Shown one piece after another: positions 1 to 64,000 of a DNA stretch of 64,000 nt. Position 1 is the stretch's first letter. Each line of letters starts with the position of its first letter. Source of the DNA: an uncultured Pelagibacteraceae bacterium (lineage in GTDB: Bacteria > Pseudomonadota > Alphaproteobacteria > Pelagibacterales > Pelagibacteraceae); NCBI GenBank assembly GCA_902603945.1, contig CACKWP010000003.1, positions 1 through 64,000 on the forward strand, given 5' to 3'. The notes beneath the pieces are model-generated. The model was given only the letters and a program-made list of their open reading frames with translations. It had not been told where the DNA came from and did not search any database. The position numbers and the translations under genes are program-made.

Positions 1-524
1 GTCTAAATAAATTTTTCCTCTATTTTTCTTGACCCTTTTGCAGAGATCTATTTCCTCAAAATATAAAAAATAATTTTCATCAAAAAACTCATTTTTAAAC
101 ATTCGCAAATTAAAAAAAATTGCAAAGCCTTTTATGTTATTTACTTCAACGAGTTTGTTTGCCTCAAATTTTATATCAACCATTTGATCTGAAGCAGGCC
201 CGATTAGCCAAAAATCATCGTTTTTTTTTGCTGAAATTAAAAAATTATGTATAGCGTTTTTGTCTAAAATTGTATCTGGATTTAAAACCAAAGCATAATT
301 AGTTTTGACGCTCTTTAAGCCAATATTATTAGCAACAGCATATCCTTTATTTCCGCCTGTTAATATACATTTTAAGTTACGATATTGATTTTCAAGATTT
401 TTTTTAAAAGTCTCATTATTGGAATTTTCAACAACTATAATCTCAGCTTTATTCTCTATAGATTTTAAGCAATCAGCTATTTTTAATTCAATGATAGGAA
501 AGAAGTCATGGTACAGACCTTCAT
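1..524 (-). pseudogene. GT2 glycosyltransferase, partial, apparent N-terminal frameshift
   Basis: Leftward gene cut by the window start. From about position 489 down to 1 it encodes a family 2 glycosyltransferase core. Visible motifs are IIVVENSNN, then GGNKGYAVANNIG and the nucleotide-sugar site LNPDTILD, followed by an acceptor-side part with YFLYFEEIDLCKR. This resembles rhamnosyltransferase-type GT2 enzymes. No ATG exists in this frame before the upstream stop. The best start (ATG at 524-522) lies in another frame, reads MKVCTMTSFLSLN and stops at 485-483. That peptide looks like a normal GT2 first beta-strand, so one base seems to be missing near 484-495. It could be a real pseudogene, a recoding site or a sequencing error. 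The family is clear; the acceptor sugar cannot be told. Confidence 0.7.
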
Positions 525-562
525 TAGATTGATTTAATTAGCTTAAGAAGATAAAAAAAGAA

Positions 563-1450
563 ATGCCAAAAAAAGATATTATAATAGTAACAGGAGGAGC
601 AGGATTTGTTGGCACAAATTTAATAAAATTACTTTTAAAAAAGACAAAATATAAAATTGTTAGTTTAGATGACTACTCTTCGGGTACAAAATTAAATCAT
701 ATAAGAAGCCCGCGATTAAAATATATCAAAGGAAAAACAGTTAATATTTCAAAACTGATAAGAAATAATAGAAGAATAAATTCCGTATTTCATTTTGGAG
801 AGTTTGCAAGAATTTATCAAAGTTTTGTAAAAATGAATGAATGTATAGACTCTAATTCAGTCGGTTCTAACGCGGTTTTTAATTTTTGTTTGAAAAATAA
901 AATTAAACTCATTTACTCTGCAACTTCCGCATCACTTGGCAACAAAGGAAATGATAAAAATTTGTCACCTTATGCTTTTTCAAAAGCTAAAAATTTAGAA
1001 TTATTAGAAAATTTAAAAAAATGGTTTAATTTTAAATATGAGGTTATTTATTTTTATAATGTTTATGGACCTCATCAGATTTCTAAAGGACAGATGTCAA
1101 CAGTCATAGGAATATTTGAAGATCATTTTAAAAGAGGTAAACCTCTTCCAGTGGTTAGACCTGGTACACAAACAAGAAGGTTCACTCATATAGATGATAC
1201 AATCCAAGTTTGCTTTATAGCTTGGAAAAAAAATCTTTGTCGACACTACAGTATTGCAAATAAAAAATCTTATTCGTTAATTGATGTTGCTAAAATGTTT
1301 AATTCTAAAATTAAATTTTTAGCTAAGAGACCAGGTGAACGATATGCCTCTGCTTTAACAAATAAAAACTTATCAAATAAAATGTACAAATATTTTGGAA
1401 AGATAAAACTAGAAGATTACATAAATAATTTTATTAAAAAAAATAGCTAG
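563..1450 (+). CDS. NAD-dependent epimerase/dehydratase (extended SDR)
   Basis: Probable nucleotide-sugar epimerase or dehydratase of the extended short-chain dehydrogenase family, acting in the cytoplasm on a UDP- or dTDP-sugar for envelope glycans. The N-terminus carries the Rossmann motif TGGAGFVG (residues 10-17). The catalytic pair is Y137xxxK141 within SPYAFSK, preceded by an SATSAS stretch that supplies the usual Ser/Thr. At 295 residues it is a little short for GalE (about 330). It diverges from the broken glycosyltransferase, 38 bases away, and both probably belong to a surface-polysaccharide locus. Its stop codon interlocks with that of apt in the palindrome CTAG (1447-1450). UDP-glucose 4-epimerase is one possibility, but substrate is not determinable. 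Confidence 0.85.
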   Translation: MPKKDIIIVTGGAGFVGTNLIKLLLKKTKYKIVSLDDYSSGTKLNHIRSPRLKYIKGKTVNISKLIRNNRRINSVFHFGEFARIYQSFVKMNECIDSNSVGSNAVFNFCLKNKIKLIYSATSASLGNKGNDKNLSPYAFSKAKNLELLENLKKWFNFKYEVIYFYNVYGPHQISKGQMSTVIGIFEDHFKRGKPLPVVRPGTQTRRFTHIDDTIQVCFIAWKKNLCRHYSIANKKSYSLIDVAKMFNSKIKFLAKRPGERYASALTNKNLSNKMYKYFGKIKLEDYINNFIKKNS

Positions 1451-1974
1451 TGTCCTGGAAACTCTATTAAACTTTTTGTTTTGTAACCTTTTGTTTTGAG
1501 TAAATTGTTACCTGGTAAATCAAATAAATTTATAACAAATATAAAGCCCGCAACTTTTCCCCCTGAGATTTCAACTATTTTCGCAGCTGCATTGGCTGTA
1601 CCACCGGTAGCTATTAAATCATCAATAATAAGTACTTTATCCCCTTTATTAATAGAGTCTTTGTGAACCTCGATAGTTGCGGTCCCATATTCTAGTTCAA
1701 AATCAACTGAATGTACCTCTGCTGGAAGTTTATTTTTTTTTCTAAGGAGTATAAATGGCTTCTCTAATTTATAAGAAACTGCTGATGCAAAAACAAAACC
1801 TCTGGACTCAATAGCGGCTACTTTGTCAAATTCAATTTTTTTTGCTAAATCTATAATTTTGTCGTTAGTATATTTAAAAGCTTTAGCATCTTTTATTAAA
1901 GTTGTAATATCTCTGAATAGAATTCCTTTTTTTGGATAATCAGGTATTGATCTTATATGTTTTTTTAAATCCAT
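1447..1974 (-). CDS. apt: adenine phosphoribosyltransferase
   Basis: Converts adenine plus PRPP to AMP and pyrophosphate. The PRPP-binding signature VLIIDDLIATGGTA lies near residues 114-127. The N-terminus has the family pattern IRSIPDYPKKGILFRDITTL, and the length (175 residues) is typical. I chose the ATG at 1974; an upstream in-frame TTG at 1986 adds only four residues. It sits head-to-head with mtnP, 43 bases away. This matters because MtnP releases adenine from methylthioadenosine and Apt would recycle it. The promoters of the two units must lie in or close to this short gap. Confidence 0.95.
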   Translation of the reverse strand: MDLKKHIRSIPDYPKKGILFRDITTLIKDAKAFKYTNDKIIDLAKKIEFDKVAAIESRGFVFASAVSYKLEKPFILLRKKNKLPAEVHSVDFELEYGTATIEVHKDSINKGDKVLIIDDLIATGGTANAAAKIVEISGGKVAGFIFVINLFDLPGNNLLKTKGYKTKSLIEFPGH

Positions 1975-2017
1975 AATTTGCTTCAAGTTCTAACAAAAAA
2001 GGATTAATAATTAAATA

Positions 2018-2896
2018 ATGAAAAAAAGAAAGCTCGGGATAATTGGGGGGAGCGGCCTCTACAAAATGGAGGGATTTGAAAAATCTAAATGGAAGAAGAT
2101 TAATACTCCATGGGGAAAACCCTCTGATGAGATTTTATTAGCCTCACTTGAAAAAGAGGAAATATGTTTTATCCCTAGACACTCCAGAGGACATAAAATT
2201 AATCCTTCTAACATAAATTTTAGAGCCAATATTGATGCTATGAAACAATTAGGAGTAACAGATATAATTTCAGTTTCTGCTGTAGGATCACTAAAAGAAG
2301 AATTAGAACCGGGAAAATTTGTAATAGTAGATCAATTTATAGACAGAACATTTTCTAGAGTTAAAACATTTTTTGACGAGGAAATAGTAGCCCATGTTTC
2401 AATGGCAAAACCAACTAGTGCTGGACTTTCAAATTGTTGTGAGGCTGCACTGAAAAAATTGAATATCGCTCATCAAGTTGGAGGCACCTATGTTGTTATG
2501 GAAGGACCTCAATTTTCCACACTAGCAGAGTCAAATTTATATAGGACTTGGGGAGCAGATGTAATCGGCATGACCAATATGCCAGAGGCTAAATTAGCAC
2601 GAGAGGCAGAAATCAGATATTCTACTGTTGCTATGGTGACCGACTACGATTGTTGGCACCCAGATCATGACGAGGTTGATGTAAGTATGGTAATCCAAAC
2701 TTTGATGAAAAATGCAGCTAACGCTCAAAATATGATTAAAGAAATTATAAAGACTTTTAAAGATCATTCTGTTGAAAAAGATCCTGCTAATGATTGTTTA
2801 GATGTTGCAATCATAACAGACCCAAAATTAAGAACAAAAAAAACAATAAAAAAATTAAAGAATATAGCTGGAAGAGTTTTAAATAAAAAAAAATAA
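2018..2896 (+). CDS. mtnP: S-methyl-5'-thioadenosine phosphorylase
   Basis: Phosphorolysis of 5'-methylthioadenosine (and probably 5'-deoxyadenosine) to adenine and the 1-phosphorylated sugar. It is a PNP/UDP phosphorylase-family enzyme. Visible motifs are GIIGGSGLY near residues 7-15, the phosphate-binding RHSRGH, the substrate-loop MEGPQFST, TNMPEAKLAREAE, and TDYDCW, typical of MTA phosphorylase as opposed to inosine-specific PNP. Length is 292 residues, normal for the family. It is the first gene of a rightward operon followed at once by a tautomerase, mtnA and an aldolase, so its sugar phosphate product is used in the same operon. The divergent apt gene can salvage the adenine. Confidence 0.93.
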   Translation: MKKRKLGIIGGSGLYKMEGFEKSKWKKINTPWGKPSDEILLASLEKEEICFIPRHSRGHKINPSNINFRANIDAMKQLGVTDIISVSAVGSLKEELEPGKFVIVDQFIDRTFSRVKTFFDEEIVAHVSMAKPTSAGLSNCCEAALKKLNIAHQVGGTYVVMEGPQFSTLAESNLYRTWGADVIGMTNMPEAKLAREAEIRYSTVAMVTDYDCWHPDHDEVDVSMVIQTLMKNAANAQNMIKEIIKTFKDHSVEKDPANDCLDVAIITDPKLRTKKTIKKLKNIAGRVLNKKK

Positions 2897-2900
2897 TTTA

Positions 2901-3347
2901 ATGCCAACATATACTGTAAAATGTTCAAATTTTAATCTCTCTCATAAGCAAAAAAATTCATTGGCTAATGATATTTCAAATACTCATAGTAAATTTACAG
3001 GTGCAAATACTTTCTTTGCCCAAGTAATATTTCAAAAAAATGAAAAAAATTCTCATTTCATGGGAGGTAAATTAGTAAAGACTAAAGAAATTTTTTTAAA
3101 TGGACAAATAAGATCTGGACGTACTGCAAAAGTTAAAAAACAATTAATTTTAGGGTTAAGAAAAATTTTAATTAAAAATACTAACTTAAGAAAAGAAAAT
3201 GTTTGGGTGTATTTGGAAGATTTGTTGCCAGATCAAATGATTGAGTATGGAGAAGTTTTACCTACATCAGGGCAAGAAAAAAAATGGTTTAATTCTTTAA
3301 ATCCAAGTTTGAGAGAAAGATTGAGAAAAATGGAAAAAAGAAAATGA
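2901..3347 (+). CDS. tautomerase-superfamily enzyme, cis-CaaD-like
   Basis: A 148-residue protein with the catalytic N-terminal proline of the 4-oxalocrotonate tautomerase superfamily (MPTY; Pro1 after Met removal). It aligns by eye over its whole length with cis-3-chloroacrylic acid dehalogenase. Numbering from Pro1, it keeps His28, Arg70, Arg73, Tyr103 and Glu114, the residue set recalled for that enzyme's hydratase chemistry. Conserved blocks include TGANTFFAQV, IRSGRTAKVKKQL and DQMIEYGEVLP. A similar set is also kept by the Corynebacterium homologue Cg10062, which is a poor dehalogenase, so the native reaction is open. It starts 4 bases after mtnP and overlaps mtnA by 4 bases (ATGA), implying coupled translation and a role tied to methylthioadenosine breakdown. 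Confidence 0.85.
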   Translation: MPTYTVKCSNFNLSHKQKNSLANDISNTHSKFTGANTFFAQVIFQKNEKNSHFMGGKLVKTKEIFLNGQIRSGRTAKVKKQLILGLRKILIKNTNLRKENVWVYLEDLLPDQMIEYGEVLPTSGQEKKWFNSLNPSLRERLRKMEKRK

Positions 3348-4414
3348 AAATAGAAGGGAAGTCTTACAAAACAATTTGGTTTGAGAATAATTTAGTTAAA
3401 ATTATTGATCAAACAAAACTACCTCATAAGTTTGTAATTAAAGATTTAAAAAATGTAAAAGACGCAATTAATGCCATTAAAAAAATGGAAGTAAGAGGAG
3501 CTCCATTAATTGGAGCAACAGCTGCTTACGGTTTAGTTTTATCAATAATAGAAAAAAATGATTTATCCTTTCTAAAAAAATCTAGCGAAGAATTAATTGC
3601 ATCAAGACCCACTGCAATTAATCTTAGGTGGGCAGTGGACAGAATGATGAAAAAATTATCTGGAGTAAACGATAAAGATATCTTGAAAATAGCTTTAGAC
3701 GAAGCAAAGGCAATTACAGAAGAGGATGAAAAATTTTGTAAAAATATAGGCTTGAATGGTCTTAAAATTATCGAAGACATTTCTAATAAAAAAAAAGATA
3801 CAGTAAATATTTTAACACACTGTAATGCAGGATGGTTAGCTACTATTGACTGGGGGACAGCTACTTCACCAATATATCACGCACATCAAAAAGGAATTAA
3901 AGTACATGTTTGGGTTGATGAGACAAGACCTCGAAACCAAGGAGCTAACTTAACCTCTTATGAATTAAACGAAGAAGGAATATCAAACACCGTAATCACA
4001 GATAATGCTGGCGGTATATTAATGCAAAGAGGAGAAGTAGATATGTGTATCGTTGGAACTGATAGAACTTTATCAAACGGTGACGTTTGTAATAAAATAG
4101 GAACATATTTAAAAGCTTTATCTGCAAAAGATAATAATGTTCCTTTTTATGTTGCTTTACCTAGTTCAACTATAGACTGGAGTATAAAAGATCATAAACA
4201 AATTCCCATAGAGGAGCGAAATTCCGAAGAATTGTCCCATGTCGAAGGTGTTGATGAAAATAACGAGATTAAAAAAGTAAGGATTTACCCAAAAAAAAGT
4301 AAATCACTAAATTTAGCATTTGATGTAACACCGGCTAAGCTAGTAACTGGTTTAATCACCGAGAAAGGTGTTTGTGAAGCATCAGAAAAAGGGCTGAAAG
4401 GTTTATTTAAGTGA
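3344..4414 (+). CDS. mtnA: methylthioribose-1-phosphate isomerase
   Basis: Isomerises 5-methylthioribose-1-phosphate (or 5-deoxyribose-1-phosphate) to the ribulose-1-phosphate. It is a homologue of eIF2B alpha. The sequence shows RGAPLIGATAAYG near residues 51-63, the catalytic Cys160 in ILTHCNAGWLAT, and Asp240 in IVGTDRTLSNGDVCNKIGTY; both fall at the positions known from Bacillus MtnA. Length of 356 residues is standard. The start overlaps the stop of the tautomerase gene (ATGA), and its own TGA overlaps the GTG start of the aldolase gene. The gene order mtnP, mtnA, aldolase is the order expected for a DHAP-shunt type salvage. No mtnB, mtnC or mtnD is seen in this window. Confidence 0.95.
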   Translation: MKIEGKSYKTIWFENNLVKIIDQTKLPHKFVIKDLKNVKDAINAIKKMEVRGAPLIGATAAYGLVLSIIEKNDLSFLKKSSEELIASRPTAINLRWAVDRMMKKLSGVNDKDILKIALDEAKAITEEDEKFCKNIGLNGLKIIEDISNKKKDTVNILTHCNAGWLATIDWGTATSPIYHAHQKGIKVHVWVDETRPRNQGANLTSYELNEEGISNTVITDNAGGILMQRGEVDMCIVGTDRTLSNGDVCNKIGTYLKALSAKDNNVPFYVALPSSTIDWSIKDHKQIPIEERNSEELSHVEGVDENNEIKKVRIYPKKSKSLNLAFDVTPAKLVTGLITEKGVCEASEKGLKGLFK

Positions 4415-5055
4415 GTAAATTAAAAGCTGAAGTAATAAAATATTCAAAAAAATTAAATATAACCAATTTGTCTGCCTTGAGATCTGGAAATATCTCTGCA
4501 AGAGCTAAAGAAAAAGGAGTGGATGGTTTTTACATTACTCCATCGGGGAGAAAATATTCTTCTTTAAAAACAAAAGACATCGTCTTTGTCTCGCTCAAAG
4601 GTATTTATGATAAAAAAAAAGGTAAACCCTCATCTGAATGGAGATTCCATCAAGATATTTATGTGAATAAAAAGGAGGCTAAAGCAATAGTTCATGCTCA
4701 CTCTACTTGTGCTACAGCTGTTTCTACTCATCAAAAAAGTATTCCTGCATTTCACTACATGGTTGCAGTAGCTGGTGGAGAAGACATTAAATGCAGTAAA
4801 TATGCAACTTTTGGAACGAAAAATCTTTCAAGAAATATTATTAAAGCTTTGAAAAATAGAACAGCATGTTTGATTGCCAATCACGGCCAGGTTGCTTTTG
4901 GAGAAAATTTAGAAAAGACTTTTGAGCTTGCTCAAGAAATCGAAAATATTTGCCATCAATATATAAATGCCATAAGAATTGGAATACCTAAGATTCTTTC
5001 AAAAAAAGAAATGAAAATTGTCTTGGGAAAATTTAAAAATTATAAAAAAGGATAG
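4411..5055 (+). CDS. class II aldolase, probable 5-(methylthio)ribulose-1-P aldolase
   Basis: Zinc-dependent class II aldolase/adducin family protein of 214 residues. The metal ligands are visible as H95 and H97 in IVHAHSTCATA and H158 in IANHGQVAFG. The catalytic acid is E76 in SSEWRFH. In the DHAP shunt described for Rhodospirillum and E. coli, a homologue (Ald2) cleaves 5-methylthioribulose-1-phosphate to DHAP and 2-methylthioacetaldehyde, or the 5-deoxy analogue to DHAP and acetaldehyde. The family also includes MtnB dehydratase and fuculose-phosphate aldolase, which I cannot fully exclude. The assignment rests on its position directly after mtnA with a GTGA overlap and on the absence of mtnC/mtnD nearby. 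The start codon is GTG. Confidence 0.8.
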   Translation: MSKLKAEVIKYSKKLNITNLSALRSGNISARAKEKGVDGFYITPSGRKYSSLKTKDIVFVSLKGIYDKKKGKPSSEWRFHQDIYVNKKEAKAIVHAHSTCATAVSTHQKSIPAFHYMVAVAGGEDIKCSKYATFGTKNLSRNIIKALKNRTACLIANHGQVAFGENLEKTFELAQEIENICHQYINAIRIGIPKILSKKEMKIVLGKFKNYKKG

Positions 5056-5061
5056 TTTTTA

Positions 5062-6102
5062 ATGATAAAAGTTGGTGAGCACATAACCATCGATTTTTTA
5101 GGTGTTAAAAAAGATTATTCGCCAGAGTTTTACGAAAAAGTAATTTATAAAATTGCCAAGGCTGCAAAGGTAGAAATTCTTAACGTTGCTTCCCATAAAT
5201 TTGAACCTCAAGGTTTCACATTAGTTGCATTATTATCTGAAAGTCACTTTAGCTTTCATACATTTCCAGAAAGAGACGTAATTAGTTTTGATTTTTTTAC
5301 ATGTGGAAAGGTTAATCCAAAAGTTGCCCTTAAAATTTTAAGAAAGGAAATAGATCATAAGAGAGTAGTTACTAACGCTTTTGATAGAAGTAGTGTAGGT
5401 TTATACGACGATATTTATAGTACGCCAGGTCAAAAAAAATTCTATGTAGTGAAAGATGTTCTAGAAAAATTTACTTCTAAAGTTGGTCAGTTTGTAGAAG
5501 TGATGGATCTTGAAGAATTTGGACATGCACTATTTATAGATCATGAGATTCAAGTAGCAGAAAAAGATGAAAAAATTTACAGCTCAAATTTTTTTAAATC
5601 AAGTTATGATTTAAGTAAGAAAAACAATAATGTTGCAATTATCGGAGGAGGGGATGGAGGTGTAGCAAGAGCTTGTTTGGAAAATAATTCGAATTATATA
5701 GATTGGTTTGAACTTGACCCTGAGATAGTAGACGTTTGTTATAGACATTTACCAAAAGTTTGCACCAAAGTAAAAAAAAGTAACAAAATAAAAACTTATT
5801 GGGGGGATGCTTTTCATAGTATTAAAGAAATTGAAGACTCCAAGTATGATAAAATATTTGTAGATTTAAACGATGATCAATATTGCATTGATTTGGCAAA
5901 AAAAAATATGAGAGGGTTAAAAAGAATTCTTAAAAAAGGCGGAGTGATAACTGCTCAAGTCGGTAGTTACGATAAAAAACCTAAACAAGTAGATAATTGG
6001 TGTAAAGTTTTATCAAAAAGCTTTGGAAACGTAAAATTATCAGGTGCTTATGTTCCGAGTTTTGACTGTAATTGGAATTTTGCTTCATCTATAATGAAGT
6101 AA
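5062..6102 (+). CDS. S-adenosylmethionine decarboxylase / spermidine synthase fusion (SpeD-SpeE)
   Basis: Two-domain polyamine enzyme. Residues 1-125 form a class 1 prokaryotic AdoMet decarboxylase proenzyme. The self-cleavage site is E60-S61 in LLSESHFSFHTFPE, where Ser61 becomes the pyruvoyl group, with His66 and Cys81 as the processing and catalytic residues. Residues about 140-346 form a spermidine synthase with GGGDGG (195-200), the acidic ribose-binding stretch WFELDPE, and the catalytic-loop Asp in FVDLNDD. The fusion would channel decarboxylated SAM into aminopropyl transfer. Each turnover releases methylthioadenosine, the substrate of the upstream mtnP, which explains the operon. It lies 6 bases after the aldolase gene. 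The amine acceptor (putrescine or other) is not certain. Confidence 0.93.
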   Translation: MIKVGEHITIDFLGVKKDYSPEFYEKVIYKIAKAAKVEILNVASHKFEPQGFTLVALLSESHFSFHTFPERDVISFDFFTCGKVNPKVALKILRKEIDHKRVVTNAFDRSSVGLYDDIYSTPGQKKFYVVKDVLEKFTSKVGQFVEVMDLEEFGHALFIDHEIQVAEKDEKIYSSNFFKSSYDLSKKNNNVAIIGGGDGGVARACLENNSNYIDWFELDPEIVDVCYRHLPKVCTKVKKSNKIKTYWGDAFHSIKEIEDSKYDKIFVDLNDDQYCIDLAKKNMRGLKRILKKGGVITAQVGSYDKKPKQVDNWCKVLSKSFGNVKLSGAYVPSFDCNWNFASSIMK

Positions 6103-6899
6103 TGTTCCGAGTTTCTTGTATCCAACTTAGGTCTAATAATAGTATTTCCCAAAACCTTAAAAAAACAGAAAAATTAATCCATAAAGCAATAAAACAAAAA
6201 ACAGATTTTATCTTAACACCCGAAGTCTCCTCTTTATTTTCACTTAATAAAAAACAATTACTGAAAGTTTGTAAATCAATGAATGAAGATAATTATATTA
6301 AAGGAATAAAAATAGTAGCGAAAAAATATAAGAAGTGGATTTTAATTGGATCTGTAATTATTAAAATATCAAAAACTAAATTGGTTAATCGCTCAGTTTT
6401 AATAGATAATAATGGAAAGATTAGAACCTTCTATGACAAAATTCATATGTATGATGTTGTTTTAAGTAAAAGAGAAAAGTATTTTGAGTCAAAAACTTTT
6501 AGTGCTGGAAATAAGCTAAAATCATTTAATCTTCCTTGGGGGAGACTTGGTTTATCAATTTGTTATGATTTAAGATTTCCTAATTTATATAGAAAACTTT
6601 CAAAATCTGGATCATTATTTATTTCCATCCCATCAGCATTTACCGAAACAACTGGAAAAAAACACTGGCATACTTTAATAAAAGCTAGAGCTATAGAAAA
6701 TTTTTGCTACATTCTTGCACCAGCTCAGGGAGGAACTCATTACAATGGAAGAAAAACTTATGGGCATTCCATGATAGTTTCACCAGATGGGAAAATTTTG
6801 AAAGAATTGAAAAAATCAGAGGGAGTGATTACTGTTTCTATTAATCAAAACTTACCAAAAAAATTAAGAAAAGTTATACCAAGTTTAAAATCAGATTAA
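6102..6899 (+). CDS. carbon-nitrogen hydrolase, Nit1-like (deaminated glutathione amidase type)
   Basis: Nitrilase-superfamily amidase. The catalytic triad is E41 (ILTPEVS), K113 (FYDKIHMYDV) and C154 (LSICYDLRFP). Further conserved segments are SAFTETTGKKHWH, KARAIENFCYILAPAQ and GRKTYGHSMIV, a pattern of the Nit1/NitB branch that hydrolyses deaminated glutathione. Omega-amidase (Nit2) is an alternative and would fit methionine salvage through glutamine transaminases. I place the start at the ATG 6102, which overlaps the speDE stop (TAATG), rather than at an upstream TTG. It ends the rightward operon and its stop abuts the stop of the convergent gene. Family is certain, substrate is not. Confidence 0.85.
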   Translation: MFRVSCIQLRSNNSISQNLKKTEKLIHKAIKQKTDFILTPEVSSLFSLNKKQLLKVCKSMNEDNYIKGIKIVAKKYKKWILIGSVIIKISKTKLVNRSVLIDNNGKIRTFYDKIHMYDVVLSKREKYFESKTFSAGNKLKSFNLPWGRLGLSICYDLRFPNLYRKLSKSGSLFISIPSAFTETTGKKHWHTLIKARAIENFCYILAPAQGGTHYNGRKTYGHSMIVSPDGKILKELKKSEGVITVSINQNLPKKLRKVIPSLKSD

Positions 6900-7295
6900 T
6901 TATTCGTAAGATTTCACTTCTTTAATATTCGAGCCTAAACTATTATTAATTGCTAATTTTATTTTAGCTCTTTTATCATTGAATTTGTAAACACTTCTTG
7001 CAAGCTGTATAAACTTATCTCCAAAATCATTATTTTTTTCTGCAGATCTTTTACCATCCTCGATATCCCAGAGTTTTGTATTAATTTCTTTTAATTCGTT
7101 TTCATGTTTCAGAATAGCTGACCCGTCAGGTATGTATTTTTTTCGTGTTGCATTTAAAGAGGACAGCTCTTTGTCAATATGAATTAACTTTTCTTTATTC
7201 GTTATTTTAGATTTTTTTATTTCTAAAATTGTAATTTTATCGATAAGTTCTCCAGCAGATATCTCTGCCAAAATTTTATCTAATTTATTGCTCAT
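6900..7295 (-). CDS. DUF6165 family protein
   Basis: A 131-residue, highly charged, mostly helical protein recognised as DUF6165 from its pattern: EISAGELIDKITILEIK near the start, NTKLWDIEDGKR in the middle and FIQLARSVYKFNDKRAKIK towards the end. No membrane segment or signal peptide. The function of the family is not established; coiled-coil-like heptads suggest it may act as an oligomeric partner. It is divergent from a GT9 glycosyltransferase (46 bases between starts), which hints at a link with envelope glycan assembly, but this is inference only. Confidence 0.75.
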   Translation of the reverse strand: MSNKLDKILAEISAGELIDKITILEIKKSKITNKEKLIHIDKELSSLNATRKKYIPDGSAILKHENELKEINTKLWDIEDGKRSAEKNNDFGDKFIQLARSVYKFNDKRAKIKLAINNSLGSNIKEVKSYE

Positions 7296-7341
7296 ATTTA
7301 AATTTTATTATATCACTCTTTAAATATAACCAGAATTTATA

Positions 7342-8274
7342 ATGTCAAATATATTAATTATTAAACACGGTTCTTTGGGTGATTTAATTCAGGCAAATGG
7401 AGCTATTAAAGACATTAAGAACTTTTACAAAAATCGAAAAGTCTTTTTACTTACCGCTCAACCTTATTCGATATTTATGTCTGAATGCCCATATTTAGAT
7501 GGAGTAATAATAGATAAAAGATTGCCTAGATGGAACATATTTTACTTAAGCAATTTAAAAAAAAAGTTGTCTAGATATGATATTTCTAAAGTATTTGACT
7601 TACAAAATTCTAGTAGAACAAAATTTTATAAAAGATTTATAATTAAAAATATTGAGTGGTCTGACACATCGTCAAGCTTGGAGCCGGATCAAAAAAAAAG
7701 AGATTTCGACAACGAACCTGTTCTCGATAGGATGGAAATACAACTCAAAAAAAGTGGAATAGAACCTGAATTCACCAAAAATATAGATCTAAGCTGGGCA
7801 ACACAAGATATTTCTAGATTACTCAAACAATATACTAATGACGAATATATTTTACTATTTCCGTTTTGCTCAATCAAACATCAAAAAAAAAGATGGCCTT
7901 ACTTTAAAGAGCTGATAATTAAACTTAAACAAGAATATAAAAATAAGTTTCCAATACTTTTAGCCCCAGGGCCTAACGAAATTGATCAAGCAAGTGAATT
8001 GAAAGGCAAAATCGTTTTAGAAAAAAATGAGCCAATTGATATTAAAACTCTTGTATCCCTAATTAATAATGCAAAATTTATAATAACCAATGATACAGGA
8101 CCAGCTCATATAGCTTCACACCTAGATAAAAAAGGTTTAGTTTTATTTGGCAGTCATACCACTGCGAAGAAGGTCAGCATCGAAAGCTTTAACTTTAAGG
8201 CTTTGAGCGTAAAAAATCTTGAAGATTTAAATGTTGATACAGTTTTGAATGAGGTGAAAGCAAGGTTAAATTAG
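7342..8274 (+). CDS. glycosyltransferase family 9 (heptosyltransferase-like)
   Basis: Lipopolysaccharide-type glycosyltransferase of the GT-B fold. The N-terminal motif ILIIKHGSLGDLIQ and the C-terminal donor-site motif ITNDTGPAHIASHL are diagnostic of the ADP-heptose:LPS heptosyltransferase family. Length is 310 residues with no membrane segment, so it is a peripheral cytoplasmic enzyme working on a nascent lipid-linked core. The real donor may be another sugar, since streamlined marine bacteria often have unusual cores. It converges with the following GT4 gene and overlaps it by 9 bases. A second GT9 gene lies at 49094-50047. Confidence 0.88.
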   Translation: MSNILIIKHGSLGDLIQANGAIKDIKNFYKNRKVFLLTAQPYSIFMSECPYLDGVIIDKRLPRWNIFYLSNLKKKLSRYDISKVFDLQNSSRTKFYKRFIIKNIEWSDTSSSLEPDQKKRDFDNEPVLDRMEIQLKKSGIEPEFTKNIDLSWATQDISRLLKQYTNDEYILLFPFCSIKHQKKRWPYFKELIIKLKQEYKNKFPILLAPGPNEIDQASELKGKIVLEKNEPIDIKTLVSLINNAKFIITNDTGPAHIASHLDKKGLVLFGSHTTAKKVSIESFNFKALSVKNLEDLNVDTVLNEVKARLN

Positions 8275-9351
8275 TTCAATATATTTTTTTACTATTATAT
8301 TCCAACTGAAATTTTTCGAAAAATTCAAAGCATTAGTTCCTAACTCTTTATAATGATCATTAACTAAAATTTTTGAAAGTGTATCATATAAAGCATTTAA
8401 ATCATTTCCATTACATAAGTATCCTGTTTGACCACTTTTAATTGCATCTCCTTCACCACCATAAATACCACCGATGGAAGGTGTTCCGTAAGAAGCTGCC
8501 TCAATATAAGTAATTCCAAATCCTTCTACAGATTTTTTGTACACGACAGATGGCATCACAAATACATCAGATTGTTCAAGGAGAGCAACTTTTTCTTGTT
8601 CAGTAGAGCTAAAAATTAATTTTACATTGTTATCTAATTTAAGTTCTCTTTTAAGTTTTTCTAGATTTTTTCTTTCATCACCATCACCAATTGAAACATA
8701 TTTTAATTTTGGGAATTTAGGTAACAAATTTTTGATAGTCATTAAAATATTTTGATGGCTTTTTCTACCATCTAATCTTGACACTGTTATTAGTTTAGGA
8801 CTTGATTGCCCATAAATTTCATTTGCAAAACTTTTTGCTTCATCATTTACTGAAATAGGATAGTTACATCCTGGATTTATTACTGTTACATTTTTCACAC
8901 CAAGTTTCATTGCTAATTCTTTGGTAAATCTTGAATTAGCTATAACATGATCTGCTTTAGCTAGCGCATTTAAAACTCTTTTATGTAAAGAGGACCCTAC
9001 AGGATGATTAATTTCTTTTGAATGTATCAAACAAAATGATTTATTTTTTTTTAACATTTCATTTTCTATATTCTCAATACTTTTCCAATGATCAAAAAAG
9101 GAAGCTCGCAATTCATTCTGTTCCATAAATTCTTTAATTAAATTTGCTTTTCTATACTTTCTAAAAATTTTTAAACCTGCAACTCTTTGAATATTCAATT
9201 TAGAATTTTGATCATAAACTTCAGAATTATCGGAATAATCTGCAAAAACCTTAACTGGCCCGTGATTTAATAATGCGTTTGAAAGACCCTCCATTAGATT
9301 TTGCATTCCACCTAAATCTGGTGGGAAATTTCTAGTTACAATTAAAAACAT
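8266..9351 (-). CDS. glycosyltransferase family 4
   Basis: GT-B retaining glycosyltransferase of 361 residues. The N-terminus FLIVTRNFPPDLGGMQNLMEGLS is the typical acceptor-domain opening. The C-terminal donor domain has LITVSRLDGRKSHQNI, FVMPSV and the E(x7)E signature around EGFGITYIEAASYGTPSIG, followed by GGEGDAI. No membrane segment is seen. Substrate is unknown but the neighbours suggest envelope polysaccharide or LPS. The start codon overlaps the stop of the upstream thioredoxin-like gene by one base (TAATG), so the two are co-transcribed leftwards. Confidence 0.88.
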   Translation of the reverse strand: MFLIVTRNFPPDLGGMQNLMEGLSNALLNHGPVKVFADYSDNSEVYDQNSKLNIQRVAGLKIFRKYRKANLIKEFMEQNELRASFFDHWKSIENIENEMLKKNKSFCLIHSKEINHPVGSSLHKRVLNALAKADHVIANSRFTKELAMKLGVKNVTVINPGCNYPISVNDEAKSFANEIYGQSSPKLITVSRLDGRKSHQNILMTIKNLLPKFPKLKYVSIGDGDERKNLEKLKRELKLDNNVKLIFSSTEQEKVALLEQSDVFVMPSVVYKKSVEGFGITYIEAASYGTPSIGGIYGGEGDAIKSGQTGYLCNGNDLNALYDTLSKILVNDHYKELGTNALNFSKNFSWNIIVKKYIELI

Positions 9352-9908
9352 TAATTAATCCACTTTATATTACAACCCATACTCGGTGTCTGTTTATCTG
9401 GACCTTTTTGAGTTTTGGAGACTATTTTCATTGCAATTTTTAAATCACTCTCCTCATTGTTGACTGGCTTTAAATCTTTTAATTCTTTAAATCGACCTCT
9501 ATATTGAAGTTCTAAATTTTGGTTATAACCAAAAAAATCAGGAGTACATACAGCGCCATATTTTCTCGCTATTTCCTGTGTTTCATCAAATAAATAATTC
9601 ATTTTTCCAAAGTTGTGAGCTTTTGCAAATTTAATCATATTATCAAATGAGTCCTCAGGGTAATTTTTGGTATCATTTGACATAATTGCAATTGAATTAA
9701 CACCATCTTTCCTTAACTCTTCACATTCTTTTGAAAGATCTTTGATGATAGCTTTGACATATGGGCAATGATTACAGATAAACATAATTAAAGTAGCTTT
9801 ATCTCCTTTAATATCATTCAAGGATATTATTTTATTATCAATTGATTTAAGTTTGAAATCCTCAGCTTTTTTTCCAAAATCACAAACTGGGGTTTTAGTT
9901 AGGGCCAT
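9351..9908 (-). CDS. thioredoxin-like (AhpC/TSA-type) protein
   Basis: A 185-residue cytoplasmic thioredoxin-fold protein. The motif FICNHCPYVKAI at the redox position has cysteines spaced CxxC (C-N-H-C), as in the widespread 'thioredoxin family' proteins with NHCPYV. The first strand and loop (FKLKSIDNKIISLNDIKG) follow the peroxiredoxin/AhpC pattern, and ACTPDFFGYNQ is the cis-proline region. It may act as a thiol oxidoreductase or peroxidase. It is the first gene of a two-gene leftward unit with the GT4 gene and is divergent from the gamma-carbonic anhydrase gene (41 bases apart). Confidence 0.85.
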   Translation of the reverse strand: MALTKTPVCDFGKKAEDFKLKSIDNKIISLNDIKGDKATLIMFICNHCPYVKAIIKDLSKECEELRKDGVNSIAIMSNDTKNYPEDSFDNMIKFAKAHNFGKMNYLFDETQEIARKYGAVCTPDFFGYNQNLELQYRGRFKELKDLKPVNNEESDLKIAMKIVSKTQKGPDKQTPSMGCNIKWIN

Positions 9909-9949
9909 AATGTATTATAAATTAATTAATATTATATTACAGCAATTTT

Positions 9950-10453
9950 ATGATTTATGATTTTGAAGGACATACTCCTAAAATAGACCCTGGTAGTTGG
10001 GTAGCATCAAACGCTGTGATCATTGGACGAGTAGAGCTTAAAAAAAATTCCAATATTTGGTTTAACACAACTTTAAGAGGAGATCTCGAACCAATTATCA
10101 TTGGAGAAAATTCAAACGTTCAGGACGGAAGCGTTATTCATACCGATCCAGGTTGTCCAACTATAGTTGGAAAAGGAGTTACTATTGGACATATGGTTAT
10201 GCTTCATGGCTGTGAAATTGCAGATGATTGTTTAATAGGAATAGGTTCAACAATATTAAATAAAACTAAAATTGGAAAAAACTGCATCATTGGTGCTAAT
10301 GCACTTGTAACAGAAAATAAAGTTATACCTGAAAGATCATTGGTTCTTGGTAGTCCCGGTAGAGTAATCAGACAAGTTACTGACGAAGAAATAGAACACA
10401 TTAAAGAAAACGCTAGAGATTATGTTGAAAATTTTAAAAAGTATAAAAAATAG
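9950..10453 (+). CDS. gamma-carbonic anhydrase family protein
   Basis: Left-handed beta-helix (hexapeptide repeat) protein of 167 residues. The three zinc histidines of the Cam/YrdA family are visible: one in SVIHTDPGCP and two in TIGHMVMLHGCE. The N-terminal segment NIWFNTTLRGDLEPIIIGENSNVQDG carries the Arg, Asp and Gln residues found near the active site, and the C-terminal helix follows SLVLGSPGRVIRQV. Homologues are either carbonic anhydrases or proteins such as PaaY and CaiE, so activity is not proven. The next gene starts inside its last 32 bases. Confidence 0.88.
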   Translation: MIYDFEGHTPKIDPGSWVASNAVIIGRVELKKNSNIWFNTTLRGDLEPIIIGENSNVQDGSVIHTDPGCPTIVGKGVTIGHMVMLHGCEIADDCLIGIGSTILNKTKIGKNCIIGANALVTENKVIPERSLVLGSPGRVIRQVTDEEIEHIKENARDYVENFKKYKK

Positions 10454-11222
10454 TTTATTAATTTTAATTTTTTTTACAATAAATGTCGAAGCAAAAAATA
10501 GTAAAGATGTTTCTAATATTAAAGTTCAAATAAAAAGTATATCTCATAAACAAAAATATTCTTTGCAATTAGTAAATAGTAAAGACGGGCACCCTGTAAG
10601 ATCTGGTAATAAATCTTGGAGATTCGAAGTAAGAGAAGGAGATTGTGGTGAAGATAAAAAATATAGCGATTGTAAATCTAATAGACAAAGAACTGAATTA
10701 CAAACAGTAGAATATCAAAAAAGAAATAAAGAATATTGGTATTCAGCGTCTATTTATCTTCCAGAAGACTATATATCTGTAGCTCCTGTCAGGACAGTTT
10801 TCACACAAATATACGAAAAGGGTTGGAAACCTATTTTAATGATTACGGATAGAAGCAGTGAATGGCTTGAAGTTGGTAGAATGTGGAGCGGTGAATACGT
10901 TGAAATGAAAAAAGGAATAAAAATTAATGATATGAGAGGTAAATGGACAGATATTTTAATTAATGTTCGTTACACAAGAAAGGAAGATGGCTTTATGAAA
11001 GTATGGATCAATAATAAATTAATATTAGAGTCATTAAATATTAAAACATTCACACCATATACAAATAAAGGAGCTAAGATAGAATGGGGAATCTATCAAA
11101 CTGGGGTAAGCGACTGGAAGAGAAAACACGGAGATAAACCTTATCCAAACATGGTGGTTTATTTTGATGAAGTTAATCAAGGAAACTCAAAAGAAAAAGT
11201 AATAAAAAATTTAAGGAACTAA
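10422..11222 (+). CDS. predicted secreted polysaccharide lyase (heparin-lyase-like fold)
   Basis: A 266-residue exported protein. Residues 1-24 form a signal peptide (two lysines, a hydrophobic run, then VEA before the cleavage site). The mature part looks like the polysaccharide lyase family built on a jelly roll, as in PL20 glucuronan lyase or heparin lyase I. Visible are SNRQRTELQ, EYWYSASIYLPEDY, RGKWTDILINVRYTR, GFMKVWINNKLI and KIEWGIYQTGVS. It should act in the periplasm or outside on an acidic polysaccharide. The start overlaps the carbonic anhydrase gene by 32 bases and the stop region overlaps the convergent gene by 12. Family placement is from memory of motifs; the substrate is unknown. 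Confidence 0.65.
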   Translation: MLKILKSIKNSLLILIFFTINVEAKNSKDVSNIKVQIKSISHKQKYSLQLVNSKDGHPVRSGNKSWRFEVREGDCGEDKKYSDCKSNRQRTELQTVEYQKRNKEYWYSASIYLPEDYISVAPVRTVFTQIYEKGWKPILMITDRSSEWLEVGRMWSGEYVEMKKGIKINDMRGKWTDILINVRYTRKEDGFMKVWINNKLILESLNIKTFTPYTNKGAKIEWGIYQTGVSDWKRKHGDKPYPNMVVYFDEVNQGNSKEKVIKNLRN

Positions 11223-11819
11223 CCAGTTCTTTTTATTATTTTCTAAATCAAAAAAAGCTCTACGATGTCCTTTAGCAGCTAAATATAACCATTCGATACT
11301 TTTGACTTTGCATCTAATGACACAGAAGTTTTTATATCCTTCTTCGCTTTCTTCTTTTGTGTAATCAAAGTTATCAAATTTATTGTCTAGACCTGATGTT
11401 GGTCTATCTGACTTGGTTCCTGGTCCATTCGTAACAAGATAGCATTTTCTACTAATATGACCTGTTTTATCCCAAGACTCTTTTGTAACATCATCATTAA
11501 AATGAATTTTACATACTGTTTTGAGTCTGAGCTGAATTTTTTCTTGTTTACCGTAAAACAAGATTGAACAATTTGGATTTTTTTGAATTATTTCGATTTT
11601 CGATGATCTAATGTCACTATGATACTGAACGAAGCTATTTTTTTGATCAGCTTTTCTTAATACAACAACTCTTCCATCTAGATCTTTATCATTACCACAA
11701 ATAAATACTGGTGTTCTAAACTCAGAAGAGCGATCAGTTACTGCGTTAGTTAAAAGATCCCAAATTTTTTTTTCAATCTCGCTGAAATCTTCGTAGTAAC
11801 TTATAACTTCTTGTGACAC
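11211..11819 (-). CDS. PNPOx-like flavin-binding protein
   Basis: Pyridoxamine 5'-phosphate oxidase-like split-barrel protein of 202 residues, probably binding FMN. The segment DLDGRVVVLRKAD followed by FVQYHSDIRSSKIEII matches the FMN-phosphate part of the family (R-V-V-x-L-R and the SxK motif). The C-terminus carries GHRRAFFD, similar to the RPHRR-type end of PNPOx. It differs enough from PdxH that I do not assign vitamin B6 synthesis; it may belong to the alternative 'pyridoxamine 5-phosphate oxidase family' group. The start is GTG. It lies 3 bases after a dehydrogenase gene on the same strand. Confidence 0.75.
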   Translation of the reverse strand: MSQEVISYYEDFSEIEKKIWDLLTNAVTDRSSEFRTPVFICGNDKDLDGRVVVLRKADQKNSFVQYHSDIRSSKIEIIQKNPNCSILFYGKQEKIQLRLKTVCKIHFNDDVTKESWDKTGHISRKCYLVTNGPGTKSDRPTSGLDNKFDNFDYTKEESEEGYKNFCVIRCKVKSIEWLYLAAKGHRRAFFDLENNKKNWLVP

Positions 11820-11822
11820 GAT

Positions 11823-12692
11823 TTATTTTCTAAATCTTTTGATTAAGCTTGAAGTATCCCATCTTTGACCGCCCATTTTTTGTACTTCAGCATAATATTC
11901 GTCAATTATTTTTGTGATAGGTAGGGGTGAATTATTTTTTTTAGCTTCATCCATTGCTATTTTTAAATCTTTTCTCATCCAATCAACAGCAAAACCATAA
12001 TCAAACTTATCTTCAATCATTGTTTTATGTCTATTTTCCATTTGCCAAGACTGAGCTGCACCTTTTGAAATAACTTCAATTACATCATGCATATTTAATC
12101 CTGCATTCATTCCAAAATTTATTGCTTCTGATAATCCTTGAACAAGACCTGCAATGCAAATTTGATTAACCATCTTAGTTAATTGACCACTTCCAGATGG
12201 ACCGAGTAATTTTATTTTTTTACTGTAACAATCAATAACTGGCTCAGCTTTTTTAAATGGAGCTTCATCTCCTCCAACCATTACTGTTAAAATTCCGCCT
12301 TCGGCTCCAGCTTGTCCACCCGATATAGGAGCATCTAAGAAATCAAAACCTTTTGCTTTTGCCTCTTTATATAACTCTCGAGCAATGTTTGCTGAGGCAG
12401 TCGTGTTATCAATATAGATCGAACCTTTTTTTGCTGTTTTAAATAATCCTTTGTCACCCAAGGTAACTTCTCTTAAATCATTGTCGTTTCCAACACATGT
12501 AAAAATAAAGTCACTATCTTTCGCTGCAGCCATGGGAGTATCTGCAACATTACCTTTATATTCTTTTGACCACTTTTCGGCTTTAGCTTTCGTACGATTA
12601 TAAACGGTTACATTGTGACCAGCTTTTGATATATAACCAGCCATGGGATACCCCATTACACCAAGACCTATGAAAGAAACTTTACAACTCAT
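11823..12692 (-). CDS. beta-hydroxyacid dehydrogenase (HIBADH/GarR family)
   Basis: NAD(P)-dependent reductase of 289 residues related to 3-hydroxyisobutyrate dehydrogenase, tartronate semialdehyde reductase and succinic semialdehyde reductase. The N-terminal Rossmann motif is FIGLGVMGYPMAG (residues 8-20). The substrate-site pattern is DAPISGGQAGAEGGILTVMVGG, and the catalytic lysine sits in GQLTKMVNQ. The C-terminal helical domain ends WDTSSLIKRFRK. The exact substrate is not clear. Its ATG lies only 2 bases from the ATG of the divergent MFS gene, so its promoter must be inside that gene. It is probably co-transcribed with the downstream PNPOx-like gene. Confidence 0.88.
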   Translation of the reverse strand: MSCKVSFIGLGVMGYPMAGYISKAGHNVTVYNRTKAKAEKWSKEYKGNVADTPMAAAKDSDFIFTCVGNDNDLREVTLGDKGLFKTAKKGSIYIDNTTASANIARELYKEAKAKGFDFLDAPISGGQAGAEGGILTVMVGGDEAPFKKAEPVIDCYSKKIKLLGPSGSGQLTKMVNQICIAGLVQGLSEAINFGMNAGLNMHDVIEVISKGAAQSWQMENRHKTMIEDKFDYGFAVDWMRKDLKIAMDEAKKNNSPLPITKIIDEYYAEVQKMGGQRWDTSSLIKRFRK

Positions 12693-12694
12693 TA

Positions 12695-13909
12695 ATGATT
12701 AACCTCACGTTAAATAAAAAAGTAATTATATTTGGATTTATATTTACATTTTTTTCTAGTTTTGGACAGAGTTTTTTTTTGGGATTGTTTAACGCACCGA
12801 TAAGAAATGAACTTGGTATTACCCACGGTCAATTCGGCAGCATCTATGCAAGTGCAACTATTTTTTCAAGTCTTCTTCTTATTTGGGTTGGAAAAAAAAT
12901 AGATGATTATCGAATTTTAAATTATTCATTTTTTGTAGTTATATTATTGTTTACTTCTTCATTATTTTTTTCATTTGTAAATAGTATTTACTTTTTAGCT
13001 GTTGGAATTTTTTTAATGAGATTTTCTGGCCAAGGTCTAATGAGTCATACTTCAACCACAACAATTTCAAGATTTTTTGAGCGATCTAGAGGGAAAGCTT
13101 TAAGCACAATTTGGTTTGGTTTATCTACAGCAGAATTTATTTTACCGGTTCTTATAACCTATTTTTTTCTTATTTATTCTTGGAGAACTGTTTGGCAGGG
13201 AATTGCAGTATTAATTATTTTATTTTTACCTTTCGTGATTTTAAATACTATTAAAACAATAAAGCTAGATTCAAGAGAAGCAGATACTAATATCAAGACT
13301 AAACTTAGAATAAAAAGTTGGAAAAGAAGAGATGTGTTGAAAGATTATAGATTTTATATTGTTTCTTTAAATATGCTTGCAATGCCATGGATTGCAACAG
13401 GAGTTTTTGTTTATCAATCTTTTATTTCTGACTCAAAAACATGGGAAGTTTATACAATACCTAAAGCATTTATGGTTTACTCAATTACTTCTATAGCTAC
13501 ATTATTTATATCAGGTTTCTTAGTAGACAAGTTTACGGGGCGTAAACTAATAATGTATATGAACCTACCACTATTATTTGCTATGATTACTTTATTTTAT
13601 TTTGAACAAGAAATATTTGCCTATGTTTTTCTTGGCTTAATAGGAGTTTCTAACGGTTTAGCAAATATTTTAGGTTCTTCTACTTGGGCTGAAATATATG
13701 GTGTGAAATATATTGGAAGCATTAAAGCTTTGACAACTGCATTTATGGTTTTTTCTACTGCATTTGGTACAGCAGTATTCGGCCTCTTAATAGACAATGG
13801 ATTTTCTATTGAAAACATAGCTTTTGTTGGAGGTTCTTACATTGTTATTTCATTAGTTTTATTAATATTAATCAGGAAATCAGTAGAACCTATTAAATTA
13901 TCAAATTAA
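12695..13909 (+). CDS. major facilitator superfamily transporter
   Basis: A 404-residue inner-membrane protein with about 12 hydrophobic segments. It shows the MFS loop motif after helix 2 (WVGKKIDDYR), a second copy of the pattern in the C-terminal half (FLVDKFTGRKLI), and a long charged central loop (TIKTIKLDSREADTNIKTK). The closest general type by eye is an organic-anion or monocarboxylate-type MFS permease, but no substrate can be named. It begins 2 bases from the start of the divergent dehydrogenase gene, which suggests joint control and possibly uptake of a compound that the dehydrogenase handles. Confidence 0.85.
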   Translation: MINLTLNKKVIIFGFIFTFFSSFGQSFFLGLFNAPIRNELGITHGQFGSIYASATIFSSLLLIWVGKKIDDYRILNYSFFVVILLFTSSLFFSFVNSIYFLAVGIFLMRFSGQGLMSHTSTTTISRFFERSRGKALSTIWFGLSTAEFILPVLITYFFLIYSWRTVWQGIAVLIILFLPFVILNTIKTIKLDSREADTNIKTKLRIKSWKRRDVLKDYRFYIVSLNMLAMPWIATGVFVYQSFISDSKTWEVYTIPKAFMVYSITSIATLFISGFLVDKFTGRKLIMYMNLPLLFAMITLFYFEQEIFAYVFLGLIGVSNGLANILGSSTWAEIYGVKYIGSIKALTTAFMVFSTAFGTAVFGLLIDNGFSIENIAFVGGSYIVISLVLLILIRKSVEPIKLSN

Positions 13910-13949
13910 GCTTGATTTATTTTATCTAATTGAATAAACAACGATCACC

Positions 13950-14450
13950 ATGGCAAGAATTACCGTAGAAGACTGTTTAGAAAAAGTAGACAATCAATAT
14001 GATCTCGTTCTTTTAGCTAAAGAGAGAACTGTACAATTAAACGCAGGATCTCCTATGTTAGTTGAAGAAGATAATGATAAGAGAACAATAATCTCATTAA
14101 GAGAAATAGGCGATGGGAAAATTGATGTAAAAGAGATTGAAGAGAGTGCAATCAAAAGACTTAGAAAAGAGCCTGACGAAGTAGAGCAACAAGAAGAGAC
14201 GGAAGAGGAAATAAATGATGATTTTGAGAACTTGTATAAAGGACAAGTTTCAAAAAGTGGTGTAGCTATTCTTCCTTCAAAAAGAATACGAAGAATTCCT
14301 GAGGCTAAAAAACCAAGTTTAGCAGACGAAGCGTTGTCAGAATTAAAAGCAGAGCAGCCTGAAATCAAAGAAGAAAATTTAGATACAGAGGAAGCTCCTC
14401 TCGAATTAAGCGAAGAGGCTCCCGTAGAAGAAGAAAACAAATCAGAGTAA
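13950..14450 (+). CDS. rpoZ: RNA polymerase omega subunit, long acidic tail
   Basis: The N-terminal 65 residues are a clear omega subunit: MARITVEDCLEKVDNQYDLV, LLAKERTVQL and KRTIISLREI. Omega binds the C-terminal part of beta prime and helps core assembly. The protein continues to 166 residues, longer than the usual 70 to 130. The tail is rich in glutamate with a basic patch between (LPSKRIRRIPEAKKP), then an almost purely acidic end. This tail is probably disordered. It is followed 3 bases later by dusA. In many alphaproteobacteria rpoZ also carries a C-terminal extension, so this is elongated and not foreign. Confidence 0.9.
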   Translation: MARITVEDCLEKVDNQYDLVLLAKERTVQLNAGSPMLVEEDNDKRTIISLREIGDGKIDVKEIEESAIKRLRKEPDEVEQQEETEEEINDDFENLYKGQVSKSGVAILPSKRIRRIPEAKKPSLADEALSELKAEQPEIKEENLDTEEAPLELSEEAPVEEENKSE

Positions 14451-14453
14451 ATC

Positions 14454-15437
14454 ATGAAAAAAACTGTTTCAGTTGCACCGATGATGGATTGCACTGATAA
14501 GCATGAAATATATTTTTTAAGTCTTATCAGTAAAAATATTCATTTATACTCAGAAATGATTGTAGCAAATGCAATCATAAGAGGGGATAGAGATAAATTA
14601 TTATCTTTCAAAAAAATTTCTAATCCTGTAACGCTTCAAATAGGAGGCTCAAATCCTAATGAGCTTGCAGAAGCATGTAAAATTTCTGAAGATTATGGTT
14701 ATAAAGAAATTAACTTAAATCTTGGTTGCCCTAGTAAAAAAGTTCAAAAAAATAAATTTGGCGCTTGTTTAATGCAAGAACCAGATCTTGTAGAAAAATG
14801 CATTAAAGCGATGTCTAAAGCTACAAAGCTACCAGTGACAATTAAAACAAGAATTGGTTACAACGAAGTTGAAAATTTTGAATTTTTAAAATCTTTTATT
14901 CAAACAACTAAAGATGCAGGATCAAAAAAATTTATTATCCATGCAAGAAAAGCTTTACTTAAAAAATTAAGCCCAAAAGAAAATTTAAATATTCCACCTC
15001 TAAAATATGAATTTGTTTATCAATTAAAAGAACATTTTAAAAATGATGAAATAATTATTAATGGTGGAATTAAAACTACAGAAGATATTAAACACCATTT
15101 ATTAAAAGTAGATGGCGCTATGATTGGGAGAGCCATTTATCATTCACCATATTTTTTAGCTGAAATTGAAAGAGATATTTTTAATAATAAAAATGTTCCT
15201 ACAAGAAGTGATGTTATGGAAAAATTAATTCCGTACATTCAAGAAGAAACCTCAAAAGGTGTACAATTAAATCATATAATGAGACACACTGTTGGATTAT
15301 TTCACGGACAAAACGGTTCTAAAACATGGAAACAATATCTTTCTAAAAATATGTGCATTAGAGATGCAGATCTTCAAAAAGTAAATCATATAATGGACCA
15401 GGTCAGAAAAACAAATCCTGTTTCTTTAGAAAGATAA
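14454..15437 (+). CDS. dusA: tRNA-dihydrouridine synthase A
   Basis: FMN-dependent reductase that makes dihydrouridine in the D-loop of tRNAs. The sequence opens with VAPMMDCTDKH, carries the catalytic Cys92 in NLNLGCPSKKVQ, and continues with TIKTRIGYN, FIIHARKA and INGGIKT, then GAMIGRAIYHSPYFL of the flavin-phosphate site. The DusA-type residues MDCTD and the C-terminal HIMRHTVGLFHG helical domain separate it from DusB. Length of 327 residues is normal. It lies between rpoZ and a TSUP-family gene in the same direction. Confidence 0.94.
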   Translation: MKKTVSVAPMMDCTDKHEIYFLSLISKNIHLYSEMIVANAIIRGDRDKLLSFKKISNPVTLQIGGSNPNELAEACKISEDYGYKEINLNLGCPSKKVQKNKFGACLMQEPDLVEKCIKAMSKATKLPVTIKTRIGYNEVENFEFLKSFIQTTKDAGSKKFIIHARKALLKKLSPKENLNIPPLKYEFVYQLKEHFKNDEIIINGGIKTTEDIKHHLLKVDGAMIGRAIYHSPYFLAEIERDIFNNKNVPTRSDVMEKLIPYIQEETSKGVQLNHIMRHTVGLFHGQNGSKTWKQYLSKNMCIRDADLQKVNHIMDQVRKTNPVSLER

Positions 15438-15439
15438 AT

Positions 15440-16270
15440 TTGGATACTCTTTTACAATCCGAAACAATTTATTTGATCTTAATAATGGTTATCACAGCAA
15501 TTCCTGCAGGTTTTGCTGCTGGTTTATTCGGCATTGGAGGAGGATTAATTACAGTTCCAATTTTATTTTATATTTTTGGAGCAGCTGGAATAGAACAAGC
15601 ATATTTAATGCATTTAGCAGTAGGGACTTCATTTGGAATAATCATTCCAACATCAATTGTTTCAGTTTTGACTCACCATCAACATAATGCAGTCGATTTT
15701 AATGTAGTGAAAGGTTATGGAGCATTTGTAATTATAGGGGTTATACTTGGGACTATTCTAGCCACTGGTTTAAAAACTAAACCTTTAATTTTATTTTTTA
15801 CTATTGTTGTTTATATTCTTGCTTTCTATTTATTATTTCTTAAAGAAAAAGAGTCTGATCTTTCAATAAAAATGGGCTTACCTGCTAAAATTATCTCTGG
15901 AATAATTACTGGCTTTGTCTCAGCTCCTATGGGAATTGGTGGAGCAGTAATGAATGTTCCAATATTAAAGTTTTTCGGATATCCAATTAATAAAGCCATA
16001 GGAAGTGCTGCAGCAATAGGATTTATTATAGCCCTATTTGGTACAATAGGTTTCCTCTTCTCAGGTAATTATTTGAAAGCTAATTTACCTCTAAGTATTG
16101 GATTTCTTAATATCCCTGCATTTTTAATATTCTTTCCAATAACCGCATTTATGGCAAGACTTGGAGCTAAAGCTAGTCATAAAATTGATAAAAAAAAGAT
16201 GACTAAATATTTTGGTTTTTTTTTAATTATCATTGGAACAAAATTTTTGTACGAATACTTTAATTTTTAA
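15440..16270 (+). CDS. TSUP/TauE-SafE family membrane transporter
   Basis: A 276-residue protein with about eight membrane segments, built as two homologous halves. Each half starts with the family motif: AGLFGIGGGLITVPIL in the first and APMGIGGAVMNVPILKFF in the second. Members export sulfite, sulfoacetate or related organosulfur anions, or move formate and other anions. The substrate here is unknown; given the methylthio-salvage operon nearby, a sulfur compound is a fair but unproven guess. The start is a TTG (15440-15442) 2 bases after dusA. Its TAA shares the palindrome TTAA with the stop of the convergent phosphomannomutase gene. Confidence 0.85.
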   Translation: MDTLLQSETIYLILIMVITAIPAGFAAGLFGIGGGLITVPILFYIFGAAGIEQAYLMHLAVGTSFGIIIPTSIVSVLTHHQHNAVDFNVVKGYGAFVIIGVILGTILATGLKTKPLILFFTIVVYILAFYLLFLKEKESDLSIKMGLPAKIISGIITGFVSAPMGIGGAVMNVPILKFFGYPINKAIGSAAAIGFIIALFGTIGFLFSGNYLKANLPLSIGFLNIPAFLIFFPITAFMARLGAKASHKIDKKKMTKYFGFFLIIIGTKFLYEYFNF

Positions 16271-17709
16271 ATTTTTTGGTCGTATTCGCCAATTTTTCCA
16301 GTTCCTTTGAGTAAATTATCTATAAAATCGAAGATGATTTTTTTTCTTTCATCTGATGTAGGACTTTCAGTAACTACTACAAGAGAGGGTTTATTCGATG
16401 ATGCTCTAATTAAACCCCAAGATCCATCTGTTAAAGAAAATCTTACTCCATTAACTGTTAAAACTTCTGTGATTGATTGATTGTCTATTTTTATATTCTG
16501 TTTTTTTAAATCTTCTACTTTCTTTACCATTTCATCTACCACTTTATACTTCTCTTCATCCTTACAGAATGGAGCCATAGTTGGAGATTGATATGTTTTG
16601 GGTAGCTCGTTAATGATTTCACTCATCTTCTTGTTTTGATTTATTAACAAATGACAAACTTGTATTGCAGAGTTTATTCCATCATCGTATCCATACCCTA
16701 AAGGATGATTAAAAAAGAAATGACCACTTTTTTCAAATCCTGCTAAAGCTTTTTCTTGATTTACTTTTCTTTTAATATGTGAGTGTCCTGTCTTCCAATA
16801 AATTGTCTTACAGTTATTGTCCAAAAGAATTTTATCCTTTGTATAAAGACCTGTTGATTTTACGTCTACAATAAACTTTGAATTCTTATGTTTTGACGCT
16901 AAGTTTCTTGCTATCAGTAATCCTATCTTATCTGAAAATATTTCATTTCCTTTATCATCTATCACTCCACATCTATCACCGTCGCCATCAAAACCAAAAC
17001 CAACATCAGCATTATTTTCTCTCACAGCTTTTGCTATTGCGTGTAACATCTTTAGATCTTCTGGATTTGGGTTATATTTTGGAAATGACCAATCTAATTT
17101 ACAATCTAATTCTACCACCTCACAGCCTAGACCTCTCAAAATATCTGGTGCAAAAACACCTGCTGTACCATTTCCACAAGCAACAACAGTTTTAATTTTT
17201 TTATTTAATTTATTTTTTTTAATTAAATCTTGAATATAAACTTTTTTAAATTCATTAATATTTTTGACATTTCCTTTACCAGTTTTGAATTTGTTATTTA
17301 GAGTAATGTCTTTTAGTTCAGACATTTCCTCTGGAGTATGTGTTAACCCTTTTTTGATACCCATTTTAACACCTGTCCAACCGTTTTCATTATGACTAGC
17401 TGTAACCATGGCAATTGCATCCGAATTTAAATTAAATTGGGCAAAATAAACCATTGGTGAAAGAGATAAACCAACATCTTCAACGTAACACCCTGTTGAC
17501 ACCAGTCCATCAGTCAAAGCTTTTTTGATTTTTTCACTGTAAGATCTGTAATCATGACCAACAATAACTCTAGGATTATTTTTTTTAGTATGATTAATGA
17601 TTTGAGATCCTAACCCTCTACCTAAAGTAGTGATTCCCTCAATATCAATGTCTTTTTCAAAGACCCATCTTGCATCGTACTCTCTAAAACCATTTGGATT
17701 GATTTTCAT
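16267..17709 (-). CDS. phosphomannomutase/phosphoglucomutase
   Basis: Alpha-D-phosphohexomutase of 480 residues interconverting hexose-6-phosphate and hexose-1-phosphate for nucleotide-sugar synthesis. The phosphoserine loop is TASHN (residues 103-107, Ser105). The magnesium loop is FGFDGDGDRCGVID, the sugar-binding loop FEKSGHFFF, and the C-terminal phosphate loop RASSNKPSLVV. The pattern fits the AlgC/ManB type with dual mannose and glucose specificity, instead of GlmM, which has a GEQSGH loop. It is alone on this strand. The divergent nrdA gene begins 185 bases away. Confidence 0.9.
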   Translation of the reverse strand: MKINPNGFREYDARWVFEKDIDIEGITTLGRGLGSQIINHTKKNNPRVIVGHDYRSYSEKIKKALTDGLVSTGCYVEDVGLSLSPMVYFAQFNLNSDAIAMVTASHNENGWTGVKMGIKKGLTHTPEEMSELKDITLNNKFKTGKGNVKNINEFKKVYIQDLIKKNKLNKKIKTVVACGNGTAGVFAPDILRGLGCEVVELDCKLDWSFPKYNPNPEDLKMLHAIAKAVRENNADVGFGFDGDGDRCGVIDDKGNEIFSDKIGLLIARNLASKHKNSKFIVDVKSTGLYTKDKILLDNNCKTIYWKTGHSHIKRKVNQEKALAGFEKSGHFFFNHPLGYGYDDGINSAIQVCHLLINQNKKMSEIINELPKTYQSPTMAPFCKDEEKYKVVDEMVKKVEDLKKQNIKIDNQSITEVLTVNGVRFSLTDGSWGLIRASSNKPSLVVVTESPTSDERKKIIFDFIDNLLKGTGKIGEYDQKI

Positions 17710-17772
17710 TAGCTATAAATACTAGTGAATATAGGCATTTTTTATAAAATGTTTATTAACAAAACTTTCCAC

Positions 17773-17801
17773 TTGAAAAATTAAACAGATGTTCTTATAA
17801 T
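17773..17801 (+). promoter_or_regulatory. sigma-70-type promoter of nrdAB
   Basis: A -35 box TTGAAA at 17773-17778 and a perfect -10 box TATAAT at 17796-17801 are separated by 17 bases. The predicted transcript start near 17808 gives a leader of about 87 bases before the nrdA ATG at 17895. In this AT-rich background a chance match is possible, but both boxes and the spacing are good. Confidence 0.55.
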
Positions 17802-17844
17802 GTTCTATTGATTTAGATGTTATATAGTATATTAACATAACTGT

Positions 17845-17865
17845 AACACAACATGTAGTTGTTTT
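17845..17865. promoter_or_regulatory. inverted repeat in the nrdA leader
   Basis: An imperfect 21-base palindrome with perfect inner arms ACAAC and GTTGT around ATGTA. It lies about 40 bases downstream of the predicted nrd transcript start and 30 bases upstream of the nrdA ATG. Position fits an operator such as an NrdR box, but the match to the usual NrdR consensus (ACAC-T-A-rich centre-GTGT) is only partial, so the binding protein is uncertain. Confidence 0.35.
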
Positions 17866-17894
17866 GTTAACAAATCGATAAAAACAAGAAAAAT

Positions 17895-19844
17895 ATGAAT
17901 AAAAACGTATCATTGGCAATAGAGAAAGCTGTCGGTTCAATAGGCAAGAAGAACCAAAACGAACTTAGAAATAACGGACCTAAGAAACCCGATTTATTTT
18001 CTTTATCTGGTGAGACAGAGCTGTTTCAGAATGATAAGGGAATTACAATTAAAATTGATAGGTCAAGGGATCAGAATTTAACGGACTTTGGAAAGGCTAC
18101 ACTTAAAGACAGATACTTAGGTCAAAGTGAGAGTTTTCAAGATCTCTTTGCAAGAGTTGCCAGTGTCTATGCTGACGATAATTTACATGCTCAAAGAATT
18201 TACAACTATATAAGCAACCTTTGGTTTATGCCAGCAACACCAGTTTTATCTAATGGTGGAACTGAAAGGGGATTACCTATTTCTTGTTTTTTAAATGAAG
18301 CCAGTGACAGTTTAGAGGGAATTACTAATCTTTGGGAAGAAAATGTTTGGCTTGCAGCAAGAGGTGGTGGAATTGGAAGTTATTGGGGTAACTTGAGATC
18401 AATTGGAGAGAAAATTGGAAAAGTTGGAAAAACTTCTGGAATTATTCCTTTTATTAAAGTTATGGACTCTTTGACATTAGCAATTAGCCAAGGATCTTTA
18501 AGAAGAGGTTCAGCTGCATGTTATCTACAAATTGATCATCCCGAAATTGAAGAGTTTATTGAAATGAGAAGACCTACTGGTGGAGATGTAAATAGAAGAT
18601 CTTTAAACCTACACCACGGAGTTTTAGTGACAGATGAATTCATGAGAGCAGTGGAGACAGGTGGTCAATGGGCATTAAGAAGTCCTTACGATGGATCTGT
18701 TCAACAAACCATACCAGCAAGAAATTTGTGGATCAGATTATTGACTGCGAGAATTGAAACAGGTGAGCCTTACATCGTTTACATTGATACAGTCAATAGA
18801 CAGATTCCACAGCATCACAAACTTGCCGGTTTAAAAGTTAAAACTTCAAATCTATGTAGTGAAATTACTTTACCAACTGGAATAGACAATGAGGGAAATC
18901 AAAGAACAGCAGTTTGCTGTTTATCATCTTTAAATTTAGACACTTATGATCAATGGAAAGACGATACACAATTTGTTGAGGATGTTATGAGATTTTTAGA
19001 TAATGTGATGACAGATTTTATAAATAGAGCTCCAGATGAATTCGCTCACGCAAAATACTCCGCAATGAGAGAAAGAAGTGTTGGTCTAGGAGTTATGGGA
19101 TTACACTCCTATTTCCAACAGAAAAATATTCCATTTGGATCTGTTATGAGTAAAGTTTGGAATAAAAAAATATTTCAAAACATTCAAGAAAAAGTTGACG
19201 AAGCCTCAATAACTTTAGCTGATGAGAGAGGTTCATGCCCCGATGCTGCAGAATATGGAATGAAAGAAAGATTTTCAAATAAAACTGCAATTGCTCCGAC
19301 AGCTTCTATTTCAATTATTTGTGGGGGATCTTCTCCTGGAATTGAGCCAATTGCTGCTAACAGCTACACTCATAAAACTCTCTCAGGTTCTTTCAATGTA
19401 AGAAATAAATATTTAAAAAAGATACTTCAAAAATATAATAAAGATACAGATGAAGTATGGTCAACAATAACAACCAATCAAGGATCCGTGTCACATTTAA
19501 ATTTTTTAACAGCAAACGAAAAAGATACTTTTAAAACTGCCTTTGAAATTGATCAAAGATGGATCGTTGAACTTGGTGCAGATAGAACTCCACACATATC
19601 GCAAGCACAATCAGTAAATATCTTTGTTCCCGCAGATATACATAAAAAAGAACTTCACGATATTCATTTTCAAGCATGGAAAAAAGGTCTGAAAAGCCTT
19701 TATTATTGTAGATCCAAATCAATCCAGAGAGCTGAAAATGTAAATAATGGATCTTCAACAGATGTGACAAAAAATGTTTACTCTGGAAAACAAGAATCAA
19801 ATAATGAAAACAATAACTATGAGGAGTGTTTATCATGTCAGTAG
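17895..19844 (+). CDS. nrdA: class Ia ribonucleoside-diphosphate reductase, alpha subunit
   Basis: Catalytic subunit that reduces ribonucleoside diphosphates to deoxy forms. Seen are FMPATPVLSNGGTERG, the first active-site cysteine in SCFLNEASD, the NLCSEI motif with the Asn, Cys and Glu of the radical site, and the C-terminal redox pair CLSC two residues from the end, which swaps with thioredoxin or glutaredoxin. At 649 residues it is shorter than E. coli NrdA (about 760), because it has no N-terminal ATP-cone; the reductase core begins within the first 60 residues. It overlaps nrdB by 10 bases. This is the only ribonucleotide reductase seen in the window. Confidence 0.95.
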   Translation: MNKNVSLAIEKAVGSIGKKNQNELRNNGPKKPDLFSLSGETELFQNDKGITIKIDRSRDQNLTDFGKATLKDRYLGQSESFQDLFARVASVYADDNLHAQRIYNYISNLWFMPATPVLSNGGTERGLPISCFLNEASDSLEGITNLWEENVWLAARGGGIGSYWGNLRSIGEKIGKVGKTSGIIPFIKVMDSLTLAISQGSLRRGSAACYLQIDHPEIEEFIEMRRPTGGDVNRRSLNLHHGVLVTDEFMRAVETGGQWALRSPYDGSVQQTIPARNLWIRLLTARIETGEPYIVYIDTVNRQIPQHHKLAGLKVKTSNLCSEITLPTGIDNEGNQRTAVCCLSSLNLDTYDQWKDDTQFVEDVMRFLDNVMTDFINRAPDEFAHAKYSAMRERSVGLGVMGLHSYFQQKNIPFGSVMSKVWNKKIFQNIQEKVDEASITLADERGSCPDAAEYGMKERFSNKTAIAPTASISIICGGSSPGIEPIAANSYTHKTLSGSFNVRNKYLKKILQKYNKDTDEVWSTITTNQGSVSHLNFLTANEKDTFKTAFEIDQRWIVELGADRTPHISQAQSVNIFVPADIHKKELHDIHFQAWKKGLKSLYYCRSKSIQRAENVNNGSSTDVTKNVYSGKQESNNENNNYEECLSCQ

Positions 19845-20842
19845 CAGAAAAAACTAAACCAACAATAATTCAGCCTAATAAAATGGGCTTATTAGTAGAA
19901 AACCCAGTATATAAACCATTTAGATATCCATGGTGTTATGATGCTTGGTTAACTCAGCAAAGAATTCATTGGCTACCTGAAGAGGTACCACTAGGAGATG
20001 ATGTAAGAGATTGGCAGAAAAATCTATCAGTTGAAGAAAAAAATCTTTTAACACACATATTTAGATTTTTTACTCAAGCAGATGTTGAAGTGAATAATTG
20101 TTATTTAAGACATTACACGACAGTGTTTAAACCAACAGAAGTTTTAATGATGATGACAGCCTTTGCGGCAATGGAAACAGTTCATATTGCTGCTTATTCT
20201 CATCTATTAGATACTATCGGAATGCCAGAGACAGAGTACTCAGCGTTCTTACAGTACAAAGAAATGAAAGATAAATACGACTACATGCAAGGCTTTGATG
20301 TAAAATCAAAACATAATATTGCAATGACAATGGCAGTGTTCTCAGCTTTCACAGAAGGATTACAATTATTTGCAAGTTTCGCAATTTTATTAAACTTCCC
20401 AAGATTTAATAAAATGAAAGGTATGGGCCAAATAGTAACTTGGTCAGTAAGAGATGAAACATTGCACTGTAATTCTATGATTAGACTTTTCAGAGATTTC
20501 GTTAAAGAAGAGCCACAAATCTGGAATGATAAATTAAAAAATGAAATCTATGAAGCATGCAAGACTATTGTCCATCACGAAGATGCTTTCATTGATCTAG
20601 CTTTTCAAATGGGTCCAATGCAAGGTTTGACAGCGGAAGAAGTCAAACAATACATTAGATTTATTGGAAATAGAAGATTAGAGCAATTAGGTCTAAATCC
20701 TATTTATGATGTTAAGAAAAATCCATTAACGTGGTTGGATACTATGCTTAACGGAGTAGAGCACATGAACTTTTTTGAAGGTAGAGCTACAGAATATTCT
20801 AAAGCTTCTACAAAAGGAACATGGGGCGAGGTATTTGCTTAG
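19835..20842 (+). CDS. nrdB: class Ia ribonucleoside-diphosphate reductase, beta subunit
   Basis: Radical-generating subunit with a dinuclear metal site. The carboxylate and histidine ligands are visible in FTQADVEVNNCY, METVHIAAYSHLLD (which also holds the candidate radical Tyr), FTEGLQLFASF and VRDETLHCNSM. I start at the ATG 19835, which has a strong Shine-Dalgarno GAGGAG at 19821-19826, rather than at an upstream GTG. The length of 335 residues is normal. It has no ATP-cone either. The gene begins inside the last codons of nrdA, so the two subunits are translationally coupled. Confidence 0.95.
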   Translation: MSVAEKTKPTIIQPNKMGLLVENPVYKPFRYPWCYDAWLTQQRIHWLPEEVPLGDDVRDWQKNLSVEEKNLLTHIFRFFTQADVEVNNCYLRHYTTVFKPTEVLMMMTAFAAMETVHIAAYSHLLDTIGMPETEYSAFLQYKEMKDKYDYMQGFDVKSKHNIAMTMAVFSAFTEGLQLFASFAILLNFPRFNKMKGMGQIVTWSVRDETLHCNSMIRLFRDFVKEEPQIWNDKLKNEIYEACKTIVHHEDAFIDLAFQMGPMQGLTAEEVKQYIRFIGNRRLEQLGLNPIYDVKKNPLTWLDTMLNGVEHMNFFEGRATEYSKASTKGTWGEVFA

Positions 20843-20845
20843 TAT

Positions 20846-21493
20846 TTGCAATTAAAATATAAAAGTTATTGGAGAAAATCTGGCTTAAAAGGAAAATGGG
20901 GAAATATTTTTCTTGAAAGGCTCTCAAATTATAATCCAAAAAATGTTTTAGAGATTGGTGTGTTTTGTGGCGTAACTGCAAGAAACACTTGCGATCTTTT
21001 AAGTAAGACAAATGAAAAAAACTTCAGTTATATTGGTATAGATTTATTTGGCAGTGATCAAAATGAATACAAGGATGAGATAAAGCCGAAGTTTTTAAAA
21101 GATCAAAAATTTTCAAACCCATTGAAAAATATTTATTATAATTATATTTTGAGAGAAAACTTAAACTCTGTTCAAAGCGTAAGCAAATTATTAAAAGAAT
21201 ACAAAGATAATATCAGATTAATATCTGGTGACACTAATAAAGTATTAAAAGAAATAGATCTTCAAAATATTGATTTTACTTTTTTAGATGGCGGGCATAG
21301 CTATCAGACAGTAATTAATGATCTTACGATTTTATATGGTAGCATGAAGGATAAAAAAAAAGTTATTTTATGTGACGATTACGGCAAGGAAAGCTACATT
21401 CCTGAAGTTGAAAAAGCTATAAACGATTTTGCAAAACAAAATAATTTAAAACTTAATATTATAGAAAATAGATTTGCTGAGATAATAACTTAA
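20846..21493 (+). CDS. class I SAM-dependent methyltransferase
   Basis: A 215-residue soluble methyltransferase. The SAM-binding motif I is VLEIGVFCGVTARN near residue 35, followed by the acidic strand YIGIDLFG, the segment IRLISGDTNKVL and DFTFLDGGHSYQTVINDL, typical of the Methyltransf_24 type often found with glycan genes. The start is TTG, 3 bases after the nrdB stop, so it appears to ride on the nrd transcript. Substrate unknown. It converges on znuA with a 2-base gap. Confidence 0.75.
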   Translation: MQLKYKSYWRKSGLKGKWGNIFLERLSNYNPKNVLEIGVFCGVTARNTCDLLSKTNEKNFSYIGIDLFGSDQNEYKDEIKPKFLKDQKFSNPLKNIYYNYILRENLNSVQSVSKLLKEYKDNIRLISGDTNKVLKEIDLQNIDFTFLDGGHSYQTVINDLTILYGSMKDKKKVILCDDYGKESYIPEVEKAINDFAKQNNLKLNIIENRFAEIIT

Positions 21494-21495
21494 GT

Positions 21496-22446
21496 CTAAC
21501 AGCTTTTAAAAGAAGCATACATATTTCTTATTAAATCAAAGTATAAATCTTTTCCTGGATCAAGTGTTGCTCCTAATGGATCTATAACTCCAGTCTTAAT
21601 ATTTGTATCTTTAGCAACTGCTTTTATAATATCTGGATTAAATTGAGGTTCTGAAAATACACAAGTTACTTTTTCATGTTCAATTATTTCTCTGATCTCA
21701 GACAATTGCTCAGCTCCTGGTAATACATCTGTATTAACCGTAAAAGCGCCTAAAACATTTACATTAAATCTTTTTTCAAAATACTGGTAGGCATCATGGA
21801 ATACAATAGATTTAAAATCTCCTTTTAGTTCAGATTTAACTTTTTTCGTAAGATTGTCTAAAGCTTTATGAGCCTTCTTTAAATTTGCTCTATATGCAGA
21901 TGCATTGTTGGGATCTTTTTCAATTAAATGTTCTGCCATTTCACTTAGGATTGCTTTTGCGTTTATTGGATCAAGCCAAATATGTGGATCGTGTTCACCG
22001 TGAGCATGCCCGTGATGATCGTCATGCTTATCTTCTTTGTGACCGTGTTCTTTATGCTCATCGTGCCCATGTTCTTCAAATATATTTCTCTCTCTAAATT
22101 CTAATTTTGTTAATCCATTAATTTCCATCAATTCTATTTTTTCAGCTTTTTTAGCTATTGATTTTAATGGTTTTTCTAAAAAATTTTCTAAATCTTCACC
22201 AACCCAAAATATTAGGTCAGCATTCTGTAACATTTTAGCGTGTGATGGTTTCATAGCAAACCCATGTGGTGAAGCATATCCGTCTACTATCAAATCTGGT
22301 TTACCCACTCCATCCATCAAATAACTTGCTAATGAATGTATAGGTTTAATTGAAGCGACTACTTTAATATCAGCATTTGCTGGTGAAAAAATAGTTAATA
22401 AAGATATTATTGATAAAATAAATGTTAATTTTTTAATGTTTTTCAT
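21496..22446 (-). CDS. znuA: zinc ABC transporter, substrate-binding protein
   Basis: Periplasmic zinc receptor of 316 residues. Residues 1-25 form a signal peptide ending in SPANA. The mature protein has KPIHSLASYLMDGV with the first His ligand, SPHGFAMKPSHAKML, a histidine- and aspartate-rich loop of about 35 residues (from EEHGHDEHKEHGH to GEHDPHIWLDP), FHDAYQYFEKRF and the final FSEPQFNP. The His loop is typical of ZnuA and not of manganese receptors. It is divergent from znuC; the 72-base gap holds two Zur-type palindromes. The C-terminal cysteine and early histidines agree with the zinc subgroup. Confidence 0.94.
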   Translation of the reverse strand: MKNIKKLTFILSIISLLTIFSPANADIKVVASIKPIHSLASYLMDGVGKPDLIVDGYASPHGFAMKPSHAKMLQNADLIFWVGEDLENFLEKPLKSIAKKAEKIELMEINGLTKLEFRERNIFEEHGHDEHKEHGHKEDKHDDHHGHAHGEHDPHIWLDPINAKAILSEMAEHLIEKDPNNASAYRANLKKAHKALDNLTKKVKSELKGDFKSIVFHDAYQYFEKRFNVNVLGAFTVNTDVLPGAEQLSEIREIIEHEKVTCVFSEPQFNPDIIKAVAKDTNIKTGVIDPLGATLDPGKDLYFDLIRNMYASFKSC

Positions 22447-22465
22447 AATGATAATATTTAAAATT

Positions 22466-22480
22466 TGTTATAATATAACA
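22466..22480. promoter_or_regulatory. Zur operator 1 (predicted)
   Basis: A perfect 15-base palindrome, TGTTATAATATAACA, in the znuA/znuC intergenic region, 20 bases upstream of the znuA start. It resembles the TATAACATAA-type core of Zur and Fur family sites. A zur gene lies downstream in the same cluster. Confidence 0.8.
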
Positions 22481-22483
22481 CTA

Positions 22484-22498
22484 TGTAATAATATAACA
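22484..22498. promoter_or_regulatory. Zur operator 2 (predicted)
   Basis: A second copy of the palindrome (TGTAATAATATAACA) with one mismatch, centred 18 bases from the first and 20 bases upstream of the znuC start. The two sites are symmetrically placed, so Zur could repress both divergent promoters at once. Confidence 0.75.
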
Positions 22499-22518
22499 TT
22501 TTTAAGTCAAGGAAAAAA

Positions 22519-23265
22519 ATGACATCAAATCAAAATATTTTAGTAAAATTAAATCAAGCTGGTTTCCGTTTAAAGAACAAATGGCTAGTTAAAGGAGTGT
22601 CACTACAAATTGAAAAGGGAAAAATAGTTACTCTTATTGGGCCAAATGGTTCTGGAAAAACTACAACTGCTAAAATTGCATTAGGAATTTATAAAAAAAT
22701 TGATGGAGAAGTTGAAAAATATACAAATAAAGTTGGATACGTTCCTCAAAAAATTTCAATTGATTGGACATTGCCACTTAGAGTGAAGGATTTCATGGTT
22801 TTAACTGAAAATTTAAAAGATGAAGATATTAATGAAGCTCTATCATTAACTGGCGTTATACAACTTAAAAATAAAAATTTGGGTGATTTATCAGGTGGTG
22901 AATTTCAAAGAGTATTGATCGCAAGAGCCATTTCAAAAAAACCAGATTTATTAGTGCTTGATGAACCAGTACAAGGAGTAGATTTTACTGGTGAAATTGC
23001 TTTATACAAGCTCATAAAGAAAATTACTGACGAATTGAATTGTGGAATTTTATTAATTTCACATGATTTACATACAGTGATGAGTGCTACAGACCATGTT
23101 GTATGCTTAAACGGGCACGTCTGCTGTTCAGGGTCTCCAATAGATGTTGCAAAAAACAATGAATATAAAGCTTTGTTCGGTGAACAAGCTTCTCAAATAT
23201 TATCAAGGTATGAACATAGACATGATCATATTCACACTAATGAAGGAGAAATAAAAAAAAATTAA
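22519..23265 (+). CDS. znuC: zinc ABC transporter, ATP-binding protein
   Basis: ABC ATPase of 248 residues that drives zinc import with ZnuB. Walker A is GPNGSGKTT (near residues 43-51), the signature is LSGGEFQRV, Walker B is LLVLDEP and the switch histidine is in LLISHDLHTV. The sequence VCCSGSP and the histidine-rich C-terminal stretch (YEHRHDHIHTNE) are ZnuC-like and could bind zinc. The gene runs directly into znuB with no gap. It is controlled from the shared Zur-site region with znuA. Confidence 0.95.
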   Translation: MTSNQNILVKLNQAGFRLKNKWLVKGVSLQIEKGKIVTLIGPNGSGKTTTAKIALGIYKKIDGEVEKYTNKVGYVPQKISIDWTLPLRVKDFMVLTENLKDEDINEALSLTGVIQLKNKNLGDLSGGEFQRVLIARAISKKPDLLVLDEPVQGVDFTGEIALYKLIKKITDELNCGILLISHDLHTVMSATDHVVCLNGHVCCSGSPIDVAKNNEYKALFGEQASQILSRYEHRHDHIHTNEGEIKKN

Positions 23266-24069
23266 ATGTTAGATGATTTTTTTATAAGAGCTTTAATAGC
23301 TGGACTTGGTATTGCGATTGTTACAGGGCCTCTTGGTTGTTTTGTTATTTGGAGAAGATTATCATATTTTGGTGATACTCTTGCACACTCAGCATTACTT
23401 GGGGTAACCTTAGCTTATACTTTGGAATTTAATATTGCTTTTTCAGTATTTATAATTTCATCTTTAATTGCTTTAGTTTTAATTCAGCTTCAAAAAAGAA
23501 CTAATCTACCAGGAGATGCTTTATTAGGGCTCTTAGCTCATTCATCTTTAGCAGTTGGACTTGTTGTTATTGGTTTTTTAACATTCATTAGATTCGATAT
23601 AATGGGATTATTATTTGGAGATATTCTGGCTGTTACAGTTGATGATTTATTAATTATATGGATAGGAGGTCCATTAATTCTTCTAATTCTTAAATTAATT
23701 TGGAAACCTTTATTTGCATCAACAGTAAATTATGAATTAGCAGAAGCTGAAGGTTTAAATCCTGATAGGGCTAAAGCTATTTTCACAATTTTAATGGCTG
23801 GAATTATTGCTATTTCAATTAAAATGGTTGGATTATTGTTAATTACGGGGATGTTAATAATACCAGCTGCAATGGCTAGGAATATTTCTACAAGCCCACA
23901 AAGTATGGTTGTCTATTCAATACTTGGTGGTTTATTATCAGTATTTTTAGGTTTGTTTACCTCACTAGAATTTAATACATCCTCAGGTCCATCAATTATA
24001 GCAGCTTCTTTATTTTTATTTATACTCTCATTATTAAATATTAAGCAATCGATTAAATTGAAAAATTAA
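23266..24069 (+). CDS. znuB: zinc ABC transporter, permease
   Basis: Integral membrane subunit of 267 residues with about eight hydrophobic helices, ABC-3 family. The motif RRLSYFGDTLAHSALLGV (residues about 28-45) is the coupling and family signature. Later helices contain KMVGLLLITGMLIIPAA, the pore segment conserved in ZnuB and MntB. It starts on the base after the znuC stop. Together with ZnuA and ZnuC it forms a complete zinc importer. Confidence 0.95.
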   Translation: MLDDFFIRALIAGLGIAIVTGPLGCFVIWRRLSYFGDTLAHSALLGVTLAYTLEFNIAFSVFIISSLIALVLIQLQKRTNLPGDALLGLLAHSSLAVGLVVIGFLTFIRFDIMGLLFGDILAVTVDDLLIIWIGGPLILLILKLIWKPLFASTVNYELAEAEGLNPDRAKAIFTILMAGIIAISIKMVGLLLITGMLIIPAAMARNISTSPQSMVVYSILGGLLSVFLGLFTSLEFNTSSGPSIIAASLFLFILSLLNIKQSIKLKN

Positions 24070-24084
24070 TGATAAACAAGTAAA

Positions 24085-24492
24085 ATGATCAAAATGTATA
24101 AAGAAAATAATCTCTCAAAAAATCAGCAAATTATTTTTGATTTAATTAATAAATCTTCGGAACCCTTAAAAGCATATACAATACTTTTTAGTGTCCAAAA
24201 GAAAGGAATTAAAGCTCCACCTCAAGTTTATCGAGCTTTAGATAAATTAGTTGAGACAGGTAAGATTCATAAAATTGAAAGTAAAAATGCTTTTGTTGCA
24301 TGTAGAAATTCAAATTGTGAAATTTCAAAAGCAACTGCATTTTCTATCTGTGAAAGTTGTGAAATGGTTGATGAAATCAGTGATACAAAACTTTCAAAAT
24401 ATTTATCAGGTTTTAATCATAAAAAAGGAATGAAATTTAAAAGATTTAATTTAGAATTTTTCGGTATTTGTAAAAAGTGTAAAAAAGATTAG
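24085..24492 (+). CDS. zur: zinc uptake regulator, Fur family
   Basis: A 135-residue Fur-family repressor. The winged-helix region has PLKAYTILFSVQKKGIKAPPQVYRALDKLVETG, where the recognition helix follows APPQVYRAL. Structural zinc is held by two CxxC pairs, one in ICESCEMVDE and one in ICKKCKKD at the end, as in Zur proteins. Location after znuCB supports zinc specificity, not iron. An in-frame ATG at 24094 is an alternative start. It would bind the two palindromes at 22466-22498 when zinc is sufficient. Confidence 0.9.
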   Translation: MIKMYKENNLSKNQQIIFDLINKSSEPLKAYTILFSVQKKGIKAPPQVYRALDKLVETGKIHKIESKNAFVACRNSNCEISKATAFSICESCEMVDEISDTKLSKYLSGFNHKKGMKFKRFNLEFFGICKKCKKD

Positions 24493-24577
24493 ATCACTTC
24501 AAAAATATTTCTGCGACAATACTCTCTTTTCATTAAAATTTTTTATAATTTAAAATAATAATAACAAAAGGATAATT

Positions 24578-25519
24578 ATGAAATTTCTAAAAACATTAAT
24601 TACTATAGCTTTTATTTCTTCATTAAATTTATCGATTAATGCAAAAGAAATAAGAATGGGTAAAGCTGATTGGGATACAGGTTATTTTCAAGCAGAAGTT
24701 TATAAAAAAGCATTAGAGAAAATGGGTTATAAAGTTACTGGCCCAACTGTTATGAAGCCACAGGTGTTCTATGTTGCGGCTGCAGCTGGAGATATGGATC
24801 TTTGGGTAAATGGATGGTTTGGAAACCACGATTCATATGTCAAAGAGGCTATGGGCAAGGTTAAACCTGTAGGCTATGTTGCAAAAAGTGGTGGCCTTCA
24901 AGGTTACTTAATTGATAAAAAAACAGCAGATAAATTTAACATCAAGTCTGTCATGGATATTAAAAATCATGCCAAAGAGTTTGACTCAAATGGGGATGAT
25001 AAAGCAGATATGGTTGCCTGTCATCCAGGATGGGGTTGCGAAAAAATTATATCAAGACACTTTGAAGAACTTGGGCTAGGTGAATTTATTAATCCAATAA
25101 AAGCTGATTATTCAGCTGCGATGGCAGATATAATTTCAAGATATAAAAATGGTAAATCTGTTTTATTTTATACTTGGACACCTAATTGGACAGTCGGTAC
25201 TTTAAAATTAGGTGAAGATGTAGTTTGGATTGAAGCGCCTTTTAGTGAAACAAAAGCAGTAAGTGTGCCTAATGCAACTAAATCTAAACTTAATATGGGA
25301 TTTGGAGTAAACGACATAAGACCAGCCGCAAACGTTGATTTTTTAAAAGCTAATCCAAAGGTAGAAAAGTTTTTAAAAAAAGCATCTATACCTTTAGCAG
25401 ATATTGCTGCCCAAAATTTAAAAATGAACAAGGGTGAAAAAAGTGAGAAAGCAATAAAAAAACATGCTGAAGAATGGATCAAATCAAATCAAAAAACTTT
25501 CAATAGTTGGATTAATTAA
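24578..25519 (+). CDS. glycine betaine/proline-type ABC substrate-binding protein, copy 1
   Basis: Periplasmic binding protein of the OpuAC/ProX family, 313 residues. Residues 1-22 form a signal peptide. The mature part begins KEIRMGKADWDTGYFQAE, then PTVMKPQVFYVAAAAGDMDLWVNGWFG, CHPGWGC, ILFYTWTPNWTVG-like and NFDIRPAANVDFL-like segments. Many tryptophans suggest an aromatic cage for a quaternary ammonium ligand such as glycine betaine or a relative. A Shine-Dalgarno AAAAGGAT lies 6 bases before the ATG. The next gene encodes a close paralogue with the same length and motifs, so this is a tandem duplication. Confidence 0.85.
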   Translation: MKFLKTLITIAFISSLNLSINAKEIRMGKADWDTGYFQAEVYKKALEKMGYKVTGPTVMKPQVFYVAAAAGDMDLWVNGWFGNHDSYVKEAMGKVKPVGYVAKSGGLQGYLIDKKTADKFNIKSVMDIKNHAKEFDSNGDDKADMVACHPGWGCEKIISRHFEELGLGEFINPIKADYSAAMADIISRYKNGKSVLFYTWTPNWTVGTLKLGEDVVWIEAPFSETKAVSVPNATKSKLNMGFGVNDIRPAANVDFLKANPKVEKFLKKASIPLADIAAQNLKMNKGEKSEKAIKKHAEEWIKSNQKTFNSWIN

Positions 25520-25541
25520 GAACAATTTAGCAAATAAGAAA

Positions 25542-25565
25542 ATATGCGCACGAGAGTGCGCATAT
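25542..25565 (+). other. strong hairpin with GAGA loop between the paralogues
   Basis: A perfect 10-base-pair stem with a GNRA-type tetraloop GAGA. The stem contains GCGCAC and GTGCGC, striking in such an AT-rich region. It sits 22 bases after the first binding-protein stop and about 80 bases before the second start. It lacks an immediate T-run, so it is more likely an mRNA stability or processing element than a simple terminator. Confidence 0.7.
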
Positions 25566-25637
25566 AAGACATATCTCACTTTTTAGTTGTATTACGGTTA
25601 CATTAAAAATCTATACATGTTAAAATTTTTTAAATTT

Positions 25638-25644
25638 AGGAGGG
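25638..25644 (+). promoter_or_regulatory. strong ribosome binding site of the second binding-protein gene
   Basis: AGGAGGG, an almost perfect Shine-Dalgarno, 3 bases before the ATG at 25648. Most genes in this window have weak or no such site, so this gene is probably translated at a high rate. Confidence 0.7.
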
Positions 25645-25647
25645 AAT

Positions 25648-26589
25648 ATGAGATATTTAAAACATTTAGTATCAATAATTGCAGCTCTAACTATTAGTAG
25701 TGTTGTATTTGCCAATGAGATCAAGATGGGTAAAGCAGACTGGGATACAGGCTATTTTCAGGCTGAGATCTATAAGGCGGCTCTTGAGAAAATGGGTTAC
25801 AAAGTTTCAGGCCCAACTGTAATGAAACCTCAAGTGTTTTACGTAGCGGCAACATCAGGCGATGTTGATTTATGGGTAAACGGCTGGTTCGGTACTCATG
25901 ATGGTTACATTTCAGAATCCAAAGGCAAAGTTAAACCAGTTGGTTATGTAATGAAGGGTGGAGGAGCTCAAGGTTACTTAATCGATAAAAAATCAGCAGA
26001 TAAATTTGGTATCAAAAGCGTAATGGATATCAAAAAACATGCAAAAGAGTTTGACTCTAATGGAGATGGAAAAGCAGACATGGTTGCTTGTCCTCCAGGT
26101 TGGGGTTGTGAAAAACAAATCACAAAACATTTTGATGAACTTGGATTAGGTGAATTTATCAATCCAGTAAAAGCTGACTATTCGGCTTCAATGGCAGACG
26201 CAGTGTCTAAATACAAAAATGGAAAATCAATTCTATTTTATACTTGGACACCTAACTGGACTGTTGGTGCTTTAAAACTTGGTAAAGATGTAGTTTGGAT
26301 TGAAGTTCCATACAGCAAAACAAAACCTACTAAGATCGCTAATGCAACAAAGTCTAAAGTAAATTTAGGTTTTGGCGCTGATGATATTAGACCAGCAGCG
26401 AACGTAGATTTTCTTAAAGCAAATCCAAAAGTAGAAAAGATGCTTAAAAAAGCTTCAATTCCTCTTGGGGATATTGCTGCTCAGAACTTGAAAATGAACA
26501 AGGGAGAGAAAAGCGAAAAGGCTATTAAGAAACACGCAGCTGAATGGATAAAAGCTAATCAAAGTACATTTGATAGTTGGATCAAGTAA
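25648..26589 (+). CDS. glycine betaine/proline-type ABC substrate-binding protein, copy 2
   Basis: Paralogue of the preceding gene, also 313 residues, with most residues identical by eye and no length change. The signal peptide is residues 1-22 (VVFANE at its end). Differences cluster in the segment after WFG (THDGYISESKGK against NHDSYVKEAMGK), at CPPGWGC against CHPGWGC, and around VPYSKTKPTKIAN. It has a much stronger ribosome binding site than copy 1. In marine streamlined bacteria such proteins are among the most abundant. The ligand is probably a quaternary amine; the two copies may differ in affinity or ligand. Confidence 0.87.
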   Translation: MRYLKHLVSIIAALTISSVVFANEIKMGKADWDTGYFQAEIYKAALEKMGYKVSGPTVMKPQVFYVAATSGDVDLWVNGWFGTHDGYISESKGKVKPVGYVMKGGGAQGYLIDKKSADKFGIKSVMDIKKHAKEFDSNGDGKADMVACPPGWGCEKQITKHFDELGLGEFINPVKADYSASMADAVSKYKNGKSILFYTWTPNWTVGALKLGKDVVWIEVPYSKTKPTKIANATKSKVNLGFGADDIRPAANVDFLKANPKVEKMLKKASIPLGDIAAQNLKMNKGEKSEKAIKKHAAEWIKANQSTFDSWIK

Positions 26590-26607
26590 AGGTTCAGGTT
26601 AATTTTA

Positions 26608-27459
26608 ATGAGTTTAAAATTAGCCCCTTCTGATTACGAAATATACATTCCAATTGGTGAATGGATAGAAGGAAATATTAAAGAGTGGCTATTCGAACAA
26701 AGGCCACTCTTTAAAAAAATTTCAGCCCCGATAGACACTGTACTAAATAGTTTAGACACTCTTTTTAATTTTATACCCTTTCCGATAATACTTTTGATAT
26801 TTATAATTTTCGCTTATAGGACTAATGGAATTAAATTTGCAATATTTTCTTTTTTAAGTTTAGTTTTTATAGATCTGGTTGACCTTTGGTCTGAAAGTAT
26901 GACTACGTTAGCTATGATATTTACCGCAGTTTTATTTTGTATGTTAATCGGTATTCCTCTAGGAATTCTGGCTTCGAGAAGTAACACTTTTGAAATTATT
27001 TTACGTCCAGTACTTGATATAATGCAAACAATACCAAGTTTCGTTTATTTGATCCCTGTAGTTATGCTTTTTGGAGTTGGTTTGACACCTGGAGTAGTTG
27101 CTACAATTATATTTGCCTTACCACCAATTATTCGATTAACAAATTTGGGTATTAGGCAAGTCGGTAAAGGTTTTAAAGAAGCAGGATCAAGTCTAGGACT
27201 TACAAAATTTTTAATATTAATTAAAATTGAAATACCTTTATCTTTAAAAACTATAATGGCAGGTGTTAATCAAACATTAATGTTAGCTTTATCTATGGTA
27301 GTTATTGCGGCATTGATTGGAGCTGGAGGATTAGGCTTAACTGTTTATATCGCTTTAGGTAGATTAGATGTAGGTTCAGCAGTCATTGGTGGAACTGGAA
27401 TAGTAATTTTAGCAATAATATTAGACAGAATAACTCAGAAAATAATTAAAACTCGTTAA
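26608..27459 (+). CDS. proW: glycine betaine/proline-type ABC permease
   Basis: Membrane subunit of 283 residues, ProW/OpuAB type. The N-terminus has an amphipathic and hydrophilic part (IPIGEWIEGNIKEWLFEQ) as in ProW. It is followed by about six helices. The inner-membrane coupling motif is seen in IIRLTNLGIRQVGKGFKEAGSSLGLTK, the EAA loop. It follows the second binding-protein gene by 18 bases. No ATP-binding subunit follows; the next gene is on the other strand, so the ATPase must be encoded elsewhere. Its last 14 bases overlap the convergent small gene. Confidence 0.87.
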   Translation: MSLKLAPSDYEIYIPIGEWIEGNIKEWLFEQRPLFKKISAPIDTVLNSLDTLFNFIPFPIILLIFIIFAYRTNGIKFAIFSFLSLVFIDLVDLWSESMTTLAMIFTAVLFCMLIGIPLGILASRSNTFEIILRPVLDIMQTIPSFVYLIPVVMLFGVGLTPGVVATIIFALPPIIRLTNLGIRQVGKGFKEAGSSLGLTKFLILIKIEIPLSLKTIMAGVNQTLMLALSMVVIAALIGAGGLGLTVYIALGRLDVGSAVIGGTGIVILAIILDRITQKIIKTR

Positions 27460-27634
27460 TAATTCCAAGCATTTTAAGAATAAAAACAATCACAAAAAAC
27501 AAAACAGTCCAACCTATAAATTGAAGAACAATTGTAAGTTTTGGCCCTTTATCAATACCCTTCCAATTCATGAATGTATATGTTGTGAATATAGAAAGTA
27601 TTAAAAGAAGAAGAAGATTAGTTAAAGATATCAT
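27446..27634 (-). CDS. small hypothetical membrane protein
   Basis: A 62-residue protein with two predicted membrane helices: LTNLLLLLILSIFTTYTF near the N-terminus and IVLQFIGWTVLFFVIVFIL in the C-terminal half, with a short charged link (KGIDKGPKL). Not recognised as a known family. Its ATG overlaps the prpC stop by 4 bases (ATGA on the minus strand), a typical coupled arrangement, which is the main reason to accept it. It overlaps the permease gene tail by 14 bases. It could instead be a chance ORF. Confidence 0.5.
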   Translation of the reverse strand: MISLTNLLLLLILSIFTTYTFMNWKGIDKGPKLTIVLQFIGWTVLFFVIVFILKMLGIINEF

Positions 27635-28755
27635 CTTTGATTTAAAAGCATCACCTCTCTTACTTCAGCACCTCTATATTTGGATAAAGGTCTTATTAAT
27701 TTATTTGAAGTATGTTGTTCCATTATATGTGCAGACCAACCAGTTATTCGTGACATCACGAATATTGGTGTGTAGAAATCAATATCTATTCCCATCATGT
27801 AATAAGTTGGACCACAAGGGAAGTCTACATTTGGATGGATATTCTTTTTTTCTAACATAACCTTTTCTAAAATTTCATACATTCTTGTATATTTTTCTTT
27901 TTTAAGAAGTTTTGCTACTTTAAACATATAATGTTTCATTGTAGGCACTCTAGAGTCTCCCGTCCTATAAACTCTGTGACCAAAACCCATAACAACTTTC
28001 TTTTTGTTTAATGCATTCTCAATCCAAGCTTTAGCTTTTTCTGGTTTACCTATTTCTTTCATCATATGCATTACAGCTTCATTTGCTCCACCATGCAATG
28101 GACCTTTTAAGGAAGCAATAGCTCCAGTGATCGCTCCATGTAAATCTGACAAACTTGAGGTAATTGTTCTAGCTGTAAAAGTTGAAACGTTGAAACTATG
28201 TTCAGCATATAAAATTAAAGAAATATCAAATGCTCTAACTATTTCTTTATCTGGCACTTTATTAAACATCATTTTAAAGAAGTTCTCTGAGAAAGATAAA
28301 TTTTTACTAGGAGAAATTATACTTTTACCTTTTCTTGATCTAAAATAAGCGGCAACTGCAGTAGGAGTTTTAGCAAATATTCTCATTGCTTTTCGCATAT
28401 TTGCTCTAGGAGAATTATCTTTAGTATCTTTATCTTCTAATGCCATTAAACTCACACATGTTCTAATTACATCCATAGGGTGTGCATTTTTCGGCATCTT
28501 TTTAATATCGTTTAATATTTGCTTTGAAAGTTTTCTTTCAGATCTCTCCTGCTTAATAAATTTTTTAAGCTGGTTTTTATTTGGTAGTTCACCATTAAGA
28601 ACAAGATAGGCAACCTCCTCGAAATCACACTTATCGCAAAGCTCTTGAACCGTATAACCTCTGTAAGTAAGTGCACTCAATTCTGGAACTACATGTGATA
28701 TTGTAGTTTCATCAACAACTATACCAAGTAATCCTTTTTTAATTTCTTCACTCAT
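27631..28755 (-). CDS. prpC: 2-methylcitrate synthase (citrate synthase family)
   Basis: Condenses propionyl-CoA with oxaloacetate in the methylcitrate cycle; many members also accept acetyl-CoA. The 374-residue length and motifs HGGANEAVMHMM, MGFGHRVYRTGDSRVPTMK and FYTPIFVMSRITGWSAHIMEQ fit the PrpC branch, which lacks the long N-terminal domain of housekeeping GltA. Catalytic histidines lie in the first two motifs. The start overlaps the prpB stop by one base, so prpB and prpC form one transcription unit. A general citrate synthase role cannot be excluded from sequence alone, but the prpB partner favours PrpC. Confidence 0.88.
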   Translation of the reverse strand: MSEEIKKGLLGIVVDETTISHVVPELSALTYRGYTVQELCDKCDFEEVAYLVLNGELPNKNQLKKFIKQERSERKLSKQILNDIKKMPKNAHPMDVIRTCVSLMALEDKDTKDNSPRANMRKAMRIFAKTPTAVAAYFRSRKGKSIISPSKNLSFSENFFKMMFNKVPDKEIVRAFDISLILYAEHSFNVSTFTARTITSSLSDLHGAITGAIASLKGPLHGGANEAVMHMMKEIGKPEKAKAWIENALNKKKVVMGFGHRVYRTGDSRVPTMKHYMFKVAKLLKKEKYTRMYEILEKVMLEKKNIHPNVDFPCGPTYYMMGIDIDFYTPIFVMSRITGWSAHIMEQHTSNKLIRPLSKYRGAEVREVMLLNQR

Positions 28756-29651
28756 TATTCATGTCCCTCTGTAGAAAAGTCAGTAATTTTTTTGTCCGGC
28801 GTATTGTATTTCTCATATTCTACTAACTCGTACAACCTTTTTCTAGTCTGCATTTTGTCAATAATATTGTTTTGATGGCCATCTTTAAATATTGATTTTA
28901 AACCTATTTCAACATTTTGCATTGCTAGCCTTTGTGTACTTACAGGATAAATAACAAGGTTATAACCTAAATTTTCTAATTGTTTTTTATCTAATAATTT
29001 TGATTTTCCAAATTCTGTCATGTTGGCTAACAAGTATCCCTTAGCTGTTTTTCTAACTTTTTCAAATTCGCTTTCATCTTTCATAGCTTCTGGAAAAATC
29101 ATATCAGCTCCGGCGTCCTCATAAGCTTTAATGCGATCTAATGTTTTATCTAACCCTTCAACAGAATTTGCATCCGTTCTTGCAATAATTAAAAAATTTT
29201 TATCTTTCCTTGCTTGTATTGACTCTTGAATTTTTTTTACCATTTCCTCTTTTGAAACAAGTTCTTTATTATCTAAATGGCCACATCTTTTTTCAGCTAT
29301 TTGATCTTCTAAATGACATCCAGCTAAACCTTTGCCCTCAAAAATCTCAATTGTTTTTTTACAATTTCCAAATCCTGTATCTATATCGACTATTGTTGGG
29401 AGATCAGTAACTCTTGCTATTTGATTACTTCTATAACTTACTTGATCTAAAGTTGTTAAACCAATATCAGGTAAACCTAGATCGTTTGACATAACTCCAC
29501 CTGAAACATAAATACCATCAAAACCTATTTCGGCAATTAGCTTAGCACATAGAGGATTATATGCTCCAGGAAATCTTAATAGTTTTTTTGATTTTAAATT
29601 TTTAATTAAATTTGAACGTTTTTCTGAAACTGTTTTTTTAGTAAAATGCAT
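28755..29651 (-). CDS. prpB: 2-methylisocitrate lyase
   Basis: Isocitrate lyase/PEP mutase superfamily enzyme of 298 residues, splitting 2-methylisocitrate to pyruvate and succinate. Visible are GAYNPLCAKLIAEIGFDGIYVSG, TIVDIDTGFGNC, and LEDQIAEKRCGHLDNKELV with the catalytic Cys of the KRCGH motif, then IIARTDANSVEGLD and IFPEAMKDE. These distinguish it from oxaloacetate decarboxylases of the same fold. It is the first gene of a leftward unit with prpC and the small membrane protein gene. No prpD or acnD is present here. Confidence 0.9.
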   Translation of the reverse strand: MHFTKKTVSEKRSNLIKNLKSKKLLRFPGAYNPLCAKLIAEIGFDGIYVSGGVMSNDLGLPDIGLTTLDQVSYRSNQIARVTDLPTIVDIDTGFGNCKKTIEIFEGKGLAGCHLEDQIAEKRCGHLDNKELVSKEEMVKKIQESIQARKDKNFLIIARTDANSVEGLDKTLDRIKAYEDAGADMIFPEAMKDESEFEKVRKTAKGYLLANMTEFGKSKLLDKKQLENLGYNLVIYPVSTQRLAMQNVEIGLKSIFKDGHQNNIIDKMQTRKRLYELVEYEKYNTPDKKITDFSTEGHE

Positions 29652-29692
29652 CCGTGAGGATTTATATTAGAGCAAGATAAAAAAATCAAAGA

Positions 29693-30292
29693 TTATTTAA
29701 ATAGTATAAATAGTCCAGTTAAAACTAATAAAACAGCTAGCAAATATTCGATAATTTTTTTTATTTTTATATCTGTTATAAATTTTCTCAAACCGCTTCC
29801 AAACAATGCCCACAAACTAATCGTTGGAAAACATATTAGCGCAGCAGTAATTGTTACAAATGCAACTCCAATAAAAATATTTTCATCAGTAGGAAAAAAA
29901 CCTGAAGCAACTGTAACAGCAATTGACCAAGCTTTTGGATTTATAAATTGAAATAAAGACGCTTCATAAAATCTTAGAGGTCTACCCGTCTCTTTTTGAA
30001 CCATGCTAAATGAACCAATCATTTTCCATCCTAAATAAACTAAATAAATGAAACATAAAATTTTCATATAAAATTGAACTTGAGGATAAAGCAAAAATAA
30101 ATTTGCTAAACCAAAACAAGTTAAACCTATTTGCAAAATATGACCTAAAGGAATTCCAATTAAATGAGGTAGAGTTCTAATAAAACCGAATTTCATTCCT
30201 GACGCAGTAAGCATTGCATTATTAGGGCCTGGTGTAAAAAACATAGTAAAATAAAAAGCAGATAATGCTGAAAATAGAGCAAACGTTATCAT
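29693..30292 (-). CDS. LysE family exporter
   Basis: A 199-residue membrane protein with about six helices of the LysE/RhtB amino-acid efflux family. The family signature near the N-terminus is FTPGPNNAMLTASGMKFGF, followed by GIPLGH in the third segment and FQFINPKAWSIAVTVASGF in the middle. It probably exports an amino acid or a related metabolite. Its ATG overlaps the stop of the upstream phosphatase gene (ATGA), so the two are co-transcribed. Substrate is not predictable. Confidence 0.85.
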   Translation of the reverse strand: MITFALFSALSAFYFTMFFTPGPNNAMLTASGMKFGFIRTLPHLIGIPLGHILQIGLTCFGLANLFLLYPQVQFYMKILCFIYLVYLGWKMIGSFSMVQKETGRPLRFYEASLFQFINPKAWSIAVTVASGFFPTDENIFIGVAFVTITAALICFPTISLWALFGSGLRKFITDIKIKKIIEYLLAVLLVLTGLFILFK

Positions 30293-30951
30293 AAATATTT
30301 TTCTATTATTTTTTCAAATCCTATAAAGTCACTAATTAATTCATCATGTTTAATTTCTTTTTCAGATTTTTCTGTATAACCGTCTTTTACTAAAACAAAG
30401 GGCAAATTTGCATTATGAGCAGAGCTTGCATCTACTTCACTGTCACCCACCATTATTGTTTTTTTTAAATCACCGCCTATTATTTCAACAACACCCGTTA
30501 AATGTCTTGGATCTGGTTTATTAAATGAAAAAGTATCACAACCAGCTACATATTCAAAAAATCTGTACATATCTAATTTTTTTAATAGATCTACAGCTAA
30601 TCTCTCTTGCTTATTTGTACAAACACCCATCGATATATTTTTATTTTTTGCCCAATTTAAAAATTCCATAGTTCCCCTCAAAGGCTTACTTTTTTGATCA
30701 ATATTTTTGGCGTAAAAATCTAAAAATTCGTTAGTCATCTCCTTTTTTATTTTTTCATCTTTTATTTCTTCTTTGAATGATCTTTGCATCATTACCCATG
30801 CCCCTTTACCGGCGAGCGATTTAATGTCAGATAATTTCTTCTCGGAATGCCCAAATTTTTTCATAACATGATTATGTGCTGCCATTAAATCTGGAGCGGT
30901 ATTAACTATTGTTCCATCTAAATCAAAAAGAATTGTATAAATTTGAGTCAT
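30289..30951 (-). CDS. HAD-family phosphatase (phosphoglycolate phosphatase-like)
   Basis: Haloacid-dehalogenase superfamily hydrolase of 220 residues. Motif I is FDLDGTIVNTAPDL, with both catalytic aspartates and the Gph-like TAPDL extension. Motif II is the Thr in GVCTNKQ, and motif III/IV are the Lys in FNKPDPRHL and the acidic pair in IMVGDSEVDA. The cap is the small helical C1 type between motifs I and II. It may remove 2-phosphoglycolate formed in DNA repair, or another small phosphate ester. Divergent from the glmU-like gene and followed by an overlapping exporter gene. Confidence 0.82.
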   Translation of the reverse strand: MTQIYTILFDLDGTIVNTAPDLMAAHNHVMKKFGHSEKKLSDIKSLAGKGAWVMMQRSFKEEIKDEKIKKEMTNEFLDFYAKNIDQKSKPLRGTMEFLNWAKNKNISMGVCTNKQERLAVDLLKKLDMYRFFEYVAGCDTFSFNKPDPRHLTGVVEIIGGDLKKTIMVGDSEVDASSAHNANLPFVLVKDGYTEKSEKEIKHDELISDFIGFEKIIEKYL

Positions 30952-30992
30952 TTTAAAAGTATTAAAAAGAAATATTTTGTGACTTATTTCAG

Positions 30993-31009
30993 TTACATTA
31001 TTAATGTAA
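30993..31009. promoter_or_regulatory. perfect palindrome upstream of glmU-like/glmS
   Basis: A perfect 17-base inverted repeat (arms TTACATTA and TAATGTAA around a single T) ends 11 bases before the ATG of the glmU-like gene and lies about 42 bases from the start of the divergent phosphatase gene. Position and symmetry suit an operator for a dimeric repressor or a small RNA hairpin in the leader. The regulator is unknown. Confidence 0.5.
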
Positions 31010-31020
31010 AGAATTTTTTA

Positions 31021-31668
31021 ATGAAAAGAAATAACAAATTAGATAAGGCAGATTTCTATCGTCTTTCTCAAGAAATTTTGAGAAACAAAGCATTGGCTAA
31101 GGGTGTAAATTTGATTGCACCGGAGACAATTTTTTTATCAAAAGATACAACTTTTGGAAAAAATGTAACTGTCGAGCCTTATGTAGTATTTGGTCCAAAT
31201 GTTAAAATTGGAGATAATTCATATATAAAATCATTTAGTCATATTGAGGGAACAAAAATTGAGAAGAGTGTTACCGTTGGGCCATATGCAAGATTAAGAA
31301 ATGGAACAATTTTAAAAAATAATTCTAAAATTGGAAATTTTGTGGAAACAAAGAAATCAACTATCAATCAAAATTCAAAAGTTAATCATTTATCTTATGT
31401 GGGTGATGCTTCGGTTGGAAAAAATTCAAACATAGGAGCAGGAACTATTACTTGTAATTATGATGGAGTCAAAAAATTTAAAACAAGAATATCAGAAAAT
31501 GTTTTTATTGGATCTAATTCATCTTTAGTAGCCCCTATTAAAATAGAAAAGGACAGTATTGTAGGAGCTGGATCAGTAATTACAAAAAATGTTAAAAAAA
31601 AATCTTTAGCTATATCAAGATCTCCTCAAATAGAAGTGAAAGATTATAATAAAAGGAAAAAAAAATAA
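31021..31668 (+). CDS. stand-alone GlmU-type glucosamine-1-phosphate acetyltransferase
   Basis: Left-handed beta-helix acetyltransferase of 215 residues equal to the C-terminal half of GlmU. It keeps the catalytic set: Arg in VGPYARLRNG, Lys in GNFVETKK, His and Tyr in VNHLSYVGDA, and the Asn and Lys in AGTITCNYDGVKKFK. The C-terminal SRSPQIEV is also typical. The N-terminal uridylyltransferase domain (about 230 residues with the LxxGxGTRM motif) is missing. It should acetylate glucosamine-1-phosphate only. I place the start at ATG 31021; an upstream start overlapping the phosphatase gene adds a poor leader. The glmS start overlaps its stop (TAATG). Confidence 0.87.
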   Translation: MKRNNKLDKADFYRLSQEILRNKALAKGVNLIAPETIFLSKDTTFGKNVTVEPYVVFGPNVKIGDNSYIKSFSHIEGTKIEKSVTVGPYARLRNGTILKNNSKIGNFVETKKSTINQNSKVNHLSYVGDASVGKNSNIGAGTITCNYDGVKKFKTRISENVFIGSNSSLVAPIKIEKDSIVGAGSVITKNVKKKSLAISRSPQIEVKDYNKRKKK

Positions 31669-33485
31669 TGTGCGGAATTATTGGTATAGCAAGCAACAAA
31701 CCAGTCTCAATAAATATAATTAATTCTTTAAAAAAATTGGAATATAGGGGTTATGACTCAGCAGGTCTAGCAACATTGACGAATAATTTTATTAACGAGA
31801 AAAAATGTTCTGGTAGAGTAGAGGAGTTAGAAAAAATTTTATTCAAAACCCCTTCAAATGGCAATATAGGCATTGGTCATGTCAGATGGGCCACTCATGG
31901 TGTTGCAAATGTTATCAATGCGCATCCTCATTCTTCTGAGCAAGTTTCAGTTGTTCATAACGGTATAATTGAAAATTCAGATGAGATAAAAAAAGAGTTA
32001 GAAGCAAAAGGACTAAAATTTAAGTCTCAAACTGATACAGAGGTTATAACTCTTCTTATTACCGAGGCATTAAAAAATAGCAACCCATTAGATTCAGTTT
32101 TCAAAACATTAAATAAGCTTCATGGTAGTTTTGCTCTTGGTATTCTGTTTAAAAATTTTTCAGACATTATTATAGGTGCGCGAAGAGGAAGCCCTTTAGC
32201 AGTAGGGTACTCTAATGGCGAAAACTATTTAGGTTCCGACTCTTATGCTTTAAAATCAATGACTAATAAAATCTCCTATTTAGATGATGGTGAAGTATGC
32301 GTATTAAGCAAAGATAACGTAAATTTTTACGACGCAAATCAGAAAAAGATTAATAAAAAAACTCATATTTTATCAGAAAATGAGAACATAGCGGATAAAG
32401 GTGAATACAAAAACTTTATGTCGAAGGAAATTTTTGAACAATCGAAAACTGCAAAAAATTGTATTAATGAATACATAGATAGCTTGAAAAGAGATATAAA
32501 TATTTATGATTTTCCACTTGACCCAAAAAAAATAAACAAGATTATCCTAATAGGTTGTGGCACTGCATATCATTCTTGTCTAGTAGCTAAATATTGGTTG
32601 GAGGAACTTACATCTATAGATATCGAAATAGATATTGCATCTGAGTTTAGATATAGGAGGCTTAAGTTTAATAAAAATAATCTTTACATATTTGTATCTC
32701 AATCTGGCGAAACTGCAGATACAGCGGCAGCTTTAGATATTTGTAAAAAAAATAAAGTAAAAACTTGCTCAATAATAAATGTGGTTGAAAGTACTATTGC
32801 TAGAAATTCTGACTGGGTTTTACCAATTCATGCGGGCCCTGAAATAGGAGTTGCATCAACAAAAGCTTTTATAGGACAATTGTTAGTCCTTTTTATACTA
32901 AGTTTAAAACTTGCAAAAATAAGAGACGATATAGATGAAAAAATATATGAAAAAAATATAAAAAATCTTAAAAAAATTCCTGTGAGTCTCCAAGAAAGTT
33001 TAAAAACTGAAAATAATATTCAAGTTATGGCTAAAGAATTTTTAAAAGCTAAAGGGTCAATGTTTTTAGGAAGAGGATCATCTTATCCTATTGCGCTAGA
33101 GGGAGCATTAAAATTAAAAGAACTATCCTATCTACATGCTGAAGGTTATCCAGCTGGAGAAATGAAGCACGGCCCATTAGCACTTATTGAAGAAGGGCTT
33201 CCTGTTATTATAATTGCTCCTAAAGACAAATATTTTGAAAAAACACTTTCTAATATGCAAGAAGTCATAGCAAGAGGTGGTAAAATTTTTTTTATTACAG
33301 ACAATAAGAAAATTATAGCCAACGACAATATTAGATTTGGTTTAAGAGTACCTTTTTTAAATAATCTTTTATCTCCAATATTACTCACAATACCATTACA
33401 ATTACTTGCCTATCACGTGGCATTGCTTAAAAATTGCGATATTGACAAACCAAGAAATTTGGCAAAATCAGTAACAGTTGAATAG
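31668..33485 (+). CDS. glmS: glutamine-fructose-6-phosphate aminotransferase (isomerising)
   Basis: Makes glucosamine-6-phosphate from fructose-6-phosphate and glutamine, the first step to UDP-GlcNAc. The N-terminal glutamine amidotransferase domain starts MCGIIG with the catalytic Cys as residue 2, followed by RGYDSAGLA and GHVRWATHG. Two SIS domains follow, with ILIGCGTAYHSC, SQSGETADT and GRGSSYPIALEGALKLKELSY. The C-terminus DKPRNLAKSVTVE is the family end. 605 residues is standard. It starts inside the stop of the glmU-like gene, so amino-sugar synthesis genes are coupled. Confidence 0.96.
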   Translation: MCGIIGIASNKPVSINIINSLKKLEYRGYDSAGLATLTNNFINEKKCSGRVEELEKILFKTPSNGNIGIGHVRWATHGVANVINAHPHSSEQVSVVHNGIIENSDEIKKELEAKGLKFKSQTDTEVITLLITEALKNSNPLDSVFKTLNKLHGSFALGILFKNFSDIIIGARRGSPLAVGYSNGENYLGSDSYALKSMTNKISYLDDGEVCVLSKDNVNFYDANQKKINKKTHILSENENIADKGEYKNFMSKEIFEQSKTAKNCINEYIDSLKRDINIYDFPLDPKKINKIILIGCGTAYHSCLVAKYWLEELTSIDIEIDIASEFRYRRLKFNKNNLYIFVSQSGETADTAAALDICKKNKVKTCSIINVVESTIARNSDWVLPIHAGPEIGVASTKAFIGQLLVLFILSLKLAKIRDDIDEKIYEKNIKNLKKIPVSLQESLKTENNIQVMAKEFLKAKGSMFLGRGSSYPIALEGALKLKELSYLHAEGYPAGEMKHGPLALIEEGLPVIIIAPKDKYFEKTLSNMQEVIARGGKIFFITDNKKIIANDNIRFGLRVPFLNNLLSPILLTIPLQLLAYHVALLKNCDIDKPRNLAKSVTVE

Positions 33486-33486
33486 A

Positions 33487-33903
33487 ATGTCATCAAAATA
33501 TAAAGCTATGGTCTTGTCTTGTATAGACCCGAGGTTTCAATCAATTGTTTACAATTATTTAAAAAAAAAGAATCTAAAAGGAAAGTATAGTTTGTTCACT
33601 ATTGCCGGATCAGCAATAGGTGTCACATCTTTAAAATTTAAAAAATGGCATAAAACTTTTTGGGATAATATTGATATATCTATTAAGCTTCATAAAATAA
33701 AAAAATTAATTGTTATAAATCATCGGGACTGTGGAGCCGCTAAAATTGTTAGTGGTAAAAAAAAATTTAGGAGGGATATAGAAACAAAAATCCATAAAGT
33801 TTCTTTTAAAAAAATTAAAAAAAAATTAAAAAATAAGCATCCAAAATTGAAAATAGAATTAAAATTGATTTCTTTGAATAAGAAAGTAGAAAGATTTAAT
33901 TAA
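33487..33903 (+). CDS. carbonic anhydrase-like (beta-class-related) protein
   Basis: A short 138-residue protein related to beta-carbonic anhydrases. The zinc-site signatures are visible: SCIDPRF for the first Cys and Asp-Arg dyad, and VINHRDCGAAKIV for the His and second Cys, with TIAGSAIG between. True beta enzymes are usually near 200 residues, so this belongs to a compact related group whose activity is not settled. I choose the ATG at 33487, one base after the glmS stop, and not an in-frame TTG. The C-terminal third is very lysine-rich. It converges with pgl and overlaps it by 8 bases. Confidence 0.72.
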   Translation: MSSKYKAMVLSCIDPRFQSIVYNYLKKKNLKGKYSLFTIAGSAIGVTSLKFKKWHKTFWDNIDISIKLHKIKKLIVINHRDCGAAKIVSGKKKFRRDIETKIHKVSFKKIKKKLKNKHPKLKIELKLISLNKKVERFN

Positions 33904-34564
33904 TTAAAAAGCAATATAGTTTTTTTCTTTTTAATTTATTAACTGGAATGTTTTTATCTGCTTTATTAAATTTTTTAAAAATTGAAGATTTCGTCTTACT
34001 ATTTAACCACAAAAAAATTTTTTTGGATTCGTTGATTAAATTTAAACTTAATGTAAGTCTTTTAAAATCTTTTCTATTAATTGGTTTTGTAATAAAATTT
34101 TCTCTAAGCTCTTTTGAATTTGGAAATATAGAAACTATATGACCGTCATTTCCCATCCCTAGTAAAAAAATATCAAAGTGTATTTGTCCTTTTTTAAAAT
34201 ATTTCTGAATTTTTTTTTTATAATATACAGCTGCTTTGTTTATTTCTATATTGCTTGTTTTAAATGGAAATATATTTTTTTTATTGATTTTAATCTTTTT
34301 TAATAAACAATCATTCACAAGTTTATAATTTGAATTAATTGATTTATTTGAAACAAATCTTTCATCACCCCAGAACAAATCAATATTTGACCAATCAATT
34401 TTTGATGAAACCATCTTTTTGTATAATCTTTTCGGACTAGGACCTCCGGTTAAAACGAAACTTAGTCTCTTTTTAGCCTTCTTTTTTTTAATAGCCTCTA
34501 TTTTGAGAATTTTAATAAATTCATTTATAAGCGCGATTTCATTTCTTTTTTTAATAATTTTCAT
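33896..34564 (-). CDS. pgl: 6-phosphogluconolactonase
   Basis: Hydrolyses 6-phosphogluconolactone in the oxidative pentose phosphate pathway. The DevB/SOL family motifs are present: SFVLTGGPSPKRLYKKM, DLFWGDERFV, and LLGMGNDGHIVSIFP, which carries the catalytic Asp-Gly-His. Length of 222 residues is normal. It stands alone on the minus strand between two rightward units, without zwf or edd next to it here. Its promoter shares the 73-base gap with that of the class II DAHP synthase gene. Confidence 0.88.
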   Translation of the reverse strand: MKIIKKRNEIALINEFIKILKIEAIKKKKAKKRLSFVLTGGPSPKRLYKKMVSSKIDWSNIDLFWGDERFVSNKSINSNYKLVNDCLLKKIKINKKNIFPFKTSNIEINKAAVYYKKKIQKYFKKGQIHFDIFLLGMGNDGHIVSIFPNSKELRENFITKPINRKDFKRLTLSLNLINESKKIFLWLNSKTKSSIFKKFNKADKNIPVNKLKRKKLYCFLIN

Positions 34565-34579
34565 TAAATATTAAAGTAA

Positions 34580-34609
34580 TTGTATATTGTGGCTTGGAAA
34601 ATTTATAAT
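34580..34609 (+). promoter_or_regulatory. predicted promoter of the DAHP synthase gene
   Basis: A -35-like TTGTAT at 34580-34585 and a perfect TATAAT at 34604-34609 are 18 bases apart, 28 bases upstream of the ATG at 34638. This also argues against the longer upstream start, which would be within the promoter. Confidence 0.5.
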
Positions 34610-34637
34610 AGCAATATATATATACCGTGAGTTGAAT

Positions 34638-36014
34638 ATGAAAAAATGGAGCTTAAATAGTTGGACTAAATTACCTGCTAAACACTTACCTGTTTATCAG
34701 GATAAAGAAGAATTAGATTTAGTTTTGGGTAAAATTAAAAAGTACCCACCTTTAGTTTTTGCAGGTGAAACAAGATCGCTTAAAAAATCTTTAGCAGAGG
34801 TAGCTGAAGGAAAAGCATTCCTATTGCAAGGTGGCGACTGTGCTGAAAGTTTTGCGGAATTCCATCCAGATAATATTAGAGATACTTTTAAAGTGCTATT
34901 GCAAATGTCTCTTGTTTTAACCGCATCTGCATCTATGCCAGTTATAAAAGTCGGTAGAATAGCTGGTCAATTTTCAAAACCTAGAAGTTCTGCTATTGAA
35001 AAAAAAGATGGAAAAGAATTACCTAGTTATTTAGGTGACAATATAAATGGTATGGAGTTTACTGAAAAAGCTAGAATACCAGATGCAAAAAGATTATTTA
35101 GAGCATACTCTCAATCAGCATCTACACTAAATTTACTTAGAGCATTTTCTCAAGGAGGATTTGCAGACTTAAGACAAGTTCATCTATGGAACTTAGGTTT
35201 TATTAAAGACAAAACTAAAGGCAAGTATAAAGAAATTGAAGATAAAATCAGTGATGCCTTAGCTTTTATGGAGGCTTGTGGAATTAATTCAGATAATAAT
35301 CGAAGGTTAAGATCAGTTAATTTTTACACATCTCATGAAGCGTTACTTCTACCTTTTGAAGAGTCAATGACTAGAATAGACTCAACAACTGGTGAATATC
35401 ATGACACCTCAGCACACTTTGTATGGATTGGTGATAGAACAAGACAACCTGACGGCGCTCATGTCGAGTTCTGTAGAGGAATAAAAAATCCTATAGGATT
35501 AAAATGTGGTCCAACTTTAAAGCCTGATGAACTTGTAAATCTTTGCAATATATTGAATCCTGAAAACGAGCCAGGTAGACTTACTTTAATATCAAGATTT
35601 GGTGCAGACAACGTTGATAAATATTTGCCAAAATTAATTAAAGCTGTAAAAAAAGAAGGCTTAAAAGTAGTTTGGTCTTGTGACCCTATGCACGGAAATA
35701 CCATCAAAGCAGCCACAGGTTTTAAAACAAGAACTTTTGAGAGTGTTTTAAAAGAAGTAAAAAATTTCTTTGCTGTTAGTCAAGCAGAGGGAAGCTACGC
35801 TGGTGGATTACATGTCGAAATGACTGGTCAAGATGTGACAGAGTGTACGGGGGGAGCTCAAAAAATCTCAGAAAATGATCTTGCAAATAGATATAGAACT
35901 CATTGTGACCCTAGATTAAATGCTGACCAAGCATTAGAGTTAGCTTTCTTAATTTCTGAAGAAATCAAGAAAAACTCAAAAATTTCAAACAAAATTATTC
36001 AAGCCGCGTCTTAA
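34638..36014 (+). CDS. aroG: 3-deoxy-7-phosphoheptulonate synthase, class II
   Basis: First step of aromatic amino acid synthesis, joining PEP and erythrose-4-phosphate. It is a class II (plant/mycobacterial type) enzyme, recognised from [32 protein letters not shown] with the metal-binding Cys, [33 protein letters not shown] and [12 protein letters not shown]. Length from ATG 34638 is 458 residues, as expected. I use this ATG because the upstream region holds a promoter and has no family similarity. A 12-base-pair inverted repeat spans its stop codon. Confidence 0.94.
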
Positions 36015-36036
36015 TAATTATTGTAATTATTAAGAC
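36008..36036 (+). terminator. hairpin across the aroG stop codon
   Basis: Arms GTCTTAATAATT (36008-36019) and AATTATTAAGAC (36025-36036) are perfectly complementary over 12 bases around a 5-base loop. The stop codon TAA lies in the left arm. There is no T-run after it, so it is a weak or Rho-assisted terminator or an mRNA-end-protecting hairpin. It separates aroG from nadE, 31 bases before the nadE start. Confidence 0.5.
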
Positions 36037-36067
36037 CTAACCTTAAAAGAGAGGTAAAGTATTAATT

Positions 36068-36805
36068 ATGGATGTAAAAAAAAGAGCTAAATTTATCACT
36101 GATTGGATCGACGGCTATTGTGAGACAACTTCTTACAAACCTAAAGCATTAGTTGTAGGAATTTCAGGTGGAATAGATTCTTCCGTAGTGAGTACTTTAT
36201 GTGCAAATACTGGTCGAAAAACGATTGTGTTAACAATGCCAATTAAACAAATTAAGTCTCAACATGACTTAAGCCTCTTGCATGCTAAATGGTTAAAACA
36301 AAAGTATAAAAATGTAGAACACCATTTGTTGGAAATGGATAAAATTTTTAATTCGTTTTCTCAAGTTTTAAATAAATTTGATAATGAACATGGATATGCA
36401 AATTCAAGAGCAAGATTGAGAATGGCGACTTTATACCAAGTAGCAGCAGCTAATGATGGAATTGTTGTTGGAACAGGTAATAAGGTTGAAGATTTTGGTG
36501 TTGGTTTTTATACTAAATACGGTGATGGAGGAGTTGATATTTCCCCTTTAGCTGATTGTAATAAAACACAAGTTTGGGAACTCGGAAGACATCTTGGTGT
36601 TTCAAATGAAATAATCAACACCCCGCCAACTGACGGATTATGGGATGATGGAAGAAACGATGTTCAACAGCTTGGAATGAGTTACGAAGATCTTGAAAAA
36701 GCTATGGAAAATAAAAATGATCCAAATTACCAAAAATATTTAAAAATTAGAGAAAAAAACTTACACAAAATGAATCCAATACCAGTTTGCAAATTTAATG
36801 AGTGA
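36068..36805 (+). CDS. nadE: NAD synthase, ammonia-dependent
   Basis: Converts nicotinic acid adenine dinucleotide, ATP and ammonia to NAD. The N-type ATP pyrophosphatase loop is VVGISGGIDSSVVSTL near residues 29-44. Further conserved parts are NSRARLRMATLYQVAA, VVGTGNKVEDFGVGFYTKYGDGGVDISPLADC and PPTDGLWDDGRND. At 245 residues it is the short form without a glutaminase domain, so ammonia comes from another source. It overlaps cysS by 8 bases, which places it first in the operon nadE-cysS-cimA-trmJ. Confidence 0.93.
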   Translation: MDVKKRAKFITDWIDGYCETTSYKPKALVVGISGGIDSSVVSTLCANTGRKTIVLTMPIKQIKSQHDLSLLHAKWLKQKYKNVEHHLLEMDKIFNSFSQVLNKFDNEHGYANSRARLRMATLYQVAAANDGIVVGTGNKVEDFGVGFYTKYGDGGVDISPLADCNKTQVWELGRHLGVSNEIINTPPTDGLWDDGRNDVQQLGMSYEDLEKAMENKNDPNYQKYLKIREKNLHKMNPIPVCKFNE

Positions 36806-38147
36806 TCTTCAATTAACTAATTCATTATCAAGAAAAAAAGAAATTTTTAAACCAATAAATCCTGAACAGGTTTCTTTGTACGCTTGTGGTCCAACCGTTT
36901 ATGACAAACCTCATGTTGGTAACGCACGTAGTCTTGTAGTATTTGATGTTTTGTTCCGAGTTTTAAAAGCACTTTATGGTAAAAACGTAAAATATGTAAG
37001 AAATATTACTGATGTAGATGATAAAATAATTGAAGCATCAAAAAAAAATAAAAAAGATATAGAAGTAATCACTAATGAAGTTACAAAAATATTTCATGAT
37101 AATTGTAAAAGTTTAAACTGCTTAAAACCAACAGAAGAACCAAAGGCTACTGACCATATTCAAGAAATGATAGAAATGTCATCATCTTTAATTTCAAAAG
37201 GCTTTGCTTACGAAAAAAAGGGCCATGTATATTTTGAGGTAAATTCTTTTAAAGAATATGGAAAATTATCTAATAAAAATTTAGATGAATTAAAAGCAGG
37301 AAGTAGAATTGAAATATCTGATTTTAAAAAGAATCCTATGGACTTTGTTTTATGGAAACCCTCAAAAGATAATGATCCAGGTTGGGATTCCCCATGGGGA
37401 AGGGGTAGACCTGGCTGGCATTTAGAATGCTCAGTTATGAGTGAAAAGTACTTAGGAAAAAATTTTGATATACATGGAGGAGGGCTTGATTTAATTTTTC
37501 CCCATCACGAAAATGAAATAGCTCAATCTTGTTCAAATAATAAAACTAAAAATTTTGCAAATTATTGGGTGCATAACGGCTTTGTAACAATCAATAAAGA
37601 AAAAATGTCGAAGTCTTTAGGAAACATAATTACCATTTCTGAGGCAGTCACTAAATATTCGGGAGAGGTAGTTAGATTAGCTCTTCTAAGCGCACACTAT
37701 AGTCAACCACTTGATTGGAATGAGGAACTTTTAAAAAATCAGGAAAGAGTATTAAATAAATGGTATAATCTTTATTCTGATCAAAATGAAATAACTAAAG
37801 ATGATGTCGATGAGATTTTATTAGATGATCTCAATACACCAGGGTTGATAGCCAAAATACATGAATTATATAATGCTGCTAGCAAAGGAGACGACCAAAA
37901 AAAATTGAAATTTAATCAAGCTTGTAGACTTATTGGATTATTTGGTTTAACGAAAAAAGAGTGGGAAAGTACAAAAAAGAAAAAAATTAGTATATCTGAA
38001 AGTTATATTGAAAAAAAAATAGAGGAAAGAAAAAATGCAAAAAGTAAAGGAGATTTTGCATTGGCAGATAAAATAAGAGATGAATTACTTTCAAAAGGAA
38101 TTTTAATTGAGGATCAAAAGCAAAAAACAATCTGGAAATTTAAATGA
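36798..38147 (+). CDS. cysS: cysteinyl-tRNA synthetase
   Basis: Class I aminoacyl-tRNA synthetase of 449 residues. The N-terminal signature is YACGPTVYDKPHVGNAR (zinc cysteine and HIGH-type motif). The zinc site continues with WHLECSVMS and GGGLDLIFPHHENEIAQS. The KMSKS loop is KEKMSKSLGN. The C-terminal DALR-like helix bundle ends near the family length. It overlaps nadE at its start and cimA at its end (ATGA). Tight overlap on both sides indicates a single mRNA. Confidence 0.95.
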   Translation: MSDLQLTNSLSRKKEIFKPINPEQVSLYACGPTVYDKPHVGNARSLVVFDVLFRVLKALYGKNVKYVRNITDVDDKIIEASKKNKKDIEVITNEVTKIFHDNCKSLNCLKPTEEPKATDHIQEMIEMSSSLISKGFAYEKKGHVYFEVNSFKEYGKLSNKNLDELKAGSRIEISDFKKNPMDFVLWKPSKDNDPGWDSPWGRGRPGWHLECSVMSEKYLGKNFDIHGGGLDLIFPHHENEIAQSCSNNKTKNFANYWVHNGFVTINKEKMSKSLGNIITISEAVTKYSGEVVRLALLSAHYSQPLDWNEELLKNQERVLNKWYNLYSDQNEITKDDVDEILLDDLNTPGLIAKIHELYNAASKGDDQKKLKFNQACRLIGLFGLTKKEWESTKKKKISISESYIEKKIEERKNAKSKGDFALADKIRDELLSKGILIEDQKQKTIWKFK

Positions 38148-39748
38148 CTAAAGAAAAAATATTTATATTTGACACAACTTTAAGAGACGGAGCCCAAACT
38201 GAAGGTGTAGATTTCTCAATTGAGGACAAAAATAAAATAGCTAAAGTTTTATCAGATATAGGTGTAGATTACGTTGAAGGAGGTTGGCCAGGCGCTAATC
38301 CTGTAGACACAAAATTTTTTTCAAATCCTCCAAAAATGAGTAAAACTTTATTTACTGCATTTGGTATGACAAAAAAAAATGGAAGAAGTGCAGATAATGA
38401 TCCTGGTTTAGCCTCTCTAATCAATGCAAATACTCCAGCTGTTTGTGTGGTAGGTAAATCTTGGGATTTCCATGTGAAAGTTGCATTGGGTATTAAAAAT
38501 GAGGAAAATTTGGAAAACATTAGAGAGACAACCAAACATTTTGTAAAAAATAACAAAGAATTTTTATTTGATGCTGAACATTTTTTTGATGGGTACAAGG
38601 CTAACCCTGAATACGCAATTAATTGTTTGAAAGAAGCCTATGACAATGGGGCTAGATGGGTTGTTTTATGTGATACTAATGGCGGCACATTACCAAATGA
38701 AATTCGAGAAATCGTATCAAAAGTTTCAAAAGAAATTCCAGGCAAAAATCTTGGTATCCATGCACATAACGATACGGAAAATGCTGTAGCAAATTCTCTG
38801 GCGGCAGTTGAATGTGGAGTAAGACAAATTCAAGGAACTATCAATGGACTTGGAGAGAGATGTGGAAACGCAAACCTAATGTCAATTATACCCAGTTTAT
38901 GTCTTAAAAAATCTTTTTACGATAAATATGAAATAAACATTAAAAGAGATAAACTCTCATCTTTAACAGAATGTTCAAGACTGTTAGATGAAATATTGAA
39001 TAGAAAACCAAATAAAAATATGGCTTATGTTGGTGCTTCAGCTTTTTCCCACAAAGGAGGTTTACACGTTTCAGCAGTGAAGAAAGATCCAAAAACCTAT
39101 GAACACATAGATCCTAAGTTAATAGGCAATCATAGAAATATAATAGTTTCAAATCAAGCTGGTCGATCAAATATATTATCTAGACTTGAAAAATATGGGG
39201 TTAAAATTGACTCAAAAGACTCAAAGGTTCAAAAAATTTTAGATGAAGTAAAAGACAGGGAGTTTAGTGGTTACTCTTATGATGGAGCTGATGCTTCATT
39301 CGAACTACTAGCAAACCGACTTCTAGGTAAAGTGCCGGAATATTTAAAAGTTAAAAGTTACGACGTGAATGTATCAAAATTCAAAAAAATACAAACTAAA
39401 GCAAGCGTAGTTTTTCTAATTGACGGAAAAGAAATTGAATGTCATGGGGAGGGTAACGGACCAGTAAATGCATTAGATAATGCTATAAGATCAAATTTTA
39501 AAAAAGTGACAAAATATTATAATTTTTTTTCTGACTTAAAACTTCTTGATTATAAAGTTAGAATTCTTAACACAGGGACAGAAGCAACCACAAGAGTTTT
39601 GATTGAAAGTACAGATAAATCAGGAGTGAGCTGGTTTACGGTAGGTGTATCACCAAATATAATTGAAGCTTCCTTTAAAGCATTAATAGATAGCTTAGAT
39701 TATAAGTTATATAAAGAAAAAGCACCCGCTAACTTAAATGAAAAATAA
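38144..39748 (+). CDS. cimA: (R)-citramalate synthase
   Basis: Condenses pyruvate with acetyl-CoA to citramalate, giving a threonine-independent route to isoleucine. It belongs to the DRE-TIM family with FDTTLRDGAQTEGVDF at the N-terminus, LFDAEHFFDGYKANPEYA, LCDTNGGTLP, and the metal-binding HAHNDTENAVANSLAA. The LeuA-type regulatory domain is in the last 150 residues (VFLIDGKEIECHGEGNGPVNALD). The TEGVDFS segment and 534-residue length point to CimA, not LeuA. It overlaps cysS by 4 and trmJ by 11 bases. Confidence 0.92.
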   Translation: MTKEKIFIFDTTLRDGAQTEGVDFSIEDKNKIAKVLSDIGVDYVEGGWPGANPVDTKFFSNPPKMSKTLFTAFGMTKKNGRSADNDPGLASLINANTPAVCVVGKSWDFHVKVALGIKNEENLENIRETTKHFVKNNKEFLFDAEHFFDGYKANPEYAINCLKEAYDNGARWVVLCDTNGGTLPNEIREIVSKVSKEIPGKNLGIHAHNDTENAVANSLAAVECGVRQIQGTINGLGERCGNANLMSIIPSLCLKKSFYDKYEINIKRDKLSSLTECSRLLDEILNRKPNKNMAYVGASAFSHKGGLHVSAVKKDPKTYEHIDPKLIGNHRNIIVSNQAGRSNILSRLEKYGVKIDSKDSKVQKILDEVKDREFSGYSYDGADASFELLANRLLGKVPEYLKVKSYDVNVSKFKKIQTKASVVFLIDGKEIECHGEGNGPVNALDNAIRSNFKKVTKYYNFFSDLKLLDYKVRILNTGTEATTRVLIESTDKSGVSWFTVGVSPNIIEASFKALIDSLDYKLYKEKAPANLNEK

Positions 39749-40463
39749 ATTTGGTTTTATTTTGATCAAACCACAATTAGGTGAAAATATAGGCGCATGC
39801 GCGAGATCTATGAAAAATTTTGGATTTCAAAATTTAAATATTGTATCTCCAAAATTTGCTTTTCCGAATCATAAAACTAAAGTTACAGCAGTTGGGGCTT
39901 ATGATATTATTAATAAAACAAAAGTTTTTAATTCCACTGAAAAAGCAGTGAGTGAATTTGACTTAGTTTTTTCACTAAGTGCAAGAAGACGAGATATTAA
40001 TAAAAATCACATAACAATTAATGATTTTTTCAATATTTTAAAAAAAAGAAAAAATTCTAAAGTTGGCTTAATGTTCGGACCAGAAGCATCTGGCCTTTCA
40101 AATATTGATTTATCACTCTCTAATTATATTTTACAAATTCCAACTGCCAAAAATTTTAAATCATTAAATCTTTCTCACTCAGTTACATTAATCTGTTATG
40201 AAATATTTAAATTTAGTAATAAAAAATTATTTAATAAATCTGGAAAAAAAATTAAGATTTCATCGAAATTAAATATAACTTCATTAGTGAAACATTTGAT
40301 AAAACTTTTGGAAAAAAAAGATTTTTTTTTACCTATTGAAAAAAAACAGTCAATGTTACTTAATATTAATAATCTTATTTATAGACTTGAACCAAATGAC
40401 AAAGAATTGAGGATTTTAGCTAGTATTATTAGTTCTTTGAGTAAAAATAAATATAAACCGTAA
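39738..40463 (+). CDS. trmJ: TrmH/SpoU-family RNA methyltransferase, TrmJ-like
   Basis: 2'-O-methyltransferase of the SPOUT class, probably acting on tRNA position 32 or similar. Motifs are FILIKPQLGENIGACARSMKNFGF near the start (motif 1), GLMFGPEASGLSNIDLSLSNYILQIPT (motif 2) and KSLNLSHSVTLICYEIF (motif 3) with the trefoil-knot residues. 241 residues fits TrmJ. It begins inside the end of cimA. The cysS-cimA-trmJ order is one I recall as common among alphaproteobacteria. Confidence 0.85.
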   Translation: MKNKFGFILIKPQLGENIGACARSMKNFGFQNLNIVSPKFAFPNHKTKVTAVGAYDIINKTKVFNSTEKAVSEFDLVFSLSARRRDINKNHITINDFFNILKKRKNSKVGLMFGPEASGLSNIDLSLSNYILQIPTAKNFKSLNLSHSVTLICYEIFKFSNKKLFNKSGKKIKISSKLNITSLVKHLIKLLEKKDFFLPIEKKQSMLLNINNLIYRLEPNDKELRILASIISSLSKNKYKP

Positions 40464-40491
40464 TTGACAAATGGATCTGAAACCTTATAAA
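40464..40491 (+). promoter_or_regulatory. sigma-70 promoter of rpsD
   Basis: A perfect -35 TTGACA at 40464-40469 and a -10 TATAAA at 40486-40491, 16 bases apart, just after the trmJ stop (40463) and before the rpsD ATG at 40508. This is the best promoter match seen in the window. The predicted leader is only about 10 bases. Confidence 0.65.
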
Positions 40492-40507
40492 CAATCAATT
40501 ATTAAAT

Positions 40508-41125
40508 ATGACAAAAAGACTAAAATCTAAACATAAAGTAGATAGAAGACTCAGAGCAAATATTTGGGGAAGACCCAAAAGCCCTTTTAATTCTCGGGCT
40601 TACCCTCCAGGGCAACATGGACAAAACAAAAAAGGCAAACCTACTGATTATGGTATTCAATTGCAGGCAAAACAAAAACTTAAAGCTTACTATGGAAACA
40701 TTAATGAGAGACAGTTTAGAAATATTTATAGGAAGGCACTTTCTAAAAGAGGCGACACAACAGAAAATTTAATTGCATTACTTGAAAGCAGACTTGATAC
40801 GGTAGTCTATAGAGCAAAGTTCGCACCTACAGTATTTGCTGCTAGACAAATGATTAATCATGGCCATATAAAAGTTAATAAAAAGAGAGTTAACATTTCA
40901 AGTTACGTTGTAAAAAGCACTGACTCAATTGAAGTAAGGGAAAAATCAAAAAAATTAACCATCATAGATGGATCTTTGCAAAGTAAAGAGAGGGATGTTC
41001 CTGAATATATACAACTAGATGATAAAAATAAAATTGTTAAATTAATAAGAGTGCCTAAATTTGCGGAAGTTCCTTTCCCAGTTATTATGGAACCAAACTT
41101 AGTAATTGAGTACTATTCTCGATAA
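40508..41125 (+). CDS. rpsD: 30S ribosomal protein S4
   Basis: Primary 16S rRNA-binding protein. The sequence shows the alphaproteobacterial S4 pattern: [51 protein letters not shown] and the S4 RNA-binding domain [38 protein letters not shown]. 205 residues is normal. It has its own promoter and lies outside the alpha operon, as in alphaproteobacteria. Its stop abuts that of the convergent glutaredoxin gene. Confidence 0.96.
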
Positions 41126-41443
41126 TCAAATTAATTTTTTTTCTTCGAATAATTTTTTTAATTCACCTTTTTCAAACATTTCTTTTACAATATCACAACC
41201 ACCTACAAATTCCTTTTTTACGTAAAGTTGGGGTATAGTAGGCCAATCACTAAATTCTTTAATTCCTTGTCTCAAATTTTCATCCTCAAGGACGTTTACG
41301 CCTTTAAAATTTACTTTTAAATGCTTTAAAACATTTGATACAGCCATCGAAAATCCACATTGAGGAGAGTCTGGAGTGCCTTTCATAAATAAACAAACAT
41401 CATTATCATTAATTAAGCTCTCTATTTTTTTATTTATTTCCAT
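41126..41443 (-). CDS. grxD: monothiol glutaredoxin
   Basis: A 105-residue Grx4-type glutaredoxin with the CGFS active site in [15 protein letters not shown]. Also present are [23 protein letters not shown], the glutathione-binding and cis-proline region. These proteins bind a glutathione-ligated [2Fe-2S] cluster, often shared with a BolA partner. The bolA gene lies directly upstream and overlaps by one base, which supports a BolA-Grx4 iron-sulfur complex. It is the last gene of a nine-gene leftward unit. Confidence 0.94.
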
Positions 41444-41673
41444 TATTTTCCTTTTGTGGTTATTGATAAAGCATGAAGTTCATTACCCATTTTACCTTTT
41501 AAAGATTTGTATACAAGTTTATGTTGATCTATTTTACTTAAATTATTAAATTTAGATGATGTTATGGTAGCTGAATAATGATTATTATCACCCATAAGGT
41601 CCTCAATTTCAATTGAAGCATCAGGTATTGTGTCTTTTATTAATTTCTTGATCTCTTCTATAGGCAAAGGCAT
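41443..41673 (-). CDS. BolA family protein
   Basis: A 76-residue BolA-like protein. The fold signature is visible in [54 protein letters not shown]. The conserved His in NNHYS and in LHALS are possible cluster ligands. It pairs with the CGFS glutaredoxin encoded immediately downstream, suggesting iron-sulfur handling. Its start overlaps the purL stop by one base, and its stop overlaps the grxD start by one base. Confidence 0.92.
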
Positions 41674-43853
41674 TAGTAAGTATTATACCATTCGTTATTT
41701 ATTTTAAATAAATCTTTTACATTTATTTTTAATTCACTTTCAATTTCAAAAAAATCTCTTTGCGTATATCCTATATTTTCATAATAAATATCGTTATCTT
41801 TCAGTATTTTTTCCACTTTTGTTGAATTATTTTTTTTTATTTCAATTATATATCTCGCCTGATCCTCACCAAAAAGGTATTTGATTAAATTTGTTAATTT
41901 TTTTGGTTTTAAAATTTTAGCTCCATATCCTGATGAGATAGACATTTCGGATAAAGCAGTAATTAAACCACCACTTGAAACGTCATGTGAAGATAAAATT
42001 AAATTTTTATCAATTAACTTAAGTAGATTTTCTCCATTATTTTTTTCATTTAAGAGATTAATTTCTGGAGGCATACCTTCATCAATTGAGTAATTTTCTT
42101 TTAGAAAACAACTTTGCTCTAAGTGGCCAAAAGTTTTACCTATAAGCAACAAACTACTGTTAGTCTCCTTAAATGAATGATTTAAAGGTTTAGATAATTT
42201 TTTTATTAATCCAACACCACCTATTACAGGAGTAGGAAAAATATTTTTTTTATTCGTCCCATTGTAGAATGAAACATTACCAGAAACTACAGGGTAATTT
42301 AAAAATTCACATGCCTCTTTAATACCTTCCAAACACTCTGCAAATTCTCCCATAACTTCTTGATTTTCTGGATTACCAAAGTTTAAACAATTAGTTATGG
42401 CTAGAGGTTTTGCACCTACAGTAATTAAATTTCTCCAATTTTCGCAAACAATTTGTTTGCCGCCAGTTAGAGGGTAAGATTTACAATAATTAGCAGAAGA
42501 GTCCACTGATACAGCGATTGCTTTATCTTTATTATGAATTCTAATTATTGCAGCGTCAGATCCAGATCTTTGTACCGTATCGCACATTACCATTTGATCA
42601 TACTGATTTGTTACCCAGGTTTTATTAGAATGATTAGGACTTGATAAAATTTTAATTAAAGCATCTTCAATTTTAATCTTTTTAAGATTTTTTAATTCAA
42701 TTGTATTTTTACAAGGCTTCTTTTTAATCCATTTTCTACTGTAAATAGGTGCTTTAGATGCTAAAGCTTCAATTGGAATTTCCCCTACAACTTTATTATT
42801 AAACTTTAAAGTGAGTTTATTAGTGTTTGTAGTTTTGCCAATTACAACAAAATCTAAATCCCATTTATCAAATATTTTTTTAGCTTTCTTTTCTTTGCCG
42901 TCTTCAAGTATTATCAACATTCTTTCTTGACTTTCTGATAACATCATCTCATATGGCGTCATATTATCTTCCCGACACGGAACTTTATTAAGTTCAAGCT
43001 CAAGACCAAGAGAACCTTTTGATGCCATTTCCACACTCGAAGACGTAAGTCCAGCAGCACCCATGTCTTGAATAGAAATTATTGAGTTGTCTTTCATTAG
43101 TTCCAAACAAGCTTCCATTAAAAGTTTTTCTGTAAAAGGATCACCTACTTGTACAGTTGGTTTTTTTTCTTCAGAATTCTCATCAAATTCAGCTGATGCC
43201 ATTGAAGCTCCGTGTATTCCATCACGACCTGTCTTTGATCCTACATAAACTACAGATTTATTTAACCCTTTTGCTTTTGAGTAAAAAATTTTGTTTTTTT
43301 TTGCATGACCTACTGCCATTGCATTAACTAAAATATTTTCATTATAAGTTTCGTTAAATTTTGTTTCTCCGGCTACAGTCGGTATTCCTATACAGTTTCC
43401 ATATCCTCCAATCCCGGAGACCACACCATTTAACAAACTTTTAGTTTTTGGATGTTTTGGATCTCCGAAATGTATAGAATTTAATAAAGCTATAGGTCTT
43501 GCACCCATTGTAAAAACATCCCTTAATATACCACCTACTCCAGTTGCAGCACCTTGGTATGGTTCTATGTAAGAGGGATGATTGTGACTTTCAATTTTAA
43601 AAACAATTGCATCATCATCCCCGATGTCAATTACACCTGCATTTTCCCCAGGCCCTTGAATTACTTGTTTTCCTTTAGTTGGTAATTTTTTTAAATGAAT
43701 TCTTGATGATTTATAAGAGCAATGTTCATTCCACATTGCTGAAAAAATTCCTAATTCTAGTAAGTTAGGTTCTCTTTTTAATAATTTTTTAATGCTTTGA
43801 TATTCCTCTGGTTTTAGTCCGTGTTTGTCAATTATCTGTTCAGTAATTTTCAT
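41673..43853 (-). CDS. purL: phosphoribosylformylglycinamidine synthase subunit PurL
   Basis: Synthetase subunit of the fourth step of purine synthesis. At 726 residues it is the small PurL that needs PurS and PurQ, both encoded just upstream. Motifs include ALMRE-like [17 protein letters not shown] at residues 38-54, [28 protein letters not shown], and in the second half [28 protein letters not shown] and [17 protein letters not shown]. The gene is 1 base from purQ and overlaps bolA. The antisense ORFs inside are not real. Confidence 0.96.
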
Positions 43854-43854
43854 T

Positions 43855-44532
43855 TTAGTTAAGTAAACTTGAAAAAAGATTTATACCATCTTCATTTGAA
43901 ATTATATCATCCACCATTCTTTCAGGATGGGGCATCATTCCTAAAATATTCTTTTTGGCATTTAGAATTCCAGCGATATTTTCTAATGATCCATTTGGGT
44001 TTGCCTCTTGATTTTCATTTCCATTTTCATCACAATATTTAAAAGCAATTAAATTCTCTTTTTTTAACTCGTCAAGATGCTTTGTATCTGTAAAAAAATT
44101 ACCCTCATTATGTGCTATATTAATTTTTAAAATTTGATCCTTTTTATATTTATTTGTAAATTTTGTTTCATTATTTAATGTTTTAATCTGAACATCTTTA
44201 TTTATAAATTTTAAATTTTTATTTCTTAATAAAGTGCCTTTAAGCAAACCAGTTTCAGTTAAAATTTGAAATCCATTACAAATACCTAAAACCAAACAAC
44301 CAGAATTAGCAGCTTTAATAACCTCATCTATGATTAAAGATTTTCCAGCAATTGCTCCAGATCTCAAATAATCTCCATAAGAGAAACCACCAGGGATAAC
44401 TATTAAATCTGACTTAGGTAATTTTGTATCTTTATGCCAAACCATTTGATTTTTGAATTGCATTTTTTCTAATGCAACAGCAATGTCTCTGTCGCAATTA
44501 GAACCAGGAAAAACAATTACAGAAGATTTCAT
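43855..44532 (-). CDS. purQ: phosphoribosylformylglycinamidine synthase subunit PurQ
   Basis: Glutamine amidotransferase subunit of 225 residues. The N-terminus [14 protein letters not shown] is typical. The catalytic nucleophile is the Cys of [10 protein letters not shown] and the His/Glu pair is in [24 protein letters not shown] is the oxyanion region. It is preceded by purS (4-base overlap) and followed by purL, so all three parts of FGAR amidotransferase are made from one message. Confidence 0.95.
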
Positions 44533-44771
44533 GAAATTTTATTTATTTTGTAGTCTTCGATAATAAGATTTACTAAAAGTTTTTTACACATTTCATCAAC
44601 TTTTTTTTCAGCATTTTTCTGATCATTCTCATCAACCTCTATTTCAAAATGTTTACCTTGTCTTATACTTTTTAAGTTGTTCATACCCATATTTACTAAA
44701 GTATTCTCTACAACTTTTCCTTGAGGATCTAACACATCTTTTTTAAGAGTTACTGTTACTGAAAATTTCAA
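44529..44771 (-). CDS. purS: phosphoribosylformylglycinamidine synthase subunit PurS
   Basis: An 80-residue PurS. The sequence FSVTVTLKKDVLDPQGKVVENTL and LKSIRQGKHFEIEVDEN shows the ferredoxin-like small subunit that bridges PurL and PurQ. It overlaps purQ by 4 bases and starts 1 base after the purC stop. Confidence 0.93.
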   Translation of the reverse strand: MKFSVTVTLKKDVLDPQGKVVENTLVNMGMNNLKSIRQGKHFEIEVDENDQKNAEKKVDEMCKKLLVNLIIEDYKINKIS

Positions 44772-44772
44772 T

Positions 44773-45564
44773 TTATTTTTTTTTGAATTTTAAAGGGATA
44801 GTTTTACCAAAATTTACTTCACTTATATTTGTTTCCTCCGGCATTATGCCCAATCGTCTTGCTACTTCTTGATACCCTTGAATGATATTACCTAAATCTT
44901 TTCTAAATCTATCTTTATCTAATTTTTTTTCTGTTTTTGAATCCCATAAACGACAAGTATCAGGACTTATTTCATCTGCTAAAATTATTTCGCTTTCTCT
45001 TCTGTCCTTATTCCAGGTTTTACCATATTCAATTTTGAAATCGACAAGCTTAATACCAATCCCTCTAAACATTCCAATTAATAAGTCATTAATTCTAAGT
45101 GTCATTCTATCTATGATTTGAATTTCTTTTTCTGTAGCCCAATCAAATGAAAAAATATGCTCCTTTGAAATTAAAGGATCATTAAGTTCATCTTTTTTAA
45201 AACAATATTCGAGTAATGGTTTTTCAAGAACCGTTCCTTCCGGTATTCCAAGTCTTTTTGTTAGTGAGCCAGTTGCGATATTTCTTACTATGAATTCAAT
45301 AGGAAAAATTTCAGCCTTTTTAATTAATTGTTCTCTCATATTCAATCGTTTTATAAAATGAGTTTTGATTCCACATTGGCTTAAATTTGTTAAAATATAT
45401 TCTGAAATTCTATTATTAAGAACACCTTTTCCCTCAACACTAGCTTTTTTTAAATTATTAAAAGCAGTAGCGTCGTCCTTAAAATGTTGGATAATAATAT
45501 TTTTATCCTTTGTTTCGTAAAGAATTTTAGCTTTTCCTTCGTATAATTTTTTACCTTTATTCAT
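44773..45564 (-). CDS. purC: SAICAR synthetase
   Basis: Adds aspartate to CAIR in the purine pathway. Motifs are LYEGKAKILYET at the N-terminus (ATP loop), FKDDATAFN, FPIEFIVRNIATGSLTKRLG, LVDFKIEYG and ILADEISPDTCRLWD. 263 residues, typical for the bacterial form. It sits between purB and purS in the nine-gene leftward operon. Confidence 0.96.
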   Translation of the reverse strand: MNKGKKLYEGKAKILYETKDKNIIIQHFKDDATAFNNLKKASVEGKGVLNNRISEYILTNLSQCGIKTHFIKRLNMREQLIKKAEIFPIEFIVRNIATGSLTKRLGIPEGTVLEKPLLEYCFKKDELNDPLISKEHIFSFDWATEKEIQIIDRMTLRINDLLIGMFRGIGIKLVDFKIEYGKTWNKDRRESEIILADEISPDTCRLWDSKTEKKLDKDRFRKDLGNIIQGYQEVARRLGIMPEETNISEVNFGKTIPLKFKKK

Positions 45565-45568
45565 GTGA

Positions 45569-46864
45569 TTATTTTTTCAGACTTCTACTGAAAATTATAT
45601 TAATTTTTTTTGTATGGTAACTAAAATTAAATAGTTTTTTAAGTTTATTAACAGGTATTTTATTTGTAATTTTTTTGTCAGAGATAATTTTGTCATAAAA
45701 TGAAGTGTTTTCCTTCCATGCTTGCATAGCATTTGTTTGAACAATTTTATAAGATTCTTCCCGAGTAAAACCTACAGTAGTTAATTCTAAAAGAACTCTT
45801 TGTGAAAAAAAAATACCATTAGTTAAGTTTAAATTTTTTTTCATATTTTTTGGATAAATATTCAAGTCTTTCACAACGTTACTCAATCTATGAAGAGCGA
45901 AGTCTAAAGCGATGGTTGTGTCAGGTCCAATATTTCTCTCCACCGCAGAGTGGGAAATATCTCTCTCATGCCATAAAGCAACATTTTCTAATGCTGGAAT
46001 AACACTTGATCTGATTAACCTTGCCAGACCAGTTAAGTTCTCACTTAATATTGGATTTTTTTTATGCGGCATAGCAGAGGAACCTTTTTGTCTCTTACCA
46101 AAAAATTCTTCAACTTCTAAAACTTCTGTTCTTTGAAGATGTCTGATTTCAATTGCAAATCTTTCAATTGAACTTGCAATAATACCTAATGTTGAAAAAT
46201 ATTGTGCATGCCTATCTCTCGGTATTATTTGTGTTGAAATTGGTTCAACATTTAATTTAAGTTTTTTTGCAACGTATCTTTCCACTTTAGGATCTATATT
46301 TGCAAATGTACCGACAGCTCCAGAAATTGCACAAGTTGAAATTTCCTTTATCGAGTTTTCCAAACGTTTTTTGTTTCTGAGAAATTCTTGATAAAAAGTT
46401 AACATTTTCAAACCAAATGTAATTGGTTCAGCGTGGATACCATGACTTCGTCCAATACATAAAGTGTACTTATGTTTTATAGCTTGTTTTTTTATTGACT
46501 GAAGCAATTGATTTATATCTTTTATCAGAATTTCACCAGACTGTTTTAATTGGAGATTAAAACAAGTGTCCAAGACATCTGAAGACGTCATTCCTTTATG
46601 CAAATATTTAGCCTCTTTACCAGCACGTTCAGTAATTGATGTAAGAAAAGCAATTATGTCGTGTTTGACCTTATTTTCAATTTGTAGAATTCTTTTTGGA
46701 TTTATTTTTGCCTTTAATTTTACTTTTTTTACAACACCTCTAGGAATTATTCTAAGTTTTTCCATTGCCTCAGCTGCTGCTAATTCAATTTTAAGCCAAA
46801 TAGAATACCTATTATAATCTTCCCAAATACTTTTAATTTCTTTTCTAGAATATCTTTCAATCAT
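45569..46864 (-). CDS. purB: adenylosuccinate lyase
   Basis: Fumarase/aspartase superfamily enzyme of 431 residues, used twice in AMP synthesis. It starts MIERYSRKEIKSIWED. The signature loop is GSSAMPHKKNPILSEN, with the catalytic Ser in SSAMP. Upstream are LHKGMTSSDVLDTCFNLQ, with the SSD motif, and IGRSHGIHAEPITFG, with the general acid His. It lies 4 bases before purC and follows map by 6 bases in one transcription unit. Confidence 0.95.
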   Translation of the reverse strand: MIERYSRKEIKSIWEDYNRYSIWLKIELAAAEAMEKLRIIPRGVVKKVKLKAKINPKRILQIENKVKHDIIAFLTSITERAGKEAKYLHKGMTSSDVLDTCFNLQLKQSGEILIKDINQLLQSIKKQAIKHKYTLCIGRSHGIHAEPITFGLKMLTFYQEFLRNKKRLENSIKEISTCAISGAVGTFANIDPKVERYVAKKLKLNVEPISTQIIPRDRHAQYFSTLGIIASSIERFAIEIRHLQRTEVLEVEEFFGKRQKGSSAMPHKKNPILSENLTGLARLIRSSVIPALENVALWHERDISHSAVERNIGPDTTIALDFALHRLSNVVKDLNIYPKNMKKNLNLTNGIFFSQRVLLELTTVGFTREESYKIVQTNAMQAWKENTSFYDKIISDKKITNKIPVNKLKKLFNFSYHTKKINIIFSRSLKK

Positions 46865-46870
46865 TAATAT

Positions 46871-47629
46871 TTAATTTATTTGATCACTAGATAGAGTAAA
46901 AATTTCATAACCCTCATTTGTTACACCTATTGTATGTTCAAATTGTGCAGATAATGTTTTATCTTTAGTGACTGCAGTCCAACCATCTTTTAATGTTTTA
47001 GTCTCAAATCTGCCGAGGTTAATCATTGGTTCTATAGTAAAAATCATACCAGATTTAATCTTTTCACCTGTTCCTTTCTTACCATAATGAAGGACATTCG
47101 GTTCTTGATGAAATGATTGTCCTATTCCATGTCCACAAAAATCTTGAACAACTGAAAACCCATTAGACTCTACGTGACTTTGAATAGCTGAACCAATATC
47201 TCCTAATAAAACTCCGTCTTTAACAACTTTAATTGCTTTCATCATTGCCTCGTAAGTTGTTTGTATTAATTTATCAGCTTTAACTGAAACTTCACCAACT
47301 TTAAACATTCTACTTGTATCGCCATGCCAACCTTCTTTAAGAGCAGTAACATCAACATTCATAATATCACCATCCCTCAAGATTTTTTCAGAGGGTATTC
47401 CATGACAGACAACATGATTAACTGATGTACAACATGATTTTGGAAAACCTCTATAATATAATGGAGCCGAGTAAGCTTTATGGTCATTAATGTACTCATA
47501 ACAAGTTTTATCTATTTCATTAGTAGAAATCCCAGGTTTTACAATTTTGCTTACTTCATCCAAAGCACCGGCAGCAATAGACCCAGCTATTCTTGTTTTT
47601 TCAAAAGCTTCTTTAAAATTTTTATTCAT
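46871..47629 (-). CDS. map: methionine aminopeptidase, type I
   Basis: Removes the initiator methionine. The substrate-site Cys and His are in CTSVNHVVCHGIPSEK. The metal ligands follow in order: Asp in MNVDVTALKEGWHGDTSRMF (two Asp), His in CGHGIGQSFHQEPNVLHYG, Glu in FTIEPMINLG, and Glu in AQFEHTIGV. 252 residues, as in E. coli MetAP. It overlaps sfsA by 8 bases and precedes purB by 6. Confidence 0.95.
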   Translation of the reverse strand: MNKNFKEAFEKTRIAGSIAAGALDEVSKIVKPGISTNEIDKTCYEYINDHKAYSAPLYYRGFPKSCCTSVNHVVCHGIPSEKILRDGDIMNVDVTALKEGWHGDTSRMFKVGEVSVKADKLIQTTYEAMMKAIKVVKDGVLLGDIGSAIQSHVESNGFSVVQDFCGHGIGQSFHQEPNVLHYGKKGTGEKIKSGMIFTIEPMINLGRFETKTLKDGWTAVTKDKTLSAQFEHTIGVTNEGYEIFTLSSDQIN

Positions 47630-48323
47630 TCAATATAAATTTTATTTGCCTATTTAATTTTATTCCTTTTGGTGAAAATTTACAATCATAGCAAAGTATT
47701 TTTAAATTGTTTTTAACAGCTTTACTTAAAGCATTAGCATAATTCGGATCTATGTCTTTAGCTATTGAAAAAGAATTACAATCATTTCTTTGAATTACAA
47801 AAAGGATATAAACCTTAAATTTTTTTTTACTAGCTTTTATAAGCTCACCTATGTGTTTGAGCCCTCTTGACGTTTCTGCATCAGGAAATTCAGCAAGGTT
47901 TCTTTTTCTTGAAAGAGTTACGTTTTTGACCTCAATGAATGATTGGTATTTTTTACTTGAAACTAGAAAATCAAACCTTGTATTAGCTCCAAACTTTGTT
48001 TCAGGCTTAATATCCATATTATTATTAAATTCTTTAATCAAATTATTTTGAAGAGCATCATGAACAATTTTATTTGTTGAATGAGTATTTACTCCAACTT
48101 TTATTTTCTTAACTTCAATAATTTCTAAAGTATATTTTAATTTTCTTTTAGGATTATTAGATTTACTAATCCATACCTTATTACCTTGATCCAATAACCC
48201 ATGCATAGATCCTGTATTTGGACAATGAACAGTTAAAATTTGGTTATTGACTCTCACATCAACAAAAAAACGCTTATATCTTTTTATTAATAGTCCTGGT
48301 ATTAATTTGTTATCAAAATTCAT
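47622..48323 (-). CDS. sfsA: sugar fermentation stimulation protein homologue
   Basis: SfsA family protein of 233 residues. Recognised by LIKRYKRFFVDV, VHCPNTGSMHGL, NTHSTNKIVHDAL, TRFDFLV, FIEVKNVTL and FPDAETSRGLKHIGEL. The EVKN segment resembles a PD-(D/E)xK nuclease core and an OB-like domain lies in the N-terminal part; the biological role remains unclear. It is the first gene of the leftward unit that continues into map and the purine genes. Confidence 0.9.
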   Translation of the reverse strand: MNFDNKLIPGLLIKRYKRFFVDVRVNNQILTVHCPNTGSMHGLLDQGNKVWISKSNNPKRKLKYTLEIIEVKKIKVGVNTHSTNKIVHDALQNNLIKEFNNNMDIKPETKFGANTRFDFLVSSKKYQSFIEVKNVTLSRKRNLAEFPDAETSRGLKHIGELIKASKKKFKVYILFVIQRNDCNSFSIAKDIDPNYANALSKAVKNNLKILCYDCKFSPKGIKLNRQIKFILNE

Positions 48324-48338
48324 ATATTAATTACTTCT

Positions 48339-49097
48339 ATGAAGAAAATAACTAAAAAAGTAAATGCTGCAATTTTAATTATTGGCAATGAAATTCTCTC
48401 TGGCCGAACCCAGGATAAGAATATTTCATTTATTTCTCAATGGTTAAATGCGAAATGCGGGATTTCAGTAAATGAAGTTAGAATTATCCCAGACGATGAA
48501 AAAAAAATTATAGAAAATATTTTAATTTTATCTAAAAAATTTAATTATGTTTTTACTACAGGTGGCATAGGCCCAACCCATGATGATATTACGGCTCAAT
48601 CAATTTCTAAAGCTTTCAAGGTGAAGTACGAGTATCATAAAGAGGCTTACGCAATTTTAGAAAAATATTACGGTAAAAAAAAATTTAATGATGGTAGAAA
48701 AAAAATGGCCAAATTACCAAGAGGAGCTAAATTAATTTATAATCCTTCCAGCGCTGCTCCAGGATTTATTATTAAAAATGTTCTATCTCTACCTGGTGTA
48801 CCGTCCATTTTGAATTCAATGATTGAAAATACTAAAAGATATTTAGTCAAAGGTTTAAAAGTCCACAGCAAGACATTAAATCTTTATACTGTTGAGAGTA
48901 ATATATCTAAACAATTAGGTCTCATACAGAAAAAATATAAAAAATTTGTTGATATTGGAAGTTACCCTTTTTTCAGGCTTGGCAAAATTGGAGTAGCCAT
49001 TGTAACTAGATCTAACTCTATATCGAAATTAAATATAGTAAACAAAGAATTAATCAGTTTAGTAAAATTTAAAAAAATCCAAATTCTAAAAATTTAA
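48339..49097 (+). CDS. CinA-like molybdopterin-binding domain protein
   Basis: A 252-residue protein equal to the N-terminal MoaB/Mog-like domain of CinA without the C-terminal NMN deamidase domain. Motifs are ILIIGNEILSGRTQDKN, FTTGGIGPTHDDITAQSISKA, KMAKLPRGAKLIYNPSSAAPGF and LPGVPSILNSM. In the stand-alone form, the domain may hydrolyse ADP-ribose or NADH hydrate products, as in the CinA pyrophosphatase domain. It is divergent from sfsA (15 bases apart). Its TAA shares TTAA with the stop of the convergent GT9 gene. Confidence 0.85.
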   Translation: MKKITKKVNAAILIIGNEILSGRTQDKNISFISQWLNAKCGISVNEVRIIPDDEKKIIENILILSKKFNYVFTTGGIGPTHDDITAQSISKAFKVKYEYHKEAYAILEKYYGKKKFNDGRKKMAKLPRGAKLIYNPSSAAPGFIIKNVLSLPGVPSILNSMIENTKRYLVKGLKVHSKTLNLYTVESNISKQLGLIQKKYKKFVDIGSYPFFRLGKIGVAIVTRSNSISKLNIVNKELISLVKFKKIQILKI

Positions 49098-50047
49098 ATT
49101 AAATCATAAACTTCATCTACAGTGATGGACTCTATGTCTGAAGTATCATGAATTTTTTTACTATCTAATATTTTTATGAAATTATTTTTTGGAGCAAACT
49201 TTTCAGAACTAGTTGGGCCAAATAAAACAATCATTGGAATATTTGCAAGCCCCATCATGTGCATTACCCCATTATCTATCGATACTGCTTGATCCAATCT
49301 AGATGATAATGCAGTGACTAAAGCAGGGCAGGATAATTCAGATGTCGACTCCGGAAATAAAGCACCAGGAACCTGGTTTCTAATTTTTTCAATTATGTGT
49401 TCTTGATTTTTTTCAATAAAAAAAACAGGGATTTTTTTTTTAATTAGAGATTTGTTTGCGAGCGAAATAAATTTATAAATTGACCAACTTTTTTTCCTAT
49501 ATTCATTCCCCTGAGTTATTGAAAACCCGATATAATTTGTTTTTGGTAATAATTTTCTTGCTTCACTGAGTAAATTTTTAGGAAGTTTATTACAACTAAA
49601 ATTTATATTTTTAATTTTTTCTCCTAAAAATATACTCAAATTTTCGAGATGATCTTTTGATTCGTATTTAACTTTTTTAGTGGAAAATAAATTATTGAAA
49701 GTTGTTGAATAAAAATGATTATGAGGAATTCTTTTTAAAATTAAAGAATTTCTAATTTTTGATTGCAGATCAATAATTAAATCAAATTTAACTTCATTTG
49801 TTTTGATGAAGTTTTTTTTAGCTAATAACAAATGCCACCATCTAAAACCAAAATATTTTAAATTTAACTCTAGAGTTTGAATTTTAATATTATATTCTTT
49901 TAGTTTACCCTCAAAGTGGTTAGGGTGAGCTCCTAAATAGAATATATTTGATCTTCTATAATGATTTTTTAGACTAAGTAGTAAAGGTATAATTTGAATA
50001 GAGTCTCCTAAACCGCCACCGGAATTGTAAATTAATATTTTTTTCAC
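49094..50047 (-). CDS. glycosyltransferase family 9
   Basis: Second heptosyltransferase-family protein of the window, 317 residues. The N-terminus ILIYNSGGGLGDSIQIIPLLLSL has the family glycine-rich GDS motif. The C-terminal donor site is AVSIDNGVMHMMGLANIPMIVLFGPTSSEKFAP, with DNG where other family members have DTG or DSG. It should build the core of lipopolysaccharide or a related glycolipid. The start is GTG. Convergent with the CinA-like gene and divergent from tRNA-Leu. Confidence 0.85.
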   Translation of the reverse strand: MKKILIYNSGGGLGDSIQIIPLLLSLKNHYRRSNIFYLGAHPNHFEGKLKEYNIKIQTLELNLKYFGFRWWHLLLAKKNFIKTNEVKFDLIIDLQSKIRNSLILKRIPHNHFYSTTFNNLFSTKKVKYESKDHLENLSIFLGEKIKNINFSCNKLPKNLLSEARKLLPKTNYIGFSITQGNEYRKKSWSIYKFISLANKSLIKKKIPVFFIEKNQEHIIEKIRNQVPGALFPESTSELSCPALVTALSSRLDQAVSIDNGVMHMMGLANIPMIVLFGPTSSEKFAPKNNFIKILDSKKIHDTSDIESITVDEVYDLI

Positions 50048-50076
50048 AGAATTAATATACTTTATAAAATATAAAT

Positions 50077-50082
50077 TATAAT
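50077..50082 (+). promoter_or_regulatory. -10 box for tRNA-Leu/nadK
   Basis: A perfect TATAAT 34 bases before the tRNA-Leu gene. There is no clear -35 match at the proper distance, and the region is very AT-rich, so confidence is limited. Confidence 0.35.
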
Positions 50083-50116
50083 ATAAATGTCATATACAAA
50101 TTGCTTAAATTAATGT

Positions 50117-50202
50117 GCCCTCGTGGTGAAATTGGTAGACACAAAGGACTTAAAATCCTTGCCCTTTTGGGAGTGCCAGTTCGAGTCTGGCCGAGGGCAC
50201 CA
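50117..50202 (+). tRNA. tRNA-Leu (anticodon TAA)
   Basis: Class II tRNA, 86 bases including an encoded CCA end. The acceptor arms GCCCTCG (50117-50123) and CGAGGGC (50192-50198) pair fully. The anticodon stem AAGGA/TCCTT holds the loop CTTAAAA, anticodon TAA, reading UUA. A long variable arm (CCCTTTTGGGAGT region) and the T-arm CCAGTTCGAGTCTGG complete the leucine tRNA. The nadK start follows only 5 bases after the CCA. Confidence 0.97.
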
Positions 50203-50207
50203 CTTAA

Positions 50208-50981
50208 ATGATGAATAAAAACTTAATAATATCCGATAAGAATTCAAAATCTTTAATTATTAAAAAAAAATTACTGAAAATTTTAAAGATACAAAACTTA
50301 AAAATGAGAAATGTTGTCATTGTAATTGGTGGTGATGGTTTTATGCTTCAAACTTTAAAAACGAACAAAAATATAAACAAATTATTCTATGGAATAAATT
50401 CTGGAAATTATGGTTTTTTGATGAATAAATTTTCTAATAAGAATATTTTAAAAAATATTAATCAATCTAAACTTATAAAAATTTCTCCTTTAGAAATGAA
50501 AGTAAAAAATATTAAAAACAAAGTTAAAAAAAGTTTAGCAATTAATGAAGTTTCAATTTTAAGACAAACAAGACAGGCTACTTCAATATCTTTAAAAATT
50601 GGAAATAAATTTTTGATCAAGAATCTTGTCTCGGATGGCGTTCTAGTTTCTACACCCGCAGGAAGCACAGCTTACAATTTATCTGTTCACGGGCCTATAC
50701 TAAATTTAAATTCAAAAAAAATTTCTATTGCACCAATAAGCCCTTTTAGACCTAGAAGATGGAAAGGAAAAATTGTATCTGACAAGTCAAAAATTCTAAT
50801 AAATAATCTAAATCCAATTAAAAGACCCATTAGTGCTGTTGCAGACAACATTGAAGTAAGAAACGCAAAAACTATATCAATTACAGTCAAACATAAAATC
50901 AAGTTTAACCTTTTGTATGATAAAAATAAGAGTTTGAATAAAAAGATTAAACTAGAGCAATTAATCAAAGAAACTTCATAA
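50208..50981 (+). CDS. nadK: NAD kinase
   Basis: Phosphorylates NAD to NADP. The kinase motif GGDG is in VVIVIGGDGFMLQTLK. INSGNYGFLMNKF is the second conserved block. The third block includes LAINEVSILRQTRQATS, SDGVLVSTPAGSTAYNLS and APISPFRPRRWKG. 257 residues, typical for alphaproteobacteria. It begins 5 to 8 bases (two adjacent ATGs) after the tRNA-Leu CCA and has no visible Shine-Dalgarno. The mRNA is presumably released by tRNA 3' processing and starts nearly leaderless. Confidence 0.93.
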   Translation: MMNKNLIISDKNSKSLIIKKKLLKILKIQNLKMRNVVIVIGGDGFMLQTLKTNKNINKLFYGINSGNYGFLMNKFSNKNILKNINQSKLIKISPLEMKVKNIKNKVKKSLAINEVSILRQTRQATSISLKIGNKFLIKNLVSDGVLVSTPAGSTAYNLSVHGPILNLNSKKISIAPISPFRPRRWKGKIVSDKSKILINNLNPIKRPISAVADNIEVRNAKTISITVKHKIKFNLLYDKNKSLNKKIKLEQLIKETS

Positions 50982-51017
50982 GAGGATTAAAATTTAAATT
51001 ATCGATATTTATATTTT

Positions 51018-51023
51018 TATAAT
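51018..51023 (+). promoter_or_regulatory. -10 box for the DUF4956 cluster
   Basis: A perfect TATAAT 12 bases upstream of the DUF4956 gene start at 51036. No convincing -35 box is seen. If used, the transcript would have a leader of only about five bases. The surrounding sequence is AT-rich, so this is tentative. Confidence 0.35.
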
Positions 51024-51035
51024 GTATAAAAAGCC

Positions 51036-51722
51036 ATGCTAGAAAATTTTCAATTAACAGAGTCCGCGCCGATATCTTTTACTTCGCTATTCATAAATTT
51101 AGGCATAGGCGCAATAGTGTCTATTCTTTTAAAAATTCATTACAAAAAATATGGCTCAACAATAAGTAATCGAGAGGAATTTAGTAATATTTTCCCTTTT
51201 ATTTTATTGACGACTACTCTTGTTATTACAATTGTAAAATCTTCGTTAGCTTTATCGCTTGGTTTAGTTGGTGCGTTATCTATTGTCAGATTTAGAACTC
51301 CGATAAAAGAACCAGAGGAGCTTTCATATTTATTTATTTGTATAGCTGCTGGCCTTGGGTTTGGAGCTAATCAAACTCTCATAACTTTAACTTCTGTGAT
51401 TTTAATTTTGTTATTTATGACTTTATTTAAAATCTTTAGAAAATCAGCAATTGAAAAAAATATGTTTATATCACTTGAGTTAAATACAGCAAAAATTAAG
51501 GATCAAGCAAATTTATTAAAAAAAATAAATAAGATTATTTTAAGTGAGGTCGACAATTTTGACTTAAGAAGATTTGATACAAAAGAGGATAATATTGAAG
51601 CGACTTATATGATAAGTGTTAAAAAAATAGACTCAATTGAAAAATTAATGGGTGACTTAAAAAAAAATTTTCCAGGTATTTCTGTTACTTATATTGATCA
51701 AAATCAAATTCCTAGTATTTAA
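51036..51722 (+). CDS. DUF4956 family membrane protein
   Basis: A 228-residue protein with about four or five membrane helices in residues 12-132, and a soluble C-terminal domain (about 140-228) of alternating strands and helices that should lie in the cytoplasm. The family hallmark is ALSIVRFRTPIKEPEELSYLFICIAAGLGFGAN, a conserved polar stretch in the membrane. Function is not established. In other bacteria DUF4956 genes accompany VTC-domain and CotH-kinase genes, and the same trio is seen here. It is the first gene of a four-gene cluster and is followed after 7 bases by the VTC gene. Confidence 0.82.
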   Translation: MLENFQLTESAPISFTSLFINLGIGAIVSILLKIHYKKYGSTISNREEFSNIFPFILLTTTLVITIVKSSLALSLGLVGALSIVRFRTPIKEPEELSYLFICIAAGLGFGANQTLITLTSVILILLFMTLFKIFRKSAIEKNMFISLELNTAKIKDQANLLKKINKIILSEVDNFDLRRFDTKEDNIEATYMISVKKIDSIEKLMGDLKKNFPGISVTYIDQNQIPSI

Positions 51723-51729
51723 ATTTTAA

Positions 51730-52422
51730 ATGAACAATTTAGTACCAAAGGAAAGTAGATTAGAAATTAAATTTATCACTCACGAAATGAATTATCCTTT
51801 AGTCGCAAATTGGATTAAATTAAATAAAGAAAATTTTAAAAAAAGATATTCTGATAGGATTGTAAATAATATATATTTTGACTCATTTGACTATGAAGCT
51901 TTCAAAGACAATATTTATGGAAGTAGTTCACGTTTAAAAATAAGATATAGATGGTACTCACATTTTAAAGATCAGAAAAGTGGTAATTTAGAATTTAAAT
52001 TTAAAAGAAATATATTTGGTTGGAAAAAAAGATATAAAATCCCAAATTTAAAAATTGACTCAAAACTTAAATTAAATCACCTCAAAAAAGTTTTAAAACA
52101 AAATTTATCGGGTTATGATCAATTAATCTTTGAAAGTAATTGTGAACCAAAAATAATCAATCAATACAAAAGGGAATACTATGAAAATTATAATCAAAAA
52201 TTCAGAATTACCATAGATACTTCACATAATATTTATGACCAACGATTTAAAAAAAAGGTCAATTTGACTAATAAAACTCTAATTCAAAAATACATAGTTG
52301 TAGAATTCAAATTTCATAGAAATAACATAGATTTGTCTAAATCTATGTTAAAATCTTTACCATTTAGAATAAGTAGAAATTCTAAATATATTAATTCAAT
52401 AAGAAGTGTGAGTGGAATTTAA
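51730..52422 (+). CDS. VTC-domain protein (polyphosphate-polymerase-like)
   Basis: A 230-residue soluble protein of the triphosphate tunnel metalloenzyme fold, VTC group. The charged tunnel motifs are visible in order: ESRLEIKF near residues 8-15, NIYFDSFDYEAF, SRLKIRYRWYS, NLEFKFKR, KFRITIDT, YIVVEFKFH and a final RNSKY. In yeast, Vtc4 with this domain makes polyphosphate from ATP; bacterial members are mostly untested. The neighbours suggest it feeds phosphate or nucleotide chemistry to the DUF4956 and CotH proteins. It directly precedes the CotH gene (stop and start adjacent). Confidence 0.82.
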   Translation: MNNLVPKESRLEIKFITHEMNYPLVANWIKLNKENFKKRYSDRIVNNIYFDSFDYEAFKDNIYGSSSRLKIRYRWYSHFKDQKSGNLEFKFKRNIFGWKKRYKIPNLKIDSKLKLNHLKKVLKQNLSGYDQLIFESNCEPKIINQYKREYYENYNQKFRITIDTSHNIYDQRFKKKVNLTNKTLIQKYIVVEFKFHRNNIDLSKSMLKSLPFRISRNSKYINSIRSVSGI

Positions 52423-55071
52423 ATGAGAGCCAAATCGTCAAATGAAAAACACAAAAAAATTATATTAAACAAAAATAAGATTTTTTATACTTCATTTCTA
52501 ATTTTAGCTTTCGCACTATTTTTCCTTCTAGGTACTTGGTCTGAAAAATATGACTATAATAAAAAAGTAAAAATTTTTATTAACGATATATCCGAAACTG
52601 TCTCTAACAGACTATTCTCTAATTTTTATGAAGTAGATAAATTAATAATAGATATGAATTATAGAAATTATCAAAAAATTTTAGATACTAGAAAAGAAAG
52701 TCTTAAATCATTTAGATCAAGTGAAGATATGCATAAATGGGTCAATGCTAACCTTAAATATGAGGAAAAAGATTTTAGGATACAAGCAAAATTAAAAGGT
52801 GTTCATGAAGATCATTGGAAACATCCTTTGAAGTGGTCTTTTAAAATTAAAATGAATGAAAATGATAATGAAGATAAAACATTATTTAATTTAAAGAGAT
52901 TTTCACTTCAGCATGCAAAAACTAGAGGTTATCTCCATGAATGGCTTTTTATGAAAGTTTTAAAAGAGGAGGGATTAATTGCTCATAGAACTAGATTTGT
53001 GAACTTAGTTTTTAATGGGAATAATTTAGGAATTTATAATTTAGAGGAACAACATTCCAAAGAGCTTTTAGAGTCAAATAACAGACGTGAAGGTCCAATT
53101 GTTGGCTTTAATAAAAATTTATGGATTAAAGAAGCTAATAATGTAAGCAAATTAGGTATCAATAACTTAGATGGTTCTTTTTGGAGAGCAGAGATAAAAC
53201 CTGTTCAATTTAAGGATAGCAAAAGGAATACAGAGCAGGAAGTGTATTTGAATGAGGCAATTACTTTACTAGAAAGTTTTAGACAAAATTCAAAAAAACT
53301 CTCAGAAATTTTTGATTTAGATCAATTATCGAAATTAATGGCTGCAAAAGCAATTATGGGATCAATAGAATTTGATTGGAGAGATTTAAAATTTTATTAT
53401 AATCCTCTAACAAAACTACTAGAACCTATTGGTAGAGAGGTTCATGTAGATCTTAATCAGTCTCAAATGAATACTTGGTGGGCTGATTTAAGTCCTGTAA
53501 ATTTTGTTCATTCTTCTGATCAAAAATATTTTCTTTCTTTATTATTTGAAGATAAACTTTTTTTTGAAAAATATTTAAAAGATTTGTCCCGAATGTCTAA
53601 CAAAAACTATGTTAGAAGAGTTATTGCAAAAAACGGAGTAGAATTTAATAAATATAAAGAGGCATTAAATCAAAATTATCCTAGGCAGAACACTTTTTCT
53701 TATAATTATATTGAAAGATATAGAAACGAAATTAAAAAAACTCTTAATCCTATTCAAGGTATAAACTTAAATTATATTGAGTTAAAACAAAATTCACTTA
53801 TCCTAAATGCTTCTAACTTACAAAGATTACCAATAGAAATAATTGGCATACAGGAAACTGGAAAAAATTCTGTTGAATTTAACAAGTCAATTTTTTTAAA
53901 AGGAACACTTTTAAATAAAGCGGTCAAACCTGAATTAATAAAAATTAATTGTGGAAATGAAAATTTATGTAAAAAAGAAAATTTAGCTAACATTAAAATA
54001 ATCTATAAAATATTAGGACAAAATGAAAAAAGAGAAACAGAAATAGCTTATTGGTCAAATACAGTAAATAGCTATCTTTCAAACTTATATGAAAAAAATA
54101 TTCACAGTTTTAGAAATAATAATTTTTTAAAATTTCAAGATAATAGAATTATTTTCAATACAGGTACTGTTGAGATAAGCGAACCTATTTTTATACCTCC
54201 GGATTTTAAAGTTGAGGTTAATCCTGGAACAGAAATAATTTTTTCTAAAAATGGGCATATCATTTCTAAATCTCCTATTTTCCTCAAAGGGGTAGAGGAT
54301 AATCCAATTATTGTAAGATCTAATTTTGAGGGCAATTTACAATCAATAAGATTAGGAAACTTAAATCAAAATAATCAAAAATTAGAAAGTGGTTATGGAA
54401 TTGTTGTAATTAATGCTGATGGTGTTTCAGAAATTGAAAACACCGTTTTTCATAGAATGTCTGCACCAAATCAATTATCAGGATTAGGTTTATTGGGATC
54501 AATAAATTTTTATCAATCTGATGTGAGAATTAAAAATTCTAAATTTTCTGAAAACATTATAGGAGACGATTACCTAAATATCATAAGATCAAATTTTGTA
54601 ATTAAAGATTGTATTTTTCAAGATGTTAATTCGGACGCTATAGATATTGATTTTAGTAAAGGTATTATGTCAAAATTAGATTTTAGAGACACAGGCAATG
54701 ATGCTTTAGATTTTTCAGGCAGTGATGTAGAACTAAAAGATATAGTTGTTTATGGCGCAGGCGATAAAGCAATAAGTATCGGCGAAAAAAGTAAAATTAG
54801 CATAGAGGATATTTCAGTATTTGATAGCAACATCGGCCTTGCGAGCAAGGATAATTCTAATGTTAATGCTAACAAAGTGAAAATTTCAAATACAAGATAT
54901 GGAGTAGTGTCCTATATGAAAAAAAATGAATATGGACCCTCTAAAATTATTATAAGTGATATCTTAGTTTCCAATAGTGAACAAAAATACTTAGTAGAAA
55001 AAGGTTCTAGCATAAAAGTTGATAATCGTGATATACCAGCAGTAGATTTCGATTTTAAAAATTTTATGTGA
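52423..55071 (+). CDS. CotH-kinase domain protein with beta-helix
   Basis: A large 882-residue protein. Residues about 18-38 form one membrane anchor. Residues about 75-420 form a CotH-like kinase domain, with RFSLQHAKTRGYLHEWLFMKVLKEEGLIAHRTRFVNLVFNG, LGIYNLEEQHSKELL and DWRDLKFYYNPLTKLLEPIGREVHVD, which fit the atypical kinase fold. Residues about 575-880 form repeats of short strands rich in N, D, S and I (such as IKDCIFQDVNSDAIDI and ALDFSGSDVELKDIVV), typical of a right-handed parallel beta-helix. The C-terminal parts should be periplasmic. Substrate unknown. It starts on the base after the VTC gene and ends 9 bases before the next. Confidence 0.8.
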   Translation: MRAKSSNEKHKKIILNKNKIFYTSFLILAFALFFLLGTWSEKYDYNKKVKIFINDISETVSNRLFSNFYEVDKLIIDMNYRNYQKILDTRKESLKSFRSSEDMHKWVNANLKYEEKDFRIQAKLKGVHEDHWKHPLKWSFKIKMNENDNEDKTLFNLKRFSLQHAKTRGYLHEWLFMKVLKEEGLIAHRTRFVNLVFNGNNLGIYNLEEQHSKELLESNNRREGPIVGFNKNLWIKEANNVSKLGINNLDGSFWRAEIKPVQFKDSKRNTEQEVYLNEAITLLESFRQNSKKLSEIFDLDQLSKLMAAKAIMGSIEFDWRDLKFYYNPLTKLLEPIGREVHVDLNQSQMNTWWADLSPVNFVHSSDQKYFLSLLFEDKLFFEKYLKDLSRMSNKNYVRRVIAKNGVEFNKYKEALNQNYPRQNTFSYNYIERYRNEIKKTLNPIQGINLNYIELKQNSLILNASNLQRLPIEIIGIQETGKNSVEFNKSIFLKGTLLNKAVKPELIKINCGNENLCKKENLANIKIIYKILGQNEKRETEIAYWSNTVNSYLSNLYEKNIHSFRNNNFLKFQDNRIIFNTGTVEISEPIFIPPDFKVEVNPGTEIIFSKNGHIISKSPIFLKGVEDNPIIVRSNFEGNLQSIRLGNLNQNNQKLESGYGIVVINADGVSEIENTVFHRMSAPNQLSGLGLLGSINFYQSDVRIKNSKFSENIIGDDYLNIIRSNFVIKDCIFQDVNSDAIDIDFSKGIMSKLDFRDTGNDALDFSGSDVELKDIVVYGAGDKAISIGEKSKISIEDISVFDSNIGLASKDNSNVNANKVKISNTRYGVVSYMKKNEYGPSKIIISDILVSNSEQKYLVEKGSSIKVDNRDIPAVDFDFKNFM

Positions 55072-55080
55072 TATTAATAA

Positions 55081-56103
55081 ATGAAAACCATTAAATTTAT
55101 ATCAATTACAATATTAATTTTATTTTTTAATATTTCTAGAATATACACACAAGAAATAAGTGCTGGAACCAAGTTTATAGTTGCTGGACATTTATATCCT
55201 ATAACTAAAGATCAGAAGAAACTTAATAAATTTGGTGAAAAAGTAAACTCACATAACGCTGATTACGTTTTTTTATTAGGCGACTCAGATCTGCAAAATA
55301 AAGATATTTTTGATTATTTTAATACAATTATAGACTCAAAATTATTCTTTTCACCAGGCAATAACGAATTAAGAATTTCTAAAGAAAATTATATAACAAA
55401 TGTTGGATATCTAAACAAAGTAATTGTCGAAAAGGATGTTAAATTTATATTGTTAAATTCTTCAGATAGCAAAGAAAATATAATTAAATTTTTACAAGAA
55501 AATCTGAAAGATGATTTCCAAAATGGACCAACAATTTTATTAACTCATCATCGTATCTGGGATGATACTATAATTGACCCTAAACCTTACATGCATGATA
55601 AAAGTTATTATTTTGAAGATATATTTCCAATTATAAAAGACAAGATTGATTATATTTTTGCAGGTAATTCAAAAAGACAATATTTTAGAGACTTAGTTGA
55701 GTCGATTGCATACGGCAAACAAAACGTAAATTTGATTTATTGGAGTGATAAAATTGAAAATTTAGAAGCCTATTCTGTTGGAATGGGAAATGGTGATCCA
55801 AAAGCATCTTTTGTGGTGGTAGATATTTTAAAAGAAAATTTGCTAATCAAGGGTGATTATTCGACAATCGAAAATTACGACATATTACCCAAAAATTTAA
55901 TTCAATATAATAAAAGAGGTCTTTCTTTAGAATTTGAGTCAGAATTTAAAGATTTCGCTAGAGAAAAATTTTTCCTAGTGAAGTGGAAGAAATTTTACAT
56001 AGCTATTCTACTAATATTCTTAATTATCTTTTTATTGATAATACTTTTATTAAAAAGTAGACGCAAAATTAAGTTTTTAACAGAAAAAAAAGATTTAAAT
56101 TAA
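55081..56103 (+). CDS. calcineurin-like phosphoesterase, degenerate, membrane-anchored
   Basis: A 340-residue exported protein with an N-terminal signal or anchor (residues about 5-23) and one C-terminal membrane helix (about 305-325) followed by a basic tail. The middle looks like a metallophosphoesterase: VFLLGDSD, FSPGNNELR and ILLTHHRIWDD. The first DxH motif reads VAGHLYP, GNHE reads GNNE, and the final GHxH reads AGNSKRQYF. So several metal ligands are missing, and it may be inactive or metal-poor. It closes the DUF4956/VTC/CotH cluster. Another family assignment is possible. Confidence 0.6.
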   Translation: MKTIKFISITILILFFNISRIYTQEISAGTKFIVAGHLYPITKDQKKLNKFGEKVNSHNADYVFLLGDSDLQNKDIFDYFNTIIDSKLFFSPGNNELRISKENYITNVGYLNKVIVEKDVKFILLNSSDSKENIIKFLQENLKDDFQNGPTILLTHHRIWDDTIIDPKPYMHDKSYYFEDIFPIIKDKIDYIFAGNSKRQYFRDLVESIAYGKQNVNLIYWSDKIENLEAYSVGMGNGDPKASFVVVDILKENLLIKGDYSTIENYDILPKNLIQYNKRGLSLEFESEFKDFAREKFFLVKWKKFYIAILLIFLIIFLLIILLLKSRRKIKFLTEKKDLN

Positions 56104-56105
56104 TC

Positions 56106-56181
56106 TGGTGCCCTCACACGGACTCGAACCGCGAACCTATTGATTACAAATCAATTGCTCTACCAATTGAGCTATGAGGGC
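56106..56181 (-). tRNA. tRNA-Thr (anticodon TGT)
   Basis: Minus-strand tRNA of 76 bases including an encoded CCA. The acceptor arms GCCCTCA and TGAGGGC pair fully. The anticodon stem ATTGA/TCAAT encloses the loop TTTGTAA, anticodon TGT, reading ACA. The D-arm AGCTCAATTGGTAGAGC and T-arm CGCGGTTCGAGTCCGTG are normal. It lies just beyond the CotH cluster on the other strand. Confidence 0.96.
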
Positions 56182-56191
56182 AAAAAAACTC

Positions 56192-56220
56192 TATTTAAGA
56201 TATATTTACACAATCTTCAA
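56192..56220 (-). promoter_or_regulatory. possible promoter of tRNA-Thr
   Basis: On the minus strand, TTGAAG (56220-56215) and TAAATA (56197-56192) are 17 bases apart, upstream of tRNA-Thr, which starts at 56181. Boxes match only moderately. Confidence 0.3.
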
Positions 56221-56272
56221 CTAATTTATACTATGGTTTTTTAATATATATTGTTAAGTATTCAATCACTAA

Positions 56273-57070
56273 ATGTTTTTACCGGAAGTATACAAATCTA
56301 AAAAAAAGAAAATTTTTTTTGAAAATGAAGTAAGGCATAAAATTTTCAAAACTGATGATAAAAATTTAAATTATTTATTACATAAAAGATTTTATTGGAT
56401 GAAAAAATATTTTAAAAAAAAAGATCAAATAATAATTGAATTAGGGTCTGGCAGCGGTTGCATCAAAAAAATCTTAAATGATAAAAAAATTATTTTAACA
56501 GATATAATAAAATATCCATGGATTGATAAAAAAATTGATATGACAAAAGTAAATCTAGAAAAAAAATATAAGAATAAAGTGGATATTTTTATAATTAATC
56601 ACGCATTACATCACTCTTCTAATCCAGTTAAATGTTTAAAAAAACTTTATAAATATCTTAAAAAGAATGGATGTATTTTAATCAATGAACCAGAAACTTC
56701 ATTTTTTTTAAAATTAATTCAAATTATTACACGTGACGAGGGTTGGTCCTACAAAAAAAATATTTTTAAGGTTAACAAAAAAGAAACACGCGAAGACAAA
56801 GATCCATGGTTTTCGAATACCGCAACAGCCGAACTCCTTTTTAGAGATAAAATTAAATTTAAAAACTATTTTCCAGAGTATGATATCCTTAAAAATGAAT
56901 TATCTGAATTTCTAATTTTTATAAATTCGGGTGGTGTAAACTCAGACATTTTTAAGATATCTTTAAATTATCCTTTATTAAAAATTTTAGATTTTGTCGA
57001 CTGGGCTTTAATTAAAATTTTTCCAAGAATATTTGCACTTAATAGATCAATTGTTCTGAAGAAAAATTAA
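56273..57070 (+). CDS. class I SAM-dependent methyltransferase
   Basis: A 265-residue methyltransferase with motif I IIIELGSGSGCIKKIL near residue 62, a post-I acidic stretch (ILTDIIKYPWID) and the motif III region FIINHALHHSSNPVKCLKKLYKYLKKNGCILINEPE. The HALHHxxNP pattern is common in SAM methyltransferases of the Methyltransf_11 type. Substrate unknown; neighbours suggest envelope lipids or glycans. Its stop shares TTAA (57067-57070) with the stop of the convergent membrane protein gene. Confidence 0.8.
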   Translation: MFLPEVYKSKKKKIFFENEVRHKIFKTDDKNLNYLLHKRFYWMKKYFKKKDQIIIELGSGSGCIKKILNDKKIILTDIIKYPWIDKKIDMTKVNLEKKYKNKVDIFIINHALHHSSNPVKCLKKLYKYLKKNGCILINEPETSFFLKLIQIITRDEGWSYKKNIFKVNKKETREDKDPWFSNTATAELLFRDKIKFKNYFPEYDILKNELSEFLIFINSGGVNSDIFKISLNYPLLKILDFVDWALIKIFPRIFALNRSIVLKKN

Positions 57071-58383
57071 TTATAATAAAAATTAGCAATTGATAAAAAA
57101 ATTGAAAAATAAGCAAAAATAAGTAAAGCCCTAATTTTAGTGAAATATTTTACTGATTTAAATAAAGAAAAAACTAAAATTAAAATTATTGGGTCAAAAT
57201 ATTCTTGCATCAGTGGCCAAAGCAATAAAGACAATAGAAAAAAATACGCCAAATAAATAACGTCAATTTTATTTAGTGTATAAAAGAAAAAAATTAAGAA
57301 AAAAGAAAAAAAGAAAAAAATATAGGTTATTATTTCTCTAAAGAACAAATCATCTGTGATTAAAATCGAAAATTTGTGAACAATGCCTAATCCAATCCAA
57401 TAATCTTTTACTGTAAATTTTTCAAAATCAAATAAATAAAACAGACAAAAAACAAATAATAAAATTAAAAGTAAAAAAATATAAGTTTCTTTTTTGTGAA
57501 AAACTTTTTTTAAATTATTAGCAATATTTTTGTTGGTGAATAATAATATAGGTAAAATATAAAAACTAATTATAGTTGCAGCATATCCTAAATGGATAAA
57601 ATAAATTTTACTAAAGTCATCAATAGCTGTGATAGTATTCTGGTTAGCTAGCTGAGTTTTTGTTGGAACTATACCATCCCAATACATTATCAAAAATAAA
57701 TAAGGAATGGACAAAATAGTATAACTTAAAAAAGTAATGAATTTAATTCTCAAATTGATTTGAGAAAATATAATCATTAAGAAACTTACAAGCGGTATAA
57801 AAGCCAATTTGAGATCAAAATAAACCGATAAAGAACTAAAAAAAATTAAAAATATTAGGTCAAAAATTCTAAAATGACCTATATTTAAAACTTTGTATAA
57901 AAAATAAAAGCTTGTTATAGCAGTTATTAAACCATAGTTTTCGTTTAGACCCCAGAATGCACTTGTTCTATAGTAAGGACTTAAATAAATTAATGATGCT
58001 ATCAAAAATAAAATTTCTTTTTCTTCATTAAAAAATTTTTTTCTTAAAAGTTTATAAAATATAATTGGTCCTATCAAAGATATTAAAAAACTTGTAAATC
58101 TATAAATTTCATAATTATTAAAAAAAGGATTAAATATTTTTTGTATAATATAAATTAACGGAGTTCTATTACCAAAAAAATCAGGATGCAAAATTGCAGT
58201 AAGTAAATCATTATCTAAAAAAATTTTAATATTAGATTTTATCCACTTTATGTCACCATTATATCCCCCAGCACCTGCAGAATTTTCATCAAGATAAAAG
58301 CCTACAAAAAAACTAATAATTGGCAAAAAAATAATTATCTTAAAAATCGTATTACTTAAATTATATTTTAAATTAGGAAACAT
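57067..58383 (-). CDS. multi-pass membrane protein, probable GT-C glycosyltransferase
   Basis: A 438-residue protein with about ten or more hydrophobic helices. The first extracytoplasmic loop carries an acidic motif, GFYLDENSAGAGGYNGD, followed by a long loop (HPDFFGNRTPLIYIIQ), an arrangement like GT-C enzymes that use polyprenyl-phosphate sugars (ArnT, PMT type). No closer family is recognised. It lies between a methyltransferase gene and rlmB, 8 bases from the rlmB stop and in the same direction, so it may be co-transcribed with rlmB. Confidence 0.55.
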   Translation of the reverse strand: MFPNLKYNLSNTIFKIIIFLPIISFFVGFYLDENSAGAGGYNGDIKWIKSNIKIFLDNDLLTAILHPDFFGNRTPLIYIIQKIFNPFFNNYEIYRFTSFLISLIGPIIFYKLLRKKFFNEEKEILFLIASLIYLSPYYRTSAFWGLNENYGLITAITSFYFLYKVLNIGHFRIFDLIFLIFFSSLSVYFDLKLAFIPLVSFLMIIFSQINLRIKFITFLSYTILSIPYLFLIMYWDGIVPTKTQLANQNTITAIDDFSKIYFIHLGYAATIISFYILPILLFTNKNIANNLKKVFHKKETYIFLLLILLFVFCLFYLFDFEKFTVKDYWIGLGIVHKFSILITDDLFFREIITYIFFFFSFFLIFFFYTLNKIDVIYLAYFFLLSLLLWPLMQEYFDPIILILVFSLFKSVKYFTKIRALLIFAYFSIFLSIANFYYN

Positions 58384-58391
58384 GATTTATT

Positions 58392-59138
58392 TTATTTCTT
58401 TCTAATATTGAATAAATGTTGACATACAATTGAAACAGTGTTCGATATATTTAAACTTTCAATTTTGTGACTCATTTTTATTTTAAATCTAAAATCAGAA
58501 TTTTCTAATAATTTTCGTTTAATCCCAAAACCTTCAGAACCGAAAAGTAAAATATTTTTTCCGTTCCATTTGTTTTCAGTAAAATCCTTTGAGCCTTCAA
58601 CATCAAATGCGCTAACCCAAAAGTCTTTGGTTTTTAAAAACCTTAAAGCGGTACTTATATTTGAAACTCTAAATATTTTTAAATGTTCAACGCCACCGCT
58701 AGCACTTTTATATAAAAGCTTACTTTTAGCAGGAAAAGATCGTTCTTTAACAATCAATCCATCTATTTCAAAGGCAACTGCGCTTCTAATTATCGACCCT
58801 ATATTCCTTGGATCGGTAACCTCATCAAGCGCAATTATATTAAGATTATTATTTTTATTATTGTTAACAAACTCTTTTAAGGTAACCTCTTCTAATTGTT
58901 CGACTTCAGCTATCAACCCTTGATGAGCAGTTTCATCCCTTCCACACAAATTATCTAATTCCTTTTTAGATTTAAAAAAAACGCTTACTTTTTTAAACAA
59001 ATTTAAACTCTGATTTTCCCTATTTATTTTTTTTTGCGCATCTTCAGTCAAAAAAACTCTTTCAATTTTTCTGGAAGGGTTCTTTAGCGCTTCTAAAACA
59101 GCATGTTTTCCTACAATTAAAAAGCTTGTTTTTTTCAT
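58392..59138 (-). CDS. rlmB: 23S rRNA (guanosine-2'-O-)-methyltransferase
   Basis: TrmH-family group 3 SPOUT methyltransferase of 248 residues. The N-terminal substrate-binding domain starts SFLIVGKHAVLEALKNPSRKI. The knot motifs are ALDEVTDPRNIGSIIRSAVAF (motif 1), ILLFGSEGFGIKRKLLENSDFRFKI (motif 2) and ESLNISNTVSIVCQHLF (motif 3). RlmB methylates G2251 in 23S rRNA; other TrmH members use tRNA, so assignment is by resemblance. Divergent from the tRNA-Tyr/tuf operon. Confidence 0.88.
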   Translation of the reverse strand: MKKTSFLIVGKHAVLEALKNPSRKIERVFLTEDAQKKINRENQSLNLFKKVSVFFKSKKELDNLCGRDETAHQGLIAEVEQLEEVTLKEFVNNNKNNNLNIIALDEVTDPRNIGSIIRSAVAFEIDGLIVKERSFPAKSKLLYKSASGGVEHLKIFRVSNISTALRFLKTKDFWVSAFDVEGSKDFTENKWNGKNILLFGSEGFGIKRKLLENSDFRFKIKMSHKIESLNISNTVSIVCQHLFNIRKK

Positions 59139-59193
59139 GATTTTTAAGGCCTATAAGTCAATTTATTAGCATATTTTAAGGTAAAATGATTTA

Positions 59194-59221
59194 TTGCAAT
59201 TATTAGATAAATGCTTATAAA
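59194..59221 (+). promoter_or_regulatory. predicted promoter of tRNA-Tyr/tuf operon
   Basis: A -35-like TTGCAA at 59194-59199 and TATAAA at 59216-59221, 16 bases apart, about 50 bases before tRNA-Tyr. Both boxes are near consensus. It would drive the tRNA-Tyr, tRNA-Gly, tuf, tRNA-Trp, secE set. Confidence 0.4.
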
Positions 59222-59271
59222 ACGCTTGTTGTTAAATGCTTTTTAAGTTAGTGGGTATCCCCAAGATTTAA

Positions 59272-59357
59272 GGAGGGGTACCAAAGCGGTCAAATGGGGC
59301 GGGCTGTAAACCCGTTGACTTCGGTCTTCGAAAGTTCGAATCTTTCCCCCTCCACCA
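59272..59357 (+). tRNA. tRNA-Tyr (anticodon GTA)
   Basis: Class II tRNA, 86 bases with encoded CCA. Acceptor arms GGAGGGG (59272-59278) and CCCCTCC (59347-59353) pair completely. The anticodon stem CGGG/CCCG holds CTGTAAA, anticodon GTA. A long variable arm (TTGACTTCGGTCTTCGAA region) and T-loop GTTCGAATC are present. The first of two tRNAs upstream of tuf. Confidence 0.97.
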
Positions 59358-59402
59358 AACTTGAGGCTTTGACAAAATAAGAGCGCGATAAGTTTGGATA
59401 TT

Positions 59403-59476
59403 GCGGGTGTAGTTCAATGGTAGAACGCTAGCCTTCCAAGCTGGATGTAAGGGTTCGATTCCCTTTACCCGCTCCA
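59403..59476 (+). tRNA. tRNA-Gly (anticodon TCC)
   Basis: 74-base tRNA with encoded CCA. Acceptor arms GCGGGTG and TACCCGC pair with one G-T wobble. The anticodon stem CTAGC/GCTGG holds CTTCCAA, anticodon TCC, reading GGA and GGG. It ends 35 bases before the tuf start. Confidence 0.97.
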
Positions 59477-59511
59477 AAACAAAAATTAAATATAAAGTGA
59501 GGAAAAAATAG

Positions 59512-60711
59512 ATGTCAAAAGAAAAGTTTAACCGAAACAAACCACATTGTAATATTGGTACAATCGGACACGTAGATCATGGTAAAACAACATTAACAGC
59601 AGCTATAACAAAAGTGTTATCAGAAGCTGGAGGATCTAGCTCGGCAAATTTCGTAGCGTATGATCAAATAGATAAAGCTCCAGAGGAAAAAGAAAGAGGA
59701 ATTACAATATCAACCGCACACGTTGAATATGAAACAGAAAAAAGGCACTATGCTCACGTAGATTGTCCAGGTCACGCTGATTACGTAAAAAATATGATTA
59801 CGGGTGCAGCGCAAATGGATGGAGCAATTTTGGTAGTTAATGCTGCCGACGGCCCAATGCCTCAAACTAGAGAGCATATTCTATTAGCTCGTCAAGTAGG
59901 TGTTCCTGCAATTGTAGTATTTTTAAACAAAATCGATACTGTTAAAGATAAAGAACTTGTTGATTTAGTTGAGGAAGAAATTAGAGAGTTATTAACTTCT
60001 TACAAGTTTCCTGGCGATAAAATTCCTATAGTAAAAGGCTCAGCTTTAAATGCAGTAGAAGGAAAAGATGAAGCCACTGGAAAAAATGCAATAATGGAAT
60101 TAATGAAAGCAGTAGATGAAACAATTCCTCAACCTGATAGACCAAAGGATAAACCTTTCTTAATGCCGGTTGAAGACGTATTCTCAATTTCTGGAAGAGG
60201 TACAGTAGTAACTGGAAGAGTGGAGTCTGGTGTTATTAAAGTTGGTGAAGAAATTGAAATAGTAGGAATAAGAGATACAAAAAAATCAGTTTGTACTGGT
60301 GTTGAAATGTTTAGAAAACTTTTAGACAGCGGTGAAGCAGGTGATAACATTGGAGCTCTTTTAAGAGGAGTAGAAAGAACAGACGTTGAAAGAGGCCAAG
60401 TGCTTTGTAAGCCAGGTTCAATTACTCCACATACTGAGTTTGAATGTCAGGCTTATATTTTAAAGAAAGAAGAGGGCGGAAGACACACACCTTTCTTTAC
60501 AAAATATAGACCACAATTTTATTTTAGAACTACAGACGTAACTGGAGAGGTTACATTACCTTCTGGCACTGAGATGGTTATGCCAGGTGATGATGGTAAA
60601 TTCACAGTTAAATTAATTACACCAATCGCAATGAATGAAAATTTAAATTTTGCGATTAGGGAAGGTGGTAAAACAGTTGGAGCTGGAGTAGTAACTAAAA
60701 TAATTAAGTAA
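59512..60711 (+). CDS. tuf: elongation factor Tu
   Basis: GTP-binding carrier of aminoacyl-tRNA, 399 residues. Motifs are [14 protein letters not shown] (G1), [11 protein letters not shown] (G2), [22 protein letters not shown] (G3), VFLNKID (G4) and SALNAVEG (G5), with the C-terminal beta-barrels [16 protein letters not shown] and [12 protein letters not shown]. It is flanked by tRNA-Gly and tRNA-Trp in the arrangement tRNA-Tyr, tRNA-Gly, tuf, tRNA-Trp, secE known from many bacteria. Only one copy lies in this window. Confidence 0.98.
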
Positions 60712-60716
60712 CGCTT

Positions 60717-60792
60717 AGGAGCGTAGTTCAATTGGTAGAGCGCCGGTCTCCAAAACCGGAGGTTGTGGGTTCGAGTCCCTCCGCTCCTGCCA
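60717..60792 (+). tRNA. tRNA-Trp (anticodon CCA)
   Basis: 76-base tRNA with encoded CCA. Acceptor arms AGGAGCG and CGCTCCT pair fully. The anticodon stem CCGGT/ACCGG holds CTCCAAA, anticodon CCA. It starts 5 bases after tuf and ends 15 bases before secE. Confidence 0.97.
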
Positions 60793-60807
60793 AACTTAGA
60801 TAGAGTT

Positions 60808-60999
60808 ATGAGAAATCCTTTAAAATTTATTCAGGAAGTGAAGCAAGAAACTTTCAGGATAACATGGCCAACAAAAAAAGATACAATGATGGGAGCAATA
60901 ATGGTTTTTGCATTAGCTTCCATTGCTGCAATATTCTTTTTAATATTAGACCAAATCTTAAGATTTCTTCTTAATATTGTTCTAACAATTAATTTTTAA
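60808..60999 (+). CDS. secE: preprotein translocase subunit SecE
   Basis: A 63-residue single-helix SecE. The sequence NPLKFIQEVKQETFRITWPTKKDT is the amphipathic conserved part, followed by a membrane helix (MVFALASIAAIFFLILDQIL). I use the ATG at 60808. A longer in-frame ORF beginning inside the tRNA-Trp gene is not real. It lies between tRNA-Trp and nusG, its usual place. Confidence 0.95.
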   Translation: MRNPLKFIQEVKQETFRITWPTKKDTMMGAIMVFALASIAAIFFLILDQILRFLLNIVLTINF

Positions 61000-61001
61000 A
61001 A

Positions 61002-61526
61002 ATGAATTGGTACATTGTACAAGCTTATTCTGGATTTGAAAAAAAAGTTGTGGAGTCAATTAAAGACGAGCTTAAAAAGCATAAATTATCGGACAAATTA
61101 GATGAAATATTAGTCCCTACACATCAAGTAACAGAAGTAAAAAAAGGAAAAAGAACAAAAAAAGAAAAAAAATTTTTTCCCGGTTATGTATTAATTAAAA
61201 TAGAACTTACTAAAGAAATTTACCATATGATTAAGAATTTACAAAAAGTCAGTGGCTTTCTTGGATCTGGTGAGAAAGCGACTCCAATCTCTGATAACGA
61301 GATAAAGCGTATTTTAGGTCAAGTTTCTGACAACGCTGTTATTCAAAAAGCTGGAGTAAGTTTTGAAATCGGGGAGAAAGTAAAGGTTTGTGATGGACCA
61401 TTTGCTTCGTTTAATGGTCTAATTGAAGAAATTGATGAAGAAAAATCTAGACTTAAAGTGTCAGTTTCTATATTTGGTAGAGCTACTCCTGTAGATTTGG
61501 AATTTAATCAAGTGGAGAAAAATTAG
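61002..61526 (+). CDS. nusG: transcription termination/antitermination protein NusG
   Basis: A 174-residue NusG. The N-terminal NGN domain starts MNWYIVQAYSGFEKKVVESI, with FFPGYVLIKIELT and VSGFLGSGEKATPISDNEI. The C-terminal KOW domain is FEIGEKVKVCDGPFASFNGLIEEIDEEKSRLKV. It couples RNA polymerase to Rho or to the ribosome. The gene starts 2 bases after secE and is directly followed by rplK. Confidence 0.97.
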   Translation: MNWYIVQAYSGFEKKVVESIKDELKKHKLSDKLDEILVPTHQVTEVKKGKRTKKEKKFFPGYVLIKIELTKEIYHMIKNLQKVSGFLGSGEKATPISDNEIKRILGQVSDNAVIQKAGVSFEIGEKVKVCDGPFASFNGLIEEIDEEKSRLKVSVSIFGRATPVDLEFNQVEKN

Positions 61527-61952
61527 ATGGCAAAAGAAATAACAGGTTATGTAAAATTACAAATAAAAGGTGGACAGGCTAATCCAGCACCACCAGTTGG
61601 TCCTGCATTAGGTCAAAGGGGAATAAATATTATGGAATTTTGTAAAGCTTTTAACGAAAAAACTAAAGCTTTTATGGGTAAACCTGTGCCAGTCGTTATT
61701 ACAGTTTACAAAGATAAAAAATTCGATTTTATAATTAAATCACCACCAGCTTCACATTTTATTAGAGAAGCGGCAAAACTTAAAAGCGGATCAAGTGAAC
61801 CAGGAAGAGTAGTAGCTGGATCAATAACTATGAAACAAGCTGAAGCGATAGCTAAAGAAAAAATGAAAGATCTTAATGCTTTTGATTTAAAAGAAGCTAC
61901 AAAAATTATTTGCGGATCAGCAAGGTCAATGGGAATTGAGGTAAAAGATTAA
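61527..61952 (+). CDS. rplK: 50S ribosomal protein L11
   Basis: L11 binds 23S rRNA at the GTPase centre. The sequence [40 protein letters not shown] is diagnostic for the N-terminal domain, and [17 protein letters not shown] and [14 protein letters not shown] for the rest. 141 residues is standard. It begins on the base after the nusG stop. Confidence 0.98.
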
Positions 61953-61954
61953 TT

Positions 61955-62641
61955 ATGAAGAAGAGATCAAAAAGATATAAAGAAATATTAAAATCTTCTT
62001 TTAAAAGCAAAAAAACTAATATCAAAGAAGCTATTGAATTAGTTAAAAAAAATTCAAATTCAAAATTTGATGAGTCTATTGATGTTTCTCTAAAAATTAA
62101 TCTTAAACAATCTAAAGGTGGTGATTTGAGTTTAAGAACTGTAGTAAATCTACCAAATGGCTCTGGTAAAAAAAATAAGGTGGCTGTATTATGCGAAGCT
62201 GATAAAATTAATGAAGCAAAAAAAGCGGGAGCAGATGTAGTTGGTTCAGACGACCTTTTAGAGAAAATTGCTTCCGGTAAATTTAATTTTACAAAACTTG
62301 TTTGCACCCCAGCTATGATGGGAAAAATTGGTAAACACGGAAAGGTGTTAGGACCAAAAGGTTTGATGCCGAATCCTAAATTAGGAACAGTATCTACAGA
62401 CATTACTAAAGCAGTGAAAGAAATAAAAACTGGGTTAGTCGAAATAAGGAACGATAAAGATGGAAATTTATCCTCTACGATTGGAAGGAAAAGTTTCTCT
62501 AGTGAAAAACTTTTAGAAAATTATAATTATTTTATAGAAAGTGTAAAAAAAGAAAAAACTGATACTATTAAAGGCGAATTTATTAAAGGAATTTTTGTAA
62601 CTTCAACAATGGGTATTTCTTTTAAGATAGGAGCTAAATAA
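61955..62641 (+). CDS. rplA: 50S ribosomal protein L1
   Basis: 228-residue L1 of the ribosomal stalk. Motifs are KFDESIDVSLKINLKQSKGGDLSLRTVVNLPNGSGK, KLVCTPAMMGKIGKHGKVLGPKGLMPNPKLGTV and VTSTMGISFKIGAK. It usually regulates its own operon by binding the rplK leader. Located 2 bases after rplK. Confidence 0.98.
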   Translation: MKKRSKRYKEILKSSFKSKKTNIKEAIELVKKNSNSKFDESIDVSLKINLKQSKGGDLSLRTVVNLPNGSGKKNKVAVLCEADKINEAKKAGADVVGSDDLLEKIASGKFNFTKLVCTPAMMGKIGKHGKVLGPKGLMPNPKLGTVSTDITKAVKEIKTGLVEIRNDKDGNLSSTIGRKSFSSEKLLENYNYFIESVKKEKTDTIKGEFIKGIFVTSTMGISFKIGAK

Positions 62642-62646
62642 AAGTT

Positions 62647-63159
62647 ATGATGTCGAAAGAAGCTAAAAAAAATTATGTTGAAGAAATGAAGAAAAATTTT
62701 ACAGATAATGAGTCTGTGATGATTGCTCAGTATCAAGGATTAAACGTAAATGAACTTGACTCATTAAGGAAAGAATTAAGAGATAAAGGAATTTTATTCA
62801 AAATTACAAAAAATCGTATAACAAAAATTGCAATTAAAGAAACTTCAAAAAAAGATTTAGAAAAATATTTTATTGGACCAACTGCTGCAGCCATCTCATC
62901 TGATCCTATCTCTACAGCAAAAATTTTAACAAAATTTTCTAAATCAAATGACAAATTAAAAATTGTAGCTGGTTTCATGGATGGTAAGGTTTTAAATGAA
63001 AAAGAGGTGTCTGTAATTGCCACACTCCCATCATTAGAAGAAGCAAGGGCTAAAATAGTGGGAATTTTAGCCACTCCGGCTCAAAAATTAGTGAGTATTT
63101 TACTTGCACCAGGCTCAAAAATTGCTAATTTAGCTCGCGCAAAGAGTTTAAAAAACTAA
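62647..63159 (+). CDS. rplJ: 50S ribosomal protein L10
   Basis: L10 forms the stalk base and carries L7/L12 dimers on its C-terminal helix. Motifs include SVMIAQYQGLNVNELDSLRKELRDKGILFKITKNRI, and VIATLPSLEEARAKIVGILATPAQKLVSIL. 170 residues. Two adjacent ATG codons (62647 and 62650) are possible starts. There are only 5 bases between rplA and this gene, so no room for an L10-binding leader of the E. coli type in front of it. Confidence 0.97.
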   Translation: MMSKEAKKNYVEEMKKNFTDNESVMIAQYQGLNVNELDSLRKELRDKGILFKITKNRITKIAIKETSKKDLEKYFIGPTAAAISSDPISTAKILTKFSKSNDKLKIVAGFMDGKVLNEKEVSVIATLPSLEEARAKIVGILATPAQKLVSILLAPGSKIANLARAKSLKN

Positions 63160-63174
63160 TCACAGGATCAAAAA

Positions 63175-63546
63175 ATGGCAGACTTAAATAAAATTATCGA
63201 TGAACTTTCAACTTTAACAGTCGTTGAAGCTGCAGAGTTATCAAAACAACTTGAGGAAAAATGGGGAGTAACAGCGGCAGCCCCAGTAGCAGCAGCACCA
63301 GCAGGTGGCGCAGCTGCACCAGCAGGCGAAGAAAAATCAGAGTTTTCAATTTTCTTAGCTTCAGCAGGTGATAAAAAAATTAATGTAATAAAAGAAGTAA
63401 GAGCAATAACTGGTTTAGGTTTAAAAGAAGCTAAAGATTTAGTTGAGGCAGCTCCAAAAGAAGTTAAAGGTGGAGTTGCTAAAAAAGATGCTGAAGAATT
63501 TAAGAAAAAACTTGAAGCAGCTGGTGCTAAAGTAGAATTAAAGTAA
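63175..63546 (+). CDS. rplL: 50S ribosomal protein L7/L12
   Basis: A 123-residue L7/L12. The N-terminal dimerisation part is [32 protein letters not shown], then a hinge rich in Ala, Pro and Gly, and the C-terminal factor-binding domain with [34 protein letters not shown]. Start ATG at 63175. A hairpin follows before rpoB. Confidence 0.98.
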
Positions 63547-63561
63547 ACAAAATTTAAGACT

Positions 63562-63601
63562 AAATTTTATTGCAGAGTAAAATTTGCAATAAAATTTTTT
63601 T
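63562..63601 (+). terminator. rplL-rpoB intergenic hairpin (attenuator)
   Basis: A perfect 13-base-pair inverted repeat (AAATTTTATTGCA at 63562-63574 and TGCAATAAAATTT at 63585-63597) with a 10-base loop, running into seven T residues (63595-63601). It lies in the 62-base gap between rplL and rpoB. A partial terminator or processing site here is known in E. coli, where it lowers rpoB expression relative to the ribosomal genes. Confidence 0.7.
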
Positions 63602-63608
63602 ATATTTG

Positions 63609-64000
63609 ATGCAATTATCTTTTACGCAAAAGAAACACATAAGAAAAAACTTTGGAAAATTAGTTGAAGGTTTGTCTATACCTAATCTAATTGAAGTTCA
63701 AAAAAATTCTTATAACGAATTTCTTGAATCAAAATCGTTAAATCAACAATTAAGCGAACTATCTAAGGGTATTGATAAAGTATTCAAAAGTATTTTCCCA
63801 ATAGAAGACGGAAATGATAAATCAACTTTAGAATATATTTCATACAAATTAGAAAAACCAAAATTCGACGTAATTGAGTGTAAACAAAGAAGTTTATCTT
63901 ATTCAGCCGCTTTAAAGGCAAATTTAAGATTAGTAGTTTATGATATAGATGCTGAGAACAACACGAAACAAATCTTATCAGCCAAAGAGCAAGAAGTGTT
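63609..64000 (+). CDS. rpoB: RNA polymerase beta subunit, N-terminal part
   Basis: Only the first 130 or so codons are inside the window. The start is ATG 63609. The translated start reads MQLSFTQKKHIRKNFGKLVEGLSIPNLIEVQKNSY, typical for alphaproteobacterial beta, followed by VFKSIFPIED and the protrusion-domain opening. The order rplK-rplA-rplJ-rplL-rpoB is the standard one. Confidence 0.95.
   Translation, partial: MQLSFTQKKHIRKNFGKLVEGLSIPNLIEVQKNSYNEFLESKSLNQQLSELSKGIDKVFKSIFPIEDGNDKSTLEYISYKLEKPKFDVIECKQRSLSYSAALKANLRLVVYDIDAENNTKQILSAKEQEV

Follow-up and report, generated by a model that had tools for sequence, protein, structure and literature searches.

A conserved DUF4956-VTC-CotH membrane module with a linked metallophosphatase-like protein in a Pelagibacteraceae genome

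The four adjacent genes at positions 51036–56103 of the window, which is the whole 64,000-nucleotide stretch of Pelagibacteraceae DNA analysed here, are part of a real conserved module, and their adjacency goes beyond chance. Polyphosphate is the probable product of the encoded device, formed at the inner membrane beside an unusual kinase-like surface enzyme. Its breadth independent of Pel loci is new, as are a β-helix-fused CotH subfamily with a replaced Asp228 and a linked subfamily of metallophosphatase-like proteins. Judging from this distribution, most VTC-type polymerases of bacteria may be parts of a single membrane module and not of storage metabolism. An earlier note on this DNA, made from the sequence alone, had interpreted the cluster as a device that makes a phosphate donor inside the cell and uses it on a surface molecule outside, an interpretation that is partly supported by the results described below.

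The gene cluster and its conservation

The four genes are co-directional on the (+) strand with gaps of 7, 0 and 9 bases, and the coordinates, strand and gaps given in the earlier note were reproduced exactly. They encode a DUF4956 membrane protein of 228 aa (51036..51722; Pfam PF16316, E 7e-17), a soluble VTC-type triphosphate-tunnel enzyme of 230 aa that is a predicted polyphosphate polymerase (51730..52422; PF09359, E 1e-26), a membrane-anchored and predicted periplasmic CotH-β-helix protein of 882 aa (52423..55071; Pfam CotH, E 2e-9) and a metallophosphatase-like protein of 340 aa (55081..56103; Pfam Metallophos, E 0.011). The first three lie above the curated Pfam cut-offs and the fourth below, with homologues of the latter in other phyla passing the Metallophos cut-off, and the gene identities proposed previously were recovered in this way. 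The window genome, which is 838 kb in size and 76% complete, has a single copy each of DUF4956, VTC and CotH; the GC content of the window is about 30%. From its size and GC content, its Pelagibacteraceae relatives that bear the module, and one window protein with 72% identity to a Pelagibacteraceae protein, the genome appears to be SAR11-like. As judged against the closest sister genome (G015, locus L025), all four genes are under strong purifying selection, with dN/dS values of 0.025 for DUF4956, 0.096 for both VTC and CotH, and 0.063 for the fourth gene, at or below the range of the flanking genes (0.10-0.14). Scans for promoters and terminators gave matches near shuffle expectation.

The slot between the genes for NAD kinase and a TrmH-type methyltransferase (50208-59138), with a GC content of 24.5% as compared to 30.2% in the remaining window, holds different versions of the module among close relatives: type A in the window genome (G000) and G015 (L025), and a divergent DUF4956-340aa-CotH-VTC set in G033 (L027). 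It looks as if one-function cassettes were swapped at this place. A hydrophobic 438-aa protein encoded at 57067-58383 (-), for which no Pfam or NCBIfam match was obtained, has a homologue in the same slot of G033 (L027 4032-5345). In the divergent SAR11 version, the gene between those for DUF4956 and CotH encodes a membrane-anchored protein of about 340 aa that has no Pfam match (L027 6145-7167, L028 13013-14041), and in L028 the module VTC gene is directly followed by a gene for an 824-aa protein (7133-9607) that carries a sulfatase-type domain (PF00884).

Among related genomes the module is patchy, VTC being present in 19 of 150 (about 13%). In nearly all of the 20 regions fetched around the relatives' VTC matches, the genes for DUF4956, CotH and VTC are neighbours, with at least four different gene orders; in the few cases of an incomplete trio, the contig breaks off within the cluster. 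The CotH Pfam model matches only five of the 150 relatives, as it fails to recognise the majority of SAR11 CotH copies, which have diverged too far; these copies were identified via their similarity to the window CotH protein.

Starting from DUF4956 only, a scan of named bacterial and archaeal genomes yielded 80 loci, which span about a dozen phyla, and neighbours within 8 kb were counted for the 43 interior loci, i.e. those away from contig ends. Dokdonia pacifica DSM 25597 is one species with the module (locus L075), and Corynebacterium glutamicum has matches to each of the three families, counted as presence in the genome. VTC was found at 42 of these, CotH at 36, a β-helix CotH at 29 and the metallophosphatase-like subfamily at 13, fractions that describe the part of the DUF4956 family most similar to the query and sharing one common motif. 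Since CotH was not detected within 8 kb of DUF4956 at the other 7 of the 43 loci, the core pair DUF4956-VTC does not need CotH. A scan anchored on VTC in 398 genomes of the phylum gave few VTC genes, and all eight above-cut-off matches, the window aside, adjoin DUF4956 or CotH/β-helix genes. The co-conservation check proposed in the earlier note is thus strongly positive: the note was right to suppose a joint action of the genes, and its remark that other bacteria have the trio too was correct but understated. No relative was found among viral contigs scanned with a DUF4956 pattern, and viral carriage of the module was rejected on this basis. Among the operon neighbours, which also include glycan genes (recorded as presence only), Metallophos is the most frequent Pfam family (10/114).

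Predicted polyphosphate synthesis and its membrane partner

The VTC domain scores 94.1 bits, as compared to a curated cut-off of 23, and its profile matches yeast Vtc4 structures with E values of 4e-11 to 5e-13. Residues R72 and R74 correspond to R264 and R266 of Vtc4, K90 to K281, E192 to E426, K194 to K428 and K219 to the catalytic K458, and the equivalents of these six Vtc4 residues are invariant in 62 of 62 VTC sequences. In yeast, the R264A/R266A/E426N replacements impair VTC (PMC9911596). Hydrolytic tunnel enzymes (TTMs) possess an acidic patch that holds a second metal (PMC4641920). In an alignment with E. coli ygiF, which is a weak match (probability 39) with the ExExK and ExE motifs in register, two of the three glutamates of this patch (E4 and E162) are replaced by R10 and K194, as in Vtc4, and the third is kept as E12. 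Since all Vtc4-type residues are retained and most of the hydrolase metal site is lost, we predict that the protein acts as a polyphosphate polymerase, which is a better prediction than a hydrolase, with the retained E12 leaving some chance of hydrolysis. No transmembrane segment was found by hydropathy. A search of the literature, with subscription journals outside its reach, gave no paper on the activity of a bacterial VTC protein.

The AF2 model of the DUF4956 protein (pLDDT 88.6) consists of membrane helices, with transmembrane segments at roughly 15-39, 53-67, 71-86, 93-110 and 114-134, followed by a C-terminal ACT/ferredoxin-like domain (141-221) that matches such folds with Z 9-11. This domain and the loop RFRxxIKEPEEL, which belongs to the near-invariant motif LALSLGLVGALSIVRFRxxIKEPEEL, are predicted to lie on the cytosolic side according to the positive-inside pattern. 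The ACT-like domain filled the VIA-align list, and the lack of listed folds for the membrane region is no sign of a new fold. A similarity to MgtC appears weak but repeated: the MgtC C-terminus (2lqj) is among the Foldseek matches of the model, the membrane domain of MgtC aligns weakly in hhalign (E 2e-4, probability 48), and the Pfam MgtC model reaches E 0.012 on one DUF4956 homologue. The resemblance of DUF4956 to a channel is no greater than that to MgtC, which is a regulator.

In the mechanism that we propose, VTC would, as predicted from its residues, polymerise the phosphate of ATP to polyphosphate at the cytosolic face of the inner membrane. The near-obligate pairing and the topology further suggest that DUF4956 is the membrane partner of VTC, which may either conduct the growing chain outward or control VTC via its ACT-like domain, and which would then act in the role of yeast Vtc1 plus the SPX domain.

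The regulatory features of DUF4956 can also be explained if the module is a controller that responds to phosphate or ATP status. DUF4956 would then be an MgtC-like regulator, VTC would set polyphosphate or triphosphate levels without export of polyphosphate, CotH would use ordinary ATP or be regulatory itself, and the output of a surface polymer would be tuned to phosphate status. Apart from the MgtC similarity and the ACT-like domain, observations on S. intermedius (PMC12345266) are in agreement with such a function. Its genes SIR_1592-1594 represent the accessory set for CotH, polyphosphate polymerase and DUF4956 homologues that had been noted beside pel operons of Gram-positive bacteria (PMC7112168). 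The homologue SIR_1592 was described as MgtC plus ACT, and deletion of the CotH and DUF4956 homologues altered Pel level and aggregation in S. intermedius, the DUF4956 deletion raising Pel and the CotH deletion lowering it, whereas no such change was reported for the VTC homologue (PMC12345266). Furthermore, a gene for a PHO4 phosphate permease lies downstream of the DUF4956-VTC pair in a genome of the same class (L131). However, the similarity to MgtC is weak, and a status controller leaves unexplained why the downstream proteins are membrane-anchored and predicted to lie outside, and why a specific metallophosphatase subfamily is tied to the β-helix. We regard this explanation as rather unlikely.

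The predicted periplasmic proteins and their possible role

Whereas VTC is predicted to be cytosolic, the two downstream proteins of the putative polyphosphate-making module are predicted to lie outside the inner membrane, and the anchoring of both that was postulated earlier agrees with transmembrane segments found by hydropathy. The CotH protein has a single N-terminal segment (about 20-38), a CotH kinase fold (70-449), a low-confidence linker and a right-handed β-helix (about 598-877). Its AF2 model has a mean pLDDT of 65, with values of mostly 70-90 in the kinase part and mostly above 75 in the β-helix, the linker being poor. The kinase part matches B. cereus CotH (5jd9) with Z 26.3 over 333 residues (profile E 4e-15), and the β-helix matches AlgG/AlgE/polygalacturonase-type helices with Z of about 20-22, AlgG giving about 22. 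Profiles or models were needed for such matches, as single-sequence PDB searches with the CotH and the fourth protein gave nothing useful.

The active-site region of CotH (residues 316-339; 53368..53439, + strand) was located by profile alignment to 5jd9 and analysed by column statistics. At all three positions that were checked the window protein deviates, with E316, D321 and E339 replacing the canonical Asp228, Asn and Asp251. The Asp pair of B. cereus 5jd9 has the same 23-residue spacing as Asp228/Asp251 of B. subtilis CotH, in which mutation of either residue gave an inactive enzyme (PMC7821199). Among homologues that carry a β-helix, position 228 is His in 52 of 63 and Asp in 2, as compared to Asp in 10 of 13 homologues that lack it (p 2e-8, a value that is optimistic because related genomes were treated as independent); two proteins with a non-Asp residue but no β-helix (L087, L123) have scores typical of the β-helix group. 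Glu at both 228 and 251, with Asp for the conserved Asn, is a trait of the window lineage, common to L025, L026 and L060. These data define a large subfamily of CotH proteins in which a catalytic residue is changed and the β-helix is of glycan type. The atypical kinase suggested in the earlier note is borne out by the fold, but since the window protein deviates at three of three active-site positions and the subfamily mostly has His at 228, a plain kinase label is unsafe. At three loci (L047, L050, L051) a second CotH-β-helix protein with degraded-looking kinase motifs is present in the same region.

Most of the near-invariant charged residues of the protein are located in the β-helix. Column conservation in 68 proteins from about a dozen phyla revealed an Asp/Lys/Glu ladder (54568..54924, + strand) formed by D716, N719, D738, D741, D743, D760, D763, D781, K782, E788, K809, D810, K833 and K834, with a spacing of about 22 residues, which is one coil. 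This, together with the fold matches to AlgG, AlgE and polygalacturonase and the loss of Asp228 from the kinase part, could indicate that the protein is no phosphotransferase at all, the kinase fold serving as a scaffold and the β-helix being the enzyme, with epimerase, lyase or hydrolase activity towards a glycan of the envelope. It would then be surprising that the kinase domain keeps Glu209 fully and conserves the Asn/Asp and Asp/Glu positions, and that the substitute for Asp228 is mostly one residue, which looks like changed chemistry and not like decay. Some module CotH proteins (L026) moreover have no β-helix. An enzymatic role of the β-helix in place of the kinase fold is, in our opinion, distinctly doubtful.

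The fourth protein has an N-terminal signal-like helix, a predicted periplasmic domain and a C-terminal transmembrane segment (306-324, hydropathy). Its metal ligands are partly degenerate (G36-H37, G67-D68, G93-N94-N95, H156, G195-N196), and according to a subfamily HMM and column counts for 28 sequences, the block-I Asp and the His of the GNH motif are missing in the window protein. The phosphoesterase-like character that was assigned to it earlier thus holds as far as membership of a metallophosphatase-like subfamily is concerned, but several metal ligands are missing. The subfamily is found near the core genes at about 20 of the 80 loci, and it is linked to the β-helix, occurring at 21 of 50 β-helix-type loci as against 1 of 30 others (p 9e-5, again optimistic in view of the relatedness of the genomes).

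As the last step of the proposed mechanism, the anchored CotH-β-helix protein would modify a surface glycan or envelope molecule outside the inner membrane, possibly by phosphoryl or related transfer in a rebuilt active site that has His or Glu for Asp228. The β-helix with its ladder has a shape typical of glycan-binding helices, and the anchored metallophosphatase-like protein may trim or reverse the modification. We hold this three-step explanation of the inner-membrane module tentatively, giving it as a whole a little less than an even chance. A stricter version, in which polyphosphate made by VTC leaves via DUF4956 and serves outside the cell as phosphate donor for the phosphorylation of envelope glycans by a His-based CotH enzyme, is clearly improbable; if true, it would imply ATP-free extracytoplasmic phosphorylation across about a dozen phyla. 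The predicted topology fits the idea of a donor made inside and used outside, but in S. intermedius the deletion of the VTC homologue lacked the phenotypes reported for loss of the CotH and DUF4956 homologues, which speaks against a strict chain in which VTC supplies the donor for CotH, at least as far as the Pel-linked version is concerned.

Exported polyphosphate could also be the product itself, kept as a periplasmic or surface store that the CotH-β-helix protein binds or anchors and from which the metallophosphatase-like protein frees phosphate. No match to PPK1, PPK2 or PPX was found in four of six module-bearing genomes searched, namely the window genome (76% complete) and three relatives, all of these genomes being incomplete, and SAR11 cells hold a large labile extracellular phosphate buffer (PMC4525184), which would both suit a store. 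PPK1 and PPX are present in the other two genomes. However, the phosphate buffer was reported as general, whereas the module occurs in a small part of the relatives and is found in large-genome bacteria too, and the conserved enzyme-like active site of the CotH domain would have no explanation. We regard a store as very unlikely. With the parts and predicted active sites of the module at hand, a possible export of polyphosphate by bacteria, and its use outside the cell, becomes a concrete question that can be tested.

Comparison with known systems

Each of the four proteins resembles a known family and differs from it in specific ways. DUF4956 shares with MgtC/SapB proteins such as E. coli YhiD a membrane region followed by an ACT-like domain and a weak profile match, but it has its own conserved motif (GALSIVRFR..IKEPEEL) and is linked to VTC. 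The metallophosphatase-like proteins resemble calcineurin-like metallophosphoesterases in that the GD motif and the later His are kept and homologues in other phyla reach the family threshold, yet the first Asp of the family is missing throughout the subfamily, the window protein also lacks the GNH His, and the module subfamily is membrane-anchored. The spore-coat kinases of B. subtilis and B. cereus (5jd9) have the same fold as the module CotH (333 residues, Z 26), which differs by the change of Asp228 to Glu or His, the change of Asp251 to Glu in the window, the membrane anchor, the added β-helix and the absence of spores.

With the eukaryotic VTC complex (Vtc1/Vtc3/Vtc4; PMC9911596) the module has in common a tunnel polymerase domain with all key residues, a membrane partner and, as predicted here, synthesis on the cytosolic side. 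Unlike the eukaryotic complex, it has no SPX domain and no transmembrane domain on the catalytic protein, DUF4956 replaces Vtc1, and predicted periplasmic enzymes are attached.

The accessory set of the Gram-positive pel operons combines the same three families in one cluster, and the description of SIR_1592 as an MgtC transmembrane region plus ACT domain (PMC12345266) matches the DUF4956 model obtained here. Its CotH protein carries FN3 instead of a β-helix, whereas the module CotH is fused to a β-helix and has Asp228 replaced; the Pel-linked system is therefore a relative and not the same device. The present module further differs by an extra metallophosphatase-like gene and by the absence of PelG, which is missing from 19 of 20 module-bearing genomes (the window genome, 76% complete, and 18 of 19 others). 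The authors of a 2025 paper found no such trio synteny outside Pel loci (PMC12345266), and the wide spread of the module outside Pel runs counter to their statement.
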